From NCBI GenBank assembly GCA_036504815.1, contig DASXUN010000021.1, forward strand, positions 248,001-312,000: DNA of 64,000 nucleotides, written 5' to 3'. Shown here in pieces: positions 1 through 64,000 of this stretch; position 1 is the first letter of the stretch; every line of letters starts with the position of its first letter. The position numbers and the translations under genes were made by a program. Below the pieces are notes generated by a model. That model made no database searches. It was given only the letters and a program-made list of their open reading frames with translations, and was not told the origin of the DNA. The DNA is from Gemmatimonadaceae bacterium (lineage in GTDB: Bacteria > Gemmatimonadota > Gemmatimonadetes > Gemmatimonadales > Gemmatimonadaceae).

Positions 1-186
1 GCGCCTGCTCGACTTGTCGATCAGCGCGGTGACGCCGAATCGCTGCACCCACCGCTGGAGCTCACCCTTGCTGGCGGCCCGTTCCCTGAGATCCACGAAA
101 TGCACCTTCACGCGCCGTTCGGCGAAGAATCGCTGTGCGGATCGTGTGTCCTTCGATTTGGCCGTGCCGAAGATCTGAACTTCCAT
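1..186 (-). CDS. ArsC/Spx-family thioredoxin-fold protein (partial, C-terminus beyond window)
   Basis: The first 62 residues are visible and run off the left edge. They show the ArsC/Spx layout: a first beta strand (MEVQIFG), a helix rich in arginine, then a second strand HFVDL followed by a helix and GVTALID. In arsenate reductases and Spx a cysteine follows the first strand; here that position reads GTAKSKDT with no cysteine, so redox chemistry at that site is unlikely. The gene is divergent from the YheT-type hydrolase, with about 120 bp between the starts. The family call rests on fold pattern and is fairly firm; the function is unknown. Confidence 0.7.
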   Translation of the reverse strand, partial: MEVQIFGTAKSKDTRSAQRFFAERRVKVHFVDLRERAASKGELQRWVQRFGVTALIDKSSRR

Positions 187-242
187 GGCCGCGAGGGAAT
201 GGGCACGCCAGGGCGCGCGGACTCGGAGTCGAAACCAGTGTC

Positions 243-248
243 TATAAT
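243..248 (+). promoter_or_regulatory. possible -10 box for the YheT-type hydrolase gene
   Basis: A perfect TATAAT stands 60 bp before the hydrolase start in otherwise GC-rich DNA. No convincing -35 hexamer lies 16-18 bp upstream, so this is only a likely -10 element. Confidence 0.35.
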
Positions 249-307
249 AGTTGTGTGACACCCGGGGTGCGCATACTCTCCGTTCACGTCAATCTCCAGA
301 ACGGTCC

Positions 308-1285
308 ATGCCCGAACTCAAGTCTTCCTTCCGCCCCGCGTGGTGGCTCCCTGGCCCTCATCTGCCAACCGTTTGGGGCAAGAAGGTCCGCAAGCAGATC
401 CACGCCCATGAACGCCTTGAGCGCTGGACCACCCCTGACAACGACCACCTCTCGATCGCTCGGGCGGGTTCTGTTTCCCCCGGCCGGCCACATCTGCTGG
501 TGCTGCACGGATTGGAGGGAACGATCAACTCGAATTACGCCCAGGGTCTCCTCGCCAAGGCACATTCGATTGGCTGGTCAGCCGACCTGATGTTGTTCCG
601 CAGTTGCGATGGCGAGGTGAACGCCGCACGTCGCATGTACCATTCGGGCGAGACCTCCGATCTCGACTTTGTCGTTCAGACGCTCGTCACGAGGCATCCT
701 GACATAAGCCTTCGCCTCGTTGGGGTCTCCCTCGGTGGTAATGTCCTGCTGAAATGGCTGGGTGAGCAGGGTGACTTGGTCGTCTCGAATGTGGCGCGGG
801 CTGCAGCTGTTTCTGCGCCTTGTGACCTTGCGGCCGGGAGCCGACATCTGGAACAGGGCCTCGGCCAGAAGTACGTAGACCACTTCATGGCGACCCTGAA
901 GGCAAAGACGCTGGCCAAACGCTCCCGTTACCCTGACCTATGCGACTGGGAGCAGCTCTCTGCCGCGAAGACTTTCTGGGAGTTCGACAACTATGTCACC
1001 GGTCCCGTTCACGGCTTTGCCGATGCGCTCGACTACTACTCGAGGTCTTCGTCGATTCACGTTCTCCGGTCCATCCGGCGACCAACTCTGCTGCTGAACG
1101 CGGAAGATGACCCGTTCCTGCCACCAGCGGTGTTGAATAGAGTTCGTAAACTGTTGCCAGAAAACGACTTTCTCCATGCAGAGTTCACGAAGTCTGGTGG
1201 TCATGTTGGCTGGATCGAAGGCCCGCCATGGTCTCCGCGGTACTTTATGGAAGAGCGAGTCATCGAATGGCTCAACAGTGAGTAA
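308..1285 (+). CDS. YheT-family alpha/beta hydrolase
   Basis: A 325-residue protein of the YheT/ABHD1-3 group (COG0429), putative esterases or lipases of the cytoplasm. The nucleophile elbow is GVSLGGN, with Ser near residue 141. The acid lies in AEDDPF near 265 and the histidine in GGHVGW near 298, so the triad is complete. The N-terminal PAWWLPGPHLPTVW is typical of this subfamily. The ATG at 308 is chosen because the family motif begins within ten residues of it; an upstream in-frame extension adds low-quality sequence. Length matches the family. The substrate is unknown. Confidence 0.88.
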   Translation: MPELKSSFRPAWWLPGPHLPTVWGKKVRKQIHAHERLERWTTPDNDHLSIARAGSVSPGRPHLLVLHGLEGTINSNYAQGLLAKAHSIGWSADLMLFRSCDGEVNAARRMYHSGETSDLDFVVQTLVTRHPDISLRLVGVSLGGNVLLKWLGEQGDLVVSNVARAAAVSAPCDLAAGSRHLEQGLGQKYVDHFMATLKAKTLAKRSRYPDLCDWEQLSAAKTFWEFDNYVTGPVHGFADALDYYSRSSSIHVLRSIRRPTLLLNAEDDPFLPPAVLNRVRKLLPENDFLHAEFTKSGGHVGWIEGPPWSPRYFMEERVIEWLNSE

Positions 1286-1332
1286 TATTATTTGGCTGTC
1301 AATAATATCTCGTTCGTGAGATTATTTCCAGT

Positions 1333-2355
1333 CTACGGCTTCTTCCATGGATGTGGCGCTGGTAGCACCTCGGCAACCGTCAGCAAGGTCGATCCGGCCC
1401 AGGCGCTTGGGACACTCCGTATGAAAGTGACCAATCCTGCTTTCGGCGCCTTTATGTCGTCCACCTTGCGACCCCAGTAGTCCGAAGTAAAGCCAACAAT
1501 CTGCCCTGTTTTCACTTGGGCACCTCGGTCTACGGTTGCGGTCCACATCAGGTCGCGCTCAGCTCGAACCCTCGCATCCTCGCCAAGCCAGGTGAACTTC
1601 AGTGGATTGCGCTTTGACGGGGGAAGCATTCCGAGTTCTCCCATCACCCCCAGCATTCCGTTCACCAGCGCCTGAACATCTTCGGTATCGGTGCGCGCCC
1701 AGCGGCCAGCTTCCGCCACAACGGCCACCTTTCCCAACGACAGTGAGTAGCTGCTCGCGCTTCGGATGCTGGCTGGGTTGGAGACATCCAGATCCCGGAC
1801 GATGATGTGGTCGAGCCCCATCGCCTTGCACAGGGCCAGTGACGTGCTGTCCTGAACGACGTTCCCGGTTCTGGTCCAGTACGAGTAGGGACGCAGGTTC
1901 TCGTCGATATCGCCGTTGTGTAGGTCGATCACGACATCGGCCTTGGCGATCACATCCCGTGCGATGACGTCCAGCACCCTCTCGGTCTGCGATCCCTTGG
2001 CATTCCCGGGGTAGTTCCCGTTCATCGACTTCTCGTCCACCGGATTCAGGTGCACGCGCATGCGTTCGAAACTCGCCCGGTTGATCAGCGGCACCACGAT
2101 GACGGTGCCGCGCAACTGATCGGGATCAATGCGCGGAACCAGCTGCTGGGCCGCAAGAATACTCGCGTACTCCGTGCCGTGCGCCCCGCTCAGGATGGCC
2201 ATCGTCTTTCCCGGGCGCGCACCGTGAATAGTCGCCACCGGGACCCAGGTCGCCGAGTCGTTGCCGGCAGGGATATCGAGCCTGGTGTATTCGACCTTCG
2301 GTGTTTGAGCCTGCAGAGAGGCAGTCAGGAGCAGCGTGACAATCAGCGCTCGCAT
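1333..2355 (-). CDS. secreted M14-like succinylglutamate desuccinylase/aspartoacylase family protein
   Basis: A 340-residue protein with an N-terminal signal peptide (MRALIVTLLLTASLQAQ), so it acts outside the cytoplasm. The zinc-binding pair of the AstE/AspA branch of the M14 fold is seen as GAHGTE near residues 58-63. A third ligand is in VIDLHNGD near 143, and the likely catalytic glutamate is in VAEAG near 213. The start at 2355 is preferred because the signal peptide begins there; the longer frame gives an arginine-rich, implausible leader. It is convergent with the YheT gene. Substrate could be an N-acyl amino acid or a peptide. Confidence 0.85.
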   Translation of the reverse strand: MRALIVTLLLTASLQAQTPKVEYTRLDIPAGNDSATWVPVATIHGARPGKTMAILSGAHGTEYASILAAQQLVPRIDPDQLRGTVIVVPLINRASFERMRVHLNPVDEKSMNGNYPGNAKGSQTERVLDVIARDVIAKADVVIDLHNGDIDENLRPYSYWTRTGNVVQDSTSLALCKAMGLDHIIVRDLDVSNPASIRSASSYSLSLGKVAVVAEAGRWARTDTEDVQALVNGMLGVMGELGMLPPSKRNPLKFTWLGEDARVRAERDLMWTATVDRGAQVKTGQIVGFTSDYWGRKVDDIKAPKAGLVTFIRSVPSAWAGSTLLTVAEVLPAPHPWKKP

Positions 2356-2496
2356 AGTCAGACCCTGTGTTCGGGTGGCCAGCAGGAATCTCGGAACGGA
2401 GCCGATGTTCATTAGATTGGCGTGATACTGCCACTCGGTGCAACATTTCGTCCTCCGTCGGCGTTCGATCCGCACCACGAAATCGAGGAGCCCCCC

Positions 2497-3411
2497 ATGC
2501 GTTCACGAGCGTTCTTCGCGCTTGCCGTTCTGGCGTCGGCCTGCGCTGACCAGCCGGCGCGTCAACAAGCCGCAGTGGTTGATCCACACACTGGGCATGC
2601 GATGGAAATGTCGGGCGCGGCCGTCGCCGACCCGATGGCCACGCAGCAGGGCACCCCGGGCATTCCGGCCGGCGCGGCCGATGCCGCGGCGCGTCTGGCC
2701 GCGTCGACCCGTCACGGTGAGTGGGTGAAGGTGGCGTGGGAGCCAGGATCCGTTGATTCGCTCATGGCCTGGGTTGTCTATCCCGAGACCAGGAAGAAGG
2801 CGCCGGTCGTCGTCGTCATCCACGAGATCTTCGGACTGTCGACCTGGGTGCGTGGGGTGGCCGATCAGTTGGCCGCCGACGGATACATCGCCATCGCGCC
2901 GGACCTGCTCTCGCGCGTGCGCGGTGGCCCGTCGGCCGACGAACTGCGCAGCGACAGCGCCACGAAGCTCATTCGCGGTGTCAACGTCGCCGAGATGAAC
3001 AAGGGCGTAGCCGCGGTCGCCAACTACGGCATGTCGCTTCCAGCCGCCAGCAAGAAGTACGGTGTCGTCGGGTATTGCTGGGGCGGATCGGCCTCATTCA
3101 ACCACGCGGTCTTCAACAACAAGGGTCTTGGCGCGGCGGTGGTGTACTACGGTACCTCTGCTGCGCGCGATTCGATGCCCAAGATTCAGGTTCCGGTGCT
3201 CGGTCTGTACGGCGGCAACGATGCGCGCGTCAATGCGACCATTGGATGGTCGGACACCACCATGAAGGCGCTCAACAAGAGCTACACCTACAGCATCTTC
3301 GACGGGGCTGGCCACGGATTCCTGCGCGCGCAGGATCAGCCGGCGAACCTCGAAGCCGCCAAGCAGGCCTGGCCGCAGACTATCGCGTTCTTCCGGCAGC
3401 ATCTCAAATAG
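2497..3411 (+). CDS. dienelactone hydrolase family lipoprotein
   Basis: A 304-residue protein that starts with a lipoprotein signal (lipobox LASAC, residues about 11-15), placing it on a membrane. The alpha/beta hydrolase domain follows: HEIFGLSTWV, then the nucleophile motif GYCWGG with Cys near 193, Asp in YGGNDAR near 241 and His in GAGHGF near 272. This Cys-Asp-His triad is that of dienelactone hydrolase (carboxymethylenebutenolidase). About 75 residues between lipobox and domain are Ala/Gly-rich linker. The gene ends 10 bp before palindromic element copy 1. The substrate is unknown; membrane anchoring argues against a classical catechol pathway role. Confidence 0.87.
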   Translation: MRSRAFFALAVLASACADQPARQQAAVVDPHTGHAMEMSGAAVADPMATQQGTPGIPAGAADAAARLAASTRHGEWVKVAWEPGSVDSLMAWVVYPETRKKAPVVVVIHEIFGLSTWVRGVADQLAADGYIAIAPDLLSRVRGGPSADELRSDSATKLIRGVNVAEMNKGVAAVANYGMSLPAASKKYGVVGYCWGGSASFNHAVFNNKGLGAAVVYYGTSAARDSMPKIQVPVLGLYGGNDARVNATIGWSDTTMKALNKSYTYSIFDGAGHGFLRAQDQPANLEAAKQAWPQTIAFFRQHLK

Positions 3412-3420
3412 GCACTCTAG

Positions 3421-3611
3421 TCTTCTTCACCACGCGGGCCTTTTTCACCACGGAGGCACGGAGGAAGGACTGAGGCCACGGAGGACTGCAAAACCTTGGA
3501 GTAACGACATCGTGCCACGCAGAGATTTGCGTGGCGCGCGCTGTTACCCCAGGAGGTTGTCGTTCCTCCGTGGCCCTTAGGCAGTTCTCCGTGCCTCCGT
3601 GGTGAAAGAAG
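3421..3611. repeat. dispersed palindromic element, copy 1
   Basis: Complete copy. The core inverted repeat begins at the TTTTTCACCACGG end near 3441 and closes at CCGTGGTGAAAGAA near 3610. The apex is CCACGCA, six bases, TGCGTGG. An extra outer arm (TTCTTCACCACG) precedes the core at 3423. It lies between two convergent genes. Apex asymmetry (GTAACGACAT side first) gives it a plus orientation. Confidence 0.93.
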
Positions 3612-3635
3612 CATGCGTGGCGAAGAGAGCCGGCG

Positions 3636-3950
3636 TCACCCCGCGGGACCGTCTGTGAATCGCTCGCGGTGGGCCATCGCGTAGACTTGCAGCCATTCGG
3701 GCCAGTTGCCGGAGAGGTCGAAGAAGTCGTCGAAATAGGCCAGGCCGCGTGCCTCAAGCGATGCGATCACCCGCGCCAGTCCCTCCGCATCGTATACGGG
3801 TCCCACGGCGATCAGGTCTCCCTCGACGCGGAACTCCTCATCCGTCAGGTGCAGCGCCGTGTCGAAGTCGGCGCGCGCCAAGGCGTACTGCTCGAAGGCG
3901 CGCTTGCGAATGAGCAGCGTGGGGGCGTCGTGTGGGAGCTTGAGCGGCAT
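3636..3950 (-). CDS. small conserved-looking cytoplasmic protein of unknown function
   Basis: A 104-residue protein I do not recognise. It has no signal peptide or membrane segment. It is acidic with aromatic clusters (AYFDDFFDLSGNWPEWLQVY, residues about 73-92). The region GDLIAVGPVYDAEGLARVIASL looks like an alternating strand and helix. The ATG at 3950 is chosen; upstream codons are in frame but cysteine/arginine-rich. It ends 25 bp from element copy 1 and is divergent from mnmG, with about 130 bp between. Coding is supported by codon pattern and a sensible composition only. Confidence 0.6.
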   Translation of the reverse strand: MPLKLPHDAPTLLIRKRAFEQYALARADFDTALHLTDEEFRVEGDLIAVGPVYDAEGLARVIASLEARGLAYFDDFFDLSGNWPEWLQVYAMAHRERFTDGPAG

Positions 3951-4083
3951 GATGAAGAGCGAAAATCGAGCAATGGGAACGCGGGAAGGACAGCAACGCA
4001 GCACAGAAGATACTTGATAGCGTCTTTCCGCTCTGAGGGCAACTTGGCCCGGGCTCTCGCCGTGCTATACTGTCCATACGCTC

Positions 4084-6048
4084 ATGCGGACTGAATCCTC
4101 CTTCGACGTCCTGGTCATTGGCGGCGGCCACGCCGGTGCGGAAGCGGCAGTGGCGGCGGCACGCCTCGGCTGTCGCGTCGCCCTTGTGACCAGCGTGCTC
4201 GAGACCATCGGGCAGATGTCGTGCAACCCCGCCATTGGCGGCGTGGCGAAGGGAACGGTCGTGCGAGAAGTGGACGCGCTGGGTGGCGTGATGGGGCGCG
4301 CGACCGATGACGCCACCATTCAGTTCCGGATGCTCAACCGCGGCAAGGGACCGGCGGTGTGGGCGCCACGGGCGCAGGCCGATCGCGGCCTGTATCGCCG
4401 GGCGGTGCGCGCGCTGGTCGAGCGACATGCCAATGTGACGCTGATCCAAGGGACGGTCGCTCAGCTGCTCATTGCGCAGGGCCGCGTGACCGGGGTGGAG
4501 ACGCTCGATAACCGGCGCTTCGGCGCGCGAGCCGTCGTCGTCACCACCGGAACCTTCGGGCGCGGGAAGATCCACATCGGCACGACCACACAGCTTGCCG
4601 GTGGGCGCGCCGGGGAAGCCGCGACGACGCATCTGGCCGAACAGCTCGCCGAGGTCGGCCTCGAGGTGCAGCGGTTCAAGACCGGCACACCGCCACGCAT
4701 CGACGGCCGCAGCGTCGACTACTCCAAGTGCGAACCGCAACTCAGCGAGCTCGCGGACTTCAGTTATCGGTGGTCGCATTTTGGGATGGCGGATGGCGGA
4801 TGGCGGATGGCGGATGGTGGGCGGCAGGGCGCGGCTGGCGCAGCGTCACTGCCGCAGGTGCCGTGTTACATCACCTTTGCGGGCGCCGAGGTGAAGGCGC
4901 TCGTCGGCGACTCCATCGAGCTGTCCGCCATGTACGGCGGTGCCATTGGCTCGCGGGGGCCGCGCTACTGCCCGAGCATCGAGGACAAGGTGGTGCGTTT
5001 TCCTGATGCGGAGCGCCACCAGATCTTCCTCGAACCCGAAGGCCTCGACACGCACGAACTGTACGTCAACGGGCTGTCGACCTCGCTCCCCGCCGACGTG
5101 CAACTGCGCATGCTGCGCGCGGTGCCTGGTCTCGAGCAGGTCCAGATGACACGCGCGGGATACGCCATCGAGTACGACTACTACCCGCCGACGCAACTCG
5201 AACTGACGCTTGCCGTGCGGCAACTGCCCGGCCTGTATCTCGCCGGCCAGATCAATGGGACCACGGGCTATGAAGAAGCCGCAGGGCAGGGGCTGATGGC
5301 CGGACTGAACGCAGCCCTGGCCGTCACCGGCCGCGCCCCGCTGGTCCTGGGCCGCGACACTTCATATGTCGCCGTGCTCGTCGATGACATCGTGGCCCGC
5401 GGGGTGGATGAACCGTACCGGCTGTTCACGTCGCGGTCCGAGTTCCGGCTCACGGTCCGACAGGACAATGCGTTGCGACGCCTCGCGCCCATCGGACGGG
5501 CATTGGGTCTGTACACCGATGAGGAGCAGCGTTTCATCGATGCGCGGCTCGGTGCCGAGGATCGCGCCGCGGAACTTGCGGCGACCGTGAGCGTGCGCCC
5601 GGAACAGGTTGCCGCGTTGCTCGAGCGCATCGGGTCGTCTCCCATTCCGCACAGCGTGAAGATCGCGGAACTGGCCCGGCGGCAGGAGATTTCGCTCGGG
5701 GCGCTCTTCGACGCCGCTGGTGTCGAAGACGCTCCCGGCGGCGAGGCGGTGGTGACCGCGGAACTGGAGCTCAAGTACACCGGCTATTTCGCGCGCGAGC
5801 GCGAGGCCGCCGAGCGGATGCGTCGCATGGGAGACTTCGTGTTGTCGACCGACCTTCCGTACGAAGAGATGAAATCTCTCTCCACCGAGGCGCGACAGAA
5901 GCTCCGCCATCGCCGGCCGTCGTCGCTCGCGATGGCGGCGCGAATCCCCGGCGTCAGTCCGGCGGACCTGCAGAATCTGGTGCTCGAGGTGGAGCGACGA
6001 CGCCGTCGCGGCCCGGCTTCCGAGAGCGCGTTACCGGGTGTGGTATGA
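4084..6048 (+). CDS. mnmG: tRNA uridine-5-carboxymethylaminomethyl modification enzyme MnmG (GidA)
   Basis: FAD protein that works with MnmE to install the cmnm5 group on U34 of some tRNAs. The N-terminal Rossmann motif is GGGHAGAEAA. Also clear are MSCNPAIGGVAKGT, the block YCPSIEDKVVRFP, and GQINGTTGYEEAAGQG, and the C-terminal helical domain that contacts MnmE. At 654 residues it is a little long. The extra length includes a low-complexity segment, residues about 234-246 (MADGGWR repeated), in the loop before QVPCYITF; this comes from a heptamer DNA repeat (see separate entry). The partner mnmE lies about 30 kb away across the origin. Confidence 0.96.
   Translation: MRTESSFDVLVIGGGHAGAEAAVAAARLGCRVALVTSVLETIGQMSCNPAIGGVAKGTVVREVDALGGVMGRATDDATIQFRMLNRGKGPAVWAPRAQADRGLYRRAVRALVERHANVTLIQGTVAQLLIAQGRVTGVETLDNRRFGARAVVVTTGTFGRGKIHIGTTTQLAGGRAGEAATTHLAEQLAEVGLEVQRFKTGTPPRIDGRSVDYSKCEPQLSELADFSYRWSHFGMADGGWRMADGGRQGAAGAASLPQVPCYITFAGAEVKALVGDSIELSAMYGGAIGSRGPRYCPSIEDKVVRFPDAERHQIFLEPEGLDTHELYVNGLSTSLPADVQLRMLRAVPGLEQVQMTRAGYAIEYDYYPPTQLELTLAVRQLPGLYLAGQINGTTGYEEAAGQGLMAGLNAALAVTGRAPLVLGRDTSYVAVLVDDIVARGVDEPYRLFTSRSEFRLTVRQDNALRRLAPIGRALGLYTDEEQRFIDARLGAEDRAAELAATVSVRPEQVAALLERIGSSPIPHSVKIAELARRQEISLGALFDAAGVEDAPGGEAVVTAELELKYTGYFAREREAAERMRRMGDFVLSTDLPYEEMKSLSTEARQKLRHRRPSSLAMAARIPGVSPADLQNLVLEVERRRRRGPASESALPGVV
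4784..4818 (+). repeat. five tandem GGATGGC heptamers inside mnmG
   Basis: Five head-to-tail 7-bp units (the last ends in T) lie within mnmG and encode repeated MADGGWR. Because the unit is not a multiple of three, gain or loss of one unit would shift the frame. Confidence 0.95.
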
Positions 6049-6055
6049 GGGGCGC

Positions 6056-8116
6056 ATGATCCGTCGCTCCGCGGCGCAGGCGCCCCGATGGCCGGCGCAA
6101 GCAGCGGCCATCGTACTCGTGGCGCTGGGATTCATTCCCTGGGCCGCGCTGCTGCGGGTGGGCCTCGAGATGCCCGGGCTTGCGGAGCAACTTCGCGACT
6201 GGCTGACGGGTTCCTTGCTCACCGCCGGGATTGCGGCGCTCGCGTGGTTGTCCTCGCGGCGCGGACACTGGCCCGAGGCGGTCGGTCGCTGGGGGAGCGG
6301 CGCAACGGACGATGCGGCCGGCACGGCGCTCCCGCGGAAGGTCTATTTAGTAGCACTTGGATCATTAATACTGTACGCCGTGGTCGCGACCGTGATCTTT
6401 TCACGACGGCCGCTGCTGATTGACGAAGTGGCCCAGCTCTGGCAAGCCCAGCGCTACGCCGACGGGCACCTGTGGCTTCCGGCGCCGGCGCACCGCGAGT
6501 TCTTCTCGTTCCTGCATCTCGTGGACACGGGAGATCGCGTCTACGCGCAATTCCCGCCGGGCGGACCGTTCATGCTCTGGCTTGGCGTCCTGCTTGGTGT
6601 CCCGTGGATGTTTGGGCCTGTGTGCGGCGCGCTGAGCGTCTGGCTGTTCGCCCGCCTTGCCCGGGTCGCCGAACCGTCCGCCAGCGCGCGATGGGTGACG
6701 GGCGCAGCGCTGCTCTTCGCGCTCACGCCGTTTGGCGTGTTCATGTTCGGCTCCTACATGAACCACGTCACGTCGCTGCTCTGGATCCTCGTCTCGCTCG
6801 TGGCGTTGACGGTGCTGACGCGTGACCGCGAGCAGCCAACATCTCCCGCGCTGCTTACAGCCCTGATCCTCGGCCTCGGACTGGGCGCGGCTGCGACGAT
6901 CCGCCCGTTGGATGCGTTTGCCTTTGCGCTCCCGGCTGCCATCTGGCTCGTGGTTCGCGCCGGACGTTCCTCCCGCCGCTGGGCGGAGAATGTGGTTGCC
7001 GGGATCGGGGTCGCCATCCCGTTTGCCGCAATGATGTACGTGAACCTGCAGACCACCGGGCATCCGCTGCGGTTCGGCTACGAAGTGCTCTGGGGCTCCA
7101 CGCACGGCCTCGGGTTCCATGCGGCGCCGTGGGGGGAGCCGCACACGCCCTTGCGCGGGCTCGCGCTCGCGTCGCTCTACCAGTGGCGCTTGCAGACCTA
7201 TCTGTTCGAAACGCCGTTTCCGTCGCTCGTGCTCCCGGTGATGTCGCTTCTCTTGTGGCGGCGTGTGACGGCGTTCGATCGCTATTTGCTGGGCTCCAGC
7301 GCGCTGATCATCGTGTTCTACTGGCTGTACTGGCATGACGGCTTCTACCTCGGCCCGCGCTTTGTCTTGCCACTGCTGCCGGCGCTGGTACTCTGGACGG
7401 CCCGCGTACCACTGGTCGTCCGCGAGCGGATTGCTTCACTGCATGCGCGCCGAGCCGTGGCCGCTGCGCTCGTGTTTGGCGCTGCTGGCGCGGTCGTGTT
7501 CAACCTCCCTGTGCGGATCGCGACGTATCGCGCCGGGTTGACCTCAATGCGAGTGGACTACGCGCAGGTCGCGGAACGTCAGCGCGTGCACGATGCGCTT
7601 GTCTTCGTTCGAGAGAGCTGGGGCGCGCAGTTGGTGGCGCGGCTGTGGGCGCTGGGCGTTTCGCGGCCGCTGACGGAATCGATCTACCGCGGCACCGACA
7701 CATGCCATCTCGACCAGGAGATCACCGCGCTCGAGCGCGAGCAGGTGCGTGGTTCCGCCGCGGAACACCGTCTCGTCGCACTGCTCGGTCAGGATTCGGC
7801 ACATGTCGTGAAAAGCACCCTGACGCCGGACCCCACGGAGCGCGTGCGCCCCGACGCGCGTTATTCACCGATGTGCCTGCAACGTATCGAGGACGACCGG
7901 GCGGGTTTCATGCACCTCGCGCCGCTGCGGCTGGTTACGACCGGCGGAAACGTCTACGCGCGCGACCTGCATGCTCGCGACTCGCTGCTTCTCATGCAGT
8001 ATCCTGATCGCCCGGTCTATTTGCTCAGGCGAGCTGGGACGCGGGTGGACGCACCGCTGGTCTTCGTGCCACTGCAGCGCGACTCCTTACTGGCGGTGTG
8101 GCGCGCGCTCCCGTGA
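6056..8116 (+). CDS. multi-pass membrane glycosyltransferase-like protein (PMT/ArnT-type fold)
   Basis: A 686-residue integral membrane protein with about ten to twelve hydrophobic segments and a soluble C-terminal third. After an early membrane segment it carries LLIDEVAQLWQAQRY, residues about 120-134. The acidic DE in this first outer loop is the hallmark of GT-C transferases that use polyprenyl-phosphate sugars (PMT, ArnT). FPPGGPFMLWL follows, as in that group. Neither donor nor acceptor can be read from sequence. The ATG at 6056 follows mnmG by 7 bp, so the two are probably co-transcribed. Near codon 98 a patch of AT-rich rare codons (TTA GTA GCA CTT) stands out. Confidence 0.72.
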   Translation: MIRRSAAQAPRWPAQAAAIVLVALGFIPWAALLRVGLEMPGLAEQLRDWLTGSLLTAGIAALAWLSSRRGHWPEAVGRWGSGATDDAAGTALPRKVYLVALGSLILYAVVATVIFSRRPLLIDEVAQLWQAQRYADGHLWLPAPAHREFFSFLHLVDTGDRVYAQFPPGGPFMLWLGVLLGVPWMFGPVCGALSVWLFARLARVAEPSASARWVTGAALLFALTPFGVFMFGSYMNHVTSLLWILVSLVALTVLTRDREQPTSPALLTALILGLGLGAAATIRPLDAFAFALPAAIWLVVRAGRSSRRWAENVVAGIGVAIPFAAMMYVNLQTTGHPLRFGYEVLWGSTHGLGFHAAPWGEPHTPLRGLALASLYQWRLQTYLFETPFPSLVLPVMSLLLWRRVTAFDRYLLGSSALIIVFYWLYWHDGFYLGPRFVLPLLPALVLWTARVPLVVRERIASLHARRAVAAALVFGAAGAVVFNLPVRIATYRAGLTSMRVDYAQVAERQRVHDALVFVRESWGAQLVARLWALGVSRPLTESIYRGTDTCHLDQEITALEREQVRGSAAEHRLVALLGQDSAHVVKSTLTPDPTERVRPDARYSPMCLQRIEDDRAGFMHLAPLRLVTTGGNVYARDLHARDSLLLMQYPDRPVYLLRRAGTRVDAPLVFVPLQRDSLLAVWRALP

Positions 8117-8289
8117 GGATCCGTCGGCTCCGTGCAGCGACGGGCGAGAACGTTCACATTTGAAGGGTCTGGAGCGTCCGAGCGGGGGAACCTCGCCCGG
8201 TGCGGACCAGTACCTGAAGGAACGTCAGTATCGGCGTCGCCAACCCGGCGTCGGGTGGTTTCCGGGCGTCACTGGTCCGTCCGTAGGGT

Positions 8290-8318
8290 ATTTTTTAGTA
8301 GCACTTTGTTACTAAATA
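8290..8318 (+). promoter_or_regulatory. AT-rich inverted repeat before the SIMPL gene
   Basis: TTTAGTA (8294-8300) and TACTAAA (8310-8316) form a 7-bp inverted repeat with a 9-bp spacer, in the AT-rich end of a 231-bp gap. It ends about 30 bp before the GTG start and could be an operator or part of a promoter. The rest of the gap (8117-8289) is GC-rich and I see nothing definite in it. Confidence 0.4.
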
Positions 8319-8347
8319 ATCGGCAGAATGACTTGGGGGAATCTCTA

Positions 8348-9085
8348 GTGCGTCCTTATCGGCTGATCGTTCCATCGTTCATTACCCTCGCCTTGGCCGG
8401 GTTTCTTGCGGTCCCACTGACCGCGCAACAGGCCTTGGTGCAGGTGCCGCACGTCGTCGTTGTCGGACGTGGTGAGGTCGAGGTGAAGCCCGATCGCGCC
8501 CGATTGGAGTTTGGCGTCGAAACGCGGGCGTCCACTGCCGCTGCAGCTGGTGCCGATAACAGCCGACGGCAGCAGGCGGTTCTCGATACGCTGAGACGGA
8601 TGGGGATCGCCGCCGCGAAGATCCAGACTGCGAACCTTCAGGTTACGCCGGAGATGGTCTACCCCGGCCAGGGTCAGCCGCCAAGGATCGCCGGCTACGT
8701 GGCGAGAAATTCTGTGCGAGTCGAGGTCGAGAAGCTGGAGCAAACTGGGGCTCTGGTGGATGCGGCGCTCACACGGGGCGCGACCACAGTCATGGGTCTT
8801 CAGTTCTATTCTTCTCGATCGGCCGAAGCTCGACGTGAAGCGCTAGCGAAGGCAGTGACCGCTGCACGACAGGACGCGGAAGCCATGGCGTATGCCGCTG
8901 GAGTTCAGCTTGGCGCGCTCATCGAGATCGCCAGCGGCGGCGCGTCCGATGGACCCATTTTGATGAACATGGATATGGCGGGCGGAATGGCGAGAATGGC
9001 GGCGAGCCCGGCGCCAACACCCGTAAGCCCGGGGGAGTTGAAGATCGTGGAGACGGTTACTGTGCGCTGGGTGATAAAGCAGTAA
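8348..9085 (+). CDS. SIMPL (DUF541) domain periplasmic protein
   Basis: A 245-residue secreted protein with signal peptide (LIVPSFITLALAGFLAVPLTAQQ). It is followed by the SIMPL/DUF541 domain: VVVVGRGEVEVKPDRARLEFGVETRA, then repeated helix-strand units with VTPEMVYPG and RNSVRVEVEKLEQTG. The family (BP26/OMP28, YggE) forms oligomers in the periplasm and is tied to oxidative or membrane stress; its biochemical role is unclear. The GTG at 8348 is chosen because a GGGGGA ribosome site stands 6-12 bp upstream and the signal peptide begins there. It is followed by parS and a terminator. Confidence 0.88.
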   Translation: MRPYRLIVPSFITLALAGFLAVPLTAQQALVQVPHVVVVGRGEVEVKPDRARLEFGVETRASTAAAAGADNSRRQQAVLDTLRRMGIAAAKIQTANLQVTPEMVYPGQGQPPRIAGYVARNSVRVEVEKLEQTGALVDAALTRGATTVMGLQFYSSRSAEARREALAKAVTAARQDAEAMAYAAGVQLGALIEIASGGASDGPILMNMDMAGGMARMAASPAPTPVSPGELKIVETVTVRWVIKQ

Positions 9086-9108
9086 ACGAGGCTCTCCATG
9101 GCCTAGAT

Positions 9109-9124
9109 TGTTCCACGTGGAACA
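9109..9124. promoter_or_regulatory. parS centromere site
   Basis: Perfect 16-bp palindrome TGTTCCACGTGGAACA, identical to the widely conserved bacterial parS consensus bound by ParB. It stands 89 bp before parA, about 22 kb from dnaA. Confidence 0.96.
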
Positions 9125-9146
9125 TTTACGCTGGCGTTTGTGACGA

Positions 9147-9180
9147 CGGGAGGCCAATATTCGGCCTCCCGTTCGATTTT
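9147..9180 (+). terminator. hairpin terminator after the SIMPL gene
   Basis: Nine-bp stem CGGGAGGCC/GGCCTCCCG with a 7-base loop, followed by TTCGATTTT. It would end the SIMPL transcript before parA. Confidence 0.75.
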
Positions 9181-9212
9181 CTGTCGCATCTTAGGATGGA
9201 GTAGCCCCGACC

Positions 9213-9998
9213 TTGGCTCGAATCATCGCCATCGCCAACCAGAAGGGTGGGGTTGGCAAGACGACCACTGCTGTGAATCTCGCCGCTAGCCTAGCCGCAG
9301 CGGAGCAGCGCGTGCTGCTGGTGGACGGGGATCCGCAGGGTAATGCAACGAGTGGCATTGGCCTCAGCCGAGATGATATTCGACTGACGACGTACGACGT
9401 CCTGCTTGATCCACAGGCCGTCAATGAAGCCGTGATTGCTGAGGTGCAGTTCCGCTACCTGAGCGTTCTGCCGGCTACTCCAGATCTGGCTGGCGCCGAA
9501 GTGGAGCTCGTCGAGAAGCAGGACCGGGAGCTCTCGATGCGCCGTGCGCTGGAGCGTGTGACCGATGGCTTCGACTTCATCTTGATTGATTGCCCGCCTT
9601 CCCTGGGGCTGATCACGCTCAATATGCTGGCCGCGGCTGATGCGGTCTTGATTCCATTGCAGTGCGAGTACTACGCACTCGAAGGACTAAGCCAGTTGCT
9701 GAATACCGTGAACTTGGTGCAGCAGAGCGTGAATCCTGGGCTTGGCATTGATGGCGTGGTGCTGACGATGTACGACTCGCGCCTCAACCTGTCACGTCAG
9801 GTTGCGGCCGACGCTCGTGAGTACTTTGGGGCGAAGGTCTTCAAGAACGTTGTTCCTCGAAACGTGCGCCTCGCTGAAGCCCCCAGTTTTGGAAAACCGA
9901 TCATCGTGTACGACTTGGCGTCGGTCGGAGCGAAGGCCTATATGGGAGTCGCCAAGGAACTGATTGAACGCACGACCGTCGAGTCTTCAGCTAAGTAA
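9213..9998 (+). CDS. parA: chromosome-partitioning ATPase ParA (Soj)
   Basis: A 261-residue Walker-type ATPase that moves the ParB-parS complex along the nucleoid. The deviant Walker A box KGGVGKTT with its signature lysine is at residues 11-18, and Walker A' is VDGDPQGN. LIDCPPSLGLIT is the Walker B region. There is no N-terminal HTH, so this is the short chromosomal type. The start is a TTG at 9213, since the protein begins ARIIAIANQKGG immediately after it and no ATG fits. parB follows 60 bp downstream. Confidence 0.96.
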   Translation: MARIIAIANQKGGVGKTTTAVNLAASLAAAEQRVLLVDGDPQGNATSGIGLSRDDIRLTTYDVLLDPQAVNEAVIAEVQFRYLSVLPATPDLAGAEVELVEKQDRELSMRRALERVTDGFDFILIDCPPSLGLITLNMLAAADAVLIPLQCEYYALEGLSQLLNTVNLVQQSVNPGLGIDGVVLTMYDSRLNLSRQVAADAREYFGAKVFKNVVPRNVRLAEAPSFGKPIIVYDLASVGAKAYMGVAKELIERTTVESSAK

Positions 9999-10016
9999 GC
10001 TGATATAGTCGAATTT

Positions 10017-10057
10017 TAGCGACACAATAGCGACATTTTCACATTACTATAACGACA
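10017..10057 (+). promoter_or_regulatory. phased direct repeats before parB
   Basis: TAGCGACA at 10017 and 10028 and TAACGACA at 10050 are spaced 11 and 22 bp apart, that is on one face of the helix. They lie in an AT-rich 60-bp gap between parA and parB and end one base before the parB ATG. They may be an operator or a translational control site; no known family is assigned. Confidence 0.5.
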
Positions 10058-10058
10058 T

Positions 10059-10973
10059 ATGGCCGATAAACCACGTTTGGGTAGAGGCCTTGAGGCCCTT
10101 CTCTCAAGTCGCCCGACATCTCGAAATGAGAATGTTCGCTCGACGGGCGAACGCGATGGTGTGCGTCGCATTCCTGTGACGCAGATTCGGCCAAACCCTA
10201 TGCAGCCACGCAAGGAATTCCGCGAAGAAGATCTCGCGGATCTCGAGGCGAGCCTTCGCGTGAACGGCCTCATTCAGCCGGTGACCGTTCGTCCGGCGCC
10301 GAGTGGTGCTGGTTATGAGCTGATCACGGGCGAGCGTCGCTTCCGCGCCGCGCAACGATTGAACTGGACCGAGATTCCGGCGATCGTGCGTGAGATCGGC
10401 GACAAGGAGTTGCTCACACTGGCGCTGGTCGAGAACCTGCAGCGCACCGATCTCAATCCGATCGAAGAAGCGGAAGGGTATCAGCAGCTCATGTCGTCTT
10501 TCTCGCTCACGCAACAGGAAACAGCGGATATCGTCGGCAAGGATCGCTCGACCGTCGCGAATATGCTGCGCCTGCTCACACTGCCTGCGTCGGTGCGTCG
10601 CCAGGTTCGCGAAGGCGCCCTCACCCTGGGTCACGCCCGCGCCCTGCTCTCACTCGGCGATGACATTCGCATTGCCGACCTCGCAAAGATCGTGGTGGCT
10701 GAAGGGCTGAGTGTCCGCGAGGTCGAGCAGCGAGTTCGCGAGGCCGGAGGGCGCGGCGCCAGTCGCAAGAAAGGCGCGCCGACGGCCGGTGATTCGCGAC
10801 CGGCGGAGGCGCGCCACATCGAGGAGCAGCTTCGCCGCAAATACCAGACGGACGTGAAGCTCACGCTCACGGGTGCAGCGCAGGGTCAGATCAGCCTGTC
10901 GTTCTACAACAACGATGATCTCACGCGCCTGCTCGATCTGCTGCTCGCCGGAGCAGAGCGGGGCATCGCGTGA
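10059..10973 (+). CDS. parB: chromosome-partitioning protein ParB (Spo0J)
   Basis: A 304-residue CTP-dependent clamp that loads at parS and spreads. The N-terminal tail LGRGLEALL is the usual ParA-stimulating motif with its arginine. The CTP site is GERRFRA near residues 88-94 with ENLQRTDLNPIEEA nearby. The central HTH reads TQQETADIVGKDRSTVANMLRLL, and the C-terminal dimer domain ends ITFYNNDD-like. A basic, Gly-rich linker separates the last two. It overlaps the next gene by 4 bp. Confidence 0.96.
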   Translation: MADKPRLGRGLEALLSSRPTSRNENVRSTGERDGVRRIPVTQIRPNPMQPRKEFREEDLADLEASLRVNGLIQPVTVRPAPSGAGYELITGERRFRAAQRLNWTEIPAIVREIGDKELLTLALVENLQRTDLNPIEEAEGYQQLMSSFSLTQQETADIVGKDRSTVANMLRLLTLPASVRRQVREGALTLGHARALLSLGDDIRIADLAKIVVAEGLSVREVEQRVREAGGRGASRKKGAPTAGDSRPAEARHIEEQLRRKYQTDVKLTLTGAAQGQISLSFYNNDDLTRLLDLLLAGAERGIA

Positions 10974-11587
10974 CCACGCCGGGGCGGGGTTCCGGCACGG
11001 ACGAACACGGCAACGTGTTTGGTCGCGGCTGGGGGAACATGTTCATTCATGTTCAGCGCGAAAGCGGCCTCGCGCATCGCACGCTTGTGCTTCGTCCCTG
11101 GCAGGTGCAGGCGTTGCGGCTTGTGGTCTCGCGCTGGTTCGCTGCGGTTCTTGCCGTCGCCCTGCTCAGCTGGGCCTACTTTGCAGTGCAGACAGCGCGC
11201 GTTCCGTTCCTGACCAGGCGCATCACGCATCTTGAAGAGGACGCCGCCAAGATCGACACGTTGCAGGCGACGCTGGAGCAACTTCAGCGCCGGTATACGC
11301 AGGTGCAACAGATGCTGAGTGCGTCGGCGCGAGTTGCGCCGTCGGCCGCATCGGCTTCATCGTCCACCGCCTCACCAGGACCAGCGAAGGAAAAGCCAGC
11401 ACCCCCGGCCGGCAACCCTGCGGTCAACGCGAAGCCGGCAATATCTCGAGACTCGTCAGCCGCGCCGGCCAAGACAGCGCCCGCACCGTCCAAGAGCGCC
11501 CCCGCGCCGTCAGCGCCCGCACAAAACACCAAACGTCCCGCTCCGGCAAACACGCCCGCCCCTTCCGGATCTCCCGCCGCACACTGA
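10970..11587 (+). CDS. single-pass membrane coiled-coil protein of the parAB-bactofilin operon
   Basis: A 205-residue protein I cannot assign to a family. It has a 45-residue cytoplasmic start, one membrane segment (WFAAVLAVALLSWAYFAV, residues about 55-72), a short coiled coil (LEEDAAKIDTLQATLEQLQRRY, about 86-107), then a long Pro/Ala/Ser/Lys tail. In other bacteria the gene beside bactofilin often encodes an M23 peptidase with the same TM and coiled-coil head; here no peptidase domain is present. The GTG start overlaps the parB stop (GTGA), and bactofilin follows 19 bp later, so a scaffold role at the pole or envelope is plausible. Confidence 0.7.
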   Translation: MTTPGRGSGTDEHGNVFGRGWGNMFIHVQRESGLAHRTLVLRPWQVQALRLVVSRWFAAVLAVALLSWAYFAVQTARVPFLTRRITHLEEDAAKIDTLQATLEQLQRRYTQVQQMLSASARVAPSAASASSSTASPGPAKEKPAPPAGNPAVNAKPAISRDSSAAPAKTAPAPSKSAPAPSAPAQNTKRPAPANTPAPSGSPAAH

Positions 11588-11606
11588 CCAGACGAAGGAC
11601 CCTCCC

Positions 11607-12032
11607 ATGGCACTCCTCAAGAAAGACGGCGACAAGAATGAGATGCGCAGCAGCTCCCCCGAAGCTGCACTCTCCATCATCTCGGCCGGGATGCGTATCA
11701 CCGGCGACATCGACACCAACGGCACGATCAAGATCGACGGGCGCATTGAGGGCTCGGTCGTCGGTGCGCGACAAATGATGCTCGGGCGCAACGGCGCAAT
11801 TCACGGCAACGTCCACGCCGGTGAGGTTGTGGTGGGTGGCCTGGTGGACGGAGCGATTGTCGCCGACGAACGCCTGGAGCTGCAAAGCTCGGCAGTGGTC
11901 AACGGGGACATCGACACGAAGTCGATCGTTGTCCTCGAAGGCGCACGTATCAACGGGTCGGTGAGAATGCAGGATGGACGACGGACGGAAGACGATGCGA
12001 TGCCGGTGCGTATGGTGCACACCGTCAGCTAG
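11607..12032 (+). CDS. bactofilin
   Basis: A 141-residue cytoskeletal polymer-forming protein. The beta-helix core runs from about residue 22 to 118 with regular six-residue turns such as GDIDTNGTIKIDGRIEGSV and GEVVVGGLVDGAIVA, flanked by short disordered tails, as is usual. A start at 11607 follows a GAAGGA ribosome site. In Myxococcus and Caulobacter bactofilins position ParABS components or cell-wall enzymes, which fits its place directly after parA-parB. Confidence 0.93.
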   Translation: MALLKKDGDKNEMRSSSPEAALSIISAGMRITGDIDTNGTIKIDGRIEGSVVGARQMMLGRNGAIHGNVHAGEVVVGGLVDGAIVADERLELQSSAVVNGDIDTKSIVVLEGARINGSVRMQDGRRTEDDAMPVRMVHTVS

Positions 12033-12064
12033 CACGGCGAATGGGCGTGTTGGGTATTATACGG

Positions 12065-12073
12065 TTTTCCACA
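12065..12073 (+). promoter_or_regulatory. isolated DnaA-box-like 9-mer
   Basis: TTTTCCACA, the same 9-mer found around dnaA, lies in the gap between bactofilin and the BMP lipoprotein gene. One isolated match may be chance or a DnaA-responsive site. Confidence 0.3.
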
Positions 12074-12149
12074 CCACGCTTCTTTCGCAATCATCTGTTT
12101 TCAAAATGGCGCTAATTACTTGTCCTACAATATATTACAAACACATAAA

Positions 12150-13166
12150 GTGAGACGATTCGGCAGAACGTTTCTTGTTTTCAACATTCTTGTTGGCATT
12201 TCTGTGGCGTGTTCGGCACCGCGGGATTCCAGCAAGGCGGTGGATAGTGCTCCTTTCTCGGTAGCGCTTCTCACGCCGGGTCCGATCTCCGACCAGTCGT
12301 GGAATGCGGGAGCGTATGAGGGGTTGCAGCGCATTCGCGATTCGCTGGGCGCGCACATCAGTCACATCCAGACCAAGACGCCGGCGGAATTCGAGGAGAA
12401 CTTCCGTCAGTACGGCGCCAAGGGATATTCGCTGGTCTTCGGACATGGCTTTGAGTTCCAAGATGCTGCCGCGCGGGTCGCACCGGCCTTTCCGAAGACG
12501 GTCTTTGTCACAACCGGTGGAACGCGCACGAGCCGTAACGTGGCGGCGATGTCGTTTGCTTTTGAGCAGCCTTCGTATCTTGCCGGGATTGTCGCCGCCA
12601 GCGTGAGCAAGTCAGGGCTGATCGGCTGCATCGGCGGAACCGAACTCCCGCCGGTGAAGTCAGGCTTTGCGTCGTTCGTTCAGGGTGTGCGCGCGGTCAA
12701 TCCGAAGGCGACCGTGGTGACGGCTTACATCGGCAACTGGGAAGACGCCGGCGCCGGCAAGGAACAGGCACTGGCGCAGATCGCCCGGGGTGTGGATGTC
12801 ATCTACCAGAACGCCGACGCCGCCGGCCTTGGCATCTTCCAGGCCGCCAAGGAAACGAAGGGCGTCTACGTCATCGGGTCCAATGCCGACCAGAATGCCA
12901 TCGCCCCGAATGTCACGTTGGGCTCCGTGGTCATCGATCTGCCCGTGGCGTTCATGTCCATTGCCCGCGAAGTGAAGAGCGGCGCGTTCACGCCTCGCGT
13001 GCACGTTCTTGACACGCAAAGCGGTGTCATGAAATGGGTGTTCAACCCGACGATGAAAACCGTCGTTCCCGCGCGGGCGCTTCAGATGGTGGATTCCATC
13101 GAGCAGCATATGCGGGATGGAACGTTCAAGCCGGTCGTACCGCCGCGAATTCCGAGGATGCCATGA
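12150..13166 (+). CDS. BMP/PnrA-family lipoprotein, nucleoside ABC transporter binding protein
   Basis: A 338-residue substrate-binding lipoprotein of the basic membrane protein (BmpA/PnrA/Med) family, which binds purine nucleosides. Visible marks are the lipobox ISVACS, then FSVALLTPGPISDQSWNAGAYEGL, GAKGYSLVFGHGFEFQDAA, and VIYQNADAAGLGIFQAAKE. The GTG at 12150 puts the signal peptide at the very start; a TTG at 12120 is the alternative, but it overlaps an AT-rich TACAAT/TATATT stretch that looks like a promoter -10. Neither has a strong ribosome site. It is the first of five genes linked by 4-bp overlaps. Confidence 0.9.
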   Translation: MRRFGRTFLVFNILVGISVACSAPRDSSKAVDSAPFSVALLTPGPISDQSWNAGAYEGLQRIRDSLGAHISHIQTKTPAEFEENFRQYGAKGYSLVFGHGFEFQDAAARVAPAFPKTVFVTTGGTRTSRNVAAMSFAFEQPSYLAGIVAASVSKSGLIGCIGGTELPPVKSGFASFVQGVRAVNPKATVVTAYIGNWEDAGAGKEQALAQIARGVDVIYQNADAAGLGIFQAAKETKGVYVIGSNADQNAIAPNVTLGSVVIDLPVAFMSIAREVKSGAFTPRVHVLDTQSGVMKWVFNPTMKTVVPARALQMVDSIEQHMRDGTFKPVVPPRIPRMP

Positions 13167-13936
13167 ACGCGGCCGCTGAGCTGGCGCAGCGCGCCAACGA
13201 ACTGTTGCGCTGCCGCGAGACCCCCGACTACACCCCCGCCCTCAACGGGCTGCAGGTGGACAACCGCACTCCGGTTCGGCGTATCGCTGCCGCGGTCGAC
13301 TGCTCGCGACGCACTATCCGAGGGGCTGTGGAGGCCGGCGCCAACCTACTGGTGGTTCATCACGGTCTCTTCTGGGGCGGCCTCCAGCCGCTGACCGGCC
13401 CGCACCTGGAGCGCGTGCGCGCATTGCTCGAGCACGACATGGCGTTGTATGCGGCGCACCTCCCGCTCGATGCGCACGAGACGATGGGCAACTCTGTTCT
13501 GCTGGCGCGCACTCTGGGACTGGAACCGGAGGGAGGGTTCGCCCGCTATCAGACGATCTTCTGTGGCGTGCACGGCCAGGCCGCGCTCGCCACCGATGAC
13601 CTGATTGCCGCGTGCGACCGCTTCGCTCGCACGCACGGCGGGCACGCAATGGCGTCGCCGCACGACGCGGGGCGACGGACGCATCGTTGGGGCGTGGTGA
13701 CTGGCGCGGGAGTAAACGCCGAGACGATGCGGGAAGCCACGGAGCTTGGCCTTGACACGATCATCACGGGCGAAGGGCCGCACTGGAGTGCGGTGGACGC
13801 CGATGAGAAGGGGCTCGTGATCATCTATGCAGGGCACTATGCCACGGAGACGCTTGGCGTACAGGCGCTCGCCGCCTGGATGGCGGAGCAGGCTGGCGTC
13901 CCGTGGTCGTTTGTGCCGGCTCCAACCGGGTTGTGA
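13163..13936 (+). CDS. Nif3-like dinuclear metal-centre hexameric protein
   Basis: A 257-residue protein of the NIF3/YbgI (DUF34) family. Its metal ligands show as VVHHGLFW near residues 63-70, and GAGVNAETMREA, ITGEGPHW and YAGHYATE in the C-terminal half. These proteins bind two metal ions in a toroidal hexamer; the old label GTP cyclohydrolase I type 2 is not well supported. It overlaps the binding protein gene before it (ATGA) and the ATPase gene after it (GTGA), so it is translated within a nucleoside import operon. That suggests a role in nucleotide salvage or metal handling. Confidence 0.9.
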   Translation: MNAAAELAQRANELLRCRETPDYTPALNGLQVDNRTPVRRIAAAVDCSRRTIRGAVEAGANLLVVHHGLFWGGLQPLTGPHLERVRALLEHDMALYAAHLPLDAHETMGNSVLLARTLGLEPEGGFARYQTIFCGVHGQAALATDDLIAACDRFARTHGGHAMASPHDAGRRTHRWGVVTGAGVNAETMREATELGLDTIITGEGPHWSAVDADEKGLVIIYAGHYATETLGVQALAAWMAEQAGVPWSFVPAPTGL

Positions 13937-15372
13937 GCGACTTCGCGCTCGCGCTGCACGCGATAGACAAGCGCTACGGCGCCGTGCGGGCGCTGACCTC
14001 GACCTCGCTGAGCGTGGGTCGCGGCACCCTGCACGCGGTGCTCGGCGAGAACGGGGCCGGCAAGACCACGCTGATGCGTGTCGCCTTCGGCATGGTGCGT
14101 CCCGACGCGGGAAACGTTTCCCTGAACGGCACGCCGATCACGCTCTCGTCGAGCAGGGATGCCATCGCGCTTGGCCTGGGCATGGTGCATCAGCACTTCA
14201 CCCTGGTGCCGGCGATGACGGTCGCCGAGAACATCGCGCTCGGTGGAAGCGGCCTGTTGCGCGAGCGGGATGTGGCGACTCGCGTCCGGCAGCTCGCCGA
14301 GCGGACCGGGCTGTCGATTGACCCCGGTGCCCGCGTGGATTCCCTGAGCGTCGGTGCGCAGCAACGCGTGGAGATTCTCAAGGCACTGTACGGAAACGCG
14401 AGGACCCTGATTCTCGACGAACCGACGGCCGTGCTCACTCCCCGGGAAAGCGATGAACTCCTTTCCTGGCTGCGACGCTTCGTGGCGGACGGCGGAACGG
14501 CGGTGCTGGTGACGCACAAGTTGCAGGAGGCGTTGGCGATCGCGGACGATGTCACGGTATTGCGCCATGGACGCAATGTGGCCACGGTGCCGGCGGCCGA
14601 CCTTGATGTTCCCTCGCTCATCCGGGCAATGACCGGCGACGATACGGAGGACCTTGAGCTCGCGCCGCGCACGCGCGCCAGTGCACCCGGCGCCTGTGTT
14701 GCCCGGCTCGAGGCAGCGAGTGTTCGCGATTCCCGTGGCGTGCTGCGTCTCCACGACGCGACGGTGCAGTGCCATGCCGGCGAAATGATCGGGGTCGTCG
14801 GGGTGGAGGGATCGGGCGTTCACGAGCTGTTGCGATTGCTCGCGGGTCGCCTGACGCCCAGTGGTGGCTCGGCCACGCTGCCATCGGTCATCGGGTTCAT
14901 CCCCGAGGATCGACTGCGTGACGCAGTGATCGAGGCGTTCACACTCGCCGAGAACCTGGCGTTGCGCGGCGCTGGGGCGCGTCGAGGCCGGTTGCTGTGG
15001 TCCGCCATCGCTGCACAGACGGCCGGGGTGATGATGCGGCACGACGTGCGCGCGCCATCTCCCGCCAGCCCTCTCGCCGCGCTCTCGGGCGGCAATCAGC
15101 AGAAGTTCGTGGTGGGTCGAGAACTCGACGAGCATCCGTCGTTGATTGTCGCCGAGAACCCGGTTCGTGGCCTCGACATTCGGGCCACCAGCCATGTCCT
15201 GCGCGAATGCGCGGCGAGTGCGGCCGCTGGCAGTTCGGTGGTCATCTACTCCGCCGATATCGACGAGCTCCTGCCCATCGTCGACCGGATGCTGGTTGTC
15301 TTCGCCGGACAGGTTCGCGAATTACCGGTGGAGCGCGCCGCGGTGGCCGCGGCCCTGGTGGGTGCCGCGTGA
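13933..15372 (+). CDS. ABC transporter ATPase, tandem domain, nucleoside/BMP type
   Basis: A 479-residue ATPase with two ABC domains, as in RbsA/MglA-like and YufO/NupO importers. Domain 1 has Walker A GENGAGKTT (residues about 38-46), signature LSVGAQQR and Walker B LILDEPTAVLT. Domain 2 has the altered P-loop GVEGSGVHE, the signature LSGGNQQK and a Walker B ending VAENPVRGLD. A degenerate second P-loop is normal for this family. The GTG start overlaps the Nif3 stop, and the next permease start overlaps this stop. Confidence 0.94.
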   Translation: MSDFALALHAIDKRYGAVRALTSTSLSVGRGTLHAVLGENGAGKTTLMRVAFGMVRPDAGNVSLNGTPITLSSSRDAIALGLGMVHQHFTLVPAMTVAENIALGGSGLLRERDVATRVRQLAERTGLSIDPGARVDSLSVGAQQRVEILKALYGNARTLILDEPTAVLTPRESDELLSWLRRFVADGGTAVLVTHKLQEALAIADDVTVLRHGRNVATVPAADLDVPSLIRAMTGDDTEDLELAPRTRASAPGACVARLEAASVRDSRGVLRLHDATVQCHAGEMIGVVGVEGSGVHELLRLLAGRLTPSGGSATLPSVIGFIPEDRLRDAVIEAFTLAENLALRGAGARRGRLLWSAIAAQTAGVMMRHDVRAPSPASPLAALSGGNQQKFVVGRELDEHPSLIVAENPVRGLDIRATSHVLRECAASAAAGSSVVIYSADIDELLPIVDRMLVVFAGQVRELPVERAAVAAALVGAA

Positions 15373-16400
15373 CCGGCCGCCCCATGACCCCACGCGTGAT
15401 CGCCGCGGCGACGGTGGCAGCGACTATTGTCGCGGTCCTGGGCATGCTCTGGACCGGCGGGTATGACATCGCGCAGGCGCTCGCCGCGCTCTGGAACGGT
15501 GCGTTCGGCACGCCGTACGCCGTGCTTTCCGCAACGCTGGTTCGTGCCACGCCCTTGCTGTTCGTAGGCCTGGCGGTGGGAATCGCGTTTCGCGCCGGTG
15601 TGCTGAACATCGGTGCCGAAGGACAACTGCTCGCCGGCGCCGCGGCGGCCGTCGCCGTCGGTCTTTCGGTGGGCGATTGGCCGCGAGTCGTGGCGCTGCC
15701 GCTCACCTTGGGAGCTGGTGTCGTCGCGGGGGCGGCCTGGGCGGGAGTGGCGGGGTGGCTCAAGCTCCGGTTTGGCGTGCTGGAGGTCATCAGCACGCTG
15801 ATGCTCAACTTCGTCGCCGCGTATGGCGTGTCGTGGCTGGTCCGCGGTCCGCTGCAGGAACCGACACGCATCTATCCGCAGACGGTGGAACTCTCTGCGG
15901 CCGTGCGGTTACCGGCGCTGATCGACGGCCATCGTGTGCACCTCGGATTGGTCCTTGCCGTTGCGCTGGCGGTGGCTACGTGGTGGATCCTGACGCAGAC
16001 CGCAGCGGGGTTTCGCGTGCGTGCCGTGGGCGCCAGCCTCAGTGCCGCGCAGAGCGCCGGCGGCATTCGGCCCACCCGCACGCTCGCGGTAGTCTTTCTC
16101 GCCAGCGGCGCATTGGCGGGACTGGCCGGCGCCAGCGAGGCAACCGGCGTGACATTCGCGTTGTACGAGGGGTTGTCGCCCGGTTATGGCTACAGCGCCA
16201 TAGCCGTTGCCCTGCTCGCGCGGCTTCACCCACTGGCCATCATTGCCTCGGCCTTGCTGTTTGGCGCGCTGGAGGCGGGTGCTGCCGCCATGCAGCGCGA
16301 TGCCAACGTCCCGTCGGTCCTTGCCGCGGTCGTTGAGGCGATGATCATTCTTGGCGTGCTGGCCTTTGAGCGCGCTCGCGAAGGAGGACGGCGGTTGTGA
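15369..16400 (+). CDS. ABC transporter permease, nucleoside/BMP type (first)
   Basis: A 343-residue membrane protein with eight to ten hydrophobic segments, of the BPD_transp_2 (RbsC/LivH-like) family. FRAGVLNIGAEGQLLAGA (residues about 75-92) and LEVISTLMLNFVA are typical of the YufP/NupP type permease. The GTG start overlaps the ATPase stop. It should pair with the second permease to form the channel. Confidence 0.93.
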   Translation: MTGRPMTPRVIAAATVAATIVAVLGMLWTGGYDIAQALAALWNGAFGTPYAVLSATLVRATPLLFVGLAVGIAFRAGVLNIGAEGQLLAGAAAAVAVGLSVGDWPRVVALPLTLGAGVVAGAAWAGVAGWLKLRFGVLEVISTLMLNFVAAYGVSWLVRGPLQEPTRIYPQTVELSAAVRLPALIDGHRVHLGLVLAVALAVATWWILTQTAAGFRVRAVGASLSAAQSAGGIRPTRTLAVVFLASGALAGLAGASEATGVTFALYEGLSPGYGYSAIAVALLARLHPLAIIASALLFGALEAGAAAMQRDANVPSVLAAVVEAMIILGVLAFERAREGGRRL

Positions 16401-17311
16401 GCATCGACACCGCGGAGTTCCTCCAGGCATCGGTGCGCACCGCGACGCCGCTCGCGCTGGCGGCGTACGGCGAACTGATCACCGAACGCGCCGGGGTCAT
16501 CAATCTCGGCCTCGAGGGGGCGATGATCGCCGGCGCCTTCGGCGCACTGGTTGGCGCCGGCATCGGGGGAGTTGGCGGCGGCTTTGCGGCGGCGGCCGTT
16601 GCCGGGTGCGCCACCGCGATGCTCATGGTGCTGGTTGTCCTCTGGTTGCGCGCCGATGCTGTGATTGCCGGCACGGCGGTGACAATGCTCGCACTGGGGC
16701 TGACCGGCACCTTGTATCGTGCGTTGTACGGCACGGCCGGAGCGGCGCTGTCGGTTCCGACGATCGGACCGGTGGCTGTGCCTGGCGTGTCGCAGATCCC
16801 GCTGCTTGGGCGCGCGTTCTTCGAGCAACCGGTCATCACCTACGTGCTCTACGCGCTCGCGGTGGCCCTGTGGTGGTGGATGGGCCGCACGCAGGCTGGC
16901 CTTGCACTGCGCGCCACAGGAGAGCGGCCGGAGGCGGCCATGGCCGCCGGCATTTCCCCACGGCGCGTCCGCGCGCTGGCGCTGATGTTCGGGGGTGCGA
17001 TGGGTGGCCTCGCTGGCGGCGTGCTCGTGCTCGCACAGGTTGGCACCTTCAGCGAGGGAATGTCGGCTGGGCGGGGTTTCATCGCCATCGCCATCGTCGT
17101 GCTGGGCCGCTGGTCCGCGGTTGGAGTGGCCGGCGCCGCGCTCCTGTTCGGTGCCGCAAGCCAACTGCAGTACGTCTTCCAGTCACTCGGATGGCCGGTG
17201 CCATACCAGTTGTTCCTGGCCCTGCCATATGTGCTCACGCTGCTGGTGCTTGCCGGCACCCCGCGTCGCGCCGCCGCGCCGGCATCGCTCGGCGTCGCCC
17301 TGACGGATTAG
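16397..17311 (+). CDS. ABC transporter permease, nucleoside/BMP type (second)
   Basis: A 304-residue membrane protein, partner of the preceding permease (YufQ/NupQ type). ATPLALAAYGELITERAGVINLGLEGAM near the start is the family signature. Eight or so membrane helices follow. The GTG start overlaps the previous stop by 4 bp. It closes the operon; element copy 2 begins 16 bp after the stop. Confidence 0.93.
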   Translation: MSIDTAEFLQASVRTATPLALAAYGELITERAGVINLGLEGAMIAGAFGALVGAGIGGVGGGFAAAAVAGCATAMLMVLVVLWLRADAVIAGTAVTMLALGLTGTLYRALYGTAGAALSVPTIGPVAVPGVSQIPLLGRAFFEQPVITYVLYALAVALWWWMGRTQAGLALRATGERPEAAMAAGISPRRVRALALMFGGAMGGLAGGVLVLAQVGTFSEGMSAGRGFIAIAIVVLGRWSAVGVAGAALLFGAASQLQYVFQSLGWPVPYQLFLALPYVLTLLVLAGTPRRAAAPASLGVALTD

Positions 17312-17326
17312 AAGCGATCGCGCGGA

Positions 17327-17528
17327 CTTTTTCACCACGGAGGCACGGAGGAAAAGCTGAGGGCCACGGAGAACTGCCACAACTGGGGTTAACTACATCG
17401 CGCCACGCAGCGCTATGCGTGGCGCGCGCTGTTACCCCAAGAAGTTGCAGTTCCTCCGTGGCCCTCAGGTAGTTCTCCGTGCCTCCGTGGTGAAGAAAGC
17501 TAGCTTGCCTTCGTGGTGAAGAAGGCCA
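17327..17528. repeat. dispersed palindromic element, copy 2
   Basis: Complete copy with an additional outer arm on the right (CGTGGTGAAGAAGGCCAAG after the core end near 17500). Apex CCACGCA, six bases, TGCGTGG. It lies between convergent genes (permease and a small minus-strand gene). Plus orientation. Confidence 0.93.
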
Positions 17529-17550
17529 AGTCGCCACGCCGAACCCAGCC

Positions 17551-17775
17551 CTACGGCGGAAGAAAAGGCCCGCCGAGGTCGAAATGCCAGGCGTCGCGAC
17601 GCAGGCCGGTCGCGGGATCCTTGAGCGGCTTGAACTGGAGTCGCTCGACGGGGAGACGAATGGCGAGCGCCACGTCAATCAGGCGCTCGCGATCGACGGA
17701 CACGAGGTGCGCCATCGCACGCCCCTGCCAGATGTGCCGGTGCAGCCACAGTCCGCCTGACATGGCGTACATCAT
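17551..17775 (-). CDS. small DUF4031-like protein
   Basis: A 74-residue protein with the pattern HIWQGRAMAHLVSVDRERLIDVALAIRLPVERLQFKPL and, near the end, AWHFDLGG. Tryptophan-Gly, HL and HFDL at these spacings resemble DUF4031, a short family of unknown function. No signal or membrane segment. It ends 22 bp from element copy 2 and follows the pilin gene on the same strand by 65 bp. The match is by eye and modest. Confidence 0.55.
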   Translation of the reverse strand: MMYAMSGGLWLHRHIWQGRAMAHLVSVDRERLIDVALAIRLPVERLQFKPLKDPATGLRRDAWHFDLGGPFLPP

Positions 17776-17840
17776 TCCGTCGCGGCGGCGTTCGAACTCA
17801 CGCCACGGGGGAACGGCCGGCCAGCGGGGTTCGGGGATTC

Positions 17841-18224
17841 CTACTGACAGCCGATCAACCCTTCGACAGTTGCCGGGGTTTGCGCAGAGACGTTGCCTTG
17901 ATACAAGGCGCAGGTCAGCGGATACGATGCCGGGTGCGTCGCGATCGCGGCCCAGCCAGAGCCGGTGGCGGTCGTGATGGTCAGCACCACACCGGGCGAC
18001 TTGCTGAAGGGAAGCACTGCTACATCAGAGGCGTACGCTGAATTGTCGTAGAAGTACGCCTCCTGCGCGGTGGCGAGGTTGCGCAGGTCCGATTTCAGCG
18101 AAGCGGCGTTCGCCTTTCCCTTCGTGCTCTGGAACTTGGGGATTGCGATCGCGGCAAGTATGCCAATGATCACAACGACGATGAGCAGTTCGATCAGGGT
18201 GAATCCGCGGCGATGTGCTGTCAT
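17841..18224 (-). CDS. type IV pilin-like protein (prepilin)
   Basis: A 127-residue class III-signal protein. MTAHRRG precedes the cleavage site, followed by FTLIELLIVVVIIGILAAIAI with Glu at +5. This is recognised by prepilin peptidase PilD. The globular part has two cysteines near the C-terminus (about residues 107 and 126) that could form the usual D-loop disulfide. No pilus assembly genes are nearby, so it is an orphan: major pilin PilA or a minor pseudopilin cannot be told apart. The ATG at 18224 gives the short leader expected. Confidence 0.9.
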   Translation of the reverse strand: MTAHRRGFTLIELLIVVVIIGILAAIAIPKFQSTKGKANAASLKSDLRNLATAQEAYFYDNSAYASDVAVLPFSKSPGVVLTITTATGSGWAAIATHPASYPLTCALYQGNVSAQTPATVEGLIGCQ

Positions 18225-18459
18225 GATCGATTGGCTCGGCGTCCGGGATCTGGTTGTGTCGTAGGTCACAGGAACAACGGGGCCCTATCCTCGTGCCAAA
18301 GGACTGGCTGTGCCCTTAGAACGCAACGCTGGGGCCATGCCGAGTTCCTTTCCCTAAGCGTATATGTTACAACGCGTTGGCGTTCAAGGGAACCCTGAAC
18401 CACCATCCCCTTCTATCGCTCGTTTCGCCAAAATCCTCGCAAGCTGCGACAATTTGTCC

Positions 18460-21348
18460 CTAGGCCTTGCAGTCCAGCCAGTTGTCACCGACGCCGATAT
18501 CGACCACCAGCGGCACGTCGAGTGCGACGGCCGTGGTCATCTCGTGTTCGACCAGTATGCGCAGCGCATCGAGCTCATCCACCGGCGCCTCGAAAACGAG
18601 TTCGTCGTGCACCTGGAGCAACATCGTGGCCTGAAGTCCCGAGGTCGTGAGGGCCCGGTGAATATGGATCATCGCCACCTTGATGAGGTCGGCGGCTGAC
18701 CCCTGGATAGGGGAGTTCTGCGCGGTGCGCTCGCCGAAAGCCCGAATGTTGAAGTTGCGGTCCTGCAACTCCGGGATGTACCGGCGACGACGGAAGATTG
18801 TCTCCACGTAGCCGCGCTGCTTGGCCTGCGCCACCGTGCTATCGAGGAACGTTCGAACCCCTGCAAATCGCTCGAAGTACGTGTCGATGAATTCCCGCGC
18901 CTCCGCATGCTCGATCTTGAGCTGTCGCGACAGCGAGTGTGCACCCTGTCCGTAGATGGTCGCGAAGTTGATCGTCTTCGCGCGCGCGCGCATCTCGGAA
19001 GTGACGGCCGCGAGCGGAACGCCAAAGATCACCGAGGCCGTCTGCCGGTGAATATCGCCGCCCGCCTTGAATGCGGTGACAAATGCGGGGTCGTGCGACA
19101 GATGCGCGAGCAGGCGCAGCTCGATCTGCGAGTAGTCGGCGGCGAGCAACTTCCATCCCGTGCGCGGCACGAACCCCTGGCGGATGGCCCGGCCGAGTTC
19201 GCGGCGGATGGGGATGTTCTGCAGGTTCGGATCGGAGGAGGAGAGCCGGCCCGTGCTCGCCACGGTCTGATTGAACGACGTGTGCAAGCGCCCGGTGCGC
19301 GGATTCACCAGGGCGGGGAGCGTGTCGAGATAGGTGTTCTCGAGCTTCGAGAGCTCGCGGTACTCCATCAGCAGCGACGGCAACGCGTGCCCTTCGTCCG
19401 CAAGCTCCTGCAGCACCGACGCATCGGTGGACGGGCCCGTGGCCGTCTTCTTCTTGATGGGCAGGCCCAGTTTGCCGAACAGAATTTCGCGCAGCTTGGG
19501 ATTGGAGTTGATGTTGAACTCCTCGCCCGCCGCGGCATAGATCTGCTGCTCCACCGCGCCGCGTTCGCGCGCAAACCGTTCCTTGAGCGACGCAAACCAC
19601 CGCAGGTCAATGGTGATTCCCGCCCACTCCATGTCGGCGAGCACCTCCACCAACGGCAGTTCAACGTCGTGGAGCAGCGCGGTCAGTTCGTGCTCGGCGA
19701 GACGCGGGGTAAACCGGGCGCGAAGCTGCAGCGCCATGTCGCTGTCGGCGCACGAATAGTCGCGGGCCGCATCCACCGGGACTTCGTCGAACCCGATAGC
19801 ACTCTTTCCCTTGCCGCAGAGGTCGCCGTAGTCGGTCATGGACCGGCCGAGGAACTCGAGCGCGAGGGCATCGATGGCGTGCGACCGGCGGCCCGGATCG
19901 TGAACGTAGCTGGCGAGCATCGAATCGAAATCCAGGCCGCGCAGCGTCACACCGGCCCGCCGCAACACGAGCAGGTCATACTTGGCGTTGTGGGCGGTTT
20001 TCTTGACCGCCGGGTCTTCTAGCATCGCGCGCAGCGGCGCCATTTCGTCGCCGAGGAGCGGCGGGAGGTTCTTGATCCCGGCGGCGACCGGCGGCGGCGG
20101 TGCGTCGCCGAGGTCGAGATCACCCTGTCCGGCCCGCAGGCCGCGGTGTGCGAACGGCAGGTAATACGCTTCGCCCGGCGCGACGGCGATGGAGATCGAC
20201 ACGAGATTCGCGCGCAACGGCGTGACGATGGGCGGCGCGCCGGGATCGAGCACCGTCTCGGTGTCGAAGGCGATGCTCCCTACTTCGCGGCAGCGCGCGA
20301 CGAGCCGCTTCATCGCGGCGACCGTATCCACGGTCGTGTAACGCACCTCGGACACTGGGGTCGCGGCGCTCTCATCCTGTTCACGGGTGTCGCCAGTGAC
20401 GGCGTCACCGGGCGCGGCCATCGGCGTCGTGTTTCCCGCGGCGGCCGCCTGCACTCCCGCCTTGCGTGCCGCGGTGGTGAACTCCAGGTGCACAAACAGG
20501 TCGCGCAGATGCGCCCAGTCGGGCGTCTCAAGCGTGAGCGCGGCAAGGTCGAGCGCGACCGGCAAATCGTCTCGAATTGTTACTAATTCCTTTGACAGGA
20601 CCCCGTTTGCCCCGTACTCGCGCAGGGCGTTGCGGGCACGGGTTGGCTCGATCTCGTCCACGTGGGACAGTATGTTCTCGAGCGGACCCCATTTCGCGAT
20701 GAGCTCCGTCGCGCCCTTGTCGCCGATTCCTTTCACGCCAGGGACATTGTCGGACGAGTCGCCCTTGAGCGCGAGAAAATCAATTACTCGCTCGGCGGGA
20801 ACGCCGAGGCGTTCGACCACATTCTCCGTGTCGTACCACTTCTCCGTGGTGGCGCCCGGACGGCCGTGCCACGGATTGAGGATCCAGACGCCGGGGCGCA
20901 CGAGCTGCGCGAAGTCCTTGTCGCCCGAGACGATCACCGCGTTGACGCCGGCGCCCACGGCCTGGCGTGCCAGCGTGCCGATCACGTCGTCGGCTTCGTA
21001 ACCCTCGAGTGACAGGATGGGGATCTTGTACCCGGCCAGAAGTTCTTCGACCCGGGCCACCCCCTCGTCGAAATCCACCTGCTGTTCCGGTTCGAGGCGT
21101 TCGCGGGTTGCCTTGTACTCCGGATACAGTTCGTGCCGGAACGAGAGGCCCTTGTCGTGCACCCAGCCGAGGTAATCCGGTTTGTGCTTCTCGATGAGGC
21201 GCGCGATGAAGTCGTTGGTGCCGCGCGCGATCGAGGTGTTCTCACCGCGGCTGCTGCGCAGGGGCTGCTGGCCGAGCGCAAAGAAGGCCCGGTAGATGAG
21301 CGCATAGCCGTCAACGAGGAAGAGTCGTGGCGCCGGTGGTTGCGACAT
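18460..21348 (-). CDS. polA: DNA polymerase I
   Basis: A 962-residue repair and Okazaki-fragment polymerase. Residues 1 to about 300 form the 5'-3' exonuclease (FLVDGYALIYRAFFAL, EADDVIGTLA, GDSSDNVPGVKGIGDKG). The 3'-5' exonuclease keeps its acidic residues (AFDTETV, SCADSDMAL), so proofreading is likely active. The polymerase has DYSQIELR, the O-helix region RARAKTINFATIYG and the C-terminal LQVHDELVFE. Codons about 253-258 (GAA TTA GTA ACA ATT) are an AT-rich rare-codon patch unlike the rest. Length is normal for the family. Confidence 0.97.
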   Translation of the reverse strand: MSQPPAPRLFLVDGYALIYRAFFALGQQPLRSSRGENTSIARGTNDFIARLIEKHKPDYLGWVHDKGLSFRHELYPEYKATRERLEPEQQVDFDEGVARVEELLAGYKIPILSLEGYEADDVIGTLARQAVGAGVNAVIVSGDKDFAQLVRPGVWILNPWHGRPGATTEKWYDTENVVERLGVPAERVIDFLALKGDSSDNVPGVKGIGDKGATELIAKWGPLENILSHVDEIEPTRARNALREYGANGVLSKELVTIRDDLPVALDLAALTLETPDWAHLRDLFVHLEFTTAARKAGVQAAAAGNTTPMAAPGDAVTGDTREQDESAATPVSEVRYTTVDTVAAMKRLVARCREVGSIAFDTETVLDPGAPPIVTPLRANLVSISIAVAPGEAYYLPFAHRGLRAGQGDLDLGDAPPPPVAAGIKNLPPLLGDEMAPLRAMLEDPAVKKTAHNAKYDLLVLRRAGVTLRGLDFDSMLASYVHDPGRRSHAIDALALEFLGRSMTDYGDLCGKGKSAIGFDEVPVDAARDYSCADSDMALQLRARFTPRLAEHELTALLHDVELPLVEVLADMEWAGITIDLRWFASLKERFARERGAVEQQIYAAAGEEFNINSNPKLREILFGKLGLPIKKKTATGPSTDASVLQELADEGHALPSLLMEYRELSKLENTYLDTLPALVNPRTGRLHTSFNQTVASTGRLSSSDPNLQNIPIRRELGRAIRQGFVPRTGWKLLAADYSQIELRLLAHLSHDPAFVTAFKAGGDIHRQTASVIFGVPLAAVTSEMRARAKTINFATIYGQGAHSLSRQLKIEHAEAREFIDTYFERFAGVRTFLDSTVAQAKQRGYVETIFRRRRYIPELQDRNFNIRAFGERTAQNSPIQGSAADLIKVAMIHIHRALTTSGLQATMLLQVHDELVFEAPVDELDALRILVEHEMTTAVALDVPLVVDIGVGDNWLDCKA

Positions 21349-21396
21349 GGCTCAAAGTTGGACGGGGGGTCGGGGGAATACCAGCCAAAACGATCG

Positions 21397-21427
21397 CGGC
21401 CGCCTGTCCCCAAGGGGAAGGCGGCCG
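21397..21427 (-). terminator. hairpin terminator after the cold-shock gene
   Basis: A 9-bp stem (CGGCCGCCT/AGGCGGCCG), extended inward by CCCC/GGGG, between polA and the cold-shock gene. On the minus strand it is followed by CGATCGTTTT, fitting termination of the cold-shock transcript before polA. Confidence 0.7.
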
Positions 21428-21461
21428 TGGCGCAGTGCGTGGTTCGTTCGGCTGGTCGCCG

Positions 21462-21659
21462 TCAGACGGTCATGACAGTCGAGGCTGCGAGACCTTTGTC
21501 GCCGGTCTTCACCTCGAACTCGACGGCCTGGCCCTCGACGAGGGTCTTGAACCCGTCCATCTGGATGGCGGAGAAATGCACGAACACATCCTCGCCGCCG
21601 TCCTGTTCGATGAACCCATAGCCCTTGGCATCATTGAACCACTTCACCTTCCCCTTCAT
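21462..21659 (-). CDS. cold-shock domain protein
   Basis: A 65-residue single-domain CspA-type RNA and ssDNA binding protein. RNP1 (KGYGFI) and RNP2 (VFVHFS) are intact, and it starts with [10 protein letters not shown]. The ATG at 21659 is chosen because the domain begins there and a GGAGG-type ribosome site (GCAGGAGGCAG) lies upstream on the minus strand. Size is typical. Confidence 0.96.
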
Positions 21660-21772
21660 TTCTGCCTCCTGCGCCCGGTGATCCCTCGCGTCAGCCGGCA
21701 GGGCAGCCGGCCCGCCCAATTGTCTTACGACTGCCGGTATCGGGTGTCAAGCAAGCTTTCTGTGTGGAATTG

Positions 21773-21952
21773 CTGGACTTTTTCACCACGGAGACACGGA
21801 GAAACGCTGAGGGCCACGGAGGAACTGCTACTTCTTGGGGGAACTGCGCGCGCCACGCAATGATCTGCGTGGCGCGATGTCGTTACCCCGAGTTGTAGTG
21901 GTCCTCCGTGGCCCTCGGCTTTTCCTCCGCGTATCCGTGGTGAAAGAGGCCA
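21773..21952. repeat. dispersed palindromic element, copy 3
   Basis: Complete copy between two minus-strand genes (cold-shock start side and GWxTD end side). The right arm carries small changes (TCCGCGTATCCGTGG). Apex order is reversed compared with copies 1 and 2, so minus orientation. Confidence 0.92.
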
Positions 21953-21968
21953 AGGCGCCACGCCGAGC

Positions 21969-23369
21969 TTATCGATTGACGCGGCGCTGCCAGAGGGTCT
22001 GGAACTCCATCTCGCTGGAGTTGGTCAGGCGCCAGCGATCAAAGCCGGTCTGATCGTAGAAGACCAACTGGACATTGAGCCGGCGGTATTCCCAGACTTG
22101 CGAGCGGCCGCGCGTTCCCATGCCGGCGAGTCCCTGGTCATAGATCTGGTCAGGCTCACCTAGCCCGAGGAAGACCTTGCCGCGGTCAGTCATCCAGCCC
22201 GGCGTGCCTTCTTCACGGTAGCGCGAGGCCACTTCCATCAGGCGCGTGAAATAATCGACCAGGTCCTCGTTGACCGGGGTCAGCGGACTCGAGTCGGTGG
22301 CCTTCACGAAATTGGTCCACGCCTCCGGACGCGCCTCCGGCTCCGCGTCGCGCAGCATCTTCACGCGGTATTGGGAGGTGAACCAGCGCAGGTAGACCAG
22401 CATGTCCTCGAACTTCGCGACCGGGAGACCTTCGCCAAACGTGACGAAGACGGGCGCGCGCGTCGTATCGGGCCGTCCGGTGGGCCAGATCGACACAACA
22501 GAGACCCCAATGCCGATCTTCGGCACAGGGATGTATGCCACGCCGCTGAAAATGTCTCCCCGGCGCGGCAGCGAGAGGGTGTCGCGCCAGATGAGCCGCC
22601 CGGCATCGTTGCGCGCCTCCACGGAGAGTGGCATGCGTGCGCCGTCGCCGTAACCTTCCACGTAGAGGCCGATCGTGGTGTCTCGCCCGAAAATCACCGT
22701 GGCCCGCGGATTCACCACCAGGTCCGCCACGGTCGCGCGTGACCGGCGTGGCACGACCTGCAGGTATGGCGCCGGAGTCGAGAGCGTTCCGTTCGACCCA
22801 AGACGCGGAACGACGATGAGCATCTCCTGCGAGGCCGCGCGTGCGGTCGCATCATCGCGCACCGATACCGCGAGCGCGTACTGGCCTGGGGCGAGGACAA
22901 CCCCCTGCTGGAAGACGACGCTTTCGTCGAGTCGGGTGGTCTCCTTGTACGACGCGACGCGCACCACTTCATGCGCGCTGATGTCACGGACGACGGTGCC
23001 GCCCTGCCGGAGCGTGATGGTCACGCTGTATCCGGCGACGAACCGGTCGGCGTCGCGCGCGAACGCGAGGGAGGCGTTCGAGAGAGAGAGCCCGAGGGTG
23101 ACGTCGGTGGAGTCCGAATTCGTCGTCGCGAGATACGAGACCGCGCCAACGAACGGCAGCGGGTTGCCGGCGGCGAGGAACCCCATCTGCGTGTACAGGC
23201 GCGATGCGTCGAACTCCGGCCCCGCGCTGGTGGGCCGGTTCGCCAGGCCGGGCTGGCGCGGGGCTGGTGCTCCGCCGGGCGGATTGGAGCGGCCACCACA
23301 GGCCGCCAGCACAAGGCACGCGCCGAGGAGGGCGCCTCGGGTCACGCGCGGCAGAAATCGGGCGTTCAT
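21969..23369 (-). CDS. GWxTD domain lipoprotein
   Basis: A 466-residue lipoprotein (lipobox LVLAAC). The C-terminal 130 residues hold the GWxTD motif as GTPGWMTDRGKVFLGLGEPDQIYD, a family common in Gemmatimonadota, Acidobacteriota and Bacteroidota whose function is unknown. The middle is beta-rich (VSYLATTNSDSTDVTLGLSL, SVVSIWPTG) and resembles extracellular beta-sandwich repeats. The ATG at 23369 places the signal peptide correctly. It is divergent from the Ser/Thr kinase gene. Confidence 0.9.
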   Translation of the reverse strand: MNARFLPRVTRGALLGACLVLAACGGRSNPPGGAPAPRQPGLANRPTSAGPEFDASRLYTQMGFLAAGNPLPFVGAVSYLATTNSDSTDVTLGLSLSNASLAFARDADRFVAGYSVTITLRQGGTVVRDISAHEVVRVASYKETTRLDESVVFQQGVVLAPGQYALAVSVRDDATARAASQEMLIVVPRLGSNGTLSTPAPYLQVVPRRSRATVADLVVNPRATVIFGRDTTIGLYVEGYGDGARMPLSVEARNDAGRLIWRDTLSLPRRGDIFSGVAYIPVPKIGIGVSVVSIWPTGRPDTTRAPVFVTFGEGLPVAKFEDMLVYLRWFTSQYRVKMLRDAEPEARPEAWTNFVKATDSSPLTPVNEDLVDYFTRLMEVASRYREEGTPGWMTDRGKVFLGLGEPDQIYDQGLAGMGTRGRSQVWEYRRLNVQLVFYDQTGFDRWRLTNSSEMEFQTLWQRRVNR

Positions 23370-23472
23370 TGGTCGAGGGAGCATCGGCATAATGTATCCA
23401 GTACCCCGGAAATTGGTTCTCAGAGCACCTGCGTTCCTTGCCAGCGCCGTGTCACGCCGTTAGGTTCGCCGC

Positions 23473-24390
23473 GTGGCTCGCGACCCCCTCGTCGGCACGA
23501 CTATTGCCGGATATCTCTTGCTCGACCGCGTTGGAGAAGGTGGCACTGCCACCGTCTACAAGGCCGAGCACCCCGAACACGGTTCCGTCGCCGTAAAGGT
23601 ACTGCGCGAACGTTTGCGCCAGGACCGGACGGCGGTCACCCGCTTCGTGCGTGAGGCGACGTTCGGCACACGGGTGATCCATCCCAAGGTGGTGCGCACC
23701 ATCGAAACTGGCCAGTCGCCCGATGGGCTCCATTACCTCGCCATCGAATGGGCGCCGGGTGAGATCCTCGAGGGGTACGCCAAGCGAAACGCGCCGCTGC
23801 CGCCTGATGAGGTTGCCACCATCATCCAGCAGATCGCCGAAGCCGTGAACGCCGCGCATGCCGCAGGAATCGTGCATCGCGACCTGAAGCCGGAGAACCT
23901 GATGTACGATCCGGCGACGCGAAGCGTGAAACTGCTCGATTTCGGGATTGCGACCGCGACCGATGTGTCGCCGGATGAGCGGCTGACGCGGGCCGGGTTT
24001 TTTGTGGGCACGCTGATGTATGTGGCACCCGAGGCTCTGTCTGGAGAGATCGTCACGCCCGCCGCCGACCAGTACAGCCTGGCCACCATCGCGTATCTGT
24101 TGCTGACCGGCGCGCTGCCGTACACCGCGCGAACGCCACGTGAGATGTTCACGCAACTGCTTTCGCAACCGCCACTTGCGTTGAACAAGGCCAAGCAGGG
24201 CGTGATGTACTCGGCGACCGTCGAGCAAACGGTGATGAAAGCGCTCGAACGTGCGCCCCAGTCGCGGTATTCCGACGTGATGACCTTCTCCGGCGCGCTG
24301 CACTCCGCGTTGCTCGCCCCTGATGCAATAGGTGCAGGGGAAAGCGGCGGATTCTTCGGGAAGATGAAGGGGCTCTTTAAGCGAGACTAG
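23473..24390 (+). CDS. cytoplasmic Hanks-type Ser/Thr protein kinase
   Basis: A 305-residue protein that is almost all kinase domain. Gly-rich loop GEGGTATV (21-28), catalytic lysine in VAVKVL (Lys42), HRDLKPEN with Asp137, DFG at 156-158 and the activation segment GTLMYVAPEA are all present, so it should be active. No membrane segment, PASTA or other sensor follows; only a short basic tail (GFFGKMKGLFKRD) that could touch a membrane. The GTG at 23473 puts the domain at the start. It is divergent from the GWxTD gene and convergent with the histidine kinase gene. Confidence 0.93.
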   Translation: MARDPLVGTTIAGYLLLDRVGEGGTATVYKAEHPEHGSVAVKVLRERLRQDRTAVTRFVREATFGTRVIHPKVVRTIETGQSPDGLHYLAIEWAPGEILEGYAKRNAPLPPDEVATIIQQIAEAVNAAHAAGIVHRDLKPENLMYDPATRSVKLLDFGIATATDVSPDERLTRAGFFVGTLMYVAPEALSGEIVTPAADQYSLATIAYLLLTGALPYTARTPREMFTQLLSQPPLALNKAKQGVMYSATVEQTVMKALERAPQSRYSDVMTFSGALHSALLAPDAIGAGESGGFFGKMKGLFKRD

Positions 24391-24405
24391 GGTGCTTTCG
24401 GGTGC

Positions 24406-24606
24406 GTTTTTTCACCACGGTCGCCACGCTGGACTTTTTCACCACGGAGACACGGAGAACGACCTGAGGGCCACGGAGAACTGCACAACTAGGGGTAACG
24501 ACATCGCGCCACGCAGATCAATGCGTGGCGCTCGCAGTTCCCCCCAAGAAGTTGTAGTTCCTCCGTGGCCCTCTGGCAGTTCTCCGTGCCTCCGTGGTGA
24601 AAAAGC
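24406..24606. repeat. dispersed palindromic element, copy 4
   Basis: Core copy from about 24434, preceded by a duplicated terminal piece (TTTTTTCACCACGG at 24407) 12 bp earlier. It lies between convergent kinase genes. Plus orientation. Confidence 0.93.
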
Positions 24607-24614
24607 CCCGCGCC

Positions 24615-25706
24615 CTATCTCGATATGGCTGGATGCGGCTCGACGAGATCGAGCGGCAGCCAGACGGTGAACGTCGCGCCGGAACCGAGATCGCTTTCCA
24701 CGGTGATGTCCCCACCGAGCAGGCGCGCGAGCCGGCGGGAGATGGAGAGCCCAAGGCCGGTGCCGCGCCGAATGGAATCGCCGCGCGGACCGGCATTCAC
24801 CTGTTCGAACTCCTCGAAGATCCTTTCCTGGTCACGCTCGGCGATGCCCGTTCCCGTGTCGCACACCTGCAGCGCAATGAACGCCCCGCCTTCCGCCAGC
24901 AGCGGCCGGCGGCGTGAACGCCCGGCCATCTGCGCCACCTCACCATCCGGCACACGCAGCGCGCGCACGGTGATGGTACCCTGCTCCGTGAACTTGATGG
25001 CATTGCCGAGAAGGTTCACGAGGATTTGCCGCAGATGAGTGGGATCGGTGTCCACCTTGGGCAGCGTCGCCGGCACCGCGATGCTGAAGGCGAGCCCCTT
25101 CTCGTTGAGCAGCGACTCTACCTCGCTCGCCACGTCGATGACAAACGCGCGCAGGCTGAGCGATTCGGTGGACACCTCGAGACGGCCGGCGGCAAGCTTG
25201 GACAGGTCGAGAATCTGGTCCACGAGCTCGCGTAGGTGGTTGGCGGAGGTTTCAATGCGCTCCACCGGGCCTGCCTGCCGTGCGGAGAGTTCGCCATATG
25301 CGCCGTCGCGGAGCAGGTCGATGAAGCCAACGACGGCGGCGAGCGGCGTACGCAGCTCGTGCGAAACGTTGGCCAGGAACTCGCTCTTGGCCCGATTGGC
25401 GCGCAGCAGTTCTGCAGACAGGCGCTCGAGTTCGTCGGAGCGATCGGCGATGCGTCGCGCCTGCGAGCGTTCGTGCACCAGCGCGATGATGAGCGCCGCG
25501 AGCGCCCCAAGGGCACAGACCCAGAGGACGATGCGATCGCGCCAGATCTCCGCCGCGGACGTGCCGGCCCCTCCGACGTCGAGGGCGTGGCGGGCCAGAT
25601 GATCGCCGACGATCAGTCCCGCTGTCACGCACACCACGACCAAGGCGAGCGCCAGCAGCGACAGGCGCCGCCCCGGACGCCGTGCCGGCATTGACCGCTC
25701 GATCAC
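24615..25706 (-). CDS. membrane sensor histidine kinase (orphan)
   Basis: A 363-residue two-helix membrane kinase. Membrane segments are at about 16-34 and 59-77 with a short outer loop of about 24 residues, so it has little room for a periplasmic sensor. Then come a coiled coil (DELERLSAELLRANRAK), the H box SHELRTPL with His116, the N box (LVNLLGNAIKFTEQG), G1 (DTGTGIAERD) and G2 (GTGLGLSISRRL). No response regulator is adjacent. A shorter start at 25691 (MPARR) is also possible. The stop lies a few bases from element copy 4. Confidence 0.92.
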   Translation of the reverse strand: MIERSMPARRPGRRLSLLALALVVVCVTAGLIVGDHLARHALDVGGAGTSAAEIWRDRIVLWVCALGALAALIIALVHERSQARRIADRSDELERLSAELLRANRAKSEFLANVSHELRTPLAAVVGFIDLLRDGAYGELSARQAGPVERIETSANHLRELVDQILDLSKLAAGRLEVSTESLSLRAFVIDVASEVESLLNEKGLAFSIAVPATLPKVDTDPTHLRQILVNLLGNAIKFTEQGTITVRALRVPDGEVAQMAGRSRRRPLLAEGGAFIALQVCDTGTGIAERDQERIFEEFEQVNAGPRGDSIRRGTGLGLSISRRLARLLGGDITVESDLGSGATFTVWLPLDLVEPHPAISR

Positions 25707-25727
25707 GCTCGGATAACCTCAGCCCTC

Positions 25728-26282
25728 ATGGATCCCCACGCCACGCTCGTTCAGATGCTTGCCCAGCGCTCCGCGCGCCGCGGCAATTTCACGCTTGCCT
25801 CCGGACGCCAATCCGACCTTTACATCGACGCCCGGCTCACCACCATGAGCCCCGACGGCCTGGCGGCCATCGGTCCGCTGGCCCTCGCGCGATTTCGCGC
25901 GCGGGGTTGGGCGCCCGATTCCGTCGGTGGGCTGACCTTGGGCGCGGACCCTGTATCATATGCGATTGCGCATGCGAGCGCTCTCGCCAAGACGCCGGTC
26001 CGCGCGTTCACGGTCAGGAAAGAAGCGAAGACGCACGGAACCGGCAAGCTGATTGAAGGACCGTTTCAGGCGGGCGACAAGGTGGTGGTGATCGAAGATG
26101 TGATCACGACCGGCGGTTCCGCGCTGAAGGCGATCGAAGCAATCAAGACGGCCGGCGGCGTGATTGTCGGCGTGCTTGCCGTGGTCGACCGTGAGGAAGG
26201 GGGACGGGAAGCGATCGAGGCGGCCGGGTACGCCGTGGAGTCGCTCGCGGGGGCCCGGGAGATCGTTTCCGCGATGGTTTAG
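25728..26282 (+). CDS. pyrE: orotate phosphoribosyltransferase
   Basis: A 184-residue enzyme that joins orotate and PRPP to form OMP in pyrimidine synthesis. The PRPP-binding loop is VVVIEDVITTGGSALKA (residues about 121-137), the flexible lysine region is RKEAKTHGTGK, and the substrate region is FTLASGRQSDLYIDAR. Length is normal. It is divergent from the histidine kinase with only 21 bp between starts. Confidence 0.95.
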   Translation: MDPHATLVQMLAQRSARRGNFTLASGRQSDLYIDARLTTMSPDGLAAIGPLALARFRARGWAPDSVGGLTLGADPVSYAIAHASALAKTPVRAFTVRKEAKTHGTGKLIEGPFQAGDKVVVIEDVITTGGSALKAIEAIKTAGGVIVGVLAVVDREEGGREAIEAAGYAVESLAGAREIVSAMV

Positions 26283-26290
26283 TGTAGCAC

Positions 26291-26493
26291 TCTGGCCTTC
26301 TTCACCACGCGCGACGCTCGGTTTTTTCACCACGGAGGCACGGAGAAATGCCGGAGGGCCACGGAGTACTGCAAACACTAGGGTAACGACAGCGCGCCAC
26401 GCAGAGCATTGCGTGGCGCGCGCAGTTCCTCCAAGAAGTTGTTATTCCTCTGTGGTCCTCAGGCAGTTCTCCGTGCCTCCGTGGTGAAAAAGG
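26291..26493. repeat. dispersed palindromic element, copy 5
   Basis: Complete copy with an extra outer left arm (CTGGCCTTCTTCACCACGC, from 26292) before the core start near 26323. It lies between convergent pyrE and the GxxExxY gene, ending 22 bp from the stop of the latter. Plus orientation. Confidence 0.93.
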
Positions 26494-26514
26494 CACGAGT
26501 TGTGCCACGCAAAG

Positions 26515-26907
26515 CTAGTTGACGAAGCGTCGGACGCCGTGCGCCAGCTTGATCACGTTGAAGTTGATCAACAGGCCCCTGCTGAAGCCGCCAAGACGCA
26601 AATACGTCAGCAGTTGGGCGCAGTGCACGGGAAGCACAGTATCGACGGCTTTCAGCTCCACCACGAGATCCCGGTCGACCACCAAGTCGATTCGCAACAG
26701 ACCGTCCAACGTGGCGCCTTTGTACGAGACGGGAAGCATCACCTCGCTGGCGAAGTCGATATTTCGGGCGACTAGTTCCTGCTCCATTGCCGTGGCGTAC
26801 ACCGATTCAAGCAGCCCGGGCCCAAGGTGCCGATGCACCTCAATGGCCGCGCCAATTACTCGTTCGGTGAGCACGTCTGGTTCGAGCTTCAGGTCCGGCG
26901 ATGGCAT
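26515..26907 (-). CDS. GxxExxY family protein (PDDEXK_3 nuclease fold)
   Basis: A 130-residue protein whose family signature is G31-LL-E34-SV-Y37. Further on D74 (in RIDLVV) and E84-x-K86 (in VVELKAV) form the core of a PD-(D/E)xK nuclease site, so it looks catalytically intact. Family members are of unknown function and usually about 125-135 residues. It is a single gene enclosed by element copies 5 and 6, 22 and 24 bp away, with no other gene in between. That placement suggests it could act on the element or be carried with it. Confidence 0.93.
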   Translation of the reverse strand: MPSPDLKLEPDVLTERVIGAAIEVHRHLGPGLLESVYATAMEQELVARNIDFASEVMLPVSYKGATLDGLLRIDLVVDRDLVVELKAVDTVLPVHCAQLLTYLRLGGFSRGLLINFNVIKLAHGVRRFVN

Positions 26908-26930
26908 TGAGGTCTCAGTGGTTGGACGAT

Positions 26931-27125
26931 AGCTCTTTCACCACGGAGGCACGGAGAACTGCCTGAGGGCCACGGAGGACTACAACTTCTTGGAGGAACC
27001 ACGTGCACCGCGCAAAGTCATGCGTGGCGCGATGTCGTTACCCTAGCCGTAGTAGTTCTCCGTGGCTCTCAAGTAGTTCTCCGTGCCTCCGTGGTGAAGA
27101 AGTCCAGCGTGGTGAAAAAGCCCAG
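26931..27125. repeat. dispersed palindromic element, copy 6
   Basis: Complete copy with an extra outer right arm (GCGTGGTGAAAAAGCCCAGC). Its right end abuts the stop codon (CTA on the plus strand, 27126) of the AraC-type gene. It follows the GxxExxY start by 24 bp. Apex less perfect (CCGCGCA/TGCGTGG). Minus orientation. Confidence 0.92.
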
Positions 27126-28004
27126 CTATGCCGCCGATTGACGCGGCCGGCCAAGGGGGCGGCCGGAAAGCGGGCGCAGGTCGAGCAACTTGTCGCGGTG
27201 CGGACGCAAGAGTTCGTCACGGAACCGGTTGAGCATGGCCTGGCCGTCGTGCGCTCGGCGAAACTCGCCCGCGGTAATGCCCAGCACGGTCTTGACGTGC
27301 CGGCCAAAACTCTGGGCCGACGAGTACTCGAGCTGGTTTGACGCATCGGCGATGCTGAGGCCCGGGTTCTCGAGCAGGCGCGCGGCGCGCACTAGGCGCG
27401 CCCAGGCGAGATACCGCTTCGGCGCCGGAAGGCCGGCGCGGAAGAACCGGCTCATCAGCGTGCTGGGCAGCACCTGCAGCGCACGCGCCAGGGTGCGGAC
27501 CGTCGTCACTGGCTGACGTCCGTGAAAGAGCGCCTCGAAGAACCTCCAGCAGTCGTCCGGCGCTCCTTCGAGTTCCTCGCGCAACATCGCCAGCGCGAGA
27601 CGGTCGATTTCACCGACGGCTTCGCGCGCAACAAAGTCGCGCAGGCGATGCCATCCGGTGGCGTCGCGCACGTCCACCAGGTTGCGGATGCCGCAGTTGC
27701 CCAGATTCAGCACGGCGTGTGGCGTGCTCTGGTCGACGCGCGAGAGGAGGGCCACCATCGGAACCCGCGGAAACTCGCGCACCAGTCGGGCCACGCCCGG
27801 CGCGTGGTCCGTCAGGGGTCGTCCGACCGACATGAAGACAGCAGCAGGGGCGATGCGGCGTACTTCGTGACGAAGCGCATCTACGGAGTCGTGGTGCACG
27901 GCACGATAGACGCCGCTGCCCGCCGCGTCGACACGGGGACGATCGTTGGGCTCGACCCACGTGAGCACGGCGGGAGCAAGCGACGGCGCGAAGCGAGCGG
28001 TCAT
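27126..28004 (-). CDS. AraC-family DNA-binding protein with a degenerate receiver-like N-terminus
   Basis: A 292-residue regulator. The C-terminal part carries an AraC helix-turn-helix pair: ARALQVLPSTLMSRFFRAG and IADASNQLEYSSAQSFGRHVKTVLG with GITAGEFRR. The N-terminal 120 residues resemble a response-regulator fold (PAVLTWVEPND, AAVFMSVGRPL, PMVALLSRVD), but I cannot identify a clear phospho-acceptor Asp triad, so it probably works without phosphorylation. It is divergent from rnpB. Target genes are unknown. Confidence 0.8.
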   Translation of the reverse strand: MTARFAPSLAPAVLTWVEPNDRPRVDAAGSGVYRAVHHDSVDALRHEVRRIAPAAVFMSVGRPLTDHAPGVARLVREFPRVPMVALLSRVDQSTPHAVLNLGNCGIRNLVDVRDATGWHRLRDFVAREAVGEIDRLALAMLREELEGAPDDCWRFFEALFHGRQPVTTVRTLARALQVLPSTLMSRFFRAGLPAPKRYLAWARLVRAARLLENPGLSIADASNQLEYSSAQSFGRHVKTVLGITAGEFRRAHDGQAMLNRFRDELLRPHRDKLLDLRPLSGRPLGRPRQSAA

Positions 28005-28182
28005 GGCAGCCTCCGAGGTTGAGGTCTGCCTGCACGATTTGTTGCGCCGTCATCGCAGCGTCATCGCCTGGCGGCGTTTCCGGTCCATCTGTCACCGCTG
28101 CGGTGGGCCAGGAGGCCGGAACGTCACCTGAACCGATATCCCAAAACCCGCTTTCGAGCCTTGAAACTGCTATCTTTCGACT

Positions 28183-28555
28183 GGAGGTCGGTCGGCCGGA
28201 CGGTCGCGTCGCGTGAAAACGCGCCGAGGAAAGTCCGGGCTCCATGGACACGCTGCCAGGTAACGCCTGGGCACATCGTAAGATGTGACGGACAGTGCAA
28301 CAGAAAAGACACCGCCTTTGCGCAAGCGGAGGTAAGGGTGAAATGGTGGGGTAAGAGCCCACCGCGCGCGTGGCAACATGCGTGGCAAGGCAAACCCCAG
28401 CGGGAGCAAGGCCAAATAGGCGGCGAGCAGCAGTCCTCTGCGATCAAGACGCCGCGGGTTGGCTGCTAGAGCGTGCGGGCGACCGTACGCCCAGAGAAAT
28501 GACCGTCCGGGACTTCGGTTCCGACAGAACCCGGCTTATAGGCCGGCCGATTTCC
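28183..28555 (+). ncRNA. rnpB: RNase P RNA (bacterial type A)
   Basis: The catalytic RNA that trims tRNA 5' ends. The conserved 5' P4 strand region GAGGAAAGTCCGGGCTCC starts near 28226, and the 3' partner ACAGAACCCGGCTTATAGGCC lies near 28525. The ends pair as P1 (GGTCGGTCGGCC near 28186 with GGCCGGCCGATT near 28541). Internal marks such as GACGGACAGTGCAACAGAAA and GGTAAGGGTGAAATGGTGGGGTAAGAGCCCACC fit the specificity domain. Ends are approximate. The protein subunit gene rnpA is about 5 kb away. Confidence 0.96.
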
Positions 28556-28597
28556 ATCCCTGCTGTTGGCTTCGTGCCTCAGCAGGGATTTCTCTTT
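28556..28597 (+). terminator. rnpB terminator
   Basis: Ten-bp perfect stem ATCCCTGCTG/CAGCAGGGAT with a 14-base loop, followed by TTCTCTTT, directly after the P1 helix of RNase P RNA. Confidence 0.88.
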
Positions 28598-28600
28598 GTG

Positions 28601-28787
28601 CGCCACGCTGGGCTCTTTCACCACGGAGGCACGGAGGAAAAGCGGAGGGCCACGGAGAAACTGCACCTTCTTGGGGGAACTGCGCTCGCCACGCCAGAGC
28701 ATGTTTGGCGCGCTGTTGTTACCCCAAGTTGTAATAGTTCTCCGTGGCCCTCAGCCTTTCCTCCGTGCCTCCGTGGTGAAGAAACCC
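28601..28787. repeat. dispersed palindromic element, copy 7
   Basis: Copy between the rnpB terminator and the following lipoprotein gene. Preceded by CGCCACGCTGGGC, a trace of an outer arm. The apex has decayed (CCACGCC/TGTTTGG). Minus orientation. Confidence 0.92.
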
Positions 28788-28835
28788 CGCGCTTGTGGGG
28801 TAGTTATCCAAACCCGCGGAGATCATCTTCTGGAT

Positions 28836-29696
28836 ATGACACAACCTCGTAGCCTCGTACTCGTGCTGGCGGTTGCGCTCTCGGCGTGCGTTTCGGGGGG
28901 CGGAGGGCGAGCGGTGCCGACGACGCCGGTGACGACGGCGGCGGGGGTTGTGCTGAACACGAGCGGGCCGTGGACGGTCGGCGTTCCGGCGCGATCAGAG
29001 AAAGTGATCATCACCACCGATGCAACCGTGGTGATCTCGGGCGACACGGTGGTGCGCACCGATACGGTGAAAGCCACGCTTGCCGCGTCGTACACCTGGA
29101 CCGCACGAGCGCCACGGAAGGTCGATGGCCAGCTGACGGATTATCGTGTCGCGGTGGGTGCGTCCGTTCCTGCTACGCCGGCGGGATTGCGGCTTGCACG
29201 TCCGTTCTCGGCGACGGCTACGCCGACTTCAAGCGCGCTTGGCTTCACGCTCCCCACGGAGGCCTCCGCGTGCACCGACCCGGCGCTGAGCTCCGTGCAG
29301 GGCCTGCAGGATGCGTGGGCGGTCGTGCCGACGACGCTGTCAGTCGGTCAGCAGTGGACCGACACGGTACACACCCTGTCGTGCCGCGATCGGGTCCCGC
29401 TGCGCGGCACGAGCGTGCGCCGGTTCGTGGTGCGGCGCGCGGAAGTCGAGAACGGGCAGCGGGTGCTTGTCGTCGTTGAACGCTCGGCGCGCGGTCGGCT
29501 GACTGGCGAAGGCGACCAGTTCGGCGAGAAGGTGACGATCGCCGGCGAGTCGAGCGGGAGCATCACGTACCTCTTTGATCCAGCGGCCGGTCACTTCGTC
29601 CGCGCGTCAGGCAGCTCTTCGCTGTCGTTCTCCCTCAGAAGCAGCCGGCGTTCTCAGAGCGTGCGGCAGAGCTCGGTGCTTACGCTCACGTGGTGA
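28836..29696 (+). CDS. lipoprotein of unknown function
   Basis: A 286-residue lipoprotein (lipobox ALSAC near residues 14-18). The mature part is beta-rich with alternating hydrophobic residues (VIITTDATVVISGDTVVRTDTVKATLAASYTW) and a Cys pair (ASACTDPA and LSCRDRV). The pattern of SVGQQWTDTV and FDPAAGHFVRASGSS resembles the DUF6263-type or LolA-like barrels, but I cannot assign it. The ATG at 28836 begins the signal peptide; an upstream in-frame stretch runs through element copy 7 and is not coding. Confidence 0.75.
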   Translation: MTQPRSLVLVLAVALSACVSGGGGRAVPTTPVTTAAGVVLNTSGPWTVGVPARSEKVIITTDATVVISGDTVVRTDTVKATLAASYTWTARAPRKVDGQLTDYRVAVGASVPATPAGLRLARPFSATATPTSSALGFTLPTEASACTDPALSSVQGLQDAWAVVPTTLSVGQQWTDTVHTLSCRDRVPLRGTSVRRFVVRRAEVENGQRVLVVVERSARGRLTGEGDQFGEKVTIAGESSGSITYLFDPAAGHFVRASGSSSLSFSLRSSRRSQSVRQSSVLTLTW

Positions 29697-29718
29697 ACTT
29701 GGTTTGGTGTGGCACAAT

Positions 29719-29892
29719 GCCTTTTTCACCACGGAGACACGGAAGAGCACGGAGGGCCACGGAGGACTGCTGCAACTGGGGTAACGACATCGCGCCACGC
29801 AGACTATTGCGTGGCGCGCGCTGTAACCCCAAGAAGTTGCAGTCCTCCGTGGCCCTCAGCCTTTCCTCCGTGCCTCCGTGGTGAAAAAGCCT
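29719..29892. repeat. dispersed palindromic element, copy 8
   Basis: Complete, near-perfect copy between the convergent lipoprotein gene and dnaN. Its last bases overlap the dnaN stop codon (TAG read on the minus strand at 29891-29893). Apex CCACGCA/TGCGTGG. Plus orientation. Confidence 0.94.
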
Positions 29893-31000
29893 AGTCGACG
29901 AGCCGCAACGGCATCAGCAGGCAGAGATACTTGGCCGGGTCGTTCCAGCCCTCCGGTTCGATGGTCGCTGCGCGCTCGGGAGCCTTGAAGCTGACCTTCA
30001 CTTCGTCGGTGGGGAGGAAGCGCAGGATCTCGAGCAAGTACGCCGCGTTGAAACCGATCTCGAGGGGGTCGCCGTTGTAACGGATCGCCATCTCGTCCTG
30101 GGCTTCGCCAAGATCGGGGGTGGAGACGTTGAACTTCAGCATCCCGGCGTTGAACGACAGACGAATGCGGTGCGTCTGGTCGGAGGCAACCACCGACATG
30201 CGCTTCAGCGCGCTGATGAACGCGGCCTTGTCGATGGTGACGATCTTATCGTTGTCCTTGGGGATGACCTGATCGTAGCTGGGATACGGCCCTTCAATGA
30301 GGCGCGTGAAGACGGCGGTGAACGGCGAGCGGAAACCAAGGTGGTTCTCGCCCTGCGCGACTTCGAGCTCTTCTTCGGCCGGGAAGAGCCGGCGAATCTG
30401 CTCGAGCGCCTTCGGTGGGATGATGAGGTCCGCATGATCGCCCGTGCCGCGCACGGGGACTTCCATCTTCGCCAGGCGATGGCCGTTGGTGGCGACCATC
30501 CGCATCACGTCAGCACGCAGTTCCCAAAGAACGCCGTTGAGAATGGGCCGGCTTTCTTCGGTGGAGGCGGCAAAGGCGGTGTGCGCGATGAGCTTCTGCA
30601 ACTCACCTGACGGAATCCGGATGCTCTTGTCGAAGTTCACCGCGGGGAACGACGGGAACTCGGACTTCGGGAGTCCAAGCAACTTGAACTTCGAGCGACC
30701 ACACTCGAGTGAGATGCGCTGATCCCCCGACGACGAAATGCGCACCGGCGCCGCGGGCAGCTCGCGCGCGATTTCAGAAAGCTTCTTGGCGGGGATCGTG
30801 ATCGCGCCGGCTGATTCCACGTCGGCCGTCACTTCCGTTGACACCGCGATATCGAGATCGGTGCCCGAAATGCGAATTCCCTTGTCCGTGGTTTGGACAA
30901 GCAGGTTGGCCAGCACCGGCAGCGTCGTCTTTGTAGGAACCGACGAAGCCACGGCGTTCAACCCTTCCTGCAGCTTCTCGCGAGAGATCGTGAACCGCAT
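29891..31000 (-). CDS. dnaN: DNA polymerase III beta sliding clamp
   Basis: A 369-residue clamp made of three repeated domains. MRFTISREKLQEGLNAVASSVPTK starts it, and YLLEILRFLPTDEV plus the C-terminal LLMPLRL (the usual ending of the family) close it. It lies downstream of dnaA on the same strand, separated by 233 bp containing the origin elements. The stop codon overlaps the end of palindromic element copy 8. Confidence 0.97.
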   Translation of the reverse strand: MRFTISREKLQEGLNAVASSVPTKTTLPVLANLLVQTTDKGIRISGTDLDIAVSTEVTADVESAGAITIPAKKLSEIARELPAAPVRISSSGDQRISLECGRSKFKLLGLPKSEFPSFPAVNFDKSIRIPSGELQKLIAHTAFAASTEESRPILNGVLWELRADVMRMVATNGHRLAKMEVPVRGTGDHADLIIPPKALEQIRRLFPAEEELEVAQGENHLGFRSPFTAVFTRLIEGPYPSYDQVIPKDNDKIVTIDKAAFISALKRMSVVASDQTHRIRLSFNAGMLKFNVSTPDLGEAQDEMAIRYNGDPLEIGFNAAYLLEILRFLPTDEVKVSFKAPERAATIEPEGWNDPAKYLCLLMPLRLVD

Positions 31001-31081
31001 ACCTAGTGGGTGTGCTGAGGGTCACGTGGGGATTGGCACGAACTCCTTAACCAATCCATAGGAATTTGAAAAACGTGGCGG

Positions 31082-31093
31082 TAGTAGTAGTAG
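31082..31093 (+). promoter_or_regulatory. DnaA-trio element
   Basis: Four consecutive TAG triplets, two bases away from the proximal DnaA box (31096-31104). DnaA-trios are the 3'-GAT-5' repeats on which DnaA assembles on single strands. Confidence 0.75.
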
Positions 31094-31095
31094 CG

Positions 31096-31111
31096 TGTGG
31101 AAAGTGGAAAA
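31096..31111 (-). promoter_or_regulatory. pair of overlapping DnaA boxes at oriC
   Basis: On the minus strand CTTTCCACA (31104-31096) and TTTTCCACT (31111-31103) each match TTATNCACA with one or two changes and overlap by two bases, in the same orientation. Confidence 0.7.
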
Positions 31112-31233
31112 GCAATACAAGTGGTTCATTTACTTGCACTTTCCTGCCTTCCGGTCTCGTTGAATGGCTGTGGATTCGTGCGGGTCTAATGGGTGGAACA
31201 TATGTCACATAGGGGCTGTCCGCTGGCCGATGT

Positions 31234-32628
31234 TCACCAATGAGTATGACGCACAGTTTCCCTCACCTTTTCCACACGCCCCCGGAACACGGCGTCTTCC
31301 TTGGCCATGTCCGCTACGCGCTCCAACGAGTGGATGACCGTCGAATGGTCACGGCCGCCAAAAGCGGCGCCGATCTCGACGAGTTGGAGGCCGTGGATTT
31401 CGCGCGTGAGGTACATGGCAACCTGGCGCGGAACGGTCAGGACCTTGGTTCGCGTCTTGGAGGTCAGTCCATCCACCGTTACCCCCCACTCGGCGGCCAC
31501 GGCTTGCTGGACCTGATGCACCTTGTCCTGGCGGGTGGTGCGGGGCGGGGCGGCGGCCTCGGCGGAGCGGATCTTGTCGCGCAGCGCCTCACGGGCGAGG
31601 TCAACGGTCACCACGCGATGCCGGAGCGACGAATAGGCGAGGAGTTTGATGATGGACCCCTCAAGCTCGCGCACGTTGGCCTGGACGTGATCGGCGATGA
31701 AATGCAGGACCTCGTCGGGGATGGTGTGCTCGAGGTGATCCATCAGCGCCTTGCGGCGCAGGATGGCGATGCGGTGCTCGAGGTCAGGGGCCGAGACGTC
31801 GGCGACCATTCCCCACTCGAAGCGGCTCTTGAGGCGGTCCTCGAGTCGCGGAATCTCCGAGGGAGGACGATCAGAAGTCAGGACGATCTGGCGTCCCGCC
31901 TCGTAGAGCGCGTTGAAGGTGTGAAAGAACTCTTCCTGCGTCTGCTGCTTGCCGGCGAGCACGTGCACGTCGTCGACCAGCAAGAGATCGGACTGCCGGT
32001 AACGACGCTTGAACTCGTTCATCGAGCGGGTCTCGATGGAGTTGATGACGTCGTTGAGGAATTGCTCAGCGGTGATGTAGGTGACCCGCACGCCCGGGTC
32101 GCGCTGGATGATGCGGTGCGCGATGGCCTGCATGAGGTGAGTCTTGCCCAGCCCGGTGGCGCCGTAGATGAAGAGCGGGTTGTAGGAGGTGGCCGGGGCT
32201 TCGCCGACCGCGGCAGCAGCGGCCGCCGCAAGTTCGTTGGACTTGCCGATGACAAAGTGGTCGAACGTGTACCGTTCGTTCAACTGGCTCAATACAACGG
32301 TATTATCTACCGATACTGGCTCTATGCTGGCTCCATTCTGTGGAACAAACAGGTCCATTTGCGAGCGCGTCCGGCGCTCATCCTGGACTTTCAGGACGAG
32401 CTGAACGGGATGGCCGAGGCAGATTGGAGCGAGGCCTTCGAGGTACTGCGAGTGTTTGGACGAAACCCAATCGACCGCAAATTGGTCGGGGGCGGCGAGC
32501 GTCAGCCGTTGGTCGTCGAATTCGAGCGCAGCCAGCGGCGCGAGCCACTGGTCGATGGTATGGGCGGGGATATGGTCGCGCGCGCGATCGAGCAGGCGAG
32601 CCCAGGCGTCGCTGGGGGAAAGACTCAT
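31234..32628 (-). CDS. dnaA: chromosomal replication initiator DnaA
   Basis: A 464-residue initiator. Domain I (SLSPSDAWARLLDRARDHI) is followed by a short linker, then the AAA+ domain with Walker A GATGLGKTH (156-164), Walker B LLLVDDVHVL, and the sensor region LTSDRPP. Domain IV carries the DnaA-box binding signature GGRDHSTVIHS. The ATG at 32628 is chosen since domain I starts there; upstream in-frame codons run into palindromic element copy 9. It is divergent from rpmH. Confidence 0.97.
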   Translation of the reverse strand: MSLSPSDAWARLLDRARDHIPAHTIDQWLAPLAALEFDDQRLTLAAPDQFAVDWVSSKHSQYLEGLAPICLGHPVQLVLKVQDERRTRSQMDLFVPQNGASIEPVSVDNTVVLSQLNERYTFDHFVIGKSNELAAAAAAAVGEAPATSYNPLFIYGATGLGKTHLMQAIAHRIIQRDPGVRVTYITAEQFLNDVINSIETRSMNEFKRRYRQSDLLLVDDVHVLAGKQQTQEEFFHTFNALYEAGRQIVLTSDRPPSEIPRLEDRLKSRFEWGMVADVSAPDLEHRIAILRRKALMDHLEHTIPDEVLHFIADHVQANVRELEGSIIKLLAYSSLRHRVVTVDLAREALRDKIRSAEAAAPPRTTRQDKVHQVQQAVAAEWGVTVDGLTSKTRTKVLTVPRQVAMYLTREIHGLQLVEIGAAFGGRDHSTVIHSLERVADMAKEDAVFRGRVEKVRETVRHTHW

Positions 32629-32682
32629 CGTTCTACAACAAGAGGATAGAGCAGAGACTGATCTGGCTGGCTTCGGTGTGGC

Positions 32683-32863
32683 TAGCTGGACTTTTTCACC
32701 ACGGAGGCACGGAGGACTGATGAGGGCCACGGAGGACTACAAGAAACTGGGGGTAACGACAGCGCGCCGAGCAGAAATTGGAGTGGCAAGCGCAGTTCCC
32801 CCAAGAAGTCGCAGTTCTCCGTGGCCCTCTATGAACCTCCGTGTCTCCGTGGTGAAAAAAGCC
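32683..32863. repeat. dispersed palindromic element, copy 9
   Basis: A somewhat diverged copy (apex CCGAGCA/GGAGTGG) sitting 55 bp before dnaA, between divergent dnaA and rpmH. This is the only copy in a divergent gap. Plus orientation. The whole gap 32629-33015 otherwise holds a DnaA box and the rpmH promoter. Confidence 0.9.
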
Positions 32864-32898
32864 GCGGACCCACGAGGGAGCCGAGGTTATGAGCCCGA

Positions 32899-32907
32899 TG
32901 TGGAAAA
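32899..32907 (-). promoter_or_regulatory. DnaA box upstream of dnaA/rpmH
   Basis: TGTGGAAAA, the complement of TTTTCCACA, in the dnaA-rpmH gap. It may serve dnaA autoregulation or be a second origin half. Confidence 0.55.
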
Positions 32908-32942
32908 GTCAACGCTCGTGAGTCCAAACCAGATTGGCTGAC

Positions 32943-32971
32943 TTGACCTATCTCCATCTCGCGACTACGTT
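32943..32971 (+). promoter_or_regulatory. sigma-70 type promoter for rpmH
   Basis: TTGACC, a 17-bp spacer, then TACGTT, 45 bp before the rpmH start. This is the best promoter match in the dnaA-rpmH gap. Confidence 0.6.
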
Positions 32972-33015
32972 TAGCGTTCTGTCTACGAAGTGAAGCCACG
33001 CATTTTGGAGTTTAT

Positions 33016-33180
33016 ATGGGCAAGCCGACCTACCGTCCACGGAACAAGCGCCGCATCAAGACGCACGGATTCCGTGCCCGGATGGAAACCAAGTGGGGGC
33101 GCGAGGTGCTCAGCCGCCGCCGCAAGAAGGGGCGGAAGAGCCTCACTGTGAAGCTCCCGTCGAAGTACGCCGGCGCCTAA
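33016..33180 (+). CDS. rpmH: 50S ribosomal protein L34
   Basis: A 54-residue basic protein starting [20 protein letters not shown] with the L34 signature RPRNKRR..HGFRARM and the C-terminal [18 protein letters not shown] ribosome site lies 7-10 bp before the ATG. The C-terminal extension KLPSKYAGA adds a few residues to the usual 44-46. It opens the rpmH-rnpA-yidD-yidC operon. Confidence 0.97.
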
Positions 33181-33208
33181 TCGCCTTCGCCTCACTCGCG
33201 CGTCGCGA

Positions 33209-33541
33209 CTGACCCGCGAACGAGAGCTCGAGGCCGTACGTGTTCAGGGGAAGCGAATTCGCACCGCGCAGCTCGAGGTGCGACACATCGCTTCCCCTCT
33301 GCATGGCCCTCGCATCGGAGTGGTTGTGCCCCGCTTCGGCCATTCGGCGGTGGATCGAAACACGGTGAAACGGCGGTTGCGGGAGTTGGCGCGAACGGAA
33401 CTGCTGCCAGCCCTCGGGGCTCTTGATGTCGTCATTCGCGCGAACCCGACGGCGTACGCGGCGAGCTTCGACGAACTGCGCACAACGCTTCGGCAGGTGC
33501 TGAAGAAGCTGCCACCAGGCGGTCCGGAGGGGGCCGAGTGA
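33209..33541 (+). CDS. rnpA: RNase P protein subunit, start codon uncertain
   Basis: Protein partner of RNase P RNA. The core reads [24 protein letters not shown], with the RNR-like basic motif [11 protein letters not shown]. The conserved N-terminal part ([11 protein letters not shown], then [11 protein letters not shown]) is in frame upstream of the first standard start, a GTG at 33278. Between that GTG and the in-frame stop at 33149 there is no ATG, GTG or TTG. A CTG at 33209 would give a protein of 110 residues, the usual length, starting just before [10 protein letters not shown] place the start there with low certainty. The end overlaps yidD. Confidence 0.85.
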
Positions 33542-33747
33542 AACTCCTGCTGATCCTCCTCGTTCGTGGTTACCAGGTGGCGTTGTCGCCGCTGCTGCCG
33601 GCGGCGTGTCGCTATTATCCAACCTGTTCTCACTATGCCATCGAAGCGCTGGAGAAGCATGGCGCTTTGCGTGGTGGGTGGCTCGCGCTGAAGCGCATAG
33701 CGCGCTGTCATCCGTTCCGGCCGGGCGGCTACGACCCGGTGCCCTGA
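33538..33747 (+). CDS. yidD: membrane protein insertion efficiency factor YidD
   Basis: A 69-residue protein with [25 protein letters not shown], the YidD cysteine-rich signature (Cys at about 24 and 30), and [12 protein letters not shown] at the end. It is thought to help YidC insert proteins at the inner membrane. The GTG start overlaps the rnpA stop. Confidence 0.95.
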
Positions 33748-33765
33748 CGAGCACGCACACCGCCG

Positions 33766-35472
33766 ATGGATAAGAAGCTCTTTCTCGCGTTTACGCTTTC
33801 GGGGCTGGTGATCGTCGCCACGCCCTACCTGTTTCCGCGTCCCAAGGTTGCGCCGCCGGCGGCGGCTGCCGTTGTCGCTGACAGCGCGGCCGCGACACAG
33901 GGCGCCGCCACGGTCGCACCGGCGACAGCCCCAGCGCCCGGCGCGTCAAGCGGGGCGATCGGGGCGGCACAACAACTAACCGCGGGCACGGGCACAGGCA
34001 CGGGCCCGACGGTAGCCTCCGCTCCTGCGATGGCAGCCGCCGAAACGGTGACCGTCAACACCGCCGTGAACCACATCCACTTCTCGACGCTCGGTGCGGC
34101 GCCAATTGAGGTGGAACTGCCAGGGTTCACGAGCCTGGGGGCGAAGAAGGGCCCGGTTTCGATCCATCAGCGCAATGAGCCACTGCTGCGCTATCGTCTG
34201 CTCACCGGACGCGACACGATCGATCTTTCGAAGGTGCTCTTCACGCCGACGCGCAGCACGCAGGCGAACGGCGCGCAGGAGTTGACGCTCCATGCGGTGA
34301 GCGGCGCCGTCGATGTAACGCTGCACTACTCAATTGCCCCGCAGAATTTCCTGACCACGGTGCGGGCGACGGTACACGGCGCCGCGCCGCCGGCCTTCCT
34401 GCTGGCCGACCTGCCGACTGGGTTCGTGTCGCAGGAAGGGGACACGCTGGGCGATATCAACTCGCTGGCGTACGCGGTAAAGCCGCAGAAGGGAAGCGCG
34501 AAGGGGATTCCGTTCCGGAAACTTGATCCCGGCGAACAGCGGCTCGAGGCGGGGCCGATGTACTGGGCGATCGCGAAGAACAAGTACTTCCTCGTCGGGA
34601 TGCTGGCGCAGGAGAAGGCGCCGACCATTGCCGAGGTGAACTTCACGGGCGGCACGCGCACGCAGAAGCTGGCGACGCGTGGACAGGCGACGGCGGTGCT
34701 GCCGCTCGCGGCCGACGGGACGACAACGTTCGATCTCTATGTGGGGCCGCAGGAATGGGAGCGCATGCGCGCGCTCGGCCGCGACTTCGAGAACGCGAAC
34801 CCGTACGGCGGCTTCCTGCAGGGGGTGGTGCAGCCGTTCGCGACCATCGTGATGCGCGCGCTGCTCTGGATGAAGCGCACCACGCAGATGAACTACGGCT
34901 GGGTGCTGATCATCTTTGGCGTGGTCATCCGATTGCTGATGTGGCCGCTCAACCAGAAGGCGATGCGCGCGAGCCTCAAGCTGCAGGTGCTGCAGCCGGA
35001 GCTGCAGGCGCTGCAGGCGAAATACAAGAGCGACCCGCAGAAGCAGCAGCAGGAGATCATGAAGCTGTATTCCGAGCACGGGATGAGCCCGCTCAGCCCG
35101 CTGCTCGGCTGCCTGCCGATGCTGCTGCCGATGCCGATCTTGTTCGCGCTGTTCTTCGTCTTCCAGAACACCATCGAATTCCGCGGCGTGTCGTTCATGT
35201 GGCTTCCGGATATCTCGCTCAAGGATCCGCTCTACGTCCTCCCGTTGCTCATGGGCGCGTCGATGTACGTGCTGAGCTGGATCGGCATCCGCAATGCACC
35301 GCCGAACCCGCAGGCGAAGATGATGGCGTACCTCATGCCGGCGATGATGACGTTCTTCCTGATCAACTTCGCGTCGGGGCTGAACCTGTACTACACGGTG
35401 CAAAACCTGGCGGCGCTGCCGCAGCAGTGGATGATCGCAAGCGAGAGACTGAAGAAGACAAAGACGGGGTGA
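33766..35472 (+). CDS. yidC: membrane protein insertase YidC
   Basis: A 568-residue insertase of the Gram-negative type. An N-terminal membrane segment (6-25) is followed by an Ala/Pro-rich linker, a large periplasmic beta domain (about 85-350), and the conserved five-helix core with YGWVLIIFGVVIRLLMWPL, the coiled hairpin QPELQALQAKYKSDPQKQQQEIMKLY, and HGMSPLSPLLGCLPMLLPMPI. The groove arginine is in VIRLLMWPL. It lies 18 bp after yidD. The usual next gene, jag/khpB, is absent. Confidence 0.96.
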   Translation: MDKKLFLAFTLSGLVIVATPYLFPRPKVAPPAAAAVVADSAAATQGAATVAPATAPAPGASSGAIGAAQQLTAGTGTGTGPTVASAPAMAAAETVTVNTAVNHIHFSTLGAAPIEVELPGFTSLGAKKGPVSIHQRNEPLLRYRLLTGRDTIDLSKVLFTPTRSTQANGAQELTLHAVSGAVDVTLHYSIAPQNFLTTVRATVHGAAPPAFLLADLPTGFVSQEGDTLGDINSLAYAVKPQKGSAKGIPFRKLDPGEQRLEAGPMYWAIAKNKYFLVGMLAQEKAPTIAEVNFTGGTRTQKLATRGQATAVLPLAADGTTTFDLYVGPQEWERMRALGRDFENANPYGGFLQGVVQPFATIVMRALLWMKRTTQMNYGWVLIIFGVVIRLLMWPLNQKAMRASLKLQVLQPELQALQAKYKSDPQKQQQEIMKLYSEHGMSPLSPLLGCLPMLLPMPILFALFFVFQNTIEFRGVSFMWLPDISLKDPLYVLPLLMGASMYVLSWIGIRNAPPNPQAKMMAYLMPAMMTFFLINFASGLNLYYTVQNLAALPQQWMIASERLKKTKTG

Positions 35473-35480
35473 TATTCCAC

Positions 35481-35592
35481 GGGCTCTTTCATCACGGAGA
35501 CCGGAGCGCGCGGAGTTGCACGGAGGCTGCAAATACTTGAGTAACGACGGCGCGCCGCGCAGGGTTCTGCGTGGCGCGCCGTGTTCTTTGAG
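35481..35592. repeat. dispersed palindromic element, copy 10 (shortened)
   Basis: A degenerate copy of about 112 bp between yidC and mnmE. It keeps the left end (CTCTTTCATCACGGAG), the GTAACGACGGCGCGCC side and the apex CCGCGCA/TGCGTGGCGCGCC, but the right arm after about 35592 is lost. Plus orientation. Confidence 0.8.
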
Positions 35593-35646
35593 ACTACAGC
35601 GCGCGCAGTGCGCTCCCTGGCCACCATGGCCGAGGTAAATTGACGC

Positions 35647-37038
35647 ATGCCGCTCAGGGCCGATGACACCATTGTGGCGTGCGCCACCGCTGCGGGGCGC
35701 GGAGCGATCGCGGTCGTGCGGCTCAGTGGGCGCGACGCGCTGGCCATCACCCGGCGCGTGGCGGTGCCGGTGCCGATGGGGGCCCGCGCGGTGGTGCTTT
35801 CATCGCTGCACGCGCCCGACACACCCGCGCAACTGATCGACCACGGGCTGGTGACCTGGTTTCAGGCGCCGCATTCATACACCGGCGAGGATGTGGTGGA
35901 GTTCGCCGTACACGGCGGATCGCTGGTCAGCGCGCTGGTAGTCGAGGCCTGCGTATCGGCCGGGGCTCGGCCCGCGCTCCCTGGCGAATTCACCGAGCGC
36001 GCGGTGCTGCACGGGAAGCTGGATCTCGTGCAAGCCGAGGCGGTGGCGGACCTGATTGATGCCCGGACCCGCGCGGCTCACCGTGCGGCGGTCCGCCAAC
36101 TGGATGGTGCGTTTTCCGGGCGCCTTGGCGCCTTGCGTGATGCCCTATTGCAGGTGGACGCCCTGATTGCGTATGACATCGACTTTCCGTCGGAGGATCA
36201 CGGGCCGCTGAGCCGCACGCGCGTCGTCGCCGCGTGCGATGAGGTCATCGCACAGGTGGAGCGGCTCCTGGCGACATTGCCGGCAGCGGCACTCGGCCGG
36301 GATGGCGCGCTGGTGGTGCTGGCCGGACCGCCGAATGCCGGCAAGAGCGCCCTGCTCAACGCGCTGGTGGGCGAGGCGCGCGTGATCGTCAGCGAAGTGC
36401 CAGGGACGACGCGCGATGCCGTCGAGGTCCTGGTGGACGACTCGCCATATCCCCTGCGCCTTGTGGACACAGCGGGACTCCGCGCAAGCGGCGATGTGCT
36501 GGAGCGCATGGGCATCGAAGTCAGCGAGCGATATCTCGCGCAAGCGCACGTGGTGCTGGCGTGTGCGGAGACACCGGAGGCGCTCGCGGCGACCGTGGAG
36601 GCGGTGAGGCACCTGACCGTCGGGGTGGTGATTCCCGTGACGACGAAGCGCGACCTTCGAGCCTCCTCGTCACGGAGGCCGGCGCACAGCGTTCCGTCCG
36701 GAGGCGGGAATTCTGTCGACGAGACGGCGGTCAGTTCCGTAACGGGTGAGGGGCTGGATGTGCTCCGCGCGGCGATCCGAAAGGCGCTCACCGATCAGGT
36801 TGCACCGCCAACGGACGAGATCCCCCTCATCACGCGGGCGCGGCATGAAGCAGCGCTGAAGCGGGCGACGGAGGAATTGCGCGCGTTTCGATGGGCTTGG
36901 GAGGCCGAAACACTGCCCGCACCAGTGGCGGCGACGCATCTGCGGGCCGCAGTTACCGCGCTCGAGTCACTGATCGGGGCGGTCGACGTGGATGACGTAC
37001 TGGAACGGGTCTTTCGGACGTTCTGTGTCGGGAAGTAA
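35647..37038 (+). CDS. mnmE: tRNA modification GTPase MnmE (TrmE)
   Basis: A 463-residue GTPase that works with MnmG on wobble U34. Order: N-terminal tetrahydrofolate-binding domain (DTIVACATAAGRGAIAVVRLSG), helical domain, inserted G domain with GPPNAGKSALLN (G1), PGTTRD (G2) and DTAGLR (G3), and the C-terminal FCVGK with its catalytic cysteine. The G4 position reads TKRD. Length is normal. Confidence 0.97.
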   Translation: MPLRADDTIVACATAAGRGAIAVVRLSGRDALAITRRVAVPVPMGARAVVLSSLHAPDTPAQLIDHGLVTWFQAPHSYTGEDVVEFAVHGGSLVSALVVEACVSAGARPALPGEFTERAVLHGKLDLVQAEAVADLIDARTRAAHRAAVRQLDGAFSGRLGALRDALLQVDALIAYDIDFPSEDHGPLSRTRVVAACDEVIAQVERLLATLPAAALGRDGALVVLAGPPNAGKSALLNALVGEARVIVSEVPGTTRDAVEVLVDDSPYPLRLVDTAGLRASGDVLERMGIEVSERYLAQAHVVLACAETPEALAATVEAVRHLTVGVVIPVTTKRDLRASSSRRPAHSVPSGGGNSVDETAVSSVTGEGLDVLRAAIRKALTDQVAPPTDEIPLITRARHEAALKRATEELRAFRWAWEAETLPAPVAATHLRAAVTALESLIGAVDVDDVLERVFRTFCVGK

Positions 37039-37088
37039 GGGATCCTTCGTGAGCGATGGATCCTGACCGCGAAGCCGGAGCGCGGTAG

Positions 37089-38033
37089 TTACGCCGTTCT
37101 GGCCACCATCTCTTCCGGTGCCATCCCGAGCAGCTCCTGTGCCGACATTCGGAGACATCTGGCGATCCCGTGTTCGGTAATGGCGTCCTCAACGAGCCGC
37201 GCGCCCAGAAAATATCCGGCCCGTTCCGGGATCACATACCGATCGATAGTACGCGCATCGTCGCTCATTCCACCAGAAAGCCAGCGCAGGCGCAGGCCAA
37301 GGGCGGCGTGGTCCAGCTCTTCAGCCACGGAGCGGAACAGAATCGGCTCCATCTCGCGCGTGCGCACGTACTGGCGACGCTGGAAGCCAAAATATTCCCA
37401 CGGCGCATGACCAGGGCTAAGCAGGCGCGCGGCCTGCACGGCGAGGCCTTCGTTCACCAGATGCTCACGCAGGGCTACGTGCCGGCCGGTTTCCCAGTAA
37501 GAATAGTAGCCGCCCTGCTCACCGATGAACTGTTTCATGGCGCTGCGGCTCTTCGGCGACGTGTATCGCACTGCGTGTGCGAGCTCATGCGATAGCCACA
37601 TCGGGAGCAATTCAGGCTCGAGTCCGAGTCCACGGGTTGACGTGTTCGCGACGCCCGTAAAATGCTCGAGACAGGCAAAGGCAAGCCCCTTGCCGCCAAC
37701 GACCAATTCGCCGGCGTTGGCGCCGCCCACGCCGACCATGAGAACGACGTCCACTCGTGAGTCCAACTCAAAGAGCGCTGCGCACTGCTCCTCGGCAGAG
37801 CGCGCCAGCACTGCAATGTCCACGCGGTCGAGCATCGCGCGCAGGTCGTCACGGTCAGCGTACACCGCCTCACGCACGACATCCTGGAAATGCGGACCGC
37901 TTGGATCGAGCACGTAATTGTGCCAGTACGCCTCGAGCAGCGGGCGATGCGTTTCGAAGTAGCGCTGGTAGGCTGCCACCGGATCGGTGCTTTGCAGGAC
38001 CGTCAAGAAGTCCGGGACGAGATTGATGAGCAT
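37089..38033 (-). CDS. HExxH zinc metalloprotease, DUF2268-like
   Basis: A 314-residue predicted zinc peptidase without a signal peptide. HELAH (in LPMWLSHELAHAVRY) near residue 150 supplies two ligands and the catalytic Glu. NEGLAVQAARLL some 45 residues on supplies the likely third ligand Glu, as in gluzincins of the DUF2268 type. The hydrophobic stretch VVLMVGVGGANAGEL is a buried strand, not a membrane segment. It is convergent with mnmE. The ending ELLGMAPEEMVARTA is acidic. Confidence 0.72.
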   Translation of the reverse strand: MLINLVPDFLTVLQSTDPVAAYQRYFETHRPLLEAYWHNYVLDPSGPHFQDVVREAVYADRDDLRAMLDRVDIAVLARSAEEQCAALFELDSRVDVVLMVGVGGANAGELVVGGKGLAFACLEHFTGVANTSTRGLGLEPELLPMWLSHELAHAVRYTSPKSRSAMKQFIGEQGGYYSYWETGRHVALREHLVNEGLAVQAARLLSPGHAPWEYFGFQRRQYVRTREMEPILFRSVAEELDHAALGLRLRWLSGGMSDDARTIDRYVIPERAGYFLGARLVEDAITEHGIARCLRMSAQELLGMAPEEMVARTA

Positions 38034-38203
38034 CGTCTGGGGTAGCGGCGCGTCGCGGTCAGCGATCTTCGAGAAACTTCGCGACGTTCGGCAAGATAGG
38101 ACCGCACGTGAGTGCGAACAAGGGCACGGGTTACCAAACCAGAGACGCCCAGAAGGGAACGGAGGTCACATCTTCAAGGGCATCGCGAGCACACCGACGG
38201 CGG

Positions 38204-38830
38204 CTACTTTGTGCCGAAGAGCCGATCGCCCGCGTCGCCAAGGCCTGGGAGGATGTAGCCGTTCTCATTGAGCTCGCGGTCGAGCGACGCAGCGAAGACG
38301 GGGACGTCAGGGTGAGCGGTGACGAGCTTTTCGGCGCCCTCGGGGGCGGCGACGAGGCACATGAAGCGAATGCGACGTGCGCCGGCCGCCTTGAGATTGG
38401 CGATGGCGTCCACGGCGGACCCGCCGGTGGCGAGCATGGGGTCGAGCACGAAGACATCGCGCTGGCCGAGGTCGGGCGGGACCTTGAAGTAGTACTCAAT
38501 GGGCTCGAGCGTCTCGTGGTCGCGGTAGAGACCGATATGACCCACGCGGGCCGACGGCATCAGCGCCCTGATGCCGTCCACCATTCCCAGTCCGGCGCGC
38601 AGGATGGGGACCAGCACCGGCTCGTACCCCTTGAGGCGCTGAGCCTGCATGGTCTCCAACGGAGTCTCGATGGTCACCGGCTCGAGCGGTAGGTGCCGCG
38701 TCGCCTCGAAGGCCATCAACATGGCGATTTCGTCAACCAACTCCTTGAAGAGCTTGGTGGGCGTGGACTTGTCGCGCAGGATCGACAGCTTGTGCTGGAT
38801 CAGCGGGTGTTCAATGACGGTGAGCGCCAT
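38204..38830 (-). CDS. upp: uracil phosphoribosyltransferase
   Basis: A 208-residue salvage enzyme that makes UMP from uracil and [22 protein letters not shown] (about 125-142) is the PRPP loop, [13 protein letters not shown] and the C-terminal [17 protein letters not shown] are the uracil-binding parts typical of Upp. The ATG at 38830 begins [15 protein letters not shown]. It is divergent from the small DUF4177-like gene. The 170-bp gap on its far side (38034-38203) shows nothing I recognise. Confidence 0.97.
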
Positions 38831-38887
38831 GGGCGGAGAGGGCTCGAGGTGGTGACCATCCGGCGCAAAGCTAGTATCTTCGCGGGC

Positions 38888-39067
38888 ATGAAAGAATACC
38901 AAGCCGTAATCCTCCGCGTCGCCGACCGCGTGCGCGACGATGAAGACGCGCTGACCGACCTGCTGAACGAGCGCAGCCGCGGCGGCTGGGAGCCCGCAAT
39001 GATGTCGCAGGACAACCAGCGCATCACGGTGATCTTCCAGCGACAGGCGACGAACGACACCAAGTAA
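38888..39067 (+). CDS. small DUF4177-like protein
   Basis: A 59-residue protein, [38 protein letters not shown], with a strand-helix-strand pattern and GGWE as in DUF4177 (short proteins with LNELGxxGWELV). Family function is unknown. It lies 15 bp before the beta-CASP nuclease gene, so the two probably share a transcript. Confidence 0.75.
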
Positions 39068-39082
39068 CCCGGAGATCGCGCC

Positions 39083-40474
39083 ATGCAACTGACGGTGCAG
39101 GGGGCGGCCCGCGAAGTCACCGGGTCGTGCCATGTGGTGCAGGTGCACGGCAAGACGATCCTGCTCGACTGCGGCATGTTCCAGGGGCGCCGCAGCGAGG
39201 TGCAGCGAAAGAACCTGACCCTGCCGGTGCCCATAGAGCAGATCGACGCGGTGGTGCTGTCGCATGCGCACATCGATCACTCGGGGCGGCTGCCGCTGCT
39301 GGCGCGCAACGGCTACAAGAAGGCGATCCACGCCACGCACGCGACCGCCGACCTGTGCGAGCCGATGCTCATGGACTCGGCCCACATCCAGGAGAAGGAC
39401 GCGGAGTTCCTGGCCAAGCACAAGCGCGAGTATTTCGAGCCGCTGTACGGCATTCGCGACGCGCAGCGCACCGCCGAACTGATGGTGTCGCACGATTACG
39501 GCGAACGGTTCGAAGTGGCGCCGGGGATCTTCGTGGTCTTCTCCGAGGCGGGGCACATCCTGGGTTCGGCGTCGATCACCGTTGAGTTCACGGAAGGCAC
39601 ACAGACGCGGCGGCTGGTCTTCTCGGGCGACATTGGCCGGTCAGGACTGCCGATCATTCGCGACCCGCAACCGCCGGAAGGGGCGGATTGGGTGCTGATG
39701 GAGTCGACGTACGGCAATCGCGATCACGGCACGGTGGAAGACGCCCGCGCGAAGCTGGCGCAGGTGGTGCGCGAAACCGCCGCGCGCGGGGGGCGCGTGC
39801 TGGTGCCAGCCTTTGCGGTGGGACGCACACAGGAACTGGTATACGACCTGCATCAACTGGCCGAGGCGGGGGAGATCCCGAAACTCCCGATCTACATCGA
39901 CAGCCCGCTGGCGACGAAGGCGACGGCGGTGTTCGAGAAGAACACCGATGTGTTCGACCAGTCGGAGCGGTTCGTGCGCAGCCACAACGGGAAGTCGCTG
40001 TTCCAGTTTCCGCTGCTGCGGTATACGCCGGAGGCCGAGGACTCGAAGAAGCTCTCGCAATCAGCGGGGCCAATGGTGATCATCTCGGCGTCTGGGATGT
40101 GCGAGTCGGGGCGGATCGTGCACCACCTGCATCAGGGGGCGAGCAATCCGCGCAATACGATCCTGATCGTCGGGTTCCAGGCGGAACACACCTTGGGACG
40201 GCGCATCGTGGAGCGGCGCGAGGTGATCAAGACCTTTGGCGAAGAGGTGCCGCTGAAGGCGCAGGTCGCGGTGCTCAACGGGTACAGCGCGCACGCCGAC
40301 CGCACCGAGTTGGCGGCGTGGCTGAAGGGCGTGCGGGCGACGTCACCGCGGCTCAAGGACGTATTCCTGGTCCACGGCGAACCAGAGGCGCAGGACGCGT
40401 TCGCCGAACAGCTGCGGGCGGGCGGGTATCGGGTACACGCGCCTGTGATGGGGGAGCATATCTCGCTCGGCTGA
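39083..40474 (+). CDS. beta-CASP metallo-beta-lactamase RNase (CPSF/Ysh1-like)
   Basis: A 463-residue nuclease of the MBL-beta-CASP group. Motif 2 is [12 protein letters not shown] (near 70), other metal ligands lie in [10 protein letters not shown] and FSGDIGR. The beta-CASP cap contains [27 protein letters not shown] and [10 protein letters not shown], and the closing motif is [12 protein letters not shown]. It matches the bacterial YprA/CPSF73-like type with an RNA-specificity domain, so an RNA substrate is expected. No KH domain is attached. Element copy 11 follows. Confidence 0.92.
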
Positions 40475-40490
40475 GTTCTTGTGCGCTTTC

Positions 40491-40676
40491 GGCTGGGCTT
40501 TTTCACCACGGAGGCACGGAGAACTGCTTGAGGGCCACGGAGGCTGCAACTGCAACTTCTTGGGGGAACTGCGCGCGCCACGCATAGATCTGCGTGGCGC
40601 GATGTCGTTACCCCAGTTGTAGCAGTTCTCCGTGGCCCTCCGTGCTCCTCCGGGTCTCCGTGGTGAAAAAGGCTAG
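40491..40676. repeat. dispersed palindromic element, copy 11
   Basis: Complete copy between the beta-CASP gene and the M16 pair, with ends GGCTGGGCTTTTTCACC and GGTGAAAAAGGCTAGC. Apex CCACGCA/TGCGTGG. Minus orientation. Confidence 0.94.
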
Positions 40677-40720
40677 CAATGGGGTACCTGTGCCAGCGTG
40701 CCGGGCCCAAATTCAGCGGC

Positions 40721-42004
40721 ATGCAACTGCCGCTTGAGTCGTATCGTCTCCCCAACGGACTGCTGGTGACGCTGTCGGAGGATCATTCCGCGCCGGTGGT
40801 GGCGGTGAACCTCTGGTACCACGTGGGCTCGGCCAACGAGCGTCCGGGGCGTACGGGATTTGCCCACCTGTTCGAGCACATGCTCTTTCAGGGCTCGGCG
40901 AACGTGGGGGCCAACGAGCACTTCGAGCTAATCCAGCGCGCTGGCGGGACGCTGAATGGATCGACCTGGCTGGAGCGCACGAACTACTTCGAGACGGTGC
41001 CGTCGCATCATCTCGAACTCGCGCTCTGGCTCGAAGCGGATCGGATGGGGGCACTGCTCCCGGCGATGACACAGGAGAAGCTGGACACGCAGCGCGACGT
41101 GGTGAAGAACGAGCGGCGCTGGTCGGTGGACAATCAGCCGTATGGCACGTGGTGGGAGCGGCTGCCGGCGTTGTGCTTTCCGCCGGAGCATCCGTTCCAT
41201 CACTCGCTCATCGGCTCGATGGAAGACCTGAGCGCCGCAAGCCTCGACGACATCGCCGAGTTCTTCCGGACGTATTACACGCCCGACAACGCGGTGCTGA
41301 CGATCGCCGGCGACTTTGACGGTGCGCAGGCGAAGGCACTGGTCGAGAAACACTTCGGGCCTATTCCTCGCGGAACGGGGCGGCCGGCGCTGCCGCCGAT
41401 GGATGTGCCGCGGACGTTCGGCGGATGGTCGCGCGAGGTGGTGGAAGATGATGTGATGTTGCCGCGTCTTTTCCTCGCCTTCCGCGCGCCGGTCTTTGGC
41501 ACCCCCGCGTACTTCGCGGGGAGCCTGTGTGCCGCTGTGCTGGGCCAGCGGCGCGGAAGCCGGCTCTACCGGGCCCTGGTGCGCGAGCAGGAAGTCGCGA
41601 GCGACGTGAGCGCATTCACGTGGGACCTGGCGAAGGGAGCCGACCTCTTCGTGGCGGATGCCACGGCCCGTCCAGGCACCGATGCGGCGACGCTCGAAGC
41701 GGCCGTGGTTGCCGAAGTGGACCGGCTGCGCGCGGAAGGTGTTCGCGCGGACGAGATCGAGCGGGCCAAGGCGCTGCTTGAGACAGACTTCGTGTCGGCG
41801 ATGCAGACGGCCGGCGACCGGGCCGATGCAATCTCGAAATTCGCGACGCTGCTGGGCGATGCGTCGCTCGTGAACACGCAACTGGAGAAGTACCGCGCCG
41901 TGAGCGCCGAGGATGTGACTGCCTTCGCGCGCGAATATCTCGGCGAGGACAATCGAGTGTCTCTGGTGTATGTGCCACGCGCCGGTGCGGAGGAGACCCC
42001 ATGA
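40721..42004 (+). CDS. M16 zinc peptidase, catalytic subunit, cytoplasmic
   Basis: A 427-residue pitrilysin-family peptidase. The inverted zinc motif HLFEH (in GRTGFAHLFEHMLFQG) is near residue 50, and the distal Glu lies in RDVVKNERRW. No signal peptide is seen, so it acts inside the cell. An ATG at 40679 is in frame but gives an unusual leader next to element copy 11; 40721 fits the domain better. It overlaps (ATGA) a second M16 gene that lacks the motif, and the two should form a mitochondrial-processing-peptidase-like heterodimer. Confidence 0.93.
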   Translation: MQLPLESYRLPNGLLVTLSEDHSAPVVAVNLWYHVGSANERPGRTGFAHLFEHMLFQGSANVGANEHFELIQRAGGTLNGSTWLERTNYFETVPSHHLELALWLEADRMGALLPAMTQEKLDTQRDVVKNERRWSVDNQPYGTWWERLPALCFPPEHPFHHSLIGSMEDLSAASLDDIAEFFRTYYTPDNAVLTIAGDFDGAQAKALVEKHFGPIPRGTGRPALPPMDVPRTFGGWSREVVEDDVMLPRLFLAFRAPVFGTPAYFAGSLCAAVLGQRRGSRLYRALVREQEVASDVSAFTWDLAKGADLFVADATARPGTDAATLEAAVVAEVDRLRAEGVRADEIERAKALLETDFVSAMQTAGDRADAISKFATLLGDASLVNTQLEKYRAVSAEDVTAFAREYLGEDNRVSLVYVPRAGAEETP

Positions 42005-43365
42005 ACGCGCCGCGCCCCCGGCCCGGCATTCCGGGTCCCTATGAGTTTCCGCAGTCAACGAAGTTCACGCTGGCCAATGGCCTGCGCGTCATCGTCGCGC
42101 CAATGAATCGACTGCCGCTGGTGTCCGTCATCGCGGTGGTTGATGCCGGCGCGTCCGGCGATGTCGCTGGACACGAAGGGCTGGCGATGCTCACCGCGTC
42201 TGCGTTGTCGGAAGGGACGGTGGATCGCGACGGACCGTCGCTCGTCGAAGCGCTCGAGCGGCTCGGAACGACCATCGAAAGCGGTGCCGATTGGGACGAG
42301 GCGTCGGTTCAGTTAACGGTGACGCCATCGCGGCTCGAGGACGCGACGGCGCTGCTGGCCGAAGTGCTGACGGCGCCGCGCTTTGCGGAAGGGGACGTCA
42401 ACCGGCTCAGGGCAGAGCGGCTGGCCGAACTGTTGCAGCAGCGCGTCGAGCCCCGCGGCCTCGCTGACGAACGATTTGCGCGGGTGGTGTATGCGCCGAA
42501 TTCGCGGTATGCGCATCCGTCGGGCGGCACACCGGCGTCGGTGCGCGCGCTGACCGTGGAGCAGGTGCAGGACTTCTATGCGGCGCGTTTCAGCGGGGCG
42601 ACCACCACGCTGATCGTCGTTGGCGACGTGACGCCCGAGCGGGTTCGACCGATCGTCGAGCGATACCTGGGCACGTGGTCGCGACCGCTGCAGGCGACGG
42701 CTGAGGTACAGGCCACCGGCCGCGCACGCACGCGGGACGTCCACGTGGTGTCGAAAGCCGATGCGCCGCAGTCGGAATTGCGCGTGGGACATGTGGGGCT
42801 GCCGCGCACACATCACGACTATTTCCCGACGGTCGTCATGAACGCGGTGCTGGGCGGGCTCTTCTCGTCGCGCATCAACCTGAACCTGCGCGAGCGGCAC
42901 GCGTACACATACGGCGCACACTCCGGGTTCGACTGGCGCCGCGCGGCGGGACCGTTCGTGGTGGGGACGGCGGTGAAGACCGAGGTGACCGATGCCGCCG
43001 TGCGCGAGATCCTGCTGGAGATCGACCGCATTCGCGAAGCGCCGGTGAGCACCGACGAACTCGACCTGGCGACGAAATATCTTGCGGGCGTCTTCCCGAT
43101 TCGCTACGAAACGACCGGTGCCGTCGCGTCGGCGCTGGCCCTGTCGACGGTCTACGGCCTGCCGGATGACTACTTCAGCACCTATCGTGACCGCATCACC
43201 GCGGTCACGCGCGACGACGTGCTGCGCGTGGCGCGCGCACACCTGCACCCTGAATCGATGCAGATACTCGCCGTCGGCAATGCCGACGCGATCACTGAAC
43301 CGCTGGCTGCCTTGCACCTGGGGACACCGTCAGTGACTGCGGCTGACGAAGGAGAGGACGGATGA
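42001..43365 (+). CDS. M16 peptidase-like protein, non-catalytic partner
   Basis: A 454-residue M16 domain protein. Where the catalytic partner has HLFEH, this one reads GLAMLTASALSEG, so zinc binding and catalysis are lost. Domain framework is kept (FTLANGLRVIVAPMNRLPLVSV, GGLFSSRINLNLRERHAYTYG). The latter glycine/arginine-tyrosine loop is used by such partners to bind substrate. Start overlaps the preceding stop, and its own stop overlaps the Nudix start. Confidence 0.92.
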   Translation: MNAPRPRPGIPGPYEFPQSTKFTLANGLRVIVAPMNRLPLVSVIAVVDAGASGDVAGHEGLAMLTASALSEGTVDRDGPSLVEALERLGTTIESGADWDEASVQLTVTPSRLEDATALLAEVLTAPRFAEGDVNRLRAERLAELLQQRVEPRGLADERFARVVYAPNSRYAHPSGGTPASVRALTVEQVQDFYAARFSGATTTLIVVGDVTPERVRPIVERYLGTWSRPLQATAEVQATGRARTRDVHVVSKADAPQSELRVGHVGLPRTHHDYFPTVVMNAVLGGLFSSRINLNLRERHAYTYGAHSGFDWRRAAGPFVVGTAVKTEVTDAAVREILLEIDRIREAPVSTDELDLATKYLAGVFPIRYETTGAVASALALSTVYGLPDDYFSTYRDRITAVTRDDVLRVARAHLHPESMQILAVGNADAITEPLAALHLGTPSVTAADEGEDG

Positions 43366-43916
43366 CGGAGCAGACCGGAACGGTGAGCAGCCGGAACATC
43401 TTCACGGGACGCGTAGTGACGCTGAACGTCGACCAGGTGCGCTTCCCCGATGGCCGCGTGGGTGAACAGGAGATCATCCGGCACACGGGGGCGAGCGTCG
43501 TGGTGCCGTTCCTGAGTGATCCGCACGGCGCAGATCCGCAGCTGCTCCTGGTGCGGCAGTATCGTTACGCGAGCAACGGCTACCTGTACGAACTGCCGGC
43601 TGGGCGCCCGAATCCGGGCGAAACTCCCGCCGAATGCGCGGCGCGTGAGCTGCGCGAGGAGACGGGGTGCGTGGCCGAGCACCTGGAGCCGTTGCTGTCG
43701 GGGTATACGACGCCGGGCTTCACCGACGAGAAACTGCACCTGTTTGTCGCGCATGGCATCACGCGCCATGAGACGAAGTTCGATGCCGACGAGTATGTGG
43801 AGGCGTTTCCGGTGACGATGTCGAAGGCGCTGGAGATGGTACGGAAGGGGGAGATTGAGGATTTGAAGACGGGGATGGGGATACTGTATGTGGCGGGGTT
43901 CTACTGCGGGGGGTAG
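43362..43916 (+). CDS. Nudix hydrolase, ADP-ribose pyrophosphatase type
   Basis: A 184-residue hydrolase with a complete Nudix box GX5EX7REUXEEXGU: G-RPNPG-E-TPAECAA-RELREETG, near residues 79-101. VRQYRYASNGYLYELPAG before it is the NudF/ADPRase type. It probably cleaves ADP-ribose or a related sugar nucleotide. The ATG overlaps the previous stop (ATGA), making a three-gene operon. Two GGGACGA heptamers follow at 43941-43954. Confidence 0.93.
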   Translation: MTEQTGTVSSRNIFTGRVVTLNVDQVRFPDGRVGEQEIIRHTGASVVVPFLSDPHGADPQLLLVRQYRYASNGYLYELPAGRPNPGETPAECAARELREETGCVAEHLEPLLSGYTTPGFTDEKLHLFVAHGITRHETKFDADEYVEAFPVTMSKALEMVRKGEIEDLKTGMGILYVAGFYCGG

Positions 43917-44040
43917 GAACGGGGAGGGGGTAGAGGCCAAGGGACGAGGGACGAGTGCAGGAACGGGAGACTTCGCCAGTGTCCTCTAAATGGGACGCTG
44001 ACTTCTAACAAAACAGACAGAATTTACTAAGATGCATATT

Positions 44041-44069
44041 GGCAAGTCATTGTATTTCAATGACTTGCC
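44041..44069. promoter_or_regulatory. perfect 12-bp inverted repeat before the ECF sigma gene
   Basis: GGCAAGTCATTG, five bases, CAATGACTTGCC: a perfect stem in an AT-rich island (43985-44080) between Nudix and the sigma factor. The tail ATTCTTAT is only weakly U-rich, so it may be a terminator for the Nudix operon or an operator for the sigma gene. Confidence 0.65.
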
Positions 44070-44153
44070 ATTCTTATAGGCCGTCATCTGAGGTGGTACG
44101 GACCCTGCACTACTGAGGAGGCAGAAGATGGTCTCGCCCCTCAGGAGGAGCAG

Positions 44154-44783
44154 ATGCGACAGACGGCCCTCAAGGTTCAGCCTGTTGTTCCGTTCAGGAA
44201 AGCGGATCTGCAAACGCTCGATGACAATCAGCTGGTCACCTCATACTTGGACGGTGTCAGCTTTGCCTTCGACGTGCTGGTCGAGCGCTATCAGACGCGG
44301 CTGCTGAACTTCGTGTACCGCACCGTGGGTGACCGGGAACGCGCCGAGGACCTGGTGCAGGAAGTCTTCATCCGCGTGCACCGGCACCTTGCCCGCTTCG
44401 ACCGGTCGAAGAAGTTCTCGACGTGGATCTACACGATCGCGTCGAACCTGGCGAAGAACGAACTCCGGAACCGGGCGCGGAATCCGCTGGTCTATTTCCA
44501 GACGATGACGTCGGGGTGGGAAGATGAGGATCGGCCGCTCGAGTTCGAGGATACCTCGGCTCGCCCGGACGATGCCTTCGATCGCCGACACCTGCGGGAG
44601 CTGGTAGACGCCGCCGTGCGCCGGTTGCCGGCGCATCACCGGCAGGTCTTTGTCCTGCGGGAGCTGGATGGGCGGTCCTACGAAGAGATCGCCGAGATGA
44701 CCAACTGCAACCTCGGCACCGTGAAGTCGCGGCTGAATCGGGCCCGGGCGGCGTTCGCCGAGATCGTGGGGCCGGTGCTCTAG
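44154..44783 (+). CDS. ECF-type RNA polymerase sigma factor
   Basis: A 209-residue sigma factor. Region 2 reads FDVLVERYQTRLLNFVYRTVGDRERAEDLVQEVFIRVHRHL with DLVQEVF, and FSTWIYTIASNLAKNELR closes it. Region 4 is RLPAHHRQVFVLRELDGRSYEEIAEMTNCNLGTVKSRLNRAR. It resembles RpoE-like groups. The ATG at 44154 has GGAGGAG just upstream. A second ribosome site and ATG stand 26 bp earlier in another frame. Its anti-sigma gene follows after element copy 12. Confidence 0.95.
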   Translation: MRQTALKVQPVVPFRKADLQTLDDNQLVTSYLDGVSFAFDVLVERYQTRLLNFVYRTVGDRERAEDLVQEVFIRVHRHLARFDRSKKFSTWIYTIASNLAKNELRNRARNPLVYFQTMTSGWEDEDRPLEFEDTSARPDDAFDRRHLRELVDAAVRRLPAHHRQVFVLRELDGRSYEEIAEMTNCNLGTVKSRLNRARAAFAEIVGPVL

Positions 44784-44964
44784 CTGGCCTTTTTCACCAC
44801 GGAGGCACGGAGAGCTGCCTGAGGGCCACGGAGGACGGCAACTTCTTGGGTTACAACGTGCGCCACGCGGTTCTTTGCGTGGCGCGATGTCTTTACCCCC
44901 AGTTGTGGCCGTTCTCCGTGGCCCTCCGCGTTTCTCCGTGCCTCCGTGGTGAAAAAGGCCAGCT
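44782..44964. repeat. dispersed palindromic element, copy 12
   Basis: Complete copy with the longest matching ends: AGCTGGCCTTTTTCACC and GGTGAAAAAGGCCAGCT. It directly follows the sigma factor stop codon and separates the sigma from its anti-sigma gene. Minus orientation. Confidence 0.94.
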
Positions 44965-45009
44965 TGGACGGCCCGGAACCCTGTGAACGGCGGCGGGTAT
45001 CGAAGGTCG

Positions 45010-45633
45010 ATGCCTCACCGCCTTTCGCTTTCCTGCCGCCAGTTCCGGGCTCAGCACGTCGAGTACGTCGACGGATTCCTCGCCGGTGATCTCCTGCACG
45101 CGTGCGAGACGCACCTTGACGAGTGCTCCGTCTGTCGGCGGCAGGACGTAATGGTGCGGCGCTCACTGATCGCCCTGCAGGCACTCCCGGTCATCGAGCC
45201 TTCCGCCGATTTTCACCGGCGGCTGTGTGACCGGCTGGCGAACGATACGATGCATTACGCGCCGGCTGTCCCGCCGCGCGTCCGATGGGGTGTGACGGTC
45301 GCAATCCTCGCGGCCTCGGTGGCCCTGCTCATTGCCGCACCGCCCCAGCCGCGCGGAGCACATCCCTCCGGCGTTACGATCGTACAGGCTCCCGTCCTGC
45401 TTGGGAAATCGTCCCCGCGCGATGCGGCGAGCCGGCAGGTGGCGGTGATCCCGGCAGCGTCCGCCTCAGCCGTTCTGCCTCCGAAATCACGAGCCCCCAA
45501 GAACACGGCATCGGAGAATGCTCGAACGGCCCGGTTTGAGGCGCTGCCGGGACAGGCGCCGCTACGGACGGACGCGTCGCAAACGCGTCCGCAATCCGTG
45601 CGCCTCCAGACGGTCACCTACATCGGCCAATAG
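45010..45633 (+). CDS. anti-sigma factor with zinc-binding (zf-HC2/ZAS) domain
   Basis: A 207-residue protein likely to hold the upstream ECF sigma factor. The N-terminal ZAS motif is seen as CRQFRAQHVEYVDGFLAGDLLHACETHLDECSVCRRQ, with H-x3-C-x2-C in HLDECSVC. One membrane segment follows (WGVTVAILAASVALLIAAP, about 94-112), then a Pro/Ala-rich periplasmic tail of about 95 residues. The ATG at 45010 is preferred over a GTG at 44983 since GAAGG lies just upstream. Confidence 0.85.
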   Translation: MPHRLSLSCRQFRAQHVEYVDGFLAGDLLHACETHLDECSVCRRQDVMVRRSLIALQALPVIEPSADFHRRLCDRLANDTMHYAPAVPPRVRWGVTVAILAASVALLIAAPPQPRGAHPSGVTIVQAPVLLGKSSPRDAASRQVAVIPAASASAVLPPKSRAPKNTASENARTARFEALPGQAPLRTDASQTRPQSVRLQTVTYIGQ

Positions 45634-45673
45634 CGTCGGCGAGAGGGGCGGCGCGGGGGTATAATTCTCCCCG

Positions 45674-46705
45674 ATGCCGGCCGCCACTCCCCGCGCCCTC
45701 AGGACCGCCTTTGACGCCGGGTCATTTGACCCGGTGTACGTGCTGTTTGGCGACGAGGAGTACATCAAGGAAGAAGTCCTGCGCCTGCTGGTCGCGCGTG
45801 CCGTGGACCCGTCGATGCGGGACTTCAATGTCGACGTCCGGCGTGGGCCGGAACTTGACGCGGCCGGCCTGCGAAGCCTCCTCGAACAGCTGCCGATGCT
45901 GGCCGAGCGGCGCGTGGTCATCGTTCGTGAGGCGCAGGCGATCAAGAAGGCGCCACTGGGCGTGCTCGACGGCTATCTGGCGAAGCCCTCGCGCGACATC
46001 GTGCTGGTGCTCGTGCTGTCGACCGGCGAGGAACCGCCGAAGCAGTGGCCCTCGCGCAGCACCACGTGCGAATGCAAGGCACTCAGTGAAGACGGCGTGA
46101 TGAAGTGGATCACGCATTACCTGCACGAGACCCTGCGCGGCAGCATCACCGCCGATGCCGCATCGCTTCTCGTGAGCCACGTGGGCAATGACCTGGCGCA
46201 GCTCTGCGGCGAACTGGACAAGCTGATGAGCTACACCAACGGCGCGGAGATCACGGCCGACGCGGTGCAGGCGGTGGTCGGGGTGCGGCACGGGGAGACG
46301 CTGGCCGACCTGCTGGATTGCGTGGCGACACGCGACGCAAAGGGCGCGCTGGCGATGTTGCCTCGCGTCATGTCGCAACCGAAGACCACGGGTGTCTCCG
46401 TGGTGATCGCGCTGACGGCGCAGACCTTCGCGCTCGCGTGGGGCGCGGCCGCGCGCGCCGGCGGGATGAACCCGGGCACCCTGAGCCGCGCGTACTTCGA
46501 TGTCCTTCGCGAAGGGGGCGCGTTCGTGGGGCGGCCGTGGAGCGAGGCGATCCAGCACTGGATGAAGGCGCTGCCGCATTGGGATGCGGCGCGGTGTGAT
46601 CGGGCGCTGGAGTTGTTGTTGACGACAGACCTGGCGTTGAAGGACACACGGGCGAGCACGGAAGAGCAGGTGCTGGAGACTCTTGTCTTGGCACTCTGCG
46701 TATGA
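45674..46705 (+). CDS. holA: DNA polymerase III delta subunit
   Basis: A 343-residue clamp-loader subunit that opens the beta clamp. PVYVLFGDEEYIKEEVLRLL at the start, LPMLAERRVVIVREAQAIKK, and the C-terminal collar region with CDRALELLLTTDLALKDTRAS are all characteristic. It belongs with the downstream SPOR and mutS genes on the same strand. Its partner beta clamp (dnaN) is 15 kb away. Confidence 0.94.
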   Translation: MPAATPRALRTAFDAGSFDPVYVLFGDEEYIKEEVLRLLVARAVDPSMRDFNVDVRRGPELDAAGLRSLLEQLPMLAERRVVIVREAQAIKKAPLGVLDGYLAKPSRDIVLVLVLSTGEEPPKQWPSRSTTCECKALSEDGVMKWITHYLHETLRGSITADAASLLVSHVGNDLAQLCGELDKLMSYTNGAEITADAVQAVVGVRHGETLADLLDCVATRDAKGALAMLPRVMSQPKTTGVSVVIALTAQTFALAWGAAARAGGMNPGTLSRAYFDVLREGGAFVGRPWSEAIQHWMKALPHWDAARCDRALELLLTTDLALKDTRASTEEQVLETLVLALCV

Positions 46706-46714
46706 GACAGAGAA

Positions 46715-46754
46715 ACAACAGAGAGACAACAGACAGACAACAGAGAGACAACAG
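46715..46754 (+). repeat. tandem 11-bp repeat ACAACAGASAG
   Basis: About 3.6 units of an 11-bp, C-poor tandem repeat lie between the holA stop and the signal peptide start of the next gene. GC content there is far below the surroundings. Confidence 0.9.
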
Positions 46755-46767
46755 TTACTACCACCTC

Positions 46768-47643
46768 ATGAGAGTCTTGCGAGCAGTTCTGCTTCTTTTC
46801 TGCTGTGCCTCATCAGTTCTGGCGCAGGGGGAGGGGGACGTTTTTGCGCGGGCGCGGCGGCTGGTGAACGACGGCGACGGGAAGGCGGGGCGGGCGCTGG
46901 TGGATTCGGCGCTGGCGGCGGCGCCGACGGGATCGCCGGCGTACGTTGAGGCCCTCTATTGGCGCGGCGTGCTGGCCGAGGAAGGGGACGCGGCGCGCAC
47001 CGACCTGCTGCGCGTGGCGATCGAATTTCCGCTGTCGCCGCGAGCGAGCGAGGCGCTGCTGCGGCTGGCCCAGCTGGAATTCACGCGGGGTGACCGCATG
47101 ACCGCCTTGCGTCACCTCGACCGCCTGGCGCGCGAACATCCGACGGCGCCCTCCCGTGCCGCCGGGCGCTACTGGGCGGGGCGCGTGCTGCTCGAGGACG
47201 GCAAGCCGGCCGACGCCTGCGCAGCGCTGCGAGAAGGCAAGCGCCTGGCGGCGTCCTCCGACATCGAGTTGATCAACCAGATCGACTACTACGCGCGTCC
47301 GTGCGACGCGATCGAAGCCGACGCCAAGGCGCGAGCCGACTCGACCGCCGCCGACTCGACGCGCGCGACCACCGACACCAAGCGCGCGACCGCGGACGCC
47401 AAGCGCTCGACGGGCACGAAAGGCAAATGGTCCGTGCAGCTGGCGGCGTACGGCAGCAAGAGTGAGGCGCAGGCCCTGGTGAAGCGACTGAAGGCGCGCG
47501 GCGTGGATGCGCGCGTGACGCCGACCAAGCCGTGGCGCGTACGGGTTGGACACTACAAGTCACGCGCCGACGCGGCGGAAGCGGCGCGTGAGTTCAGCAC
47601 CAGGAAATCGAAGGCGATTGTCGTCGAGGCGGAGGGGAGGTGA
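46768..47643 (+). CDS. secreted TPR-like protein with C-terminal SPOR domain
   Basis: A 291-residue protein. A signal peptide (MRVLRAVLLLFCCASSVLAQ) is followed by TPR-like helical repeats (ALYWRGVLAEEGDAARTDLLRVAIEFPLSPRASEALLRLAQ and RAAGRYWAGRVLLEDGKPADACAALREG), an Asp/Thr/Lys/Arg-rich linker, and a SPOR domain (WSVQLAAYGSKSEAQALVKRLKARG) that binds peptidoglycan stripped of stem peptides at division sites. An ATG at 46702 overlaps the holA stop, but it would put an Arg/Gln-rich repeat-encoded leader before the signal peptide; I choose 46768. The end overlaps mutS. Confidence 0.87.
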   Translation: MRVLRAVLLLFCCASSVLAQGEGDVFARARRLVNDGDGKAGRALVDSALAAAPTGSPAYVEALYWRGVLAEEGDAARTDLLRVAIEFPLSPRASEALLRLAQLEFTRGDRMTALRHLDRLAREHPTAPSRAAGRYWAGRVLLEDGKPADACAALREGKRLAASSDIELINQIDYYARPCDAIEADAKARADSTAADSTRATTDTKRATADAKRSTGTKGKWSVQLAAYGSKSEAQALVKRLKARGVDARVTPTKPWRVRVGHYKSRADAAEAAREFSTRKSKAIVVEAEGR

Positions 47644-50315
47644 GCCGAGACCAGGCCACGCCGCTGATGCAGCAGTACCGGGAGATCAAGGCGCGGCACC
47701 AGCACGCGATCCTGTTCTTCCGGATGGGCGATTTCTTCGAGACGTTCTACGAAGACGCCGAAACGGCATCGCGGGTCCTGGGACTCACGCTGACCAGCCG
47801 CAACAACGGCGGCGCGGCCGAAGTGCCGCTGGCCGGCGTGCCGGCGAAGGCCGTGAACGAGTATGTGCGCCGCCTGGTGCAGCAAGGGTATCGCGTGGCG
47901 ATCTGCGAGCAGGTGGAGGATCCCAAGCTCGCCAAGGGGATCGTGAAACGTGAAGTGATCGAGACGATCACGCCCGGCGCCGCGTTCAGCGACGACCTGC
48001 TGGACGGGGCGCGCAACAACTTCCTGTGCGCCGTGCGCGTGGAAGGGGAGCGCCTCGGCATGGCGGCCGCCGATCTCTCGACGGGCGAGTTCGTGCTGAT
48101 GGTTGGCGCGCGCGGCGACGCGGGCGCAATGCTGGGCCGGCTGACGCCGCGCGAGGTGCTGGTGGTGGCGGGCGATCGCGCATCGCAGGACGCGCTGCAT
48201 GGCCTCGACGTGTTGCTGACGGAACGCGACGCGTGGGAGTTCGACGCCGACATGGCGAGCGACGCGCTGGCGCAGCACTTCCGGGTGCAGTCGCTCGAAG
48301 GGCTTGGCGTGGGGGCGAACGACCGGGTGGCGGTGGGGGCAGCAGGCGCCCTGCTGCGCTACCTGCGTGAATTGCAGCCCGGCGGCGTGCCGCATCTCGC
48401 GCGCCCGGTGATCGAGCGTCCCGGCGGGACGATGCCGCTGGACGACATGACGCGGCGCAATCTCGAGCTCGTGGAGTCGCTGCGCGGTGGCGACAGCAGC
48501 GGCACGCTGCTGAGTGTGCTCGACCGGACGCAGACGCCAATGGGCGCGCGTGCGCTGCGCCAGTGGATCCTGGCGCCGCTCACCGAGCGCGTAGCGATTG
48601 ACGCCCGCCTCGACGCGGTCGGTGCATTCGTACAGGACGCATCAGCGCGCGCAGCGGTGCGCGAGGCGCTGGACGGCGTGCGCGACGTGGAACGGCTCTC
48701 GGGCAAGACCGCCGCAGGGCGCGCCACGCCGCGCGACCTGCGCGCGTTGGGGGATTCGCTGGCGCGACTCCCCTCGGTGCACACGGCGCTGCAGCGCGTG
48801 CCGGCGGTGGGGCTGCTGCAATCACTGCGCGATGAGTGGGATGACGCCGTGCCCATCATGACGGCGATTGCATCGACGCTGGTTGCCCGCCCGCCGCTTT
48901 CGATTGGCGACGGGGAGACGATCGCCCCCGGCGTGGACGCCGCGCTCGACGAGTTGCGGACCATCATGGCCGGCGGCAAGGACGCCATCGCGGAATTGCA
49001 GGCGCAGGAGCGGGCGCGGACGGGCATTGGCTCGCTCAAGGTCGGGTATAACCGCGTCTTCGGGTATTACATCGAAATCACGAACGCCAACAAGGACCTG
49101 GTGCCGGCGGACTATCAGCGCCGGCAGACGCTGACCGGCGCCGAGCGGTATGTCACGCCGGCGCTGAAGGAATTTGAGGAGAAGGTGCTGCATGCGACCG
49201 AACGCAGCGAACAACTCGAACGACAGCTCTTTGAGGCGCTGCGGAGCCAGGTGGCAGCCGAGATCGGGCGACTGCAGGTGATTGCCGCATCACTCGCCCG
49301 CCTTGACGTGCTGACCACGCTGGCCGACGTGGCGGCGCGCGAGGGGTACGTGCGTCCCGACGTGAGCGACGAATTCGCCCTCGAGATCACCGCGGGGCGC
49401 CATCCTGTCGTGGAGCGGATGATAGCGCGTGACCAGTTCATTCCGAACGACGTGTCGTTGATGGCCGACGCCCGGATGATCATCCTGACCGGCCCGAACA
49501 TGGCCGGCAAGAGCACCATCCTGCGGCAGATCGGGTTGATCGCGCTCATGGCGCAGATGGGGTGCTGGGTGCCCGCGACGCGGGCGCGGGTGGGGATTGC
49601 GGACCGCGTCTTCACGCGCGTGGGGGCGAGCGACAACCTGGTGCGCGGGCAGTCGACGTTCATGGTGGAGATGTCGGAGACCAGCGCGATCCTGCATACC
49701 GCGACGGCGCGCAGCCTGGTGCTGCTGGACGAGATCGGCCGTGGCACGTCGACGTGGGACGGCGTGAGCATTGCGTGGGCGGTAAGCGAGCACCTGCACG
49801 ACCGCGTGGGGTGCAAGACGGTCTTCGCGACGCATTACCACGAACTGACCCAACTGGCCGATGAATTAGTAGCAGTTCGCAACTATAACGTCGCGGTGCG
49901 CGAGGCGGGCGACGAGGTGCTCTTCCTGCACCGGCTGCAGCCGGGCGGCGCGGATCGGTCGTACGGCATCGAGGTGGGGCGGCTGGCGGGGCTGCCGGCG
50001 CCGGTCATCGCGCGGGCGCGGGCATTGTTGCGGCTGCTCGAGGGGGAGGATCTGGCGGGGGCGTTGACGGCGAATACGACAGAAAACGACGGAGTACGAC
50101 AGAAGACGGCAGGGGGGCGGGGGACGGGGGGAGGGGCGGACAAAGCGGCGGCGCAGCTGGGGCTCTTCGCTGCGGAACCGCATCCGCTGCTACGGCAGCT
50201 GGCGACCATGGACGTGAACCAGATGACGCCGCTGGATGCGTTGGCGCGGTTGGCTACCATCATTGCGGATGCGAAGCGCGCCGTCGATGCCCGGTCGTCT
50301 TCGGAGCGCGCATGA
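47640..50315 (+). CDS. mutS: DNA mismatch repair protein MutS
   Basis: An 891-residue mismatch sensor. The N-terminal FFRMGDFFETFYEDA holds the Phe-x-Glu that wedges into mismatches. Walker A is GPNMAGKST, and EMSETSAILHTATARSLVLLDEIGRGTSTWDG spans the signature and Walker B. GVSIAWAVSEHLH follows. After about residue 810 a Gly/Thr-rich linker encoded by short repeats precedes a helical C-terminal tail (MTPLDALARLATII), the tetramer domain. The GTG start overlaps the SPOR gene stop. Codons at 49866 (TTA GTA GCA GTT) form a rare-codon patch. Confidence 0.97.
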   Translation: MSRDQATPLMQQYREIKARHQHAILFFRMGDFFETFYEDAETASRVLGLTLTSRNNGGAAEVPLAGVPAKAVNEYVRRLVQQGYRVAICEQVEDPKLAKGIVKREVIETITPGAAFSDDLLDGARNNFLCAVRVEGERLGMAAADLSTGEFVLMVGARGDAGAMLGRLTPREVLVVAGDRASQDALHGLDVLLTERDAWEFDADMASDALAQHFRVQSLEGLGVGANDRVAVGAAGALLRYLRELQPGGVPHLARPVIERPGGTMPLDDMTRRNLELVESLRGGDSSGTLLSVLDRTQTPMGARALRQWILAPLTERVAIDARLDAVGAFVQDASARAAVREALDGVRDVERLSGKTAAGRATPRDLRALGDSLARLPSVHTALQRVPAVGLLQSLRDEWDDAVPIMTAIASTLVARPPLSIGDGETIAPGVDAALDELRTIMAGGKDAIAELQAQERARTGIGSLKVGYNRVFGYYIEITNANKDLVPADYQRRQTLTGAERYVTPALKEFEEKVLHATERSEQLERQLFEALRSQVAAEIGRLQVIAASLARLDVLTTLADVAAREGYVRPDVSDEFALEITAGRHPVVERMIARDQFIPNDVSLMADARMIILTGPNMAGKSTILRQIGLIALMAQMGCWVPATRARVGIADRVFTRVGASDNLVRGQSTFMVEMSETSAILHTATARSLVLLDEIGRGTSTWDGVSIAWAVSEHLHDRVGCKTVFATHYHELTQLADELVAVRNYNVAVREAGDEVLFLHRLQPGGADRSYGIEVGRLAGLPAPVIARARALLRLLEGEDLAGALTANTTENDGVRQKTAGGRGTGGGADKAAAQLGLFAAEPHPLLRQLATMDVNQMTPLDALARLATIIADAKRAVDARSSSERA
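50075..50114 (+). repeat. imperfect 20-bp direct repeat in mutS linker
   Basis: Two adjacent units beginning TACGACAGAA (50075 and 50095) in the part of mutS that encodes the low-complexity linker before the C-terminal domain. Confidence 0.75.
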
Positions 50316-50710
50316 AGCGTCTTGGGTGGGCGGCCACAACGATGCTCGCGGCGGCGTGCATTGATCAGTCCGGCGCGCAGCGCGCCATCGACGCGATGCT
50401 GCCGAGCGGCACTCGGCCGGAGGTGATGCCCCGCCTGCTCAACGACCCCGCGCCGTTTGTCTATCCCAGAGCCCAGTACGATGCGCGGGTAGATGGCGAC
50501 GTCCTGCTTCGCCTGTGGATTGACACAAGCGGCACGCCGGTGGCTGACTCGACAGCGGTGCAGGAGCACGCCATCCACGTCGCCTTTGACAGCGCCGCGC
50601 TGGCGGGGGCGCCCCAGTTGCGTTTCTCACCGGCGATGCAAACGGGTCGGCCGGTGGAGGTGTCCGTGCTCCTCCCAGTACGGTTTCGGAGACCGGAGCA
50701 AGCCAGATGA
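50312..50710 (+). CDS. TonB C-terminal-domain-like lipoprotein
   Basis: A 132-residue lipoprotein (lipobox MLAAAC near 11-16). The rest fits a TonB/TolA C-terminal fold: YDARVDGDVLLRLWIDTSGTPVADSTAV, then HVAFDSAALAGAPQLRFSPAMQTGRPVEVSVLLPVRF. There is no membrane-spanning TonB head or proline arm, so it is not a full energy transducer. ATG overlaps the mutS stop (ATGA). Confidence 0.8.
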   Translation: MKRLGWAATTMLAAACIDQSGAQRAIDAMLPSGTRPEVMPRLLNDPAPFVYPRAQYDARVDGDVLLRLWIDTSGTPVADSTAVQEHAIHVAFDSAALAGAPQLRFSPAMQTGRPVEVSVLLPVRFRRPEQAR

Positions 50711-50778
50711 ATGCAGAGTCGACAGATTTGAACCAGTCTTCCGCGGGCTCGCGTGAGCCCATACCCCGAGCCTGACAG

Positions 50779-52176
50779 ATGACCGCACACGAACGCCATC
50801 GCGCCCCGTACGAGAATGTCCTCGAGACCATCGGGTGGACGCCGCTGATCCGCCTGTCGCGGGTGACGAAGGGGATCGTCACCCCGGTCTACGCCAAGGC
50901 GGAGTTCTTCAATCCGGGCGGGTCGGTGAAGGACCGCATCGGCCTGCCGATCATCGAGGCGGCGGAGAAATCCGGCGCACTCCAGCCGGGCGGCACGATC
51001 GTCGAGGGGACGAGCGGCAACACCGGCGTGGGGATCGCGATCGCGGCCGCGCTCAAGGGCTACAAGTGCATCTTCACGATGCCCGACAAGATGTCGCAGG
51101 AGAAAGTGCGCCTGCTCAAGGCCTTCGGCGCCGAGGTGATCATCACACCGACGGCGGTGCCGCCGGATCATCCCGACAACTACGTGATCATGGCGAAGCG
51201 CATCGCGAAGGAAACGCCCAATGCGATCCTCGCCAACCAGTTCTACAACGAAGCCAACCCCGACGCGCATTTCGCGACCACGGGACCTGAGCTGTGGGAA
51301 CAGACGAACGGGCGCATCACGCACTTCGTGGGCGCGGCAGGGACGGGCGGCACGCTGACGGGGACGGGGCGTTACCTGAAATCGAAGAACCCGAAGGTGC
51401 AGATCATTGGCGGCGACCCGCAGGGGTCGATCCTGGCCGAGGTCTGGCGCAGCCAGGGCGCGACGACGCCGGAAGGTGCGCCATACAAGGTCGAGGGGAT
51501 CGGACAGGACAAGGTGCCGGGAACGCTCGACATGCGCGTGATTGACGAGTACCAGACGGTCAGCGATCGCGATGCGTTCGCGATGGCCCGGCGGCTCACA
51601 CGCGAGGAAGGGCTCTTCGTCGGCGGATCGGCGGGGCTCATCACGCACGCCGCGCTCAACGTGGCGCGCCGCGTCAACGATCCCAACGCCCTGGTAGTGA
51701 CGTTCCTCTGCGACACCGGGGAGCGCTACCTGTCGAAGCTCTACAACGACGAGTGGATGCGCGAGAACCAGCTGCTTGACAGCGAGAAAGCGGCCATTGG
51801 ACAACTCCTCGGCGCCAAGACGGGCGACACGCCCTCGGTGGTGAGCATCGCCCCCGGGGCCACGGTGCGACAGGCGCTTCGCCTGATGAGCCAGCATGAC
51901 GTGTCGCAACTTCCGGTGCTGGACGGGGTCAATTGCATCGGCTCCGTGAGCGAGAGCGTGCTGGCTTCGCGCGGGCTCGAGGATTCGAAGGTGCTCGACC
52001 GGAGCGTGGGCGACGTGATGGACGCCCCGTTCCCGGTGGTGGAGGACGGCCAGCCCGTGGATCAGGTGGTCAAGCTGGTGACGAAGAACAATCCGGCGGT
52101 GCTGGTGCGACGCAATGGCACGATGGCCGGCATCCTGACGCGGTCGGACCTGCTGCATTTCCTCATGGCACGGTGA
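50779..52176 (+). CDS. cystathionine beta-synthase with tandem CBS domains
   Basis: A 465-residue PLP enzyme of transsulfuration, condensing serine and homocysteine. PLP lysine is in NPGGSVKDRIG (Lys near 46), with the phosphate loop GTGGTLTGTGRYL and TSGNTGVG. The C-terminal 130 residues carry two CBS domains (GATVRQALRLMSQHDVSQLPVLDG and VVEDGQPVDQVVKLVTKNNPAVLVR), likely an adenosine-nucleotide or SAM sensor. An O-acetylserine/homoserine substrate cannot be excluded. ddl follows 4 bp later. Confidence 0.9.
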   Translation: MTAHERHRAPYENVLETIGWTPLIRLSRVTKGIVTPVYAKAEFFNPGGSVKDRIGLPIIEAAEKSGALQPGGTIVEGTSGNTGVGIAIAAALKGYKCIFTMPDKMSQEKVRLLKAFGAEVIITPTAVPPDHPDNYVIMAKRIAKETPNAILANQFYNEANPDAHFATTGPELWEQTNGRITHFVGAAGTGGTLTGTGRYLKSKNPKVQIIGGDPQGSILAEVWRSQGATTPEGAPYKVEGIGQDKVPGTLDMRVIDEYQTVSDRDAFAMARRLTREEGLFVGGSAGLITHAALNVARRVNDPNALVVTFLCDTGERYLSKLYNDEWMRENQLLDSEKAAIGQLLGAKTGDTPSVVSIAPGATVRQALRLMSQHDVSQLPVLDGVNCIGSVSESVLASRGLEDSKVLDRSVGDVMDAPFPVVEDGQPVDQVVKLVTKNNPAVLVRRNGTMAGILTRSDLLHFLMAR

Positions 52177-52180
52177 TGGC

Positions 52181-53200
52181 ATGAAGATCACGGTGATGAT
52201 GGGCGGAACCTCCGCCGAGCGCGATGTGTCGCTCGCATCGGGGGTGCGGATCGTGGAGGCGCTGCGCCGCGGCGGGCACACGGTGACACCCATCGATCCA
52301 GCGGTTGGCATGCTGAGCGAACGGGAATTCGCGGAACTGGCGCAGGGCGCGATGAAGCGCGAGCCGCCGTCGCTGGAGCAGTTGAAGCATTTCGAGAGCG
52401 CCGAACTCAGTCCGGTGCTGGGATCGCTGCCGGCGGTGCGCGGGGCGGACGTGGTGTTCCTCGCCCTGCACGGCGGCCACGGCGAGGATGGCACCGTCCA
52501 GGCGATGCTCGACGCCGCGCACGTGTGCTACACCGGGAGTGGCCACCTGGCGAGCGCGCTCGCGATGGACAAGGACCTGTCAAAAACGCTGTTCCGCAGT
52601 GCGGGAGTCACCACCGCCGATTGGCTGATGGCGCCTGCGACCGCCGAACGCGTCGCGGCACACCTGGGGTGGCCGGTGATCGTCAAGCCGTCGAAGCAGG
52701 GATCAACCGTCGGGCTGACGAAGGTGACCTCCCCCGAAACGCTGGACGCCGCGGTGCGCGAGGCGTTCCTGTATGACGACGAAGTGATGATCGAGCGGTT
52801 CATCCCGGGGCGCGAACTGACCGTGGGGATCCTGGGTGACACGTCGCTTCCCGTCGGCGAGATCATTCCGAAGCACGAGTTGTACGACTACGAATGCAAG
52901 TACACGGCCGGCATGGCCCGCGAGGAGTTTCCGGCCAAGCTGACCAAGTCGCAGGTGGCGGCGGTGCAGGCGCAGGCGCGGCGGGCATTCCGGGCGCTCA
53001 AGCTGCACGGCTACGCCCGCATTGACTTCCGGATGACGGAAGACGGTACTTTCTACTGCCTGGAAGCGAACACGCTCCCGGGGATGACCGAGCTGAGCCT
53101 CATTCCACAGGCGGCAGCGGCCGCCGGGGTCTCCTTCGACGAGTTGTGCGAGCGCATCGTGCAGTTGGCACTGCACGCCAAGGGAGGAACGTCGGTATGA
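52181..53200 (+). CDS. ddl: D-alanine--D-alanine ligase
   Basis: A 339-residue ATP-grasp enzyme making the D-Ala-D-Ala dipeptide of peptidoglycan. MGGTSAERDVSLASG at the start, VFLALHGGHGEDGTVQ, YTGSGHLASALAMDKDLSKTLF, the ATP-binding VIVKPSKQGSTVGLTKV and the metal-binding CLEANTLPGMTELSLIPQAA are typical of Ddl. Length is normal. The stop overlaps the next gene (ATGA). Confidence 0.96.
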   Translation: MKITVMMGGTSAERDVSLASGVRIVEALRRGGHTVTPIDPAVGMLSEREFAELAQGAMKREPPSLEQLKHFESAELSPVLGSLPAVRGADVVFLALHGGHGEDGTVQAMLDAAHVCYTGSGHLASALAMDKDLSKTLFRSAGVTTADWLMAPATAERVAAHLGWPVIVKPSKQGSTVGLTKVTSPETLDAAVREAFLYDDEVMIERFIPGRELTVGILGDTSLPVGEIIPKHELYDYECKYTAGMAREEFPAKLTKSQVAAVQAQARRAFRALKLHGYARIDFRMTEDGTFYCLEANTLPGMTELSLIPQAAAAAGVSFDELCERIVQLALHAKGGTSV

Positions 53201-53856
53201 CGACACCGCGATTGCCGGCCGCCGCCCTGGCGGGCGTTCCAGCCGGCGTGCAGGCGCAAGGCATCTGGTCGGGCCGCCGCCAACTCTTCGTGCGCTTTGC
53301 GGGCGAGGCGGAGACGGCCACGATGTACACGTCGGCGGCGCTCCTGAAGGAGATTGACCGTCAACTGGCACGGACGAAGATCCACGCGATCGCCGTCGGC
53401 GGACGTGATCCCCTGGGAAATCTCGAGTTCCTGATGGCGGCCTTCGGCAATCACCCCATGCCGGTGCCGCTGATGCTCGACAGCGATGGCCAGCGTCCCG
53501 AGGCGTTGGCCATGCTGGCGCCCAGCCTGGCGATGACGCAGGTCACGGTGGAATTCGTCGGGCCGGAAGCCGGGCGATCCAGCGCCATCGAGACGCTGGC
53601 CGCGGCAGCGGGCGCCGGATGCGCCCACGCCCTGGTGCTGTGCCCCCGTGACGACACCAGCGATTCACAGATCCTGCGCCTGATCGAACAGGCGCACGCC
53701 ACGAGCCTGGAGACGCAGGTGGTGATCCACCCATTCCTCACCGGGGAACCACCAGTCCTGGATCGCCGTTGGTCTACGTTGTTGGAGCACGCCGTTGCGT
53801 TGCACGCCGATACGCGCCTGACCCTGCGGCTCCCTGCCCCCACCGGCCTGCGCTGA
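53197..53856 (+). CDS. radical-SAM-like (QueE/PflA-type) protein lacking cluster cysteines
   Basis: A 219-residue protein. QGIWSGRRQLFVRFAGE (21-37) matches the QueE/PflA-type start, where the pattern is GEGPxxGxxxxFVRxxGC followed by x3-C-x2-C. Here the three cysteine positions hold Glu37, Ala41 and Tyr44, at exactly that spacing. AVGGRDPLGNLEFL stands where these enzymes have TGGEPLLQ, and PLMLDSDGQRPEAL follows as in the family. It cannot bind the usual 4Fe-4S cluster. The gene overlaps ddl and lies 0.9 kb before queF. Family membership is by eye and function unknown. Confidence 0.6.
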   Translation: MTTPRLPAAALAGVPAGVQAQGIWSGRRQLFVRFAGEAETATMYTSAALLKEIDRQLARTKIHAIAVGGRDPLGNLEFLMAAFGNHPMPVPLMLDSDGQRPEALAMLAPSLAMTQVTVEFVGPEAGRSSAIETLAAAAGAGCAHALVLCPRDDTSDSQILRLIEQAHATSLETQVVIHPFLTGEPPVLDRRWSTLLEHAVALHADTRLTLRLPAPTGLR

Positions 53857-53869
53857 CGATATTTCGAAC

Positions 53870-54796
53870 ATGCCCCTCGCCGAGTCACCCAGCCTGACGT
53901 CGCAACGCCCCAGCCGATTTGGCGTGGCGGTGGCTTGGCTGCTCGGTCTCAACATCGCCGTGTACTTCCTGCAGGTCACGGTGGTGAGTCCCAGCGACAT
54001 GTTCGCGGCCCTGGGCTTCCACTCGCGCGACCTGGGGTCGATTGGCCGGGCGTGGTGGACGATCGGCACGTACATGTTCGTGCACGGTGGTTTCTGGCAT
54101 CTGGCGCTGAGCGTCTACACGCTCTGGCTATTTGGCCCACGCGTGGAGGCGGTGTGGACACCGGGCGAGTTTACCCGGTACTACCTGTTCTGCGGCCTCG
54201 GCGGCTGGTTCCTGCACCTGTTCATGGCCGGCGACACGGTGCTGATCGGCGCGTCGGCGGCGGTGATGGGGGTGATGCTTGCCTATGCCACACTATGGCC
54301 GCACGAGACCGTGTACCTGTTCGGCATGGTGCCGATGACGGTGCGCTGGCTGATGGTGCTGGTCGTGCTGATGAACCTGCTGGGCGGCATTGCGTCGATG
54401 CCGGACGGCGGGATCGCCTATCTGGCACACCTGGGCGGTCTCGGGGCCGGATGGCTGTACCTGCGCACTTCGGCGCGCGTGAATCTTGCCGGCGTGCGAC
54501 GCCACGTGGAGCCCGTGCCGGACGTGCCGGACGAGGACCTCCCGCATGCGGTGCCCAAGTCGCATCGGCAGCCGCGCGAGCCGGATGCCGACGATGCCGT
54601 GGCGCGCAGCAAGGCGATGACCGCGCAGCACCATGCGGCGCGACAGCGTCCGCCTGGCGCGACGTCACCGGCCGAGACTGATGCCGCACGCCTGAATCGG
54701 GTGCTCGACAAGATTTCCGCCACGGGGCTCGACAGCCTGACGGCGGACGAACGCCAGCTGCTCGACGATGCGTCGAAGCAGCGCCGCCAGGACTGA
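53870..54796 (+). CDS. rhomboid family intramembrane serine protease
   Basis: A 308-residue membrane protease with six predicted membrane helices in the first 200 residues. The nucleophile motif is GASAAVMG (Ser129), the catalytic histidine is in LAHLGGLGAGW (His187), and HGGFWHLALS (72-81) supplies the oxyanion region. The C-terminal tail ends VLDKISATGLDSLTADERQLLDDASK, a short helical module (DUF6576-like) often fused to such rhomboids. queF starts 1 bp after the stop. Confidence 0.92.
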   Translation: MPLAESPSLTSQRPSRFGVAVAWLLGLNIAVYFLQVTVVSPSDMFAALGFHSRDLGSIGRAWWTIGTYMFVHGGFWHLALSVYTLWLFGPRVEAVWTPGEFTRYYLFCGLGGWFLHLFMAGDTVLIGASAAVMGVMLAYATLWPHETVYLFGMVPMTVRWLMVLVVLMNLLGGIASMPDGGIAYLAHLGGLGAGWLYLRTSARVNLAGVRRHVEPVPDVPDEDLPHAVPKSHRQPREPDADDAVARSKAMTAQHHAARQRPPGATSPAETDAARLNRVLDKISATGLDSLTADERQLLDDASKQRRQD

Positions 54797-54797
54797 C

Positions 54798-55193
54798 ATG
54801 CCGCGTGCCGACCTGATTGAGACCTTCGCGAACCCGTACCCCGGGCGCGATTACGAAATCCGCATGACCTGCGACGAGTTCACCTCACTCTGCCCACTGG
54901 GCGGGGTGGAGACGGACGCCGCGGAACTGGAGCTTCTAAAGGGTGGTGCGCCGGACTTCGGTGTCATTCACATCACCTATACGCCGGGCGATACGTGCCT
55001 TGAATTGAAGAGCCTGAAGCTCTACCTGTGGAGCTTCCGCAACGACGGCATCTTCTATGAGCGCGCGGTGAACCGGATTCTCGACGACCTGTCCGCAGCG
55101 TGCTCCCCCGTGGCGATGACCGTCGTCGGCGACTTCAACGTGCGTGGCGGGATCAAGTCGGTGATCACGGCGCGGTACGGGGCTGCGCGATAG
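54798..55193 (+). CDS. queF: preQ1 nitrile reductase QueF, single-domain type
   Basis: A 131-residue NADPH-dependent enzyme converting preQ0 to preQ1 in queuosine synthesis. FTSLCP with Cys32, PDFG with Asp53, ELKSLKLYLWSFRNDGIFYE and the C-terminal FNVRGGI are characteristic. In the family Cys and Asp are normally separated by only a few residues (CPxTGQPDF); here VETDAAELELLKGG is inserted between them. ATG at 54798 follows the rhomboid stop by 1 bp. Confidence 0.93.
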   Translation: MPRADLIETFANPYPGRDYEIRMTCDEFTSLCPLGGVETDAAELELLKGGAPDFGVIHITYTPGDTCLELKSLKLYLWSFRNDGIFYERAVNRILDDLSAACSPVAMTVVGDFNVRGGIKSVITARYGAAR

Positions 55194-55198
55194 TTCCT

Positions 55199-55390
55199 CT
55201 GGCCTTTTTCACCACGAAGGCACGGAGGAGCACGGAGGAGCACGGAGGGCCACGGAGGACTGCCACTTCTTGGGGGAACTGTGCGCGCCACGCAATGATC
55301 TGCGTGGCGCGATGTCTTTACCCTCAGTTCTTGGCCGTTCTCCGTGGCCGTCCGTGCTTCTCCGTGTCTCCGTGGTGAAGAAAGCCAGCT
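55199..55390. repeat. dispersed palindromic element, copy 13
   Basis: Complete copy between convergent queF and pheA. The left arm contains a duplicated GGAGCACGGA unit, making it slightly longer. Apex CCACGCA/TGCGTGG. Minus orientation. Confidence 0.94.
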
Positions 55391-55392
55391 TC

Positions 55393-56283
55393 TTATCGCA
55401 CCGACGGCATGGAGCCTGAGTGCCAGCCGATGGAACCGCGGCGGCCGGGGTTCCAGCGGGGGAAGGTGCCGAGGATGCGGAGCACGCGCGCGGACGCCGT
55501 CATCTCCCTGAGCACGACATCGACAATCGGATCACCGCAGGTGTGGTCGAAATCGAGGAAGAAGCAGTACGACCAGGGTTCGCCGGTGGGGCGTGACTCC
55601 AGGCGACGGATGTCGATGCCGTGCCGTGCCAGCGGTTCGAGCACGCGCAGCAGCGCGCCGGGGCGATCCTCGTGCGTGATGATCACCGAGGTGCGGACGG
55701 GCGTCCCTTCGGGGACGACTTCGCGAACGCGCGAGATCACGAGGAACCGCGTCTGGTTATCCGGGCGATCCTCGATGTCTGGCATCAGGATCGCCAGCTT
55801 GTAGCGATGCGCGGCATTGCGGCTGGCGACGGCCGCAATCTCAGGGTCGGCGACATTCGCGACATCGAGTGCGGCACCGCCGGTGTCGTAGACGGCGTGC
55901 ACCTCGAGGCGCGCGTGCTTGGCGAAGAATTCCCCGCATTGTGCCAGCGCCACCGGGTGACTGAGCACCATCTTCACCTGCTCGAACCGGGTGCCAGGTG
56001 GCCCGAGCAGGCAATGATGCACGGGGACCACCGTCTCACCCGTCACGAACAAGTCGAGCGCGTCGCTGATGACGTCATGGGCGGCGGGAATGCCGCCGAC
56101 AATGGTGTTCTCGATGGGAAGCACCCCGCGATCGGCGGCGCCCGATTGCACCGCCTGCACCACATCGCTGAAGTCGCGATGCGGCATGGGCTCCGCGCCG
56201 CTCGTCCACAGCTGATGGATGGCCTCCTCGGAGAAGGCCCCCAGCTCGCCCTGGAAGGCGACGCGCAGCAACGGCACGGTCAT
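55393..56283 (-). CDS. pheA: prephenate dehydratase
   Basis: A 296-residue enzyme of phenylalanine synthesis converting prephenate to phenylpyruvate. VAFQGELGAFSEEA, GVLPIENTIVGGI and the catalytic NQTRFLVI are present. The ACT regulatory domain follows with GALLRVLEPLARHGIDIRRLESRPTGEPWSYCFFLDF, the ESRP motif binding phenylalanine. No chorismate mutase domain is fused. It follows the M16 gene on the same strand with 1 bp between. Confidence 0.96.
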   Translation of the reverse strand: MTVPLLRVAFQGELGAFSEEAIHQLWTSGAEPMPHRDFSDVVQAVQSGAADRGVLPIENTIVGGIPAAHDVISDALDLFVTGETVVPVHHCLLGPPGTRFEQVKMVLSHPVALAQCGEFFAKHARLEVHAVYDTGGAALDVANVADPEIAAVASRNAAHRYKLAILMPDIEDRPDNQTRFLVISRVREVVPEGTPVRTSVIITHEDRPGALLRVLEPLARHGIDIRRLESRPTGEPWSYCFFLDFDHTCGDPIVDVVLREMTASARVLRILGTFPRWNPGRRGSIGWHSGSMPSVR

Positions 56284-56284
56284 C

Positions 56285-57712
56285 TCAGCGCGCGACCTGC
56301 TGGACGTCGAGCACCGAGATGGAGCCGAGCTTCAGCGCCTCGATGCCGGCGCGGATCTTGGCGATGTCGCCCACGACGACCAGCGTGGCGGTCTCCGCCG
56401 GCAGGTACTGCCGCGCGACGCGCTGCACATCCGCCGCCGTCACCTGATTGACCTTGGCGACAAAGTCGCCGAGTGAGGCCAACGGGAGACTGAACGTGCC
56501 GAGGTCCACGAGCTGGGCGGCGATTTGGCCGATCGTCTCAAAGCGCTGCGGGACGCCGAGTGCGACGTAGGCTTTGGCGCGTTCGAGTTCGGTGGCATCG
56601 ACCGGCAGGTCGCGCAGCATCTTCACTTCCTTGAAGACTTCGACGAGCGCGCTGTCGGTGACGCCGGTGCGCACGCTGCTGGAGATGACGAACGGGCCGG
56701 CCAGGGGCGCCCAACTGAAGCGCGACGTGATGCCGTAGGTGTAGCCTTTCGTCTCCCGCAAGTTCGACATCAGCCGCGACGAGAACGAACCACCGAGAAT
56801 GGTGTTCATCACCATCAGCGCGGGATAATCCGGCGACAGGCGCTCCGCGCCGGGCGCACCGAGGTAGATGACCGACTGCGCGGCGTTGGGCTTGTCGACC
56901 AGGTAGATCTTCACCGCCGAATTGGCGACCGGCCTGGCGGTGACCGCCGCCATCGTGCGCGCCGTCGTCCCGCGCGGCCACGACTCGAACCGCCGGGCAA
57001 GGAGGCCGCGCATCTCGGGGACGGTGACATCGCCGACGATAATGAACTTCGCGCGCTCCGGAACGAAGGTCTGCGCATAAAACGCGCGGACCGTCGCGGA
57101 ATCGAGCGACGCCGTCGAAGCCGAATCGCCGTCCGTTGGCTGGTGATACGGATGGCCCGCCGGGAAAACGGCCTGACTGAAGGCCAAGCTGGCAAGCACG
57201 TTGGCATTGTCGCGGCGCTGCAGGATGCTGGCCAGGCGAAGATCGCGCTGGCGGCGCACATCGGCGGCGCGGAAGGTCGGGCGCAGGACGACGTCACCGA
57301 GCAGGTCGAGCGCCTCGCCCAGCGTGCGCTTGGGCACATTGAGCGAAATGGTGAACGCATCGCTCGCTGCCGACGCGAAGAGCTGGGCGCCGAGGAAGGC
57401 CAGCTCACCCTGCAGGGCGTTGGCGTCGCGCGTGCCGGCCCCTTCGGTGAGCATGCGCGTCGTGAACGAGGCGAGCCCGGGCTGCCTGGCATCGAGCTTG
57501 GTGCCGCCGGCGATGACAAGCGTCACCTGCACGAGCGGAAGCTCGTGCTGCTGGACCAACTGCAACGTGACCCCGTTGGGCAGCGAGGCGCGCTCAAGTG
57601 TTGGCAGTTTCAATGCCGGCGGCTTTTCGAGGGCCGGCACCTGGGTACGGTCGATCTGCTGCCCGAACGCGGCGACCGGCGCAAGAGCGAGGAGAAGTGC
57701 GGCGGGTCTCAT
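56285..57712 (-). CDS. secreted M16 peptidase-like protein, non-catalytic partner
   Basis: A 475-residue protein with a signal peptide (MRPAALLLALAPVAAFGQQ). The M16 fold is kept (LPNGVTLQLVQQHELPLVQV, SRLMSNLRETKGYTYGI), but the zinc position reads ARQPGLASFTTRMLTEG, so HxxEH is missing. The start overlaps the stop of the catalytic gene (ATGA). The two should form a periplasmic heterodimer. Confidence 0.93.
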   Translation of the reverse strand: MRPAALLLALAPVAAFGQQIDRTQVPALEKPPALKLPTLERASLPNGVTLQLVQQHELPLVQVTLVIAGGTKLDARQPGLASFTTRMLTEGAGTRDANALQGELAFLGAQLFASAASDAFTISLNVPKRTLGEALDLLGDVVLRPTFRAADVRRQRDLRLASILQRRDNANVLASLAFSQAVFPAGHPYHQPTDGDSASTASLDSATVRAFYAQTFVPERAKFIIVGDVTVPEMRGLLARRFESWPRGTTARTMAAVTARPVANSAVKIYLVDKPNAAQSVIYLGAPGAERLSPDYPALMVMNTILGGSFSSRLMSNLRETKGYTYGITSRFSWAPLAGPFVISSSVRTGVTDSALVEVFKEVKMLRDLPVDATELERAKAYVALGVPQRFETIGQIAAQLVDLGTFSLPLASLGDFVAKVNQVTAADVQRVARQYLPAETATLVVVGDIAKIRAGIEALKLGSISVLDVQQVAR

Positions 57713-59055
57713 TGAATCACTCCCTTCTTGGCCGCGAGGTCGAGCTTGCCCTGCGGGACAACCGATGCCATCACGCGGCTTGCCCGGAGATACTGCTTGA
57801 CGACGCGCTGGACGTCGGCGGCCGTCACCGCCTTGTATCGGTCGAGATCGGCCTGGAAGGAATCGGGGTTGCCGGTCTGATAGTAGTACGCGTTCAGGCG
57901 ATCCGCCTTGCCGCTCACCTGCTGGATGCCGCGAAGGAATGACGCCTCGGTGGCGTTCTTGGCTTCCTCGAGTTCGCGAGCCGTTGGTCCCTCGGCGGCG
58001 AGCTTGGCAAGCTCGGCGTCAATGACGGTGCGCAGCGTATCGAGACCCTTGCCGGGACGCGCCGTCGCCACGAGCATGAAATCCCCGTCGAGCCGCTTGC
58101 CATCCTGATAGGCCTGGACGCCGGTGGCAAGTTCACCCGCATACACCAGCGCCTGGGTCAGCCGGCTGGTCCGCGATCCGGTGAGGACATACGAGGCGAT
58201 CTCGAGTGCCGCGTCGTCTGCATGCCATCCCTTGACCGTGTGCCAGTTCATGAAAAGGCGCGGCAACTGCACACGATCCTCGAGCGTGATGGCCGTGTCC
58301 TTCACCGTGAACGGTGCCGGCGCGGGACGCTCCAGGGCCGGGCCGCGCGGAATATCGGCGAAATATCTTCGCACGAGCGCGCGCACATCGTCGGGCTTCA
58401 CATCGCCGGCGACGACCAGCGTCGCGTTGTTGGGTGCGTAATACCGGCGGAAGAAATCCTTCACGTCCTCAAGCGACGCAGCCGACAGGTCGGTCATGCT
58501 GCCGATGACGGGCCAGTTGTACGGATGGCCCGCCGGGTACATGAGCTTGGGCAGGTAGTCGTAGACCAAGCCGTAGGGCTGGTTCTCGTAGCTCTGCCGA
58601 CGCTCGTTCTTCACGACGTCGCGCTGGAGATCGACCTTGGGGGCATCCATCGTCGGAAGCAGCCATCCCATGCGATCGGCCTCGAGCCAGATCATCAGGG
58701 GCAGCGCGGTACTCGGTCCTTCCTCGTAGTAGTTGGTGCGATCCTCGGTGGTCGAACCGTTGTTGTTGGCGCCAGCCGCCTCGAGGAGGCGATCGAACTG
58801 CGGATACGGCGCGTTCTGCGAACCCATGAACATCAGGTGTTCGAAGAGATGGGCGAATCCGGTGCGGCCCGGTTTCTCGTCTCCCGATCCCACGTGGAAC
58901 CAGACATTCGTGGTGACGATAGGGACGGAGTGATCCTCATGAATGATGAGAGTCAGGCCGTTCGGGAGCGTGTCGACCGTGGCGGGGACGCGCAGCGGAC
59001 CTTGTCCGGCGGCCAAGGCCGGGACGAGGATCGCGAGCAGGAGGAGGTTGCGCAT
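57709..59055 (-). CDS. secreted M16 zinc peptidase, catalytic subunit
   Basis: A 448-residue peptidase with signal peptide (MRNLLLLAILVPALAAGQG). The inverted zinc motif is HLFEH in GRTGFAHLFEHLMFMG near residue 65, with the distal Glu in RDVVKNERRQ. The ATG at 59055 is preferred: the in-frame extension upstream is cysteine-rich and lies in the promoter gap shared with the SusC gene. First gene of a three-gene minus-strand operon (catalytic M16, partner M16, pheA). Confidence 0.94.
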   Translation of the reverse strand: MRNLLLLAILVPALAAGQGPLRVPATVDTLPNGLTLIIHEDHSVPIVTTNVWFHVGSGDEKPGRTGFAHLFEHLMFMGSQNAPYPQFDRLLEAAGANNNGSTTEDRTNYYEEGPSTALPLMIWLEADRMGWLLPTMDAPKVDLQRDVVKNERRQSYENQPYGLVYDYLPKLMYPAGHPYNWPVIGSMTDLSAASLEDVKDFFRRYYAPNNATLVVAGDVKPDDVRALVRRYFADIPRGPALERPAPAPFTVKDTAITLEDRVQLPRLFMNWHTVKGWHADDAALEIASYVLTGSRTSRLTQALVYAGELATGVQAYQDGKRLDGDFMLVATARPGKGLDTLRTVIDAELAKLAAEGPTARELEEAKNATEASFLRGIQQVSGKADRLNAYYYQTGNPDSFQADLDRYKAVTAADVQRVVKQYLRASRVMASVVPQGKLDLAAKKGVIQ

Positions 59056-59330
59056 GACACAACAATACGGAAATGATCGATGAACTGGCAGACGCACCAG
59101 GCGCGCAACGCAAAGGACGGCGGTCAGTTGGGCAGCCATGGCGTTGGGAGAGGTGTCGGAGGAGTCCAGCGGGACTCGTCGATTCGGGGGCATGGATCTC
59201 GGGATTGTGAAGGGCAATTGCCTACAATTTTTGAAGTAATCCCTTGCGGCGAGCGGTGCTATTTCGCAGAATCGCAAACACATTTTTGTGAGCCAGTACT
59301 CCTCACCCCCGTCTCAGCAAGGAGTTCCCA

Positions 59331-62204
59331 ATGTTCCGGCTGCGAGCACGCCTCTTTCCGACCGCCATCTTCGCCTTGTGGTGGCTGGCATCGCCGACGT
59401 CGGCGCGCACGCAGGACACGCCGACCGGGACCATCCGCGGCAAGATCACGGCGCCAGGCGGCATTCCCGTGGGGAATGCGCAGGTCTCCGTGGTCGGCAC
59501 CGTCATCGGAGCGGCGAGTGCTCGCGACGGCGAGTATGTGATCCGCAATGCACCGGCCGGCGCACGCACGCTGCGCGTGCGCATGATCGGCTACGCCCCT
59601 GCGTCGGCGCCGGTCACGATACCGGCGGGCGGCAGTGCTACGGTGGACTTCGAACTCGTCGTCCAGGCGATGGCGCTTGACGAGGTGGTGGTGACCGGAA
59701 CGGCCGGCGCCGCGCGCAAGCGCGAGGTGGGCAACTCGATCGGCACGATCAACCTCGCCACGGCGCCGAAGGTGCAGAGCGACTTCGGCTCCATGATCGC
59801 CGGCAGCCTGTCCGGCGTGCAGGTCACGGGCGGATCGGGCAATGCCGGCGCCGGCAAGGCGATCCGGCTGCGCGGCAACACGAGCGTGGCGCTGTCGAAC
59901 CAGCCGCTCCTCTACATCGACGGCGTGCGCGTGCGAAGCGACGAATACCCGAAGAACCTGCCGGAAGCGGGGAGCAACCTGCGGAGCGGCAACATCAACG
60001 CGAGCCCGCTCAACGACATCTCGCCCGATGATATCGAGCGCATCGAGGTCGTGAAGGGAGCCGCCGCGGCGACGCTCTACGGCACCGATGCCGCGGCGGG
60101 CGTGATCCAGATCTTCACCAAGCGCGGCGCGCAGGGCGCGGCGAAGTGGCAGACCAACGTCTCCACCGGCTTCAACAAGCTGCAGCAGTTCGGCACCGAC
60201 GACGCCAAGCTGCTCTTCATGGATCCGTTCCTGCGCCGGGGCAAGAGCGTGAGCGCCGAAGCGCAGGTATCGGGCGGCACGGCGAACAACGTCCGCTATT
60301 TCCTGTCGGCATCGGGCAGCTCGGCGGAGGGGGTGCTCCCGCTCGACCTCGACCGGAAGTACAACATGCGCGCAAACCTCGACTTTGCGCCGCTGAAGAC
60401 CGTGACGATGAACTGGAATTCGTCATTCTCGAACTCGAACATCGCGAACACGCCCGCGGGGAACAACGCGCACGGCATCACCCTCAACGCGTTCCGGCGC
60501 GACCGCAATTATTTCGCGAACGCGAACCCCGACACGATTCGCCAGGTGCTGCGATACAAGCTGAACACCTACATCGACCGGGCGGTGCTTGGCCTGACCG
60601 GGACATGGGCTCCGCATCCGCTCTTCAACAGCAAGATGACGCTCGGCATGGACCGCGCGGCCGTCGAAAATCGCAACCTGCGACCCTACGGCTTCTACGG
60701 CGCCGCGCAGGGCATCGTGAATGACCAGCGGTGGGAGAACCGCACACTCTCGGTGGACTGGGTCAATAGCCTGGACCAGAACTACCTGAACAACGACTTC
60801 CACATCACGCTCTCGTTCGGCACCCAATACGTGAACTCGAACGTCGCCGACAATTCCTCGTATTCCGAGAACTTCCCCGGCCCGGGTCAGCCCACGGTAT
60901 CGAGCGGGTCATTGAAGAACGCCTTCGAGAACCGGCAGATGGTCATCACGGGGGGTGGCTTCCTGCAGGCGATGATGGGTTACAAGGATCGATACTTTGC
61001 GACGGTGGGCCTGCGTGTAGACGGCAACAGCGCCTTCGGCGAGAACTTCGGCCTGCAGAAGTACCCGAAGATCAGCGGATCGTGGGTGGCGAGCGACGAA
61101 CCGTGGTGGCCGTCGCGTTTCGGTGCCACACTCAAGCTGCGCGCCGCGCTCGGCCAGGCCGGCCGCGCGCCCGGCGCGTTTGACGCCGTGCAGACCTGGA
61201 CGCCCGTGGGCTGGGGCACCCAACCGGCCTTCCGTCCGTCCAATCTCGGCAACCCGAACCTCGGACCCGAACGCACGACGGAGAAGGAAGCCGGCTTCGA
61301 CCTGACGGCGCTGGACAATCGCGTCACGGTGGATTTCACCGCCTATACCGCACGGACGACGGACGCCCTTTTCCCGGTGACGTCAGTGCCATCGCTCGGC
61401 TTCCTCAACAGCCAACTGAAGAACGTCGGCACGATGGAAAAGCACGGACTGGAAATGACGGTGGGCGGCACCGTGCTCGATCGCAAGAACCTTGGCGTCA
61501 ACGCCACGCTGTCCATCACGACCAACGCCTCGAAGGTGGTCAGCCTGGGCGGCGCGCCGGCGTTCACCATCGGCTCCGGCAACGCGTTTGCCTGGGTCAT
61601 GGAGGGGCAGCCGGTGCCGGTGATCCGCGGCCGCCTGGTGCGCAACAAGAACGCACTCGTCACGCCGGGATCGGCGCCCGACACCGTCGGCAACCACATC
61701 TTCGGCCCGGCGGCGCCAACACGCATCATCGGCGGCACCGTGACCGTGCGCACGTGGCGCGGCATCACGGCGTCGCTTCGCGGCGAGTACCAGGGCGGCG
61801 CGTACATCAGCGAGAACTCGTCGTTCCAGGCACTGTCGCGCACCGTGCTATGGCCGACCTGCTTTCGCGCGTACGACCGCATCAAGGCGGGAGAGCAGAT
61901 CACGAACTGGGAGAACGCCACCTGCGTGCAGAAGAACATCCGCGAGGACACATTCATCTTCAAGGCCGACTTCTTCAAGCTGCGCGACCTGACGGTCACC
62001 GTGCCGCTGGGCAAGGCGATCCCGGGCACGACCAGCAGCTCGCTGGTGTTCACGGCACAGAACTTCTTCCGCCGGAACTACGGCCTGCCGATGTTCGATC
62101 CCGAGCAGTCGGGGAACGACGGCTACAACGTGGCCGCGCGCTACATCTCGGAGCATATCCCCGCTCCGGCGGTGTTCCTGACCTCACTGCGTGTTTCCTT
62201 CTGA
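59331..62204 (+). CDS. SusC/RagA-type TonB-dependent outer-membrane receptor
   Basis: A 957-residue outer-membrane transporter. After the signal peptide (about 1-28) comes a carboxypeptidase-regulatory-like domain (GTIRGKITAPGGIPVGNAQVSVVG), then a TonB-box-like ALDEVVVTG, a plug domain with NQPLLYIDGVRV and ERIEVVKGAAAATLYGTDAAAGVIQI, and a beta barrel ending in VFLTSLRVSF with a terminal Phe. AAGGAG lies just before the ATG. Together with the SusD-like protein it imports an unknown oligomer, glycan or peptide. Confidence 0.95.
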   Translation: MFRLRARLFPTAIFALWWLASPTSARTQDTPTGTIRGKITAPGGIPVGNAQVSVVGTVIGAASARDGEYVIRNAPAGARTLRVRMIGYAPASAPVTIPAGGSATVDFELVVQAMALDEVVVTGTAGAARKREVGNSIGTINLATAPKVQSDFGSMIAGSLSGVQVTGGSGNAGAGKAIRLRGNTSVALSNQPLLYIDGVRVRSDEYPKNLPEAGSNLRSGNINASPLNDISPDDIERIEVVKGAAAATLYGTDAAAGVIQIFTKRGAQGAAKWQTNVSTGFNKLQQFGTDDAKLLFMDPFLRRGKSVSAEAQVSGGTANNVRYFLSASGSSAEGVLPLDLDRKYNMRANLDFAPLKTVTMNWNSSFSNSNIANTPAGNNAHGITLNAFRRDRNYFANANPDTIRQVLRYKLNTYIDRAVLGLTGTWAPHPLFNSKMTLGMDRAAVENRNLRPYGFYGAAQGIVNDQRWENRTLSVDWVNSLDQNYLNNDFHITLSFGTQYVNSNVADNSSYSENFPGPGQPTVSSGSLKNAFENRQMVITGGGFLQAMMGYKDRYFATVGLRVDGNSAFGENFGLQKYPKISGSWVASDEPWWPSRFGATLKLRAALGQAGRAPGAFDAVQTWTPVGWGTQPAFRPSNLGNPNLGPERTTEKEAGFDLTALDNRVTVDFTAYTARTTDALFPVTSVPSLGFLNSQLKNVGTMEKHGLEMTVGGTVLDRKNLGVNATLSITTNASKVVSLGGAPAFTIGSGNAFAWVMEGQPVPVIRGRLVRNKNALVTPGSAPDTVGNHIFGPAAPTRIIGGTVTVRTWRGITASLRGEYQGGAYISENSSFQALSRTVLWPTCFRAYDRIKAGEQITNWENATCVQKNIREDTFIFKADFFKLRDLTVTVPLGKAIPGTTSSSLVFTAQNFFRRNYGLPMFDPEQSGNDGYNVAARYISEHIPAPAVFLTSLRVSF

Positions 62205-62215
62205 GGAGCCGACCC

Positions 62216-63472
62216 ATGACCAAGCGAATTCTCCTCGTGCTGGCCGGGACGATGCTCACGGCGGGCTGTGAACTGAAGGTGACCAACCCCGGGCCCGTGA
62301 ATGCGGACTTCCTGAACGACAAGTCGGCGCTTCCGGCCATCGTGAACGGCGCCGGGCGCGACCTCGCCGACGCGCTGAACTGGACGTTGTACACGAGCGC
62401 CGCCGCGGCGCGCGAAATCTGGCCGGCCGGATCGACCGGCAGCTTCGGCATCAGCGTGAACGTGCAGAACGGGCGACTCACGGAAGACGAAAGTGGCGAT
62501 TACTGGGACCGCGGACAGCGAGCCCGCTGGACGGCGGAACAAGGCGCCGTCCGCCTCAAGACCGTGCTCGGCGACGCGGACTACGCCAAGAGCGCCCAGG
62601 CGGCGCAGATCCTCGTCTGGGCCGGCTTCGCCAACCGGCTGCTCGGCGAGAACGTGTGCACCGGTGTCATCGATGGCGGCGCCGCGCAGGATTCGAAGGT
62701 GTACTTCACGCGCGCCGAGGCGAACTTCACGGACGCCATGACGATCGCGACCGCGGTCGGGAACACCACGCTGGCCACGGCCGCGCTTGCGGGGCGCGCG
62801 TCGGTGCGCCTGAACCTCAACAACCTGGCGGGAGCCACGGCCGACGCCGCGGGGGTGGCGAACACCTTCGCGTACCGGATGCCGTACTACACCAACGAAC
62901 AGGCGCAGTACAATCGCATCTACTTTGCCAACGCCAACCAACCATACCGGGCGTACACACAACGCTGGACGTGGGTGGAGGCGTATCGCGCGACCACCAA
63001 GGATTCGCGCGTTCCCTACGACAGCAGCGCCACCCTTCGGGAAGGCGATGGCGCCGTGGGCGGTCAGCCGGACGGCACGTCGGGCAAGGTGCGCTGGTAC
63101 TTCCAGACGAAGTATCCGGCGCAGAACGCCAACGTGAACCTCGTCACCGGCTGGGAGATGCGCCTCATCGAAGCCGAGGCAAAGCTCATTGGCAACGACG
63201 TCCTGGGTGCCGTGGCTATCATCAACGCGCGGCGCGCGGCGGTGAACGTTCCGCTCGTGACAGCTATCACGAGCGCCGATGCCTGGACGGCGTTGAAGCG
63301 GGAGCGTGCCATTGAACTCTGGCTCGAAGGGCGACGCCTGGGCGACCTTCGCCGGTGGAAGGCGGCCAGCCGTCCCGGCGCCTTCGACGCCCGCGAGGAC
63401 CTGGCCACCCGTGACCTCTGTTTCCCCGTCTCGCTGCAGGAGAAGCAGTCGAACACCAATCTCAGGCCCTGA
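62216..63472 (+). CDS. SusD/RagB-like substrate-binding lipoprotein
   Basis: A 418-residue lipoprotein (lipobox LTAGC, residues 14-18) that caps the SusC pore. NPGPVNADFLNDKSALPAIVNGAG is the usual N-terminus, TPR-like helices follow (ASVRLNLNNLAGATADAAGVA), and LIEAEAKL with INARRA and LKRERAIELWLEGRRLGDLRRW is the hallmark of the SusD C-terminal half. It starts 11 bp after the SusC stop. Confidence 0.94.
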   Translation: MTKRILLVLAGTMLTAGCELKVTNPGPVNADFLNDKSALPAIVNGAGRDLADALNWTLYTSAAAAREIWPAGSTGSFGISVNVQNGRLTEDESGDYWDRGQRARWTAEQGAVRLKTVLGDADYAKSAQAAQILVWAGFANRLLGENVCTGVIDGGAAQDSKVYFTRAEANFTDAMTIATAVGNTTLATAALAGRASVRLNLNNLAGATADAAGVANTFAYRMPYYTNEQAQYNRIYFANANQPYRAYTQRWTWVEAYRATTKDSRVPYDSSATLREGDGAVGGQPDGTSGKVRWYFQTKYPAQNANVNLVTGWEMRLIEAEAKLIGNDVLGAVAIINARRAAVNVPLVTAITSADAWTALKRERAIELWLEGRRLGDLRRWKAASRPGAFDAREDLATRDLCFPVSLQEKQSNTNLRP

Positions 63473-63491
63473 ACCTCCGGGAGTGGCAGCG

Positions 63492-63532
63492 CACAGAACC
63501 GGGGGGACGCCAAGCGCCCCGCCGGTTCTGTG
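63492..63532 (+). terminator. hairpin after the SusC/SusD operon
   Basis: An 11-bp perfect stem CACAGAACCGG/CCGGTTCTGTG with a 19-base loop lies 20 bp after the SusD stop and before a convergent gene. No strong U tract follows, so it may be a bidirectional or Rho-aided stop. Confidence 0.55.
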
Positions 63533-63546
63533 TTCCGGGCGATGCC

Positions 63547-64000
63547 CTATTCCGGTGGTCCGCTGCCGGGTCCGGAGCGCGAGGAGCCGCTGGAACTCGC
63601 CTGCTTGATGGCCGCCACGACCACCGCGACGAACGCCGTCGTGGCGACGACCGCAAACGTTCGCGTGCGCCGACGGTCCAGCGTACGCCGTTCAATCGCC
63701 GCAATCGCACGAATGGGGACAGTCACTCGCCCGCGACGCCAGGCGACGGTGGCGCCGGCCTTGGTCGTCACGTCATCGATCAGGAGCACGACACTGGAGT
63801 CGCCAATCGTCTCCTGCACGGCACCCGCGATGCGTCCCACGTCGGGGCCAAGCATCGGCTGAAGCGCCACACTCCCTTCGCTCGACAACACCAGGCGGAC
63901 GTCATCCGATGCCTTCAGGGCAGACGGCGCGGCCGGACGATAGCTGTAGCAGGCGGATTGCGAGAACAGCGCGCCGGCGGCAACCCAGACAAACGGGCGA
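63547..64000 (-). CDS. lipoprotein of unknown function (partial, start beyond window)
   Basis: At least 151 residues, open to the right edge. The visible start WVAAGALFSQSACYSYRP looks like the end of a lipoprotein signal (lipobox QSAC). A beta-rich stretch follows (DVRLVLSSEGSVALQPML, SVVLLIDDVTTKAGATVAWRRGRVTVPIRAIAAIERRTLD), then a single membrane segment (TFAVVATTAFVAVVVAAI) and a Ser/Gly/Pro tail. I do not recognise the family. It is convergent with the SusD gene. Confidence 0.65.
   Translation of the reverse strand, partial: RPFVWVAAGALFSQSACYSYRPAAPSALKASDDVRLVLSSEGSVALQPMLGPDVGRIAGAVQETIGDSSVVLLIDDVTTKAGATVAWRRGRVTVPIRAIAAIERRTLDRRRTRTFAVVATTAFVAVVVAAIKQASSSGSSRSGPGSGPPE

Follow-up and report, generated by a model that had tools for sequence, protein, structure and literature searches.

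The locus and its hairpin elements

The window, the stretch of 64,000 nucleotides analysed here, contains a 130-aa open reading frame (ORF) on the minus strand (26515-26907), with pyrE (25728-26282) on one side and a gene encoding an AraC-type regulator (27126-28004) on the other. This ORF is a GxxExxY/PDDEXK_3 gene: it matched PF13366 (PDDEXK_3) with E=3e-38 (131.1 bits vs. a curated cut-off of 22) and TIGR04256 (GxxExxY) with E=1e-38 (132.3 bits vs. a curated cut-off of 35), and by the curated models and its motif it is a clear member of the family. PF13366 was the only Pfam domain found in the gene product, which gave no match to the HUH Y1 transposase, and a genome-wide profile search showed it to be the single PF13366 gene of the 3.5 Mb genome (G000).

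The initial annotation had ascribed to the protein a PD-(D/E)xK site (D74, E84 and K86) and a GLLESVY signature, all of which were found in the ORF, and the site residues were conserved among 30 relatives. In the alignment of these relatives E34, Y37, D74, K86, Q98 and Y102 were invariant and E84 was nearly so; no cysteine column was invariant or nearly invariant, and the window protein has one cysteine. The motifs follow the order known from the Cas4/RecB group (E34, D74, E84xK86, Q98xxxY102). An AlphaFold2 model of the window protein (pLDDT 93) had the Cas4 nuclease SSO0001 as its top structural match (Z 9.8, well clear of others), followed among the Foldseek matches by lambda exonuclease and RecE; no solved structure was matched when the PDB was searched with the protein sequence. 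The protein thus models as a minimal Cas4/RecB-type PD-(D/E)xK nuclease, a predicted assignment. With SSO0001, lambda exonuclease and RecE it has in common the fold and the motif order (acidic residue, D, ExK, QxxxY), but unlike Cas4 it has ~120 residues, is without the four cysteines of the iron-sulphur cluster and has no cas genes adjoining it here. A cas4 gene has been labelled GxxExxY by a database pipeline (PMC8934634). The GxxExxY protein is under purifying selection, with dN/dS values of 0.12-0.22 for intact congener copies wherever dS was computable.

Twelve complete copies of a hairpin lie in the window (Table 1). Each has a left arm TTCACCACGGAGRCACGGAG, with ≤2 mismatches allowed, and 141-152 bp further on the reverse complement of that arm; the predicted folds of the window copies range from -113 to -149 kcal/mol. 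Genome-wide, we counted ~41 such hairpins (41 forward and 42 reverse arms vs. 2 in the control), 13 of 41 being situated ≤30 kb from the GxxExxY gene compared to 0.7 expected (binomial p ~1e-13). An Rfam search found no family for them. Hairpins 5 and 6, each ~163 bp, enclose the gene, with arms at 26326-26488 and 26937-27098 and gaps of ~26 and 29 bp between arm and ORF; their outer palindromes reach to ~26498 and start at ~26927, shortening these gaps, so that the distances of 22 and 24 bp originally given are fair if the outer palindromes are counted. The asymmetric apices of the two copies do point in opposite orientation around this single gene, as had been described.

Table 1. Hairpin elements and a related arm fragment in the window.
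Feature	Position	Strand	Remark
Dispersed hairpin element 1	3434..3616	+	
Dispersed hairpin element 2	17321..17504	-	
Dispersed hairpin element 3	21772..21954	-	
Dispersed hairpin element 4	24428..24611	+	Empty site in G114, G300
Arm fragment TTCACCACGCG outside element 5	26287..26311	+	Copy at 3412-3436 (repeat family D17)
Hairpin element 5	26316..26498	+	Directly 3' of gene; congeners without it at this place
Hairpin element 6	26927..27110	-	Directly 5' of gene; position common to G031, G298, G230
Dispersed hairpin element 7	28607..28790	-	
Dispersed hairpin element 8	29715..29895	+	
Dispersed hairpin element 9	32685..32866	+	Empty site in G114, G230
Dispersed hairpin element 10	40492..40677	-	
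Dispersed hairpin element 11	44783..44963	+	Palindrome extends out to AGCTGGCCTTT
Dispersed hairpin element 12	55198..55389	+	

Compensatory pairing within single hairpins of the window was considered and rejected, as a hairpin's own arms match each other less well than they match the arms of other hairpins; since own arms are not the better matched, pairing is not kept up copy by copy in G000. A class A RNase P RNA was observed at 28188-28554 (+), ~50 bp before hairpin 7. When window positions 24377-24626 were compared with locus L124 of the congener G031, synteny was broken and inverted exactly at the hairpin at 24428-24611, as if recombination had occurred between inverted hairpins.

Gene lineages and hairpin families among congeners

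Eleven congeneric genomes were compared. The gene occupies the pyrE site in G000, G031, G298, G230 and G300; G114 and a second contig of G300 have an empty site. Of the five genomes with the gene there, the first four have a hairpin immediately 5' of it, each species with its own hairpin sequence: the G298 type occurred at 30 sites in G298 vs. 0-1 in each of ten congeners, and the G230 type at 185 sites in G230 vs. 0-1 in the other congeners. A second GxxExxY lineage is present at another site in G031, G123, G114, G222, G298 and G230 (two near-identical copies). The 5' hairpin of lineage 2, CCRCGGATKACRCGGAT, was found at 59, 23, 38 and 7 sites in G031, G123, G114 and G222, respectively, and at 0-5 sites in five genomes without this lineage; in G298 and G230, lineage 2 occurs with other hairpin types alongside, and there were few or no matches to the lineage-2 pattern. 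The clearest case of a gene lineage pairing with a hairpin family was G114, which has no lineage-1 gene and 5 lineage-1 unit pairs, together with a lineage-2 gene and 38 lineage-2 sites. Overall, cognate pairing of gene lineage with hairpin family is shown within the genus.

The pyrE-site copy of G300 has VALKS and APLLTY in place of the VELKA and AQLLTY of the others, and has lost both the catalytic glutamate of ExK (AxK) and the glutamine of QxxxY (PxxxY). It sits on a long branch in the tree and has no hairpin adjoining it, and only 9 unit pairs were counted in G300 vs. 78-158 in the four congeners whose lineage-1 gene is intact. This coincidence of broken catalytic residues with scarce hairpins is a single case and could be due to chance.

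Individual hairpin sites also varied between congeners. The sites of elements 4 and 9 are each empty in two genomes (Table 1), with 47-48 bp between the two genes at the former and about 55 bp between the genes at the latter, and the intergenic gap was in general about 50 bp when empty vs. about 260 bp when filled. The exact insertion junctions are unreadable, because the empty sites are found between species and the intergenic DNA is too diverged.

These comparisons bear on the possibility that the arms are regulatory sites of the gene (an attenuator, a terminator or an autoregulatory operator), with the scattered copies providing other genes with terminators or nucleoid sites. Such a role would suit hairpins that are predicted to fold very stably, are intergenic and in four species hold the same 5' position at the orthologous locus. 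We nevertheless consider it highly improbable, as hairpin sequence has been replaced wholesale between congeners while the gene stayed, copy number among congeners varies between almost none and more than a hundred, and a hairpin can be present or absent at the same intergenic gap.

Several features of hairpin distribution were noted besides. On contig C27 of G031 (L124), the CATCACAGAGACAC hairpin type, which matches the gene's own hairpin, was concentrated on the contig that carries the gene, and a second type, CACGGAGCNCACGGAG, was spread over other contigs, a distribution that may reflect either local spread or successive waves. Arms also occurred in regular direct arrays in G298 (C5:61790-61887, spacing 40 bp) and G230 (C3:21656-22021, spacing 174 bp).

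Hairpins and enclosing repeats across the phylum and beyond

In a sample of 298 genomes of the phylum, in which genomes with three or more arm matches were classed as arm-rich, PF13366 was present in 18/23 arm-rich genomes compared to 78/275 others (Fisher p = 3e-6, ignoring kinship). An association of elements with GxxExxY genes, which the initial annotation had suggested testing across genomes, was therefore observed. That annotation had also held that many element-rich genomes devoid of the gene would count against a link, and genomes of this kind do exist but are a minority, amounting to 5/23 in the phylum sample plus three congeners. In the five (G174, G049, G205, G217 and G243) PF13366 was absent even at E ≤ 10, one spurious match aside; a decayed GxxExxY gene in G243 was considered and dismissed, since the weak match (E 0.36) did not read as the family. 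Among congeners, G123 and G222 had hairpins of the family-1 type and no detected lineage-1 gene. Hairpins without a matching gene were thus found in seven genomes in total, as one of the three congeners is among the five of the phylum sample. Most of these genomes are drafts, and in G174 the contig breaks off immediately short of where the gene would lie; it is equally possible that the gene was lost and the hairpins persisted. We also observed, at a contig end in G049 (L223; G049:C34:1-180), a hairpin inside a far longer near-perfect palindrome that includes its flanks, which is probably an assembly artefact.

We then examined 80 named GxxExxY loci from reference genomes, picked by protein similarity only, of which 75 were usable; the phyla represented include Planctomycetota, Verrucomicrobia, Acidobacteria, Chloroflexi, Bacteroidota, Proteobacteria and Cyanobacteria, and an archaeon, Methanothrix, was also included. 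An enclosing inverted repeat was defined as one within 130 bp of the gene with a score of at least 15, and windows shifted along the same loci served as controls. Such a repeat enclosed the gene at 53/75 loci (71%) vs. 0/1,753 shifted control windows, so that the flanking of GxxExxY genes by elements, which had been put forward from the one locus, holds well beyond controls. The arms are ~28 bp long and consist of TTCACC-RC-RGAG followed by two more units of 8-9 nt each, with TTCACC/TTAACC at the outer border. Arm types differ by locus (CACAGAG, CGCAGAG, CACGAAG, CGCAAAG), and the two arms of a locus matched each other with a median of 20.5 vs. 9.5 for arms swapped between loci. No target-site duplication was found at 56 loci (mean 0.63 vs. 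0.70 for shuffled pairs; none ≥5 nt), which makes staggered-cut DDE-type insertion unlikely. At five betaproteobacterial loci (L036, L038, L044, L051 and L063) the element appeared to be at one place, just before the start of the same gene, trpG-like when judged by eye, which would represent an old insertion or a preferred site. The five plasmid records looked at for strain-level polymorphism were all distant.

The general unit of these loci is not the one first proposed. A composite cassette of element, gene and element had been read from the window; we rejected it, because congeners have only the 5' hairpin in common and elsewhere single arms of ~28 bp are usual. A gene-less hairpin is best read as two ~28-bp arms brought together. 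At G065:C94 (L153), a GxxExxY gene has a large internal deletion between intact arms, and internal deletion between intact arms is a common origin of non-autonomous copies. In G227, the arms of the gene are identical to those of short gene-less hairpins.

The neighbours of the gene were mostly co-directional with it (45/52 loci downstream, 35/49 upstream), and the arms frequently stop a few bases short of the next start codon. Both observations would suit an RNA element resembling an intervening sequence, in which the arms pair in the transcript, RNase III removes the stem, the insert is tolerated in operons and the protein counts as minor cargo; a small ORF likewise exists in the 23S rRNA intervening sequence (PMC4990558), and PF05635 genes have a similar layout. 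For the window itself, a 23S rRNA intervening sequence was ruled out, as the gene, a PF13366 member, has pyrE and the AraC-type gene as its neighbours. An RNA element of this sort is nonetheless very unlikely, because the G000 gene is flanked by whole hairpins rather than single arms, removal from RNA would leave the dispersed gene-less hairpins and the cognate types unexplained, and the invariant catalytic residues suggest that the protein itself may cut.

The genes of PF05635 (23S_rRNA_IVP), which encode a four-helix bundle, resemble GxxExxY genes in being small ORFs between inverted arrays of short units, but the protein is unrelated and the units are mostly of 7 nt and of other sequence (GTCAGGA, GGCTATT, TATCAGG and others). 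An enclosing inverted repeat with a score of at least 15 was found in 63% of 30 PF05635 loci of the phylum (L154-L183), and the family occurred in 105/200 genomes searched, with 7 copies in the genome of the window. At L203 (G222:C26:31200-32200), a four-helix-bundle ORF lies between CACAGAG-type arms like those of GxxExxY genes. Together, the PF05635 repeats and the G222 arms indicate that the nuclease is not alone in having such arms.

Something other than the nuclease (an IS transposase, a reverse transcriptase or replication slippage) might move the arms and hairpins, leaving the GxxExxY protein as a passenger or as a cruciform-cutting controller that limits damage. This would accommodate the 5/23 arm-rich genomes with hairpins and no detectable gene, the PF05635 genes between inverted repeats of their own type (one with CACAGAG-type arms) and a lone PD-(D/E)xK enzyme that has no known joining activity. 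It is at odds with a gene that lies within tens of bases of arms at most loci in many phyla, with hairpin type tracking gene lineage, and with loss of catalytic residues being accompanied by fewer, not more, hairpins, and we judge it rather unlikely.

A candidate two-part mobile element

Our preferred reading, to which we assign a probability of roughly two in three, is that a selfish element of two parts, the GxxExxY gene and its hairpins, works in the manner of RAYT/REPIN, with a Cas4/RecB-type PD-(D/E)xK nuclease mobilising its cognate hairpins. The initial proposal that the gene is the partner of the hairpins is strongly supported by the arms found at loci across phyla, the enrichment of the gene among arm-rich genomes and the cognate types, but the genomes with hairpins and no gene weigh against it. 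Because the gene lies between matching inverted repeats and each version has its own hairpin family, the arrangement suggests a kind of mobile element not described before.

In the proposed mechanism, the source would be a gene lying between whole hairpins or between inverted ~28-bp arms that are composed of ~9-nt units, and gene-less hairpins would be its non-autonomous copies. The nuclease would recognise its own arms, most likely in folded single-stranded DNA during replication, or in cruciforms, and would cut near the base of the hairpin, after which repair or replication would put a copy at a nearby intergenic site. We know of no DNA-joining activity in PD-(D/E)xK nucleases, and so the joining step would have to come from the host.

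Compared to known systems, the closest parallel is with RAYT (TnpA_REP)/REPIN, or the REPtron, where a mostly single-copy gene at a fixed site has hairpins of its own type beside it, numerous non-autonomous inverted hairpins occupy intergenic positions in the same genome, and enzyme and hairpin types co-vary (PMC3116915, PMC8266576). The elements described here are similar in having a mostly single-copy gene at a fixed site, dispersed hairpins cognate to those flanking the gene, and few hairpins where the enzyme is broken. They are unlike RAYT/REPIN in that the enzyme is a PD-(D/E)xK nuclease rather than a HUH Y1 transposase, a distinction drawn at the outset and upheld by both the Pfam and the structural comparisons, and in that the arms are arrays of ~9-nt units and, as in insertion sequences, arms often surround the gene. 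With MITEs and insertion sequences they have in common the enclosing terminal inverted repeats, the short gene-less derivatives and an internally deleted copy (L153), but a DDE, serine or tyrosine recombinase is missing, as is a target-site duplication. Repeats of seven nucleotides, in part arranged as inverted pairs, have been described in Xanthomonas and Nostoc with no link to a gene given (PMC4692102). In the open-access literature GxxExxY was mentioned in passing only, with no function or link to repeats, and the arm sequence was not found there.

As far as the genomes show, then, the system behaves as a RAYT/REPIN pair does, yet it lacks a defining feature of each known kind tested: the HUH enzyme, the target duplication or a known recombinase, and the cysteines of Cas4. 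It is conceivable, at somewhat less than even odds, that it represents a widespread class of bacterial and archaeal elements whose sole enzyme, a Cas4/RecB-like nuclease of ~120 residues, copies or moves hairpins without a transposase, a recombinase or target duplication, and that the unrelated genes of the PF05635 type, with repeat arms of their own, could be another branch of this strategy.

GxxExxY proteins are annotated as of unknown function in bacteria and archaea, and the link to cognate hairpins supplies a candidate role for them. The same link between lineage and hairpin would explain the CACAGAG-type repeats that are scattered in many environmental genomes. If the nuclease does move the hairpins, this would be DNA that spreads with a restriction-fold nuclease as the only enzyme encoded by the element, and a second, independent origin of the kind of arrangement known from REP and RAYT.
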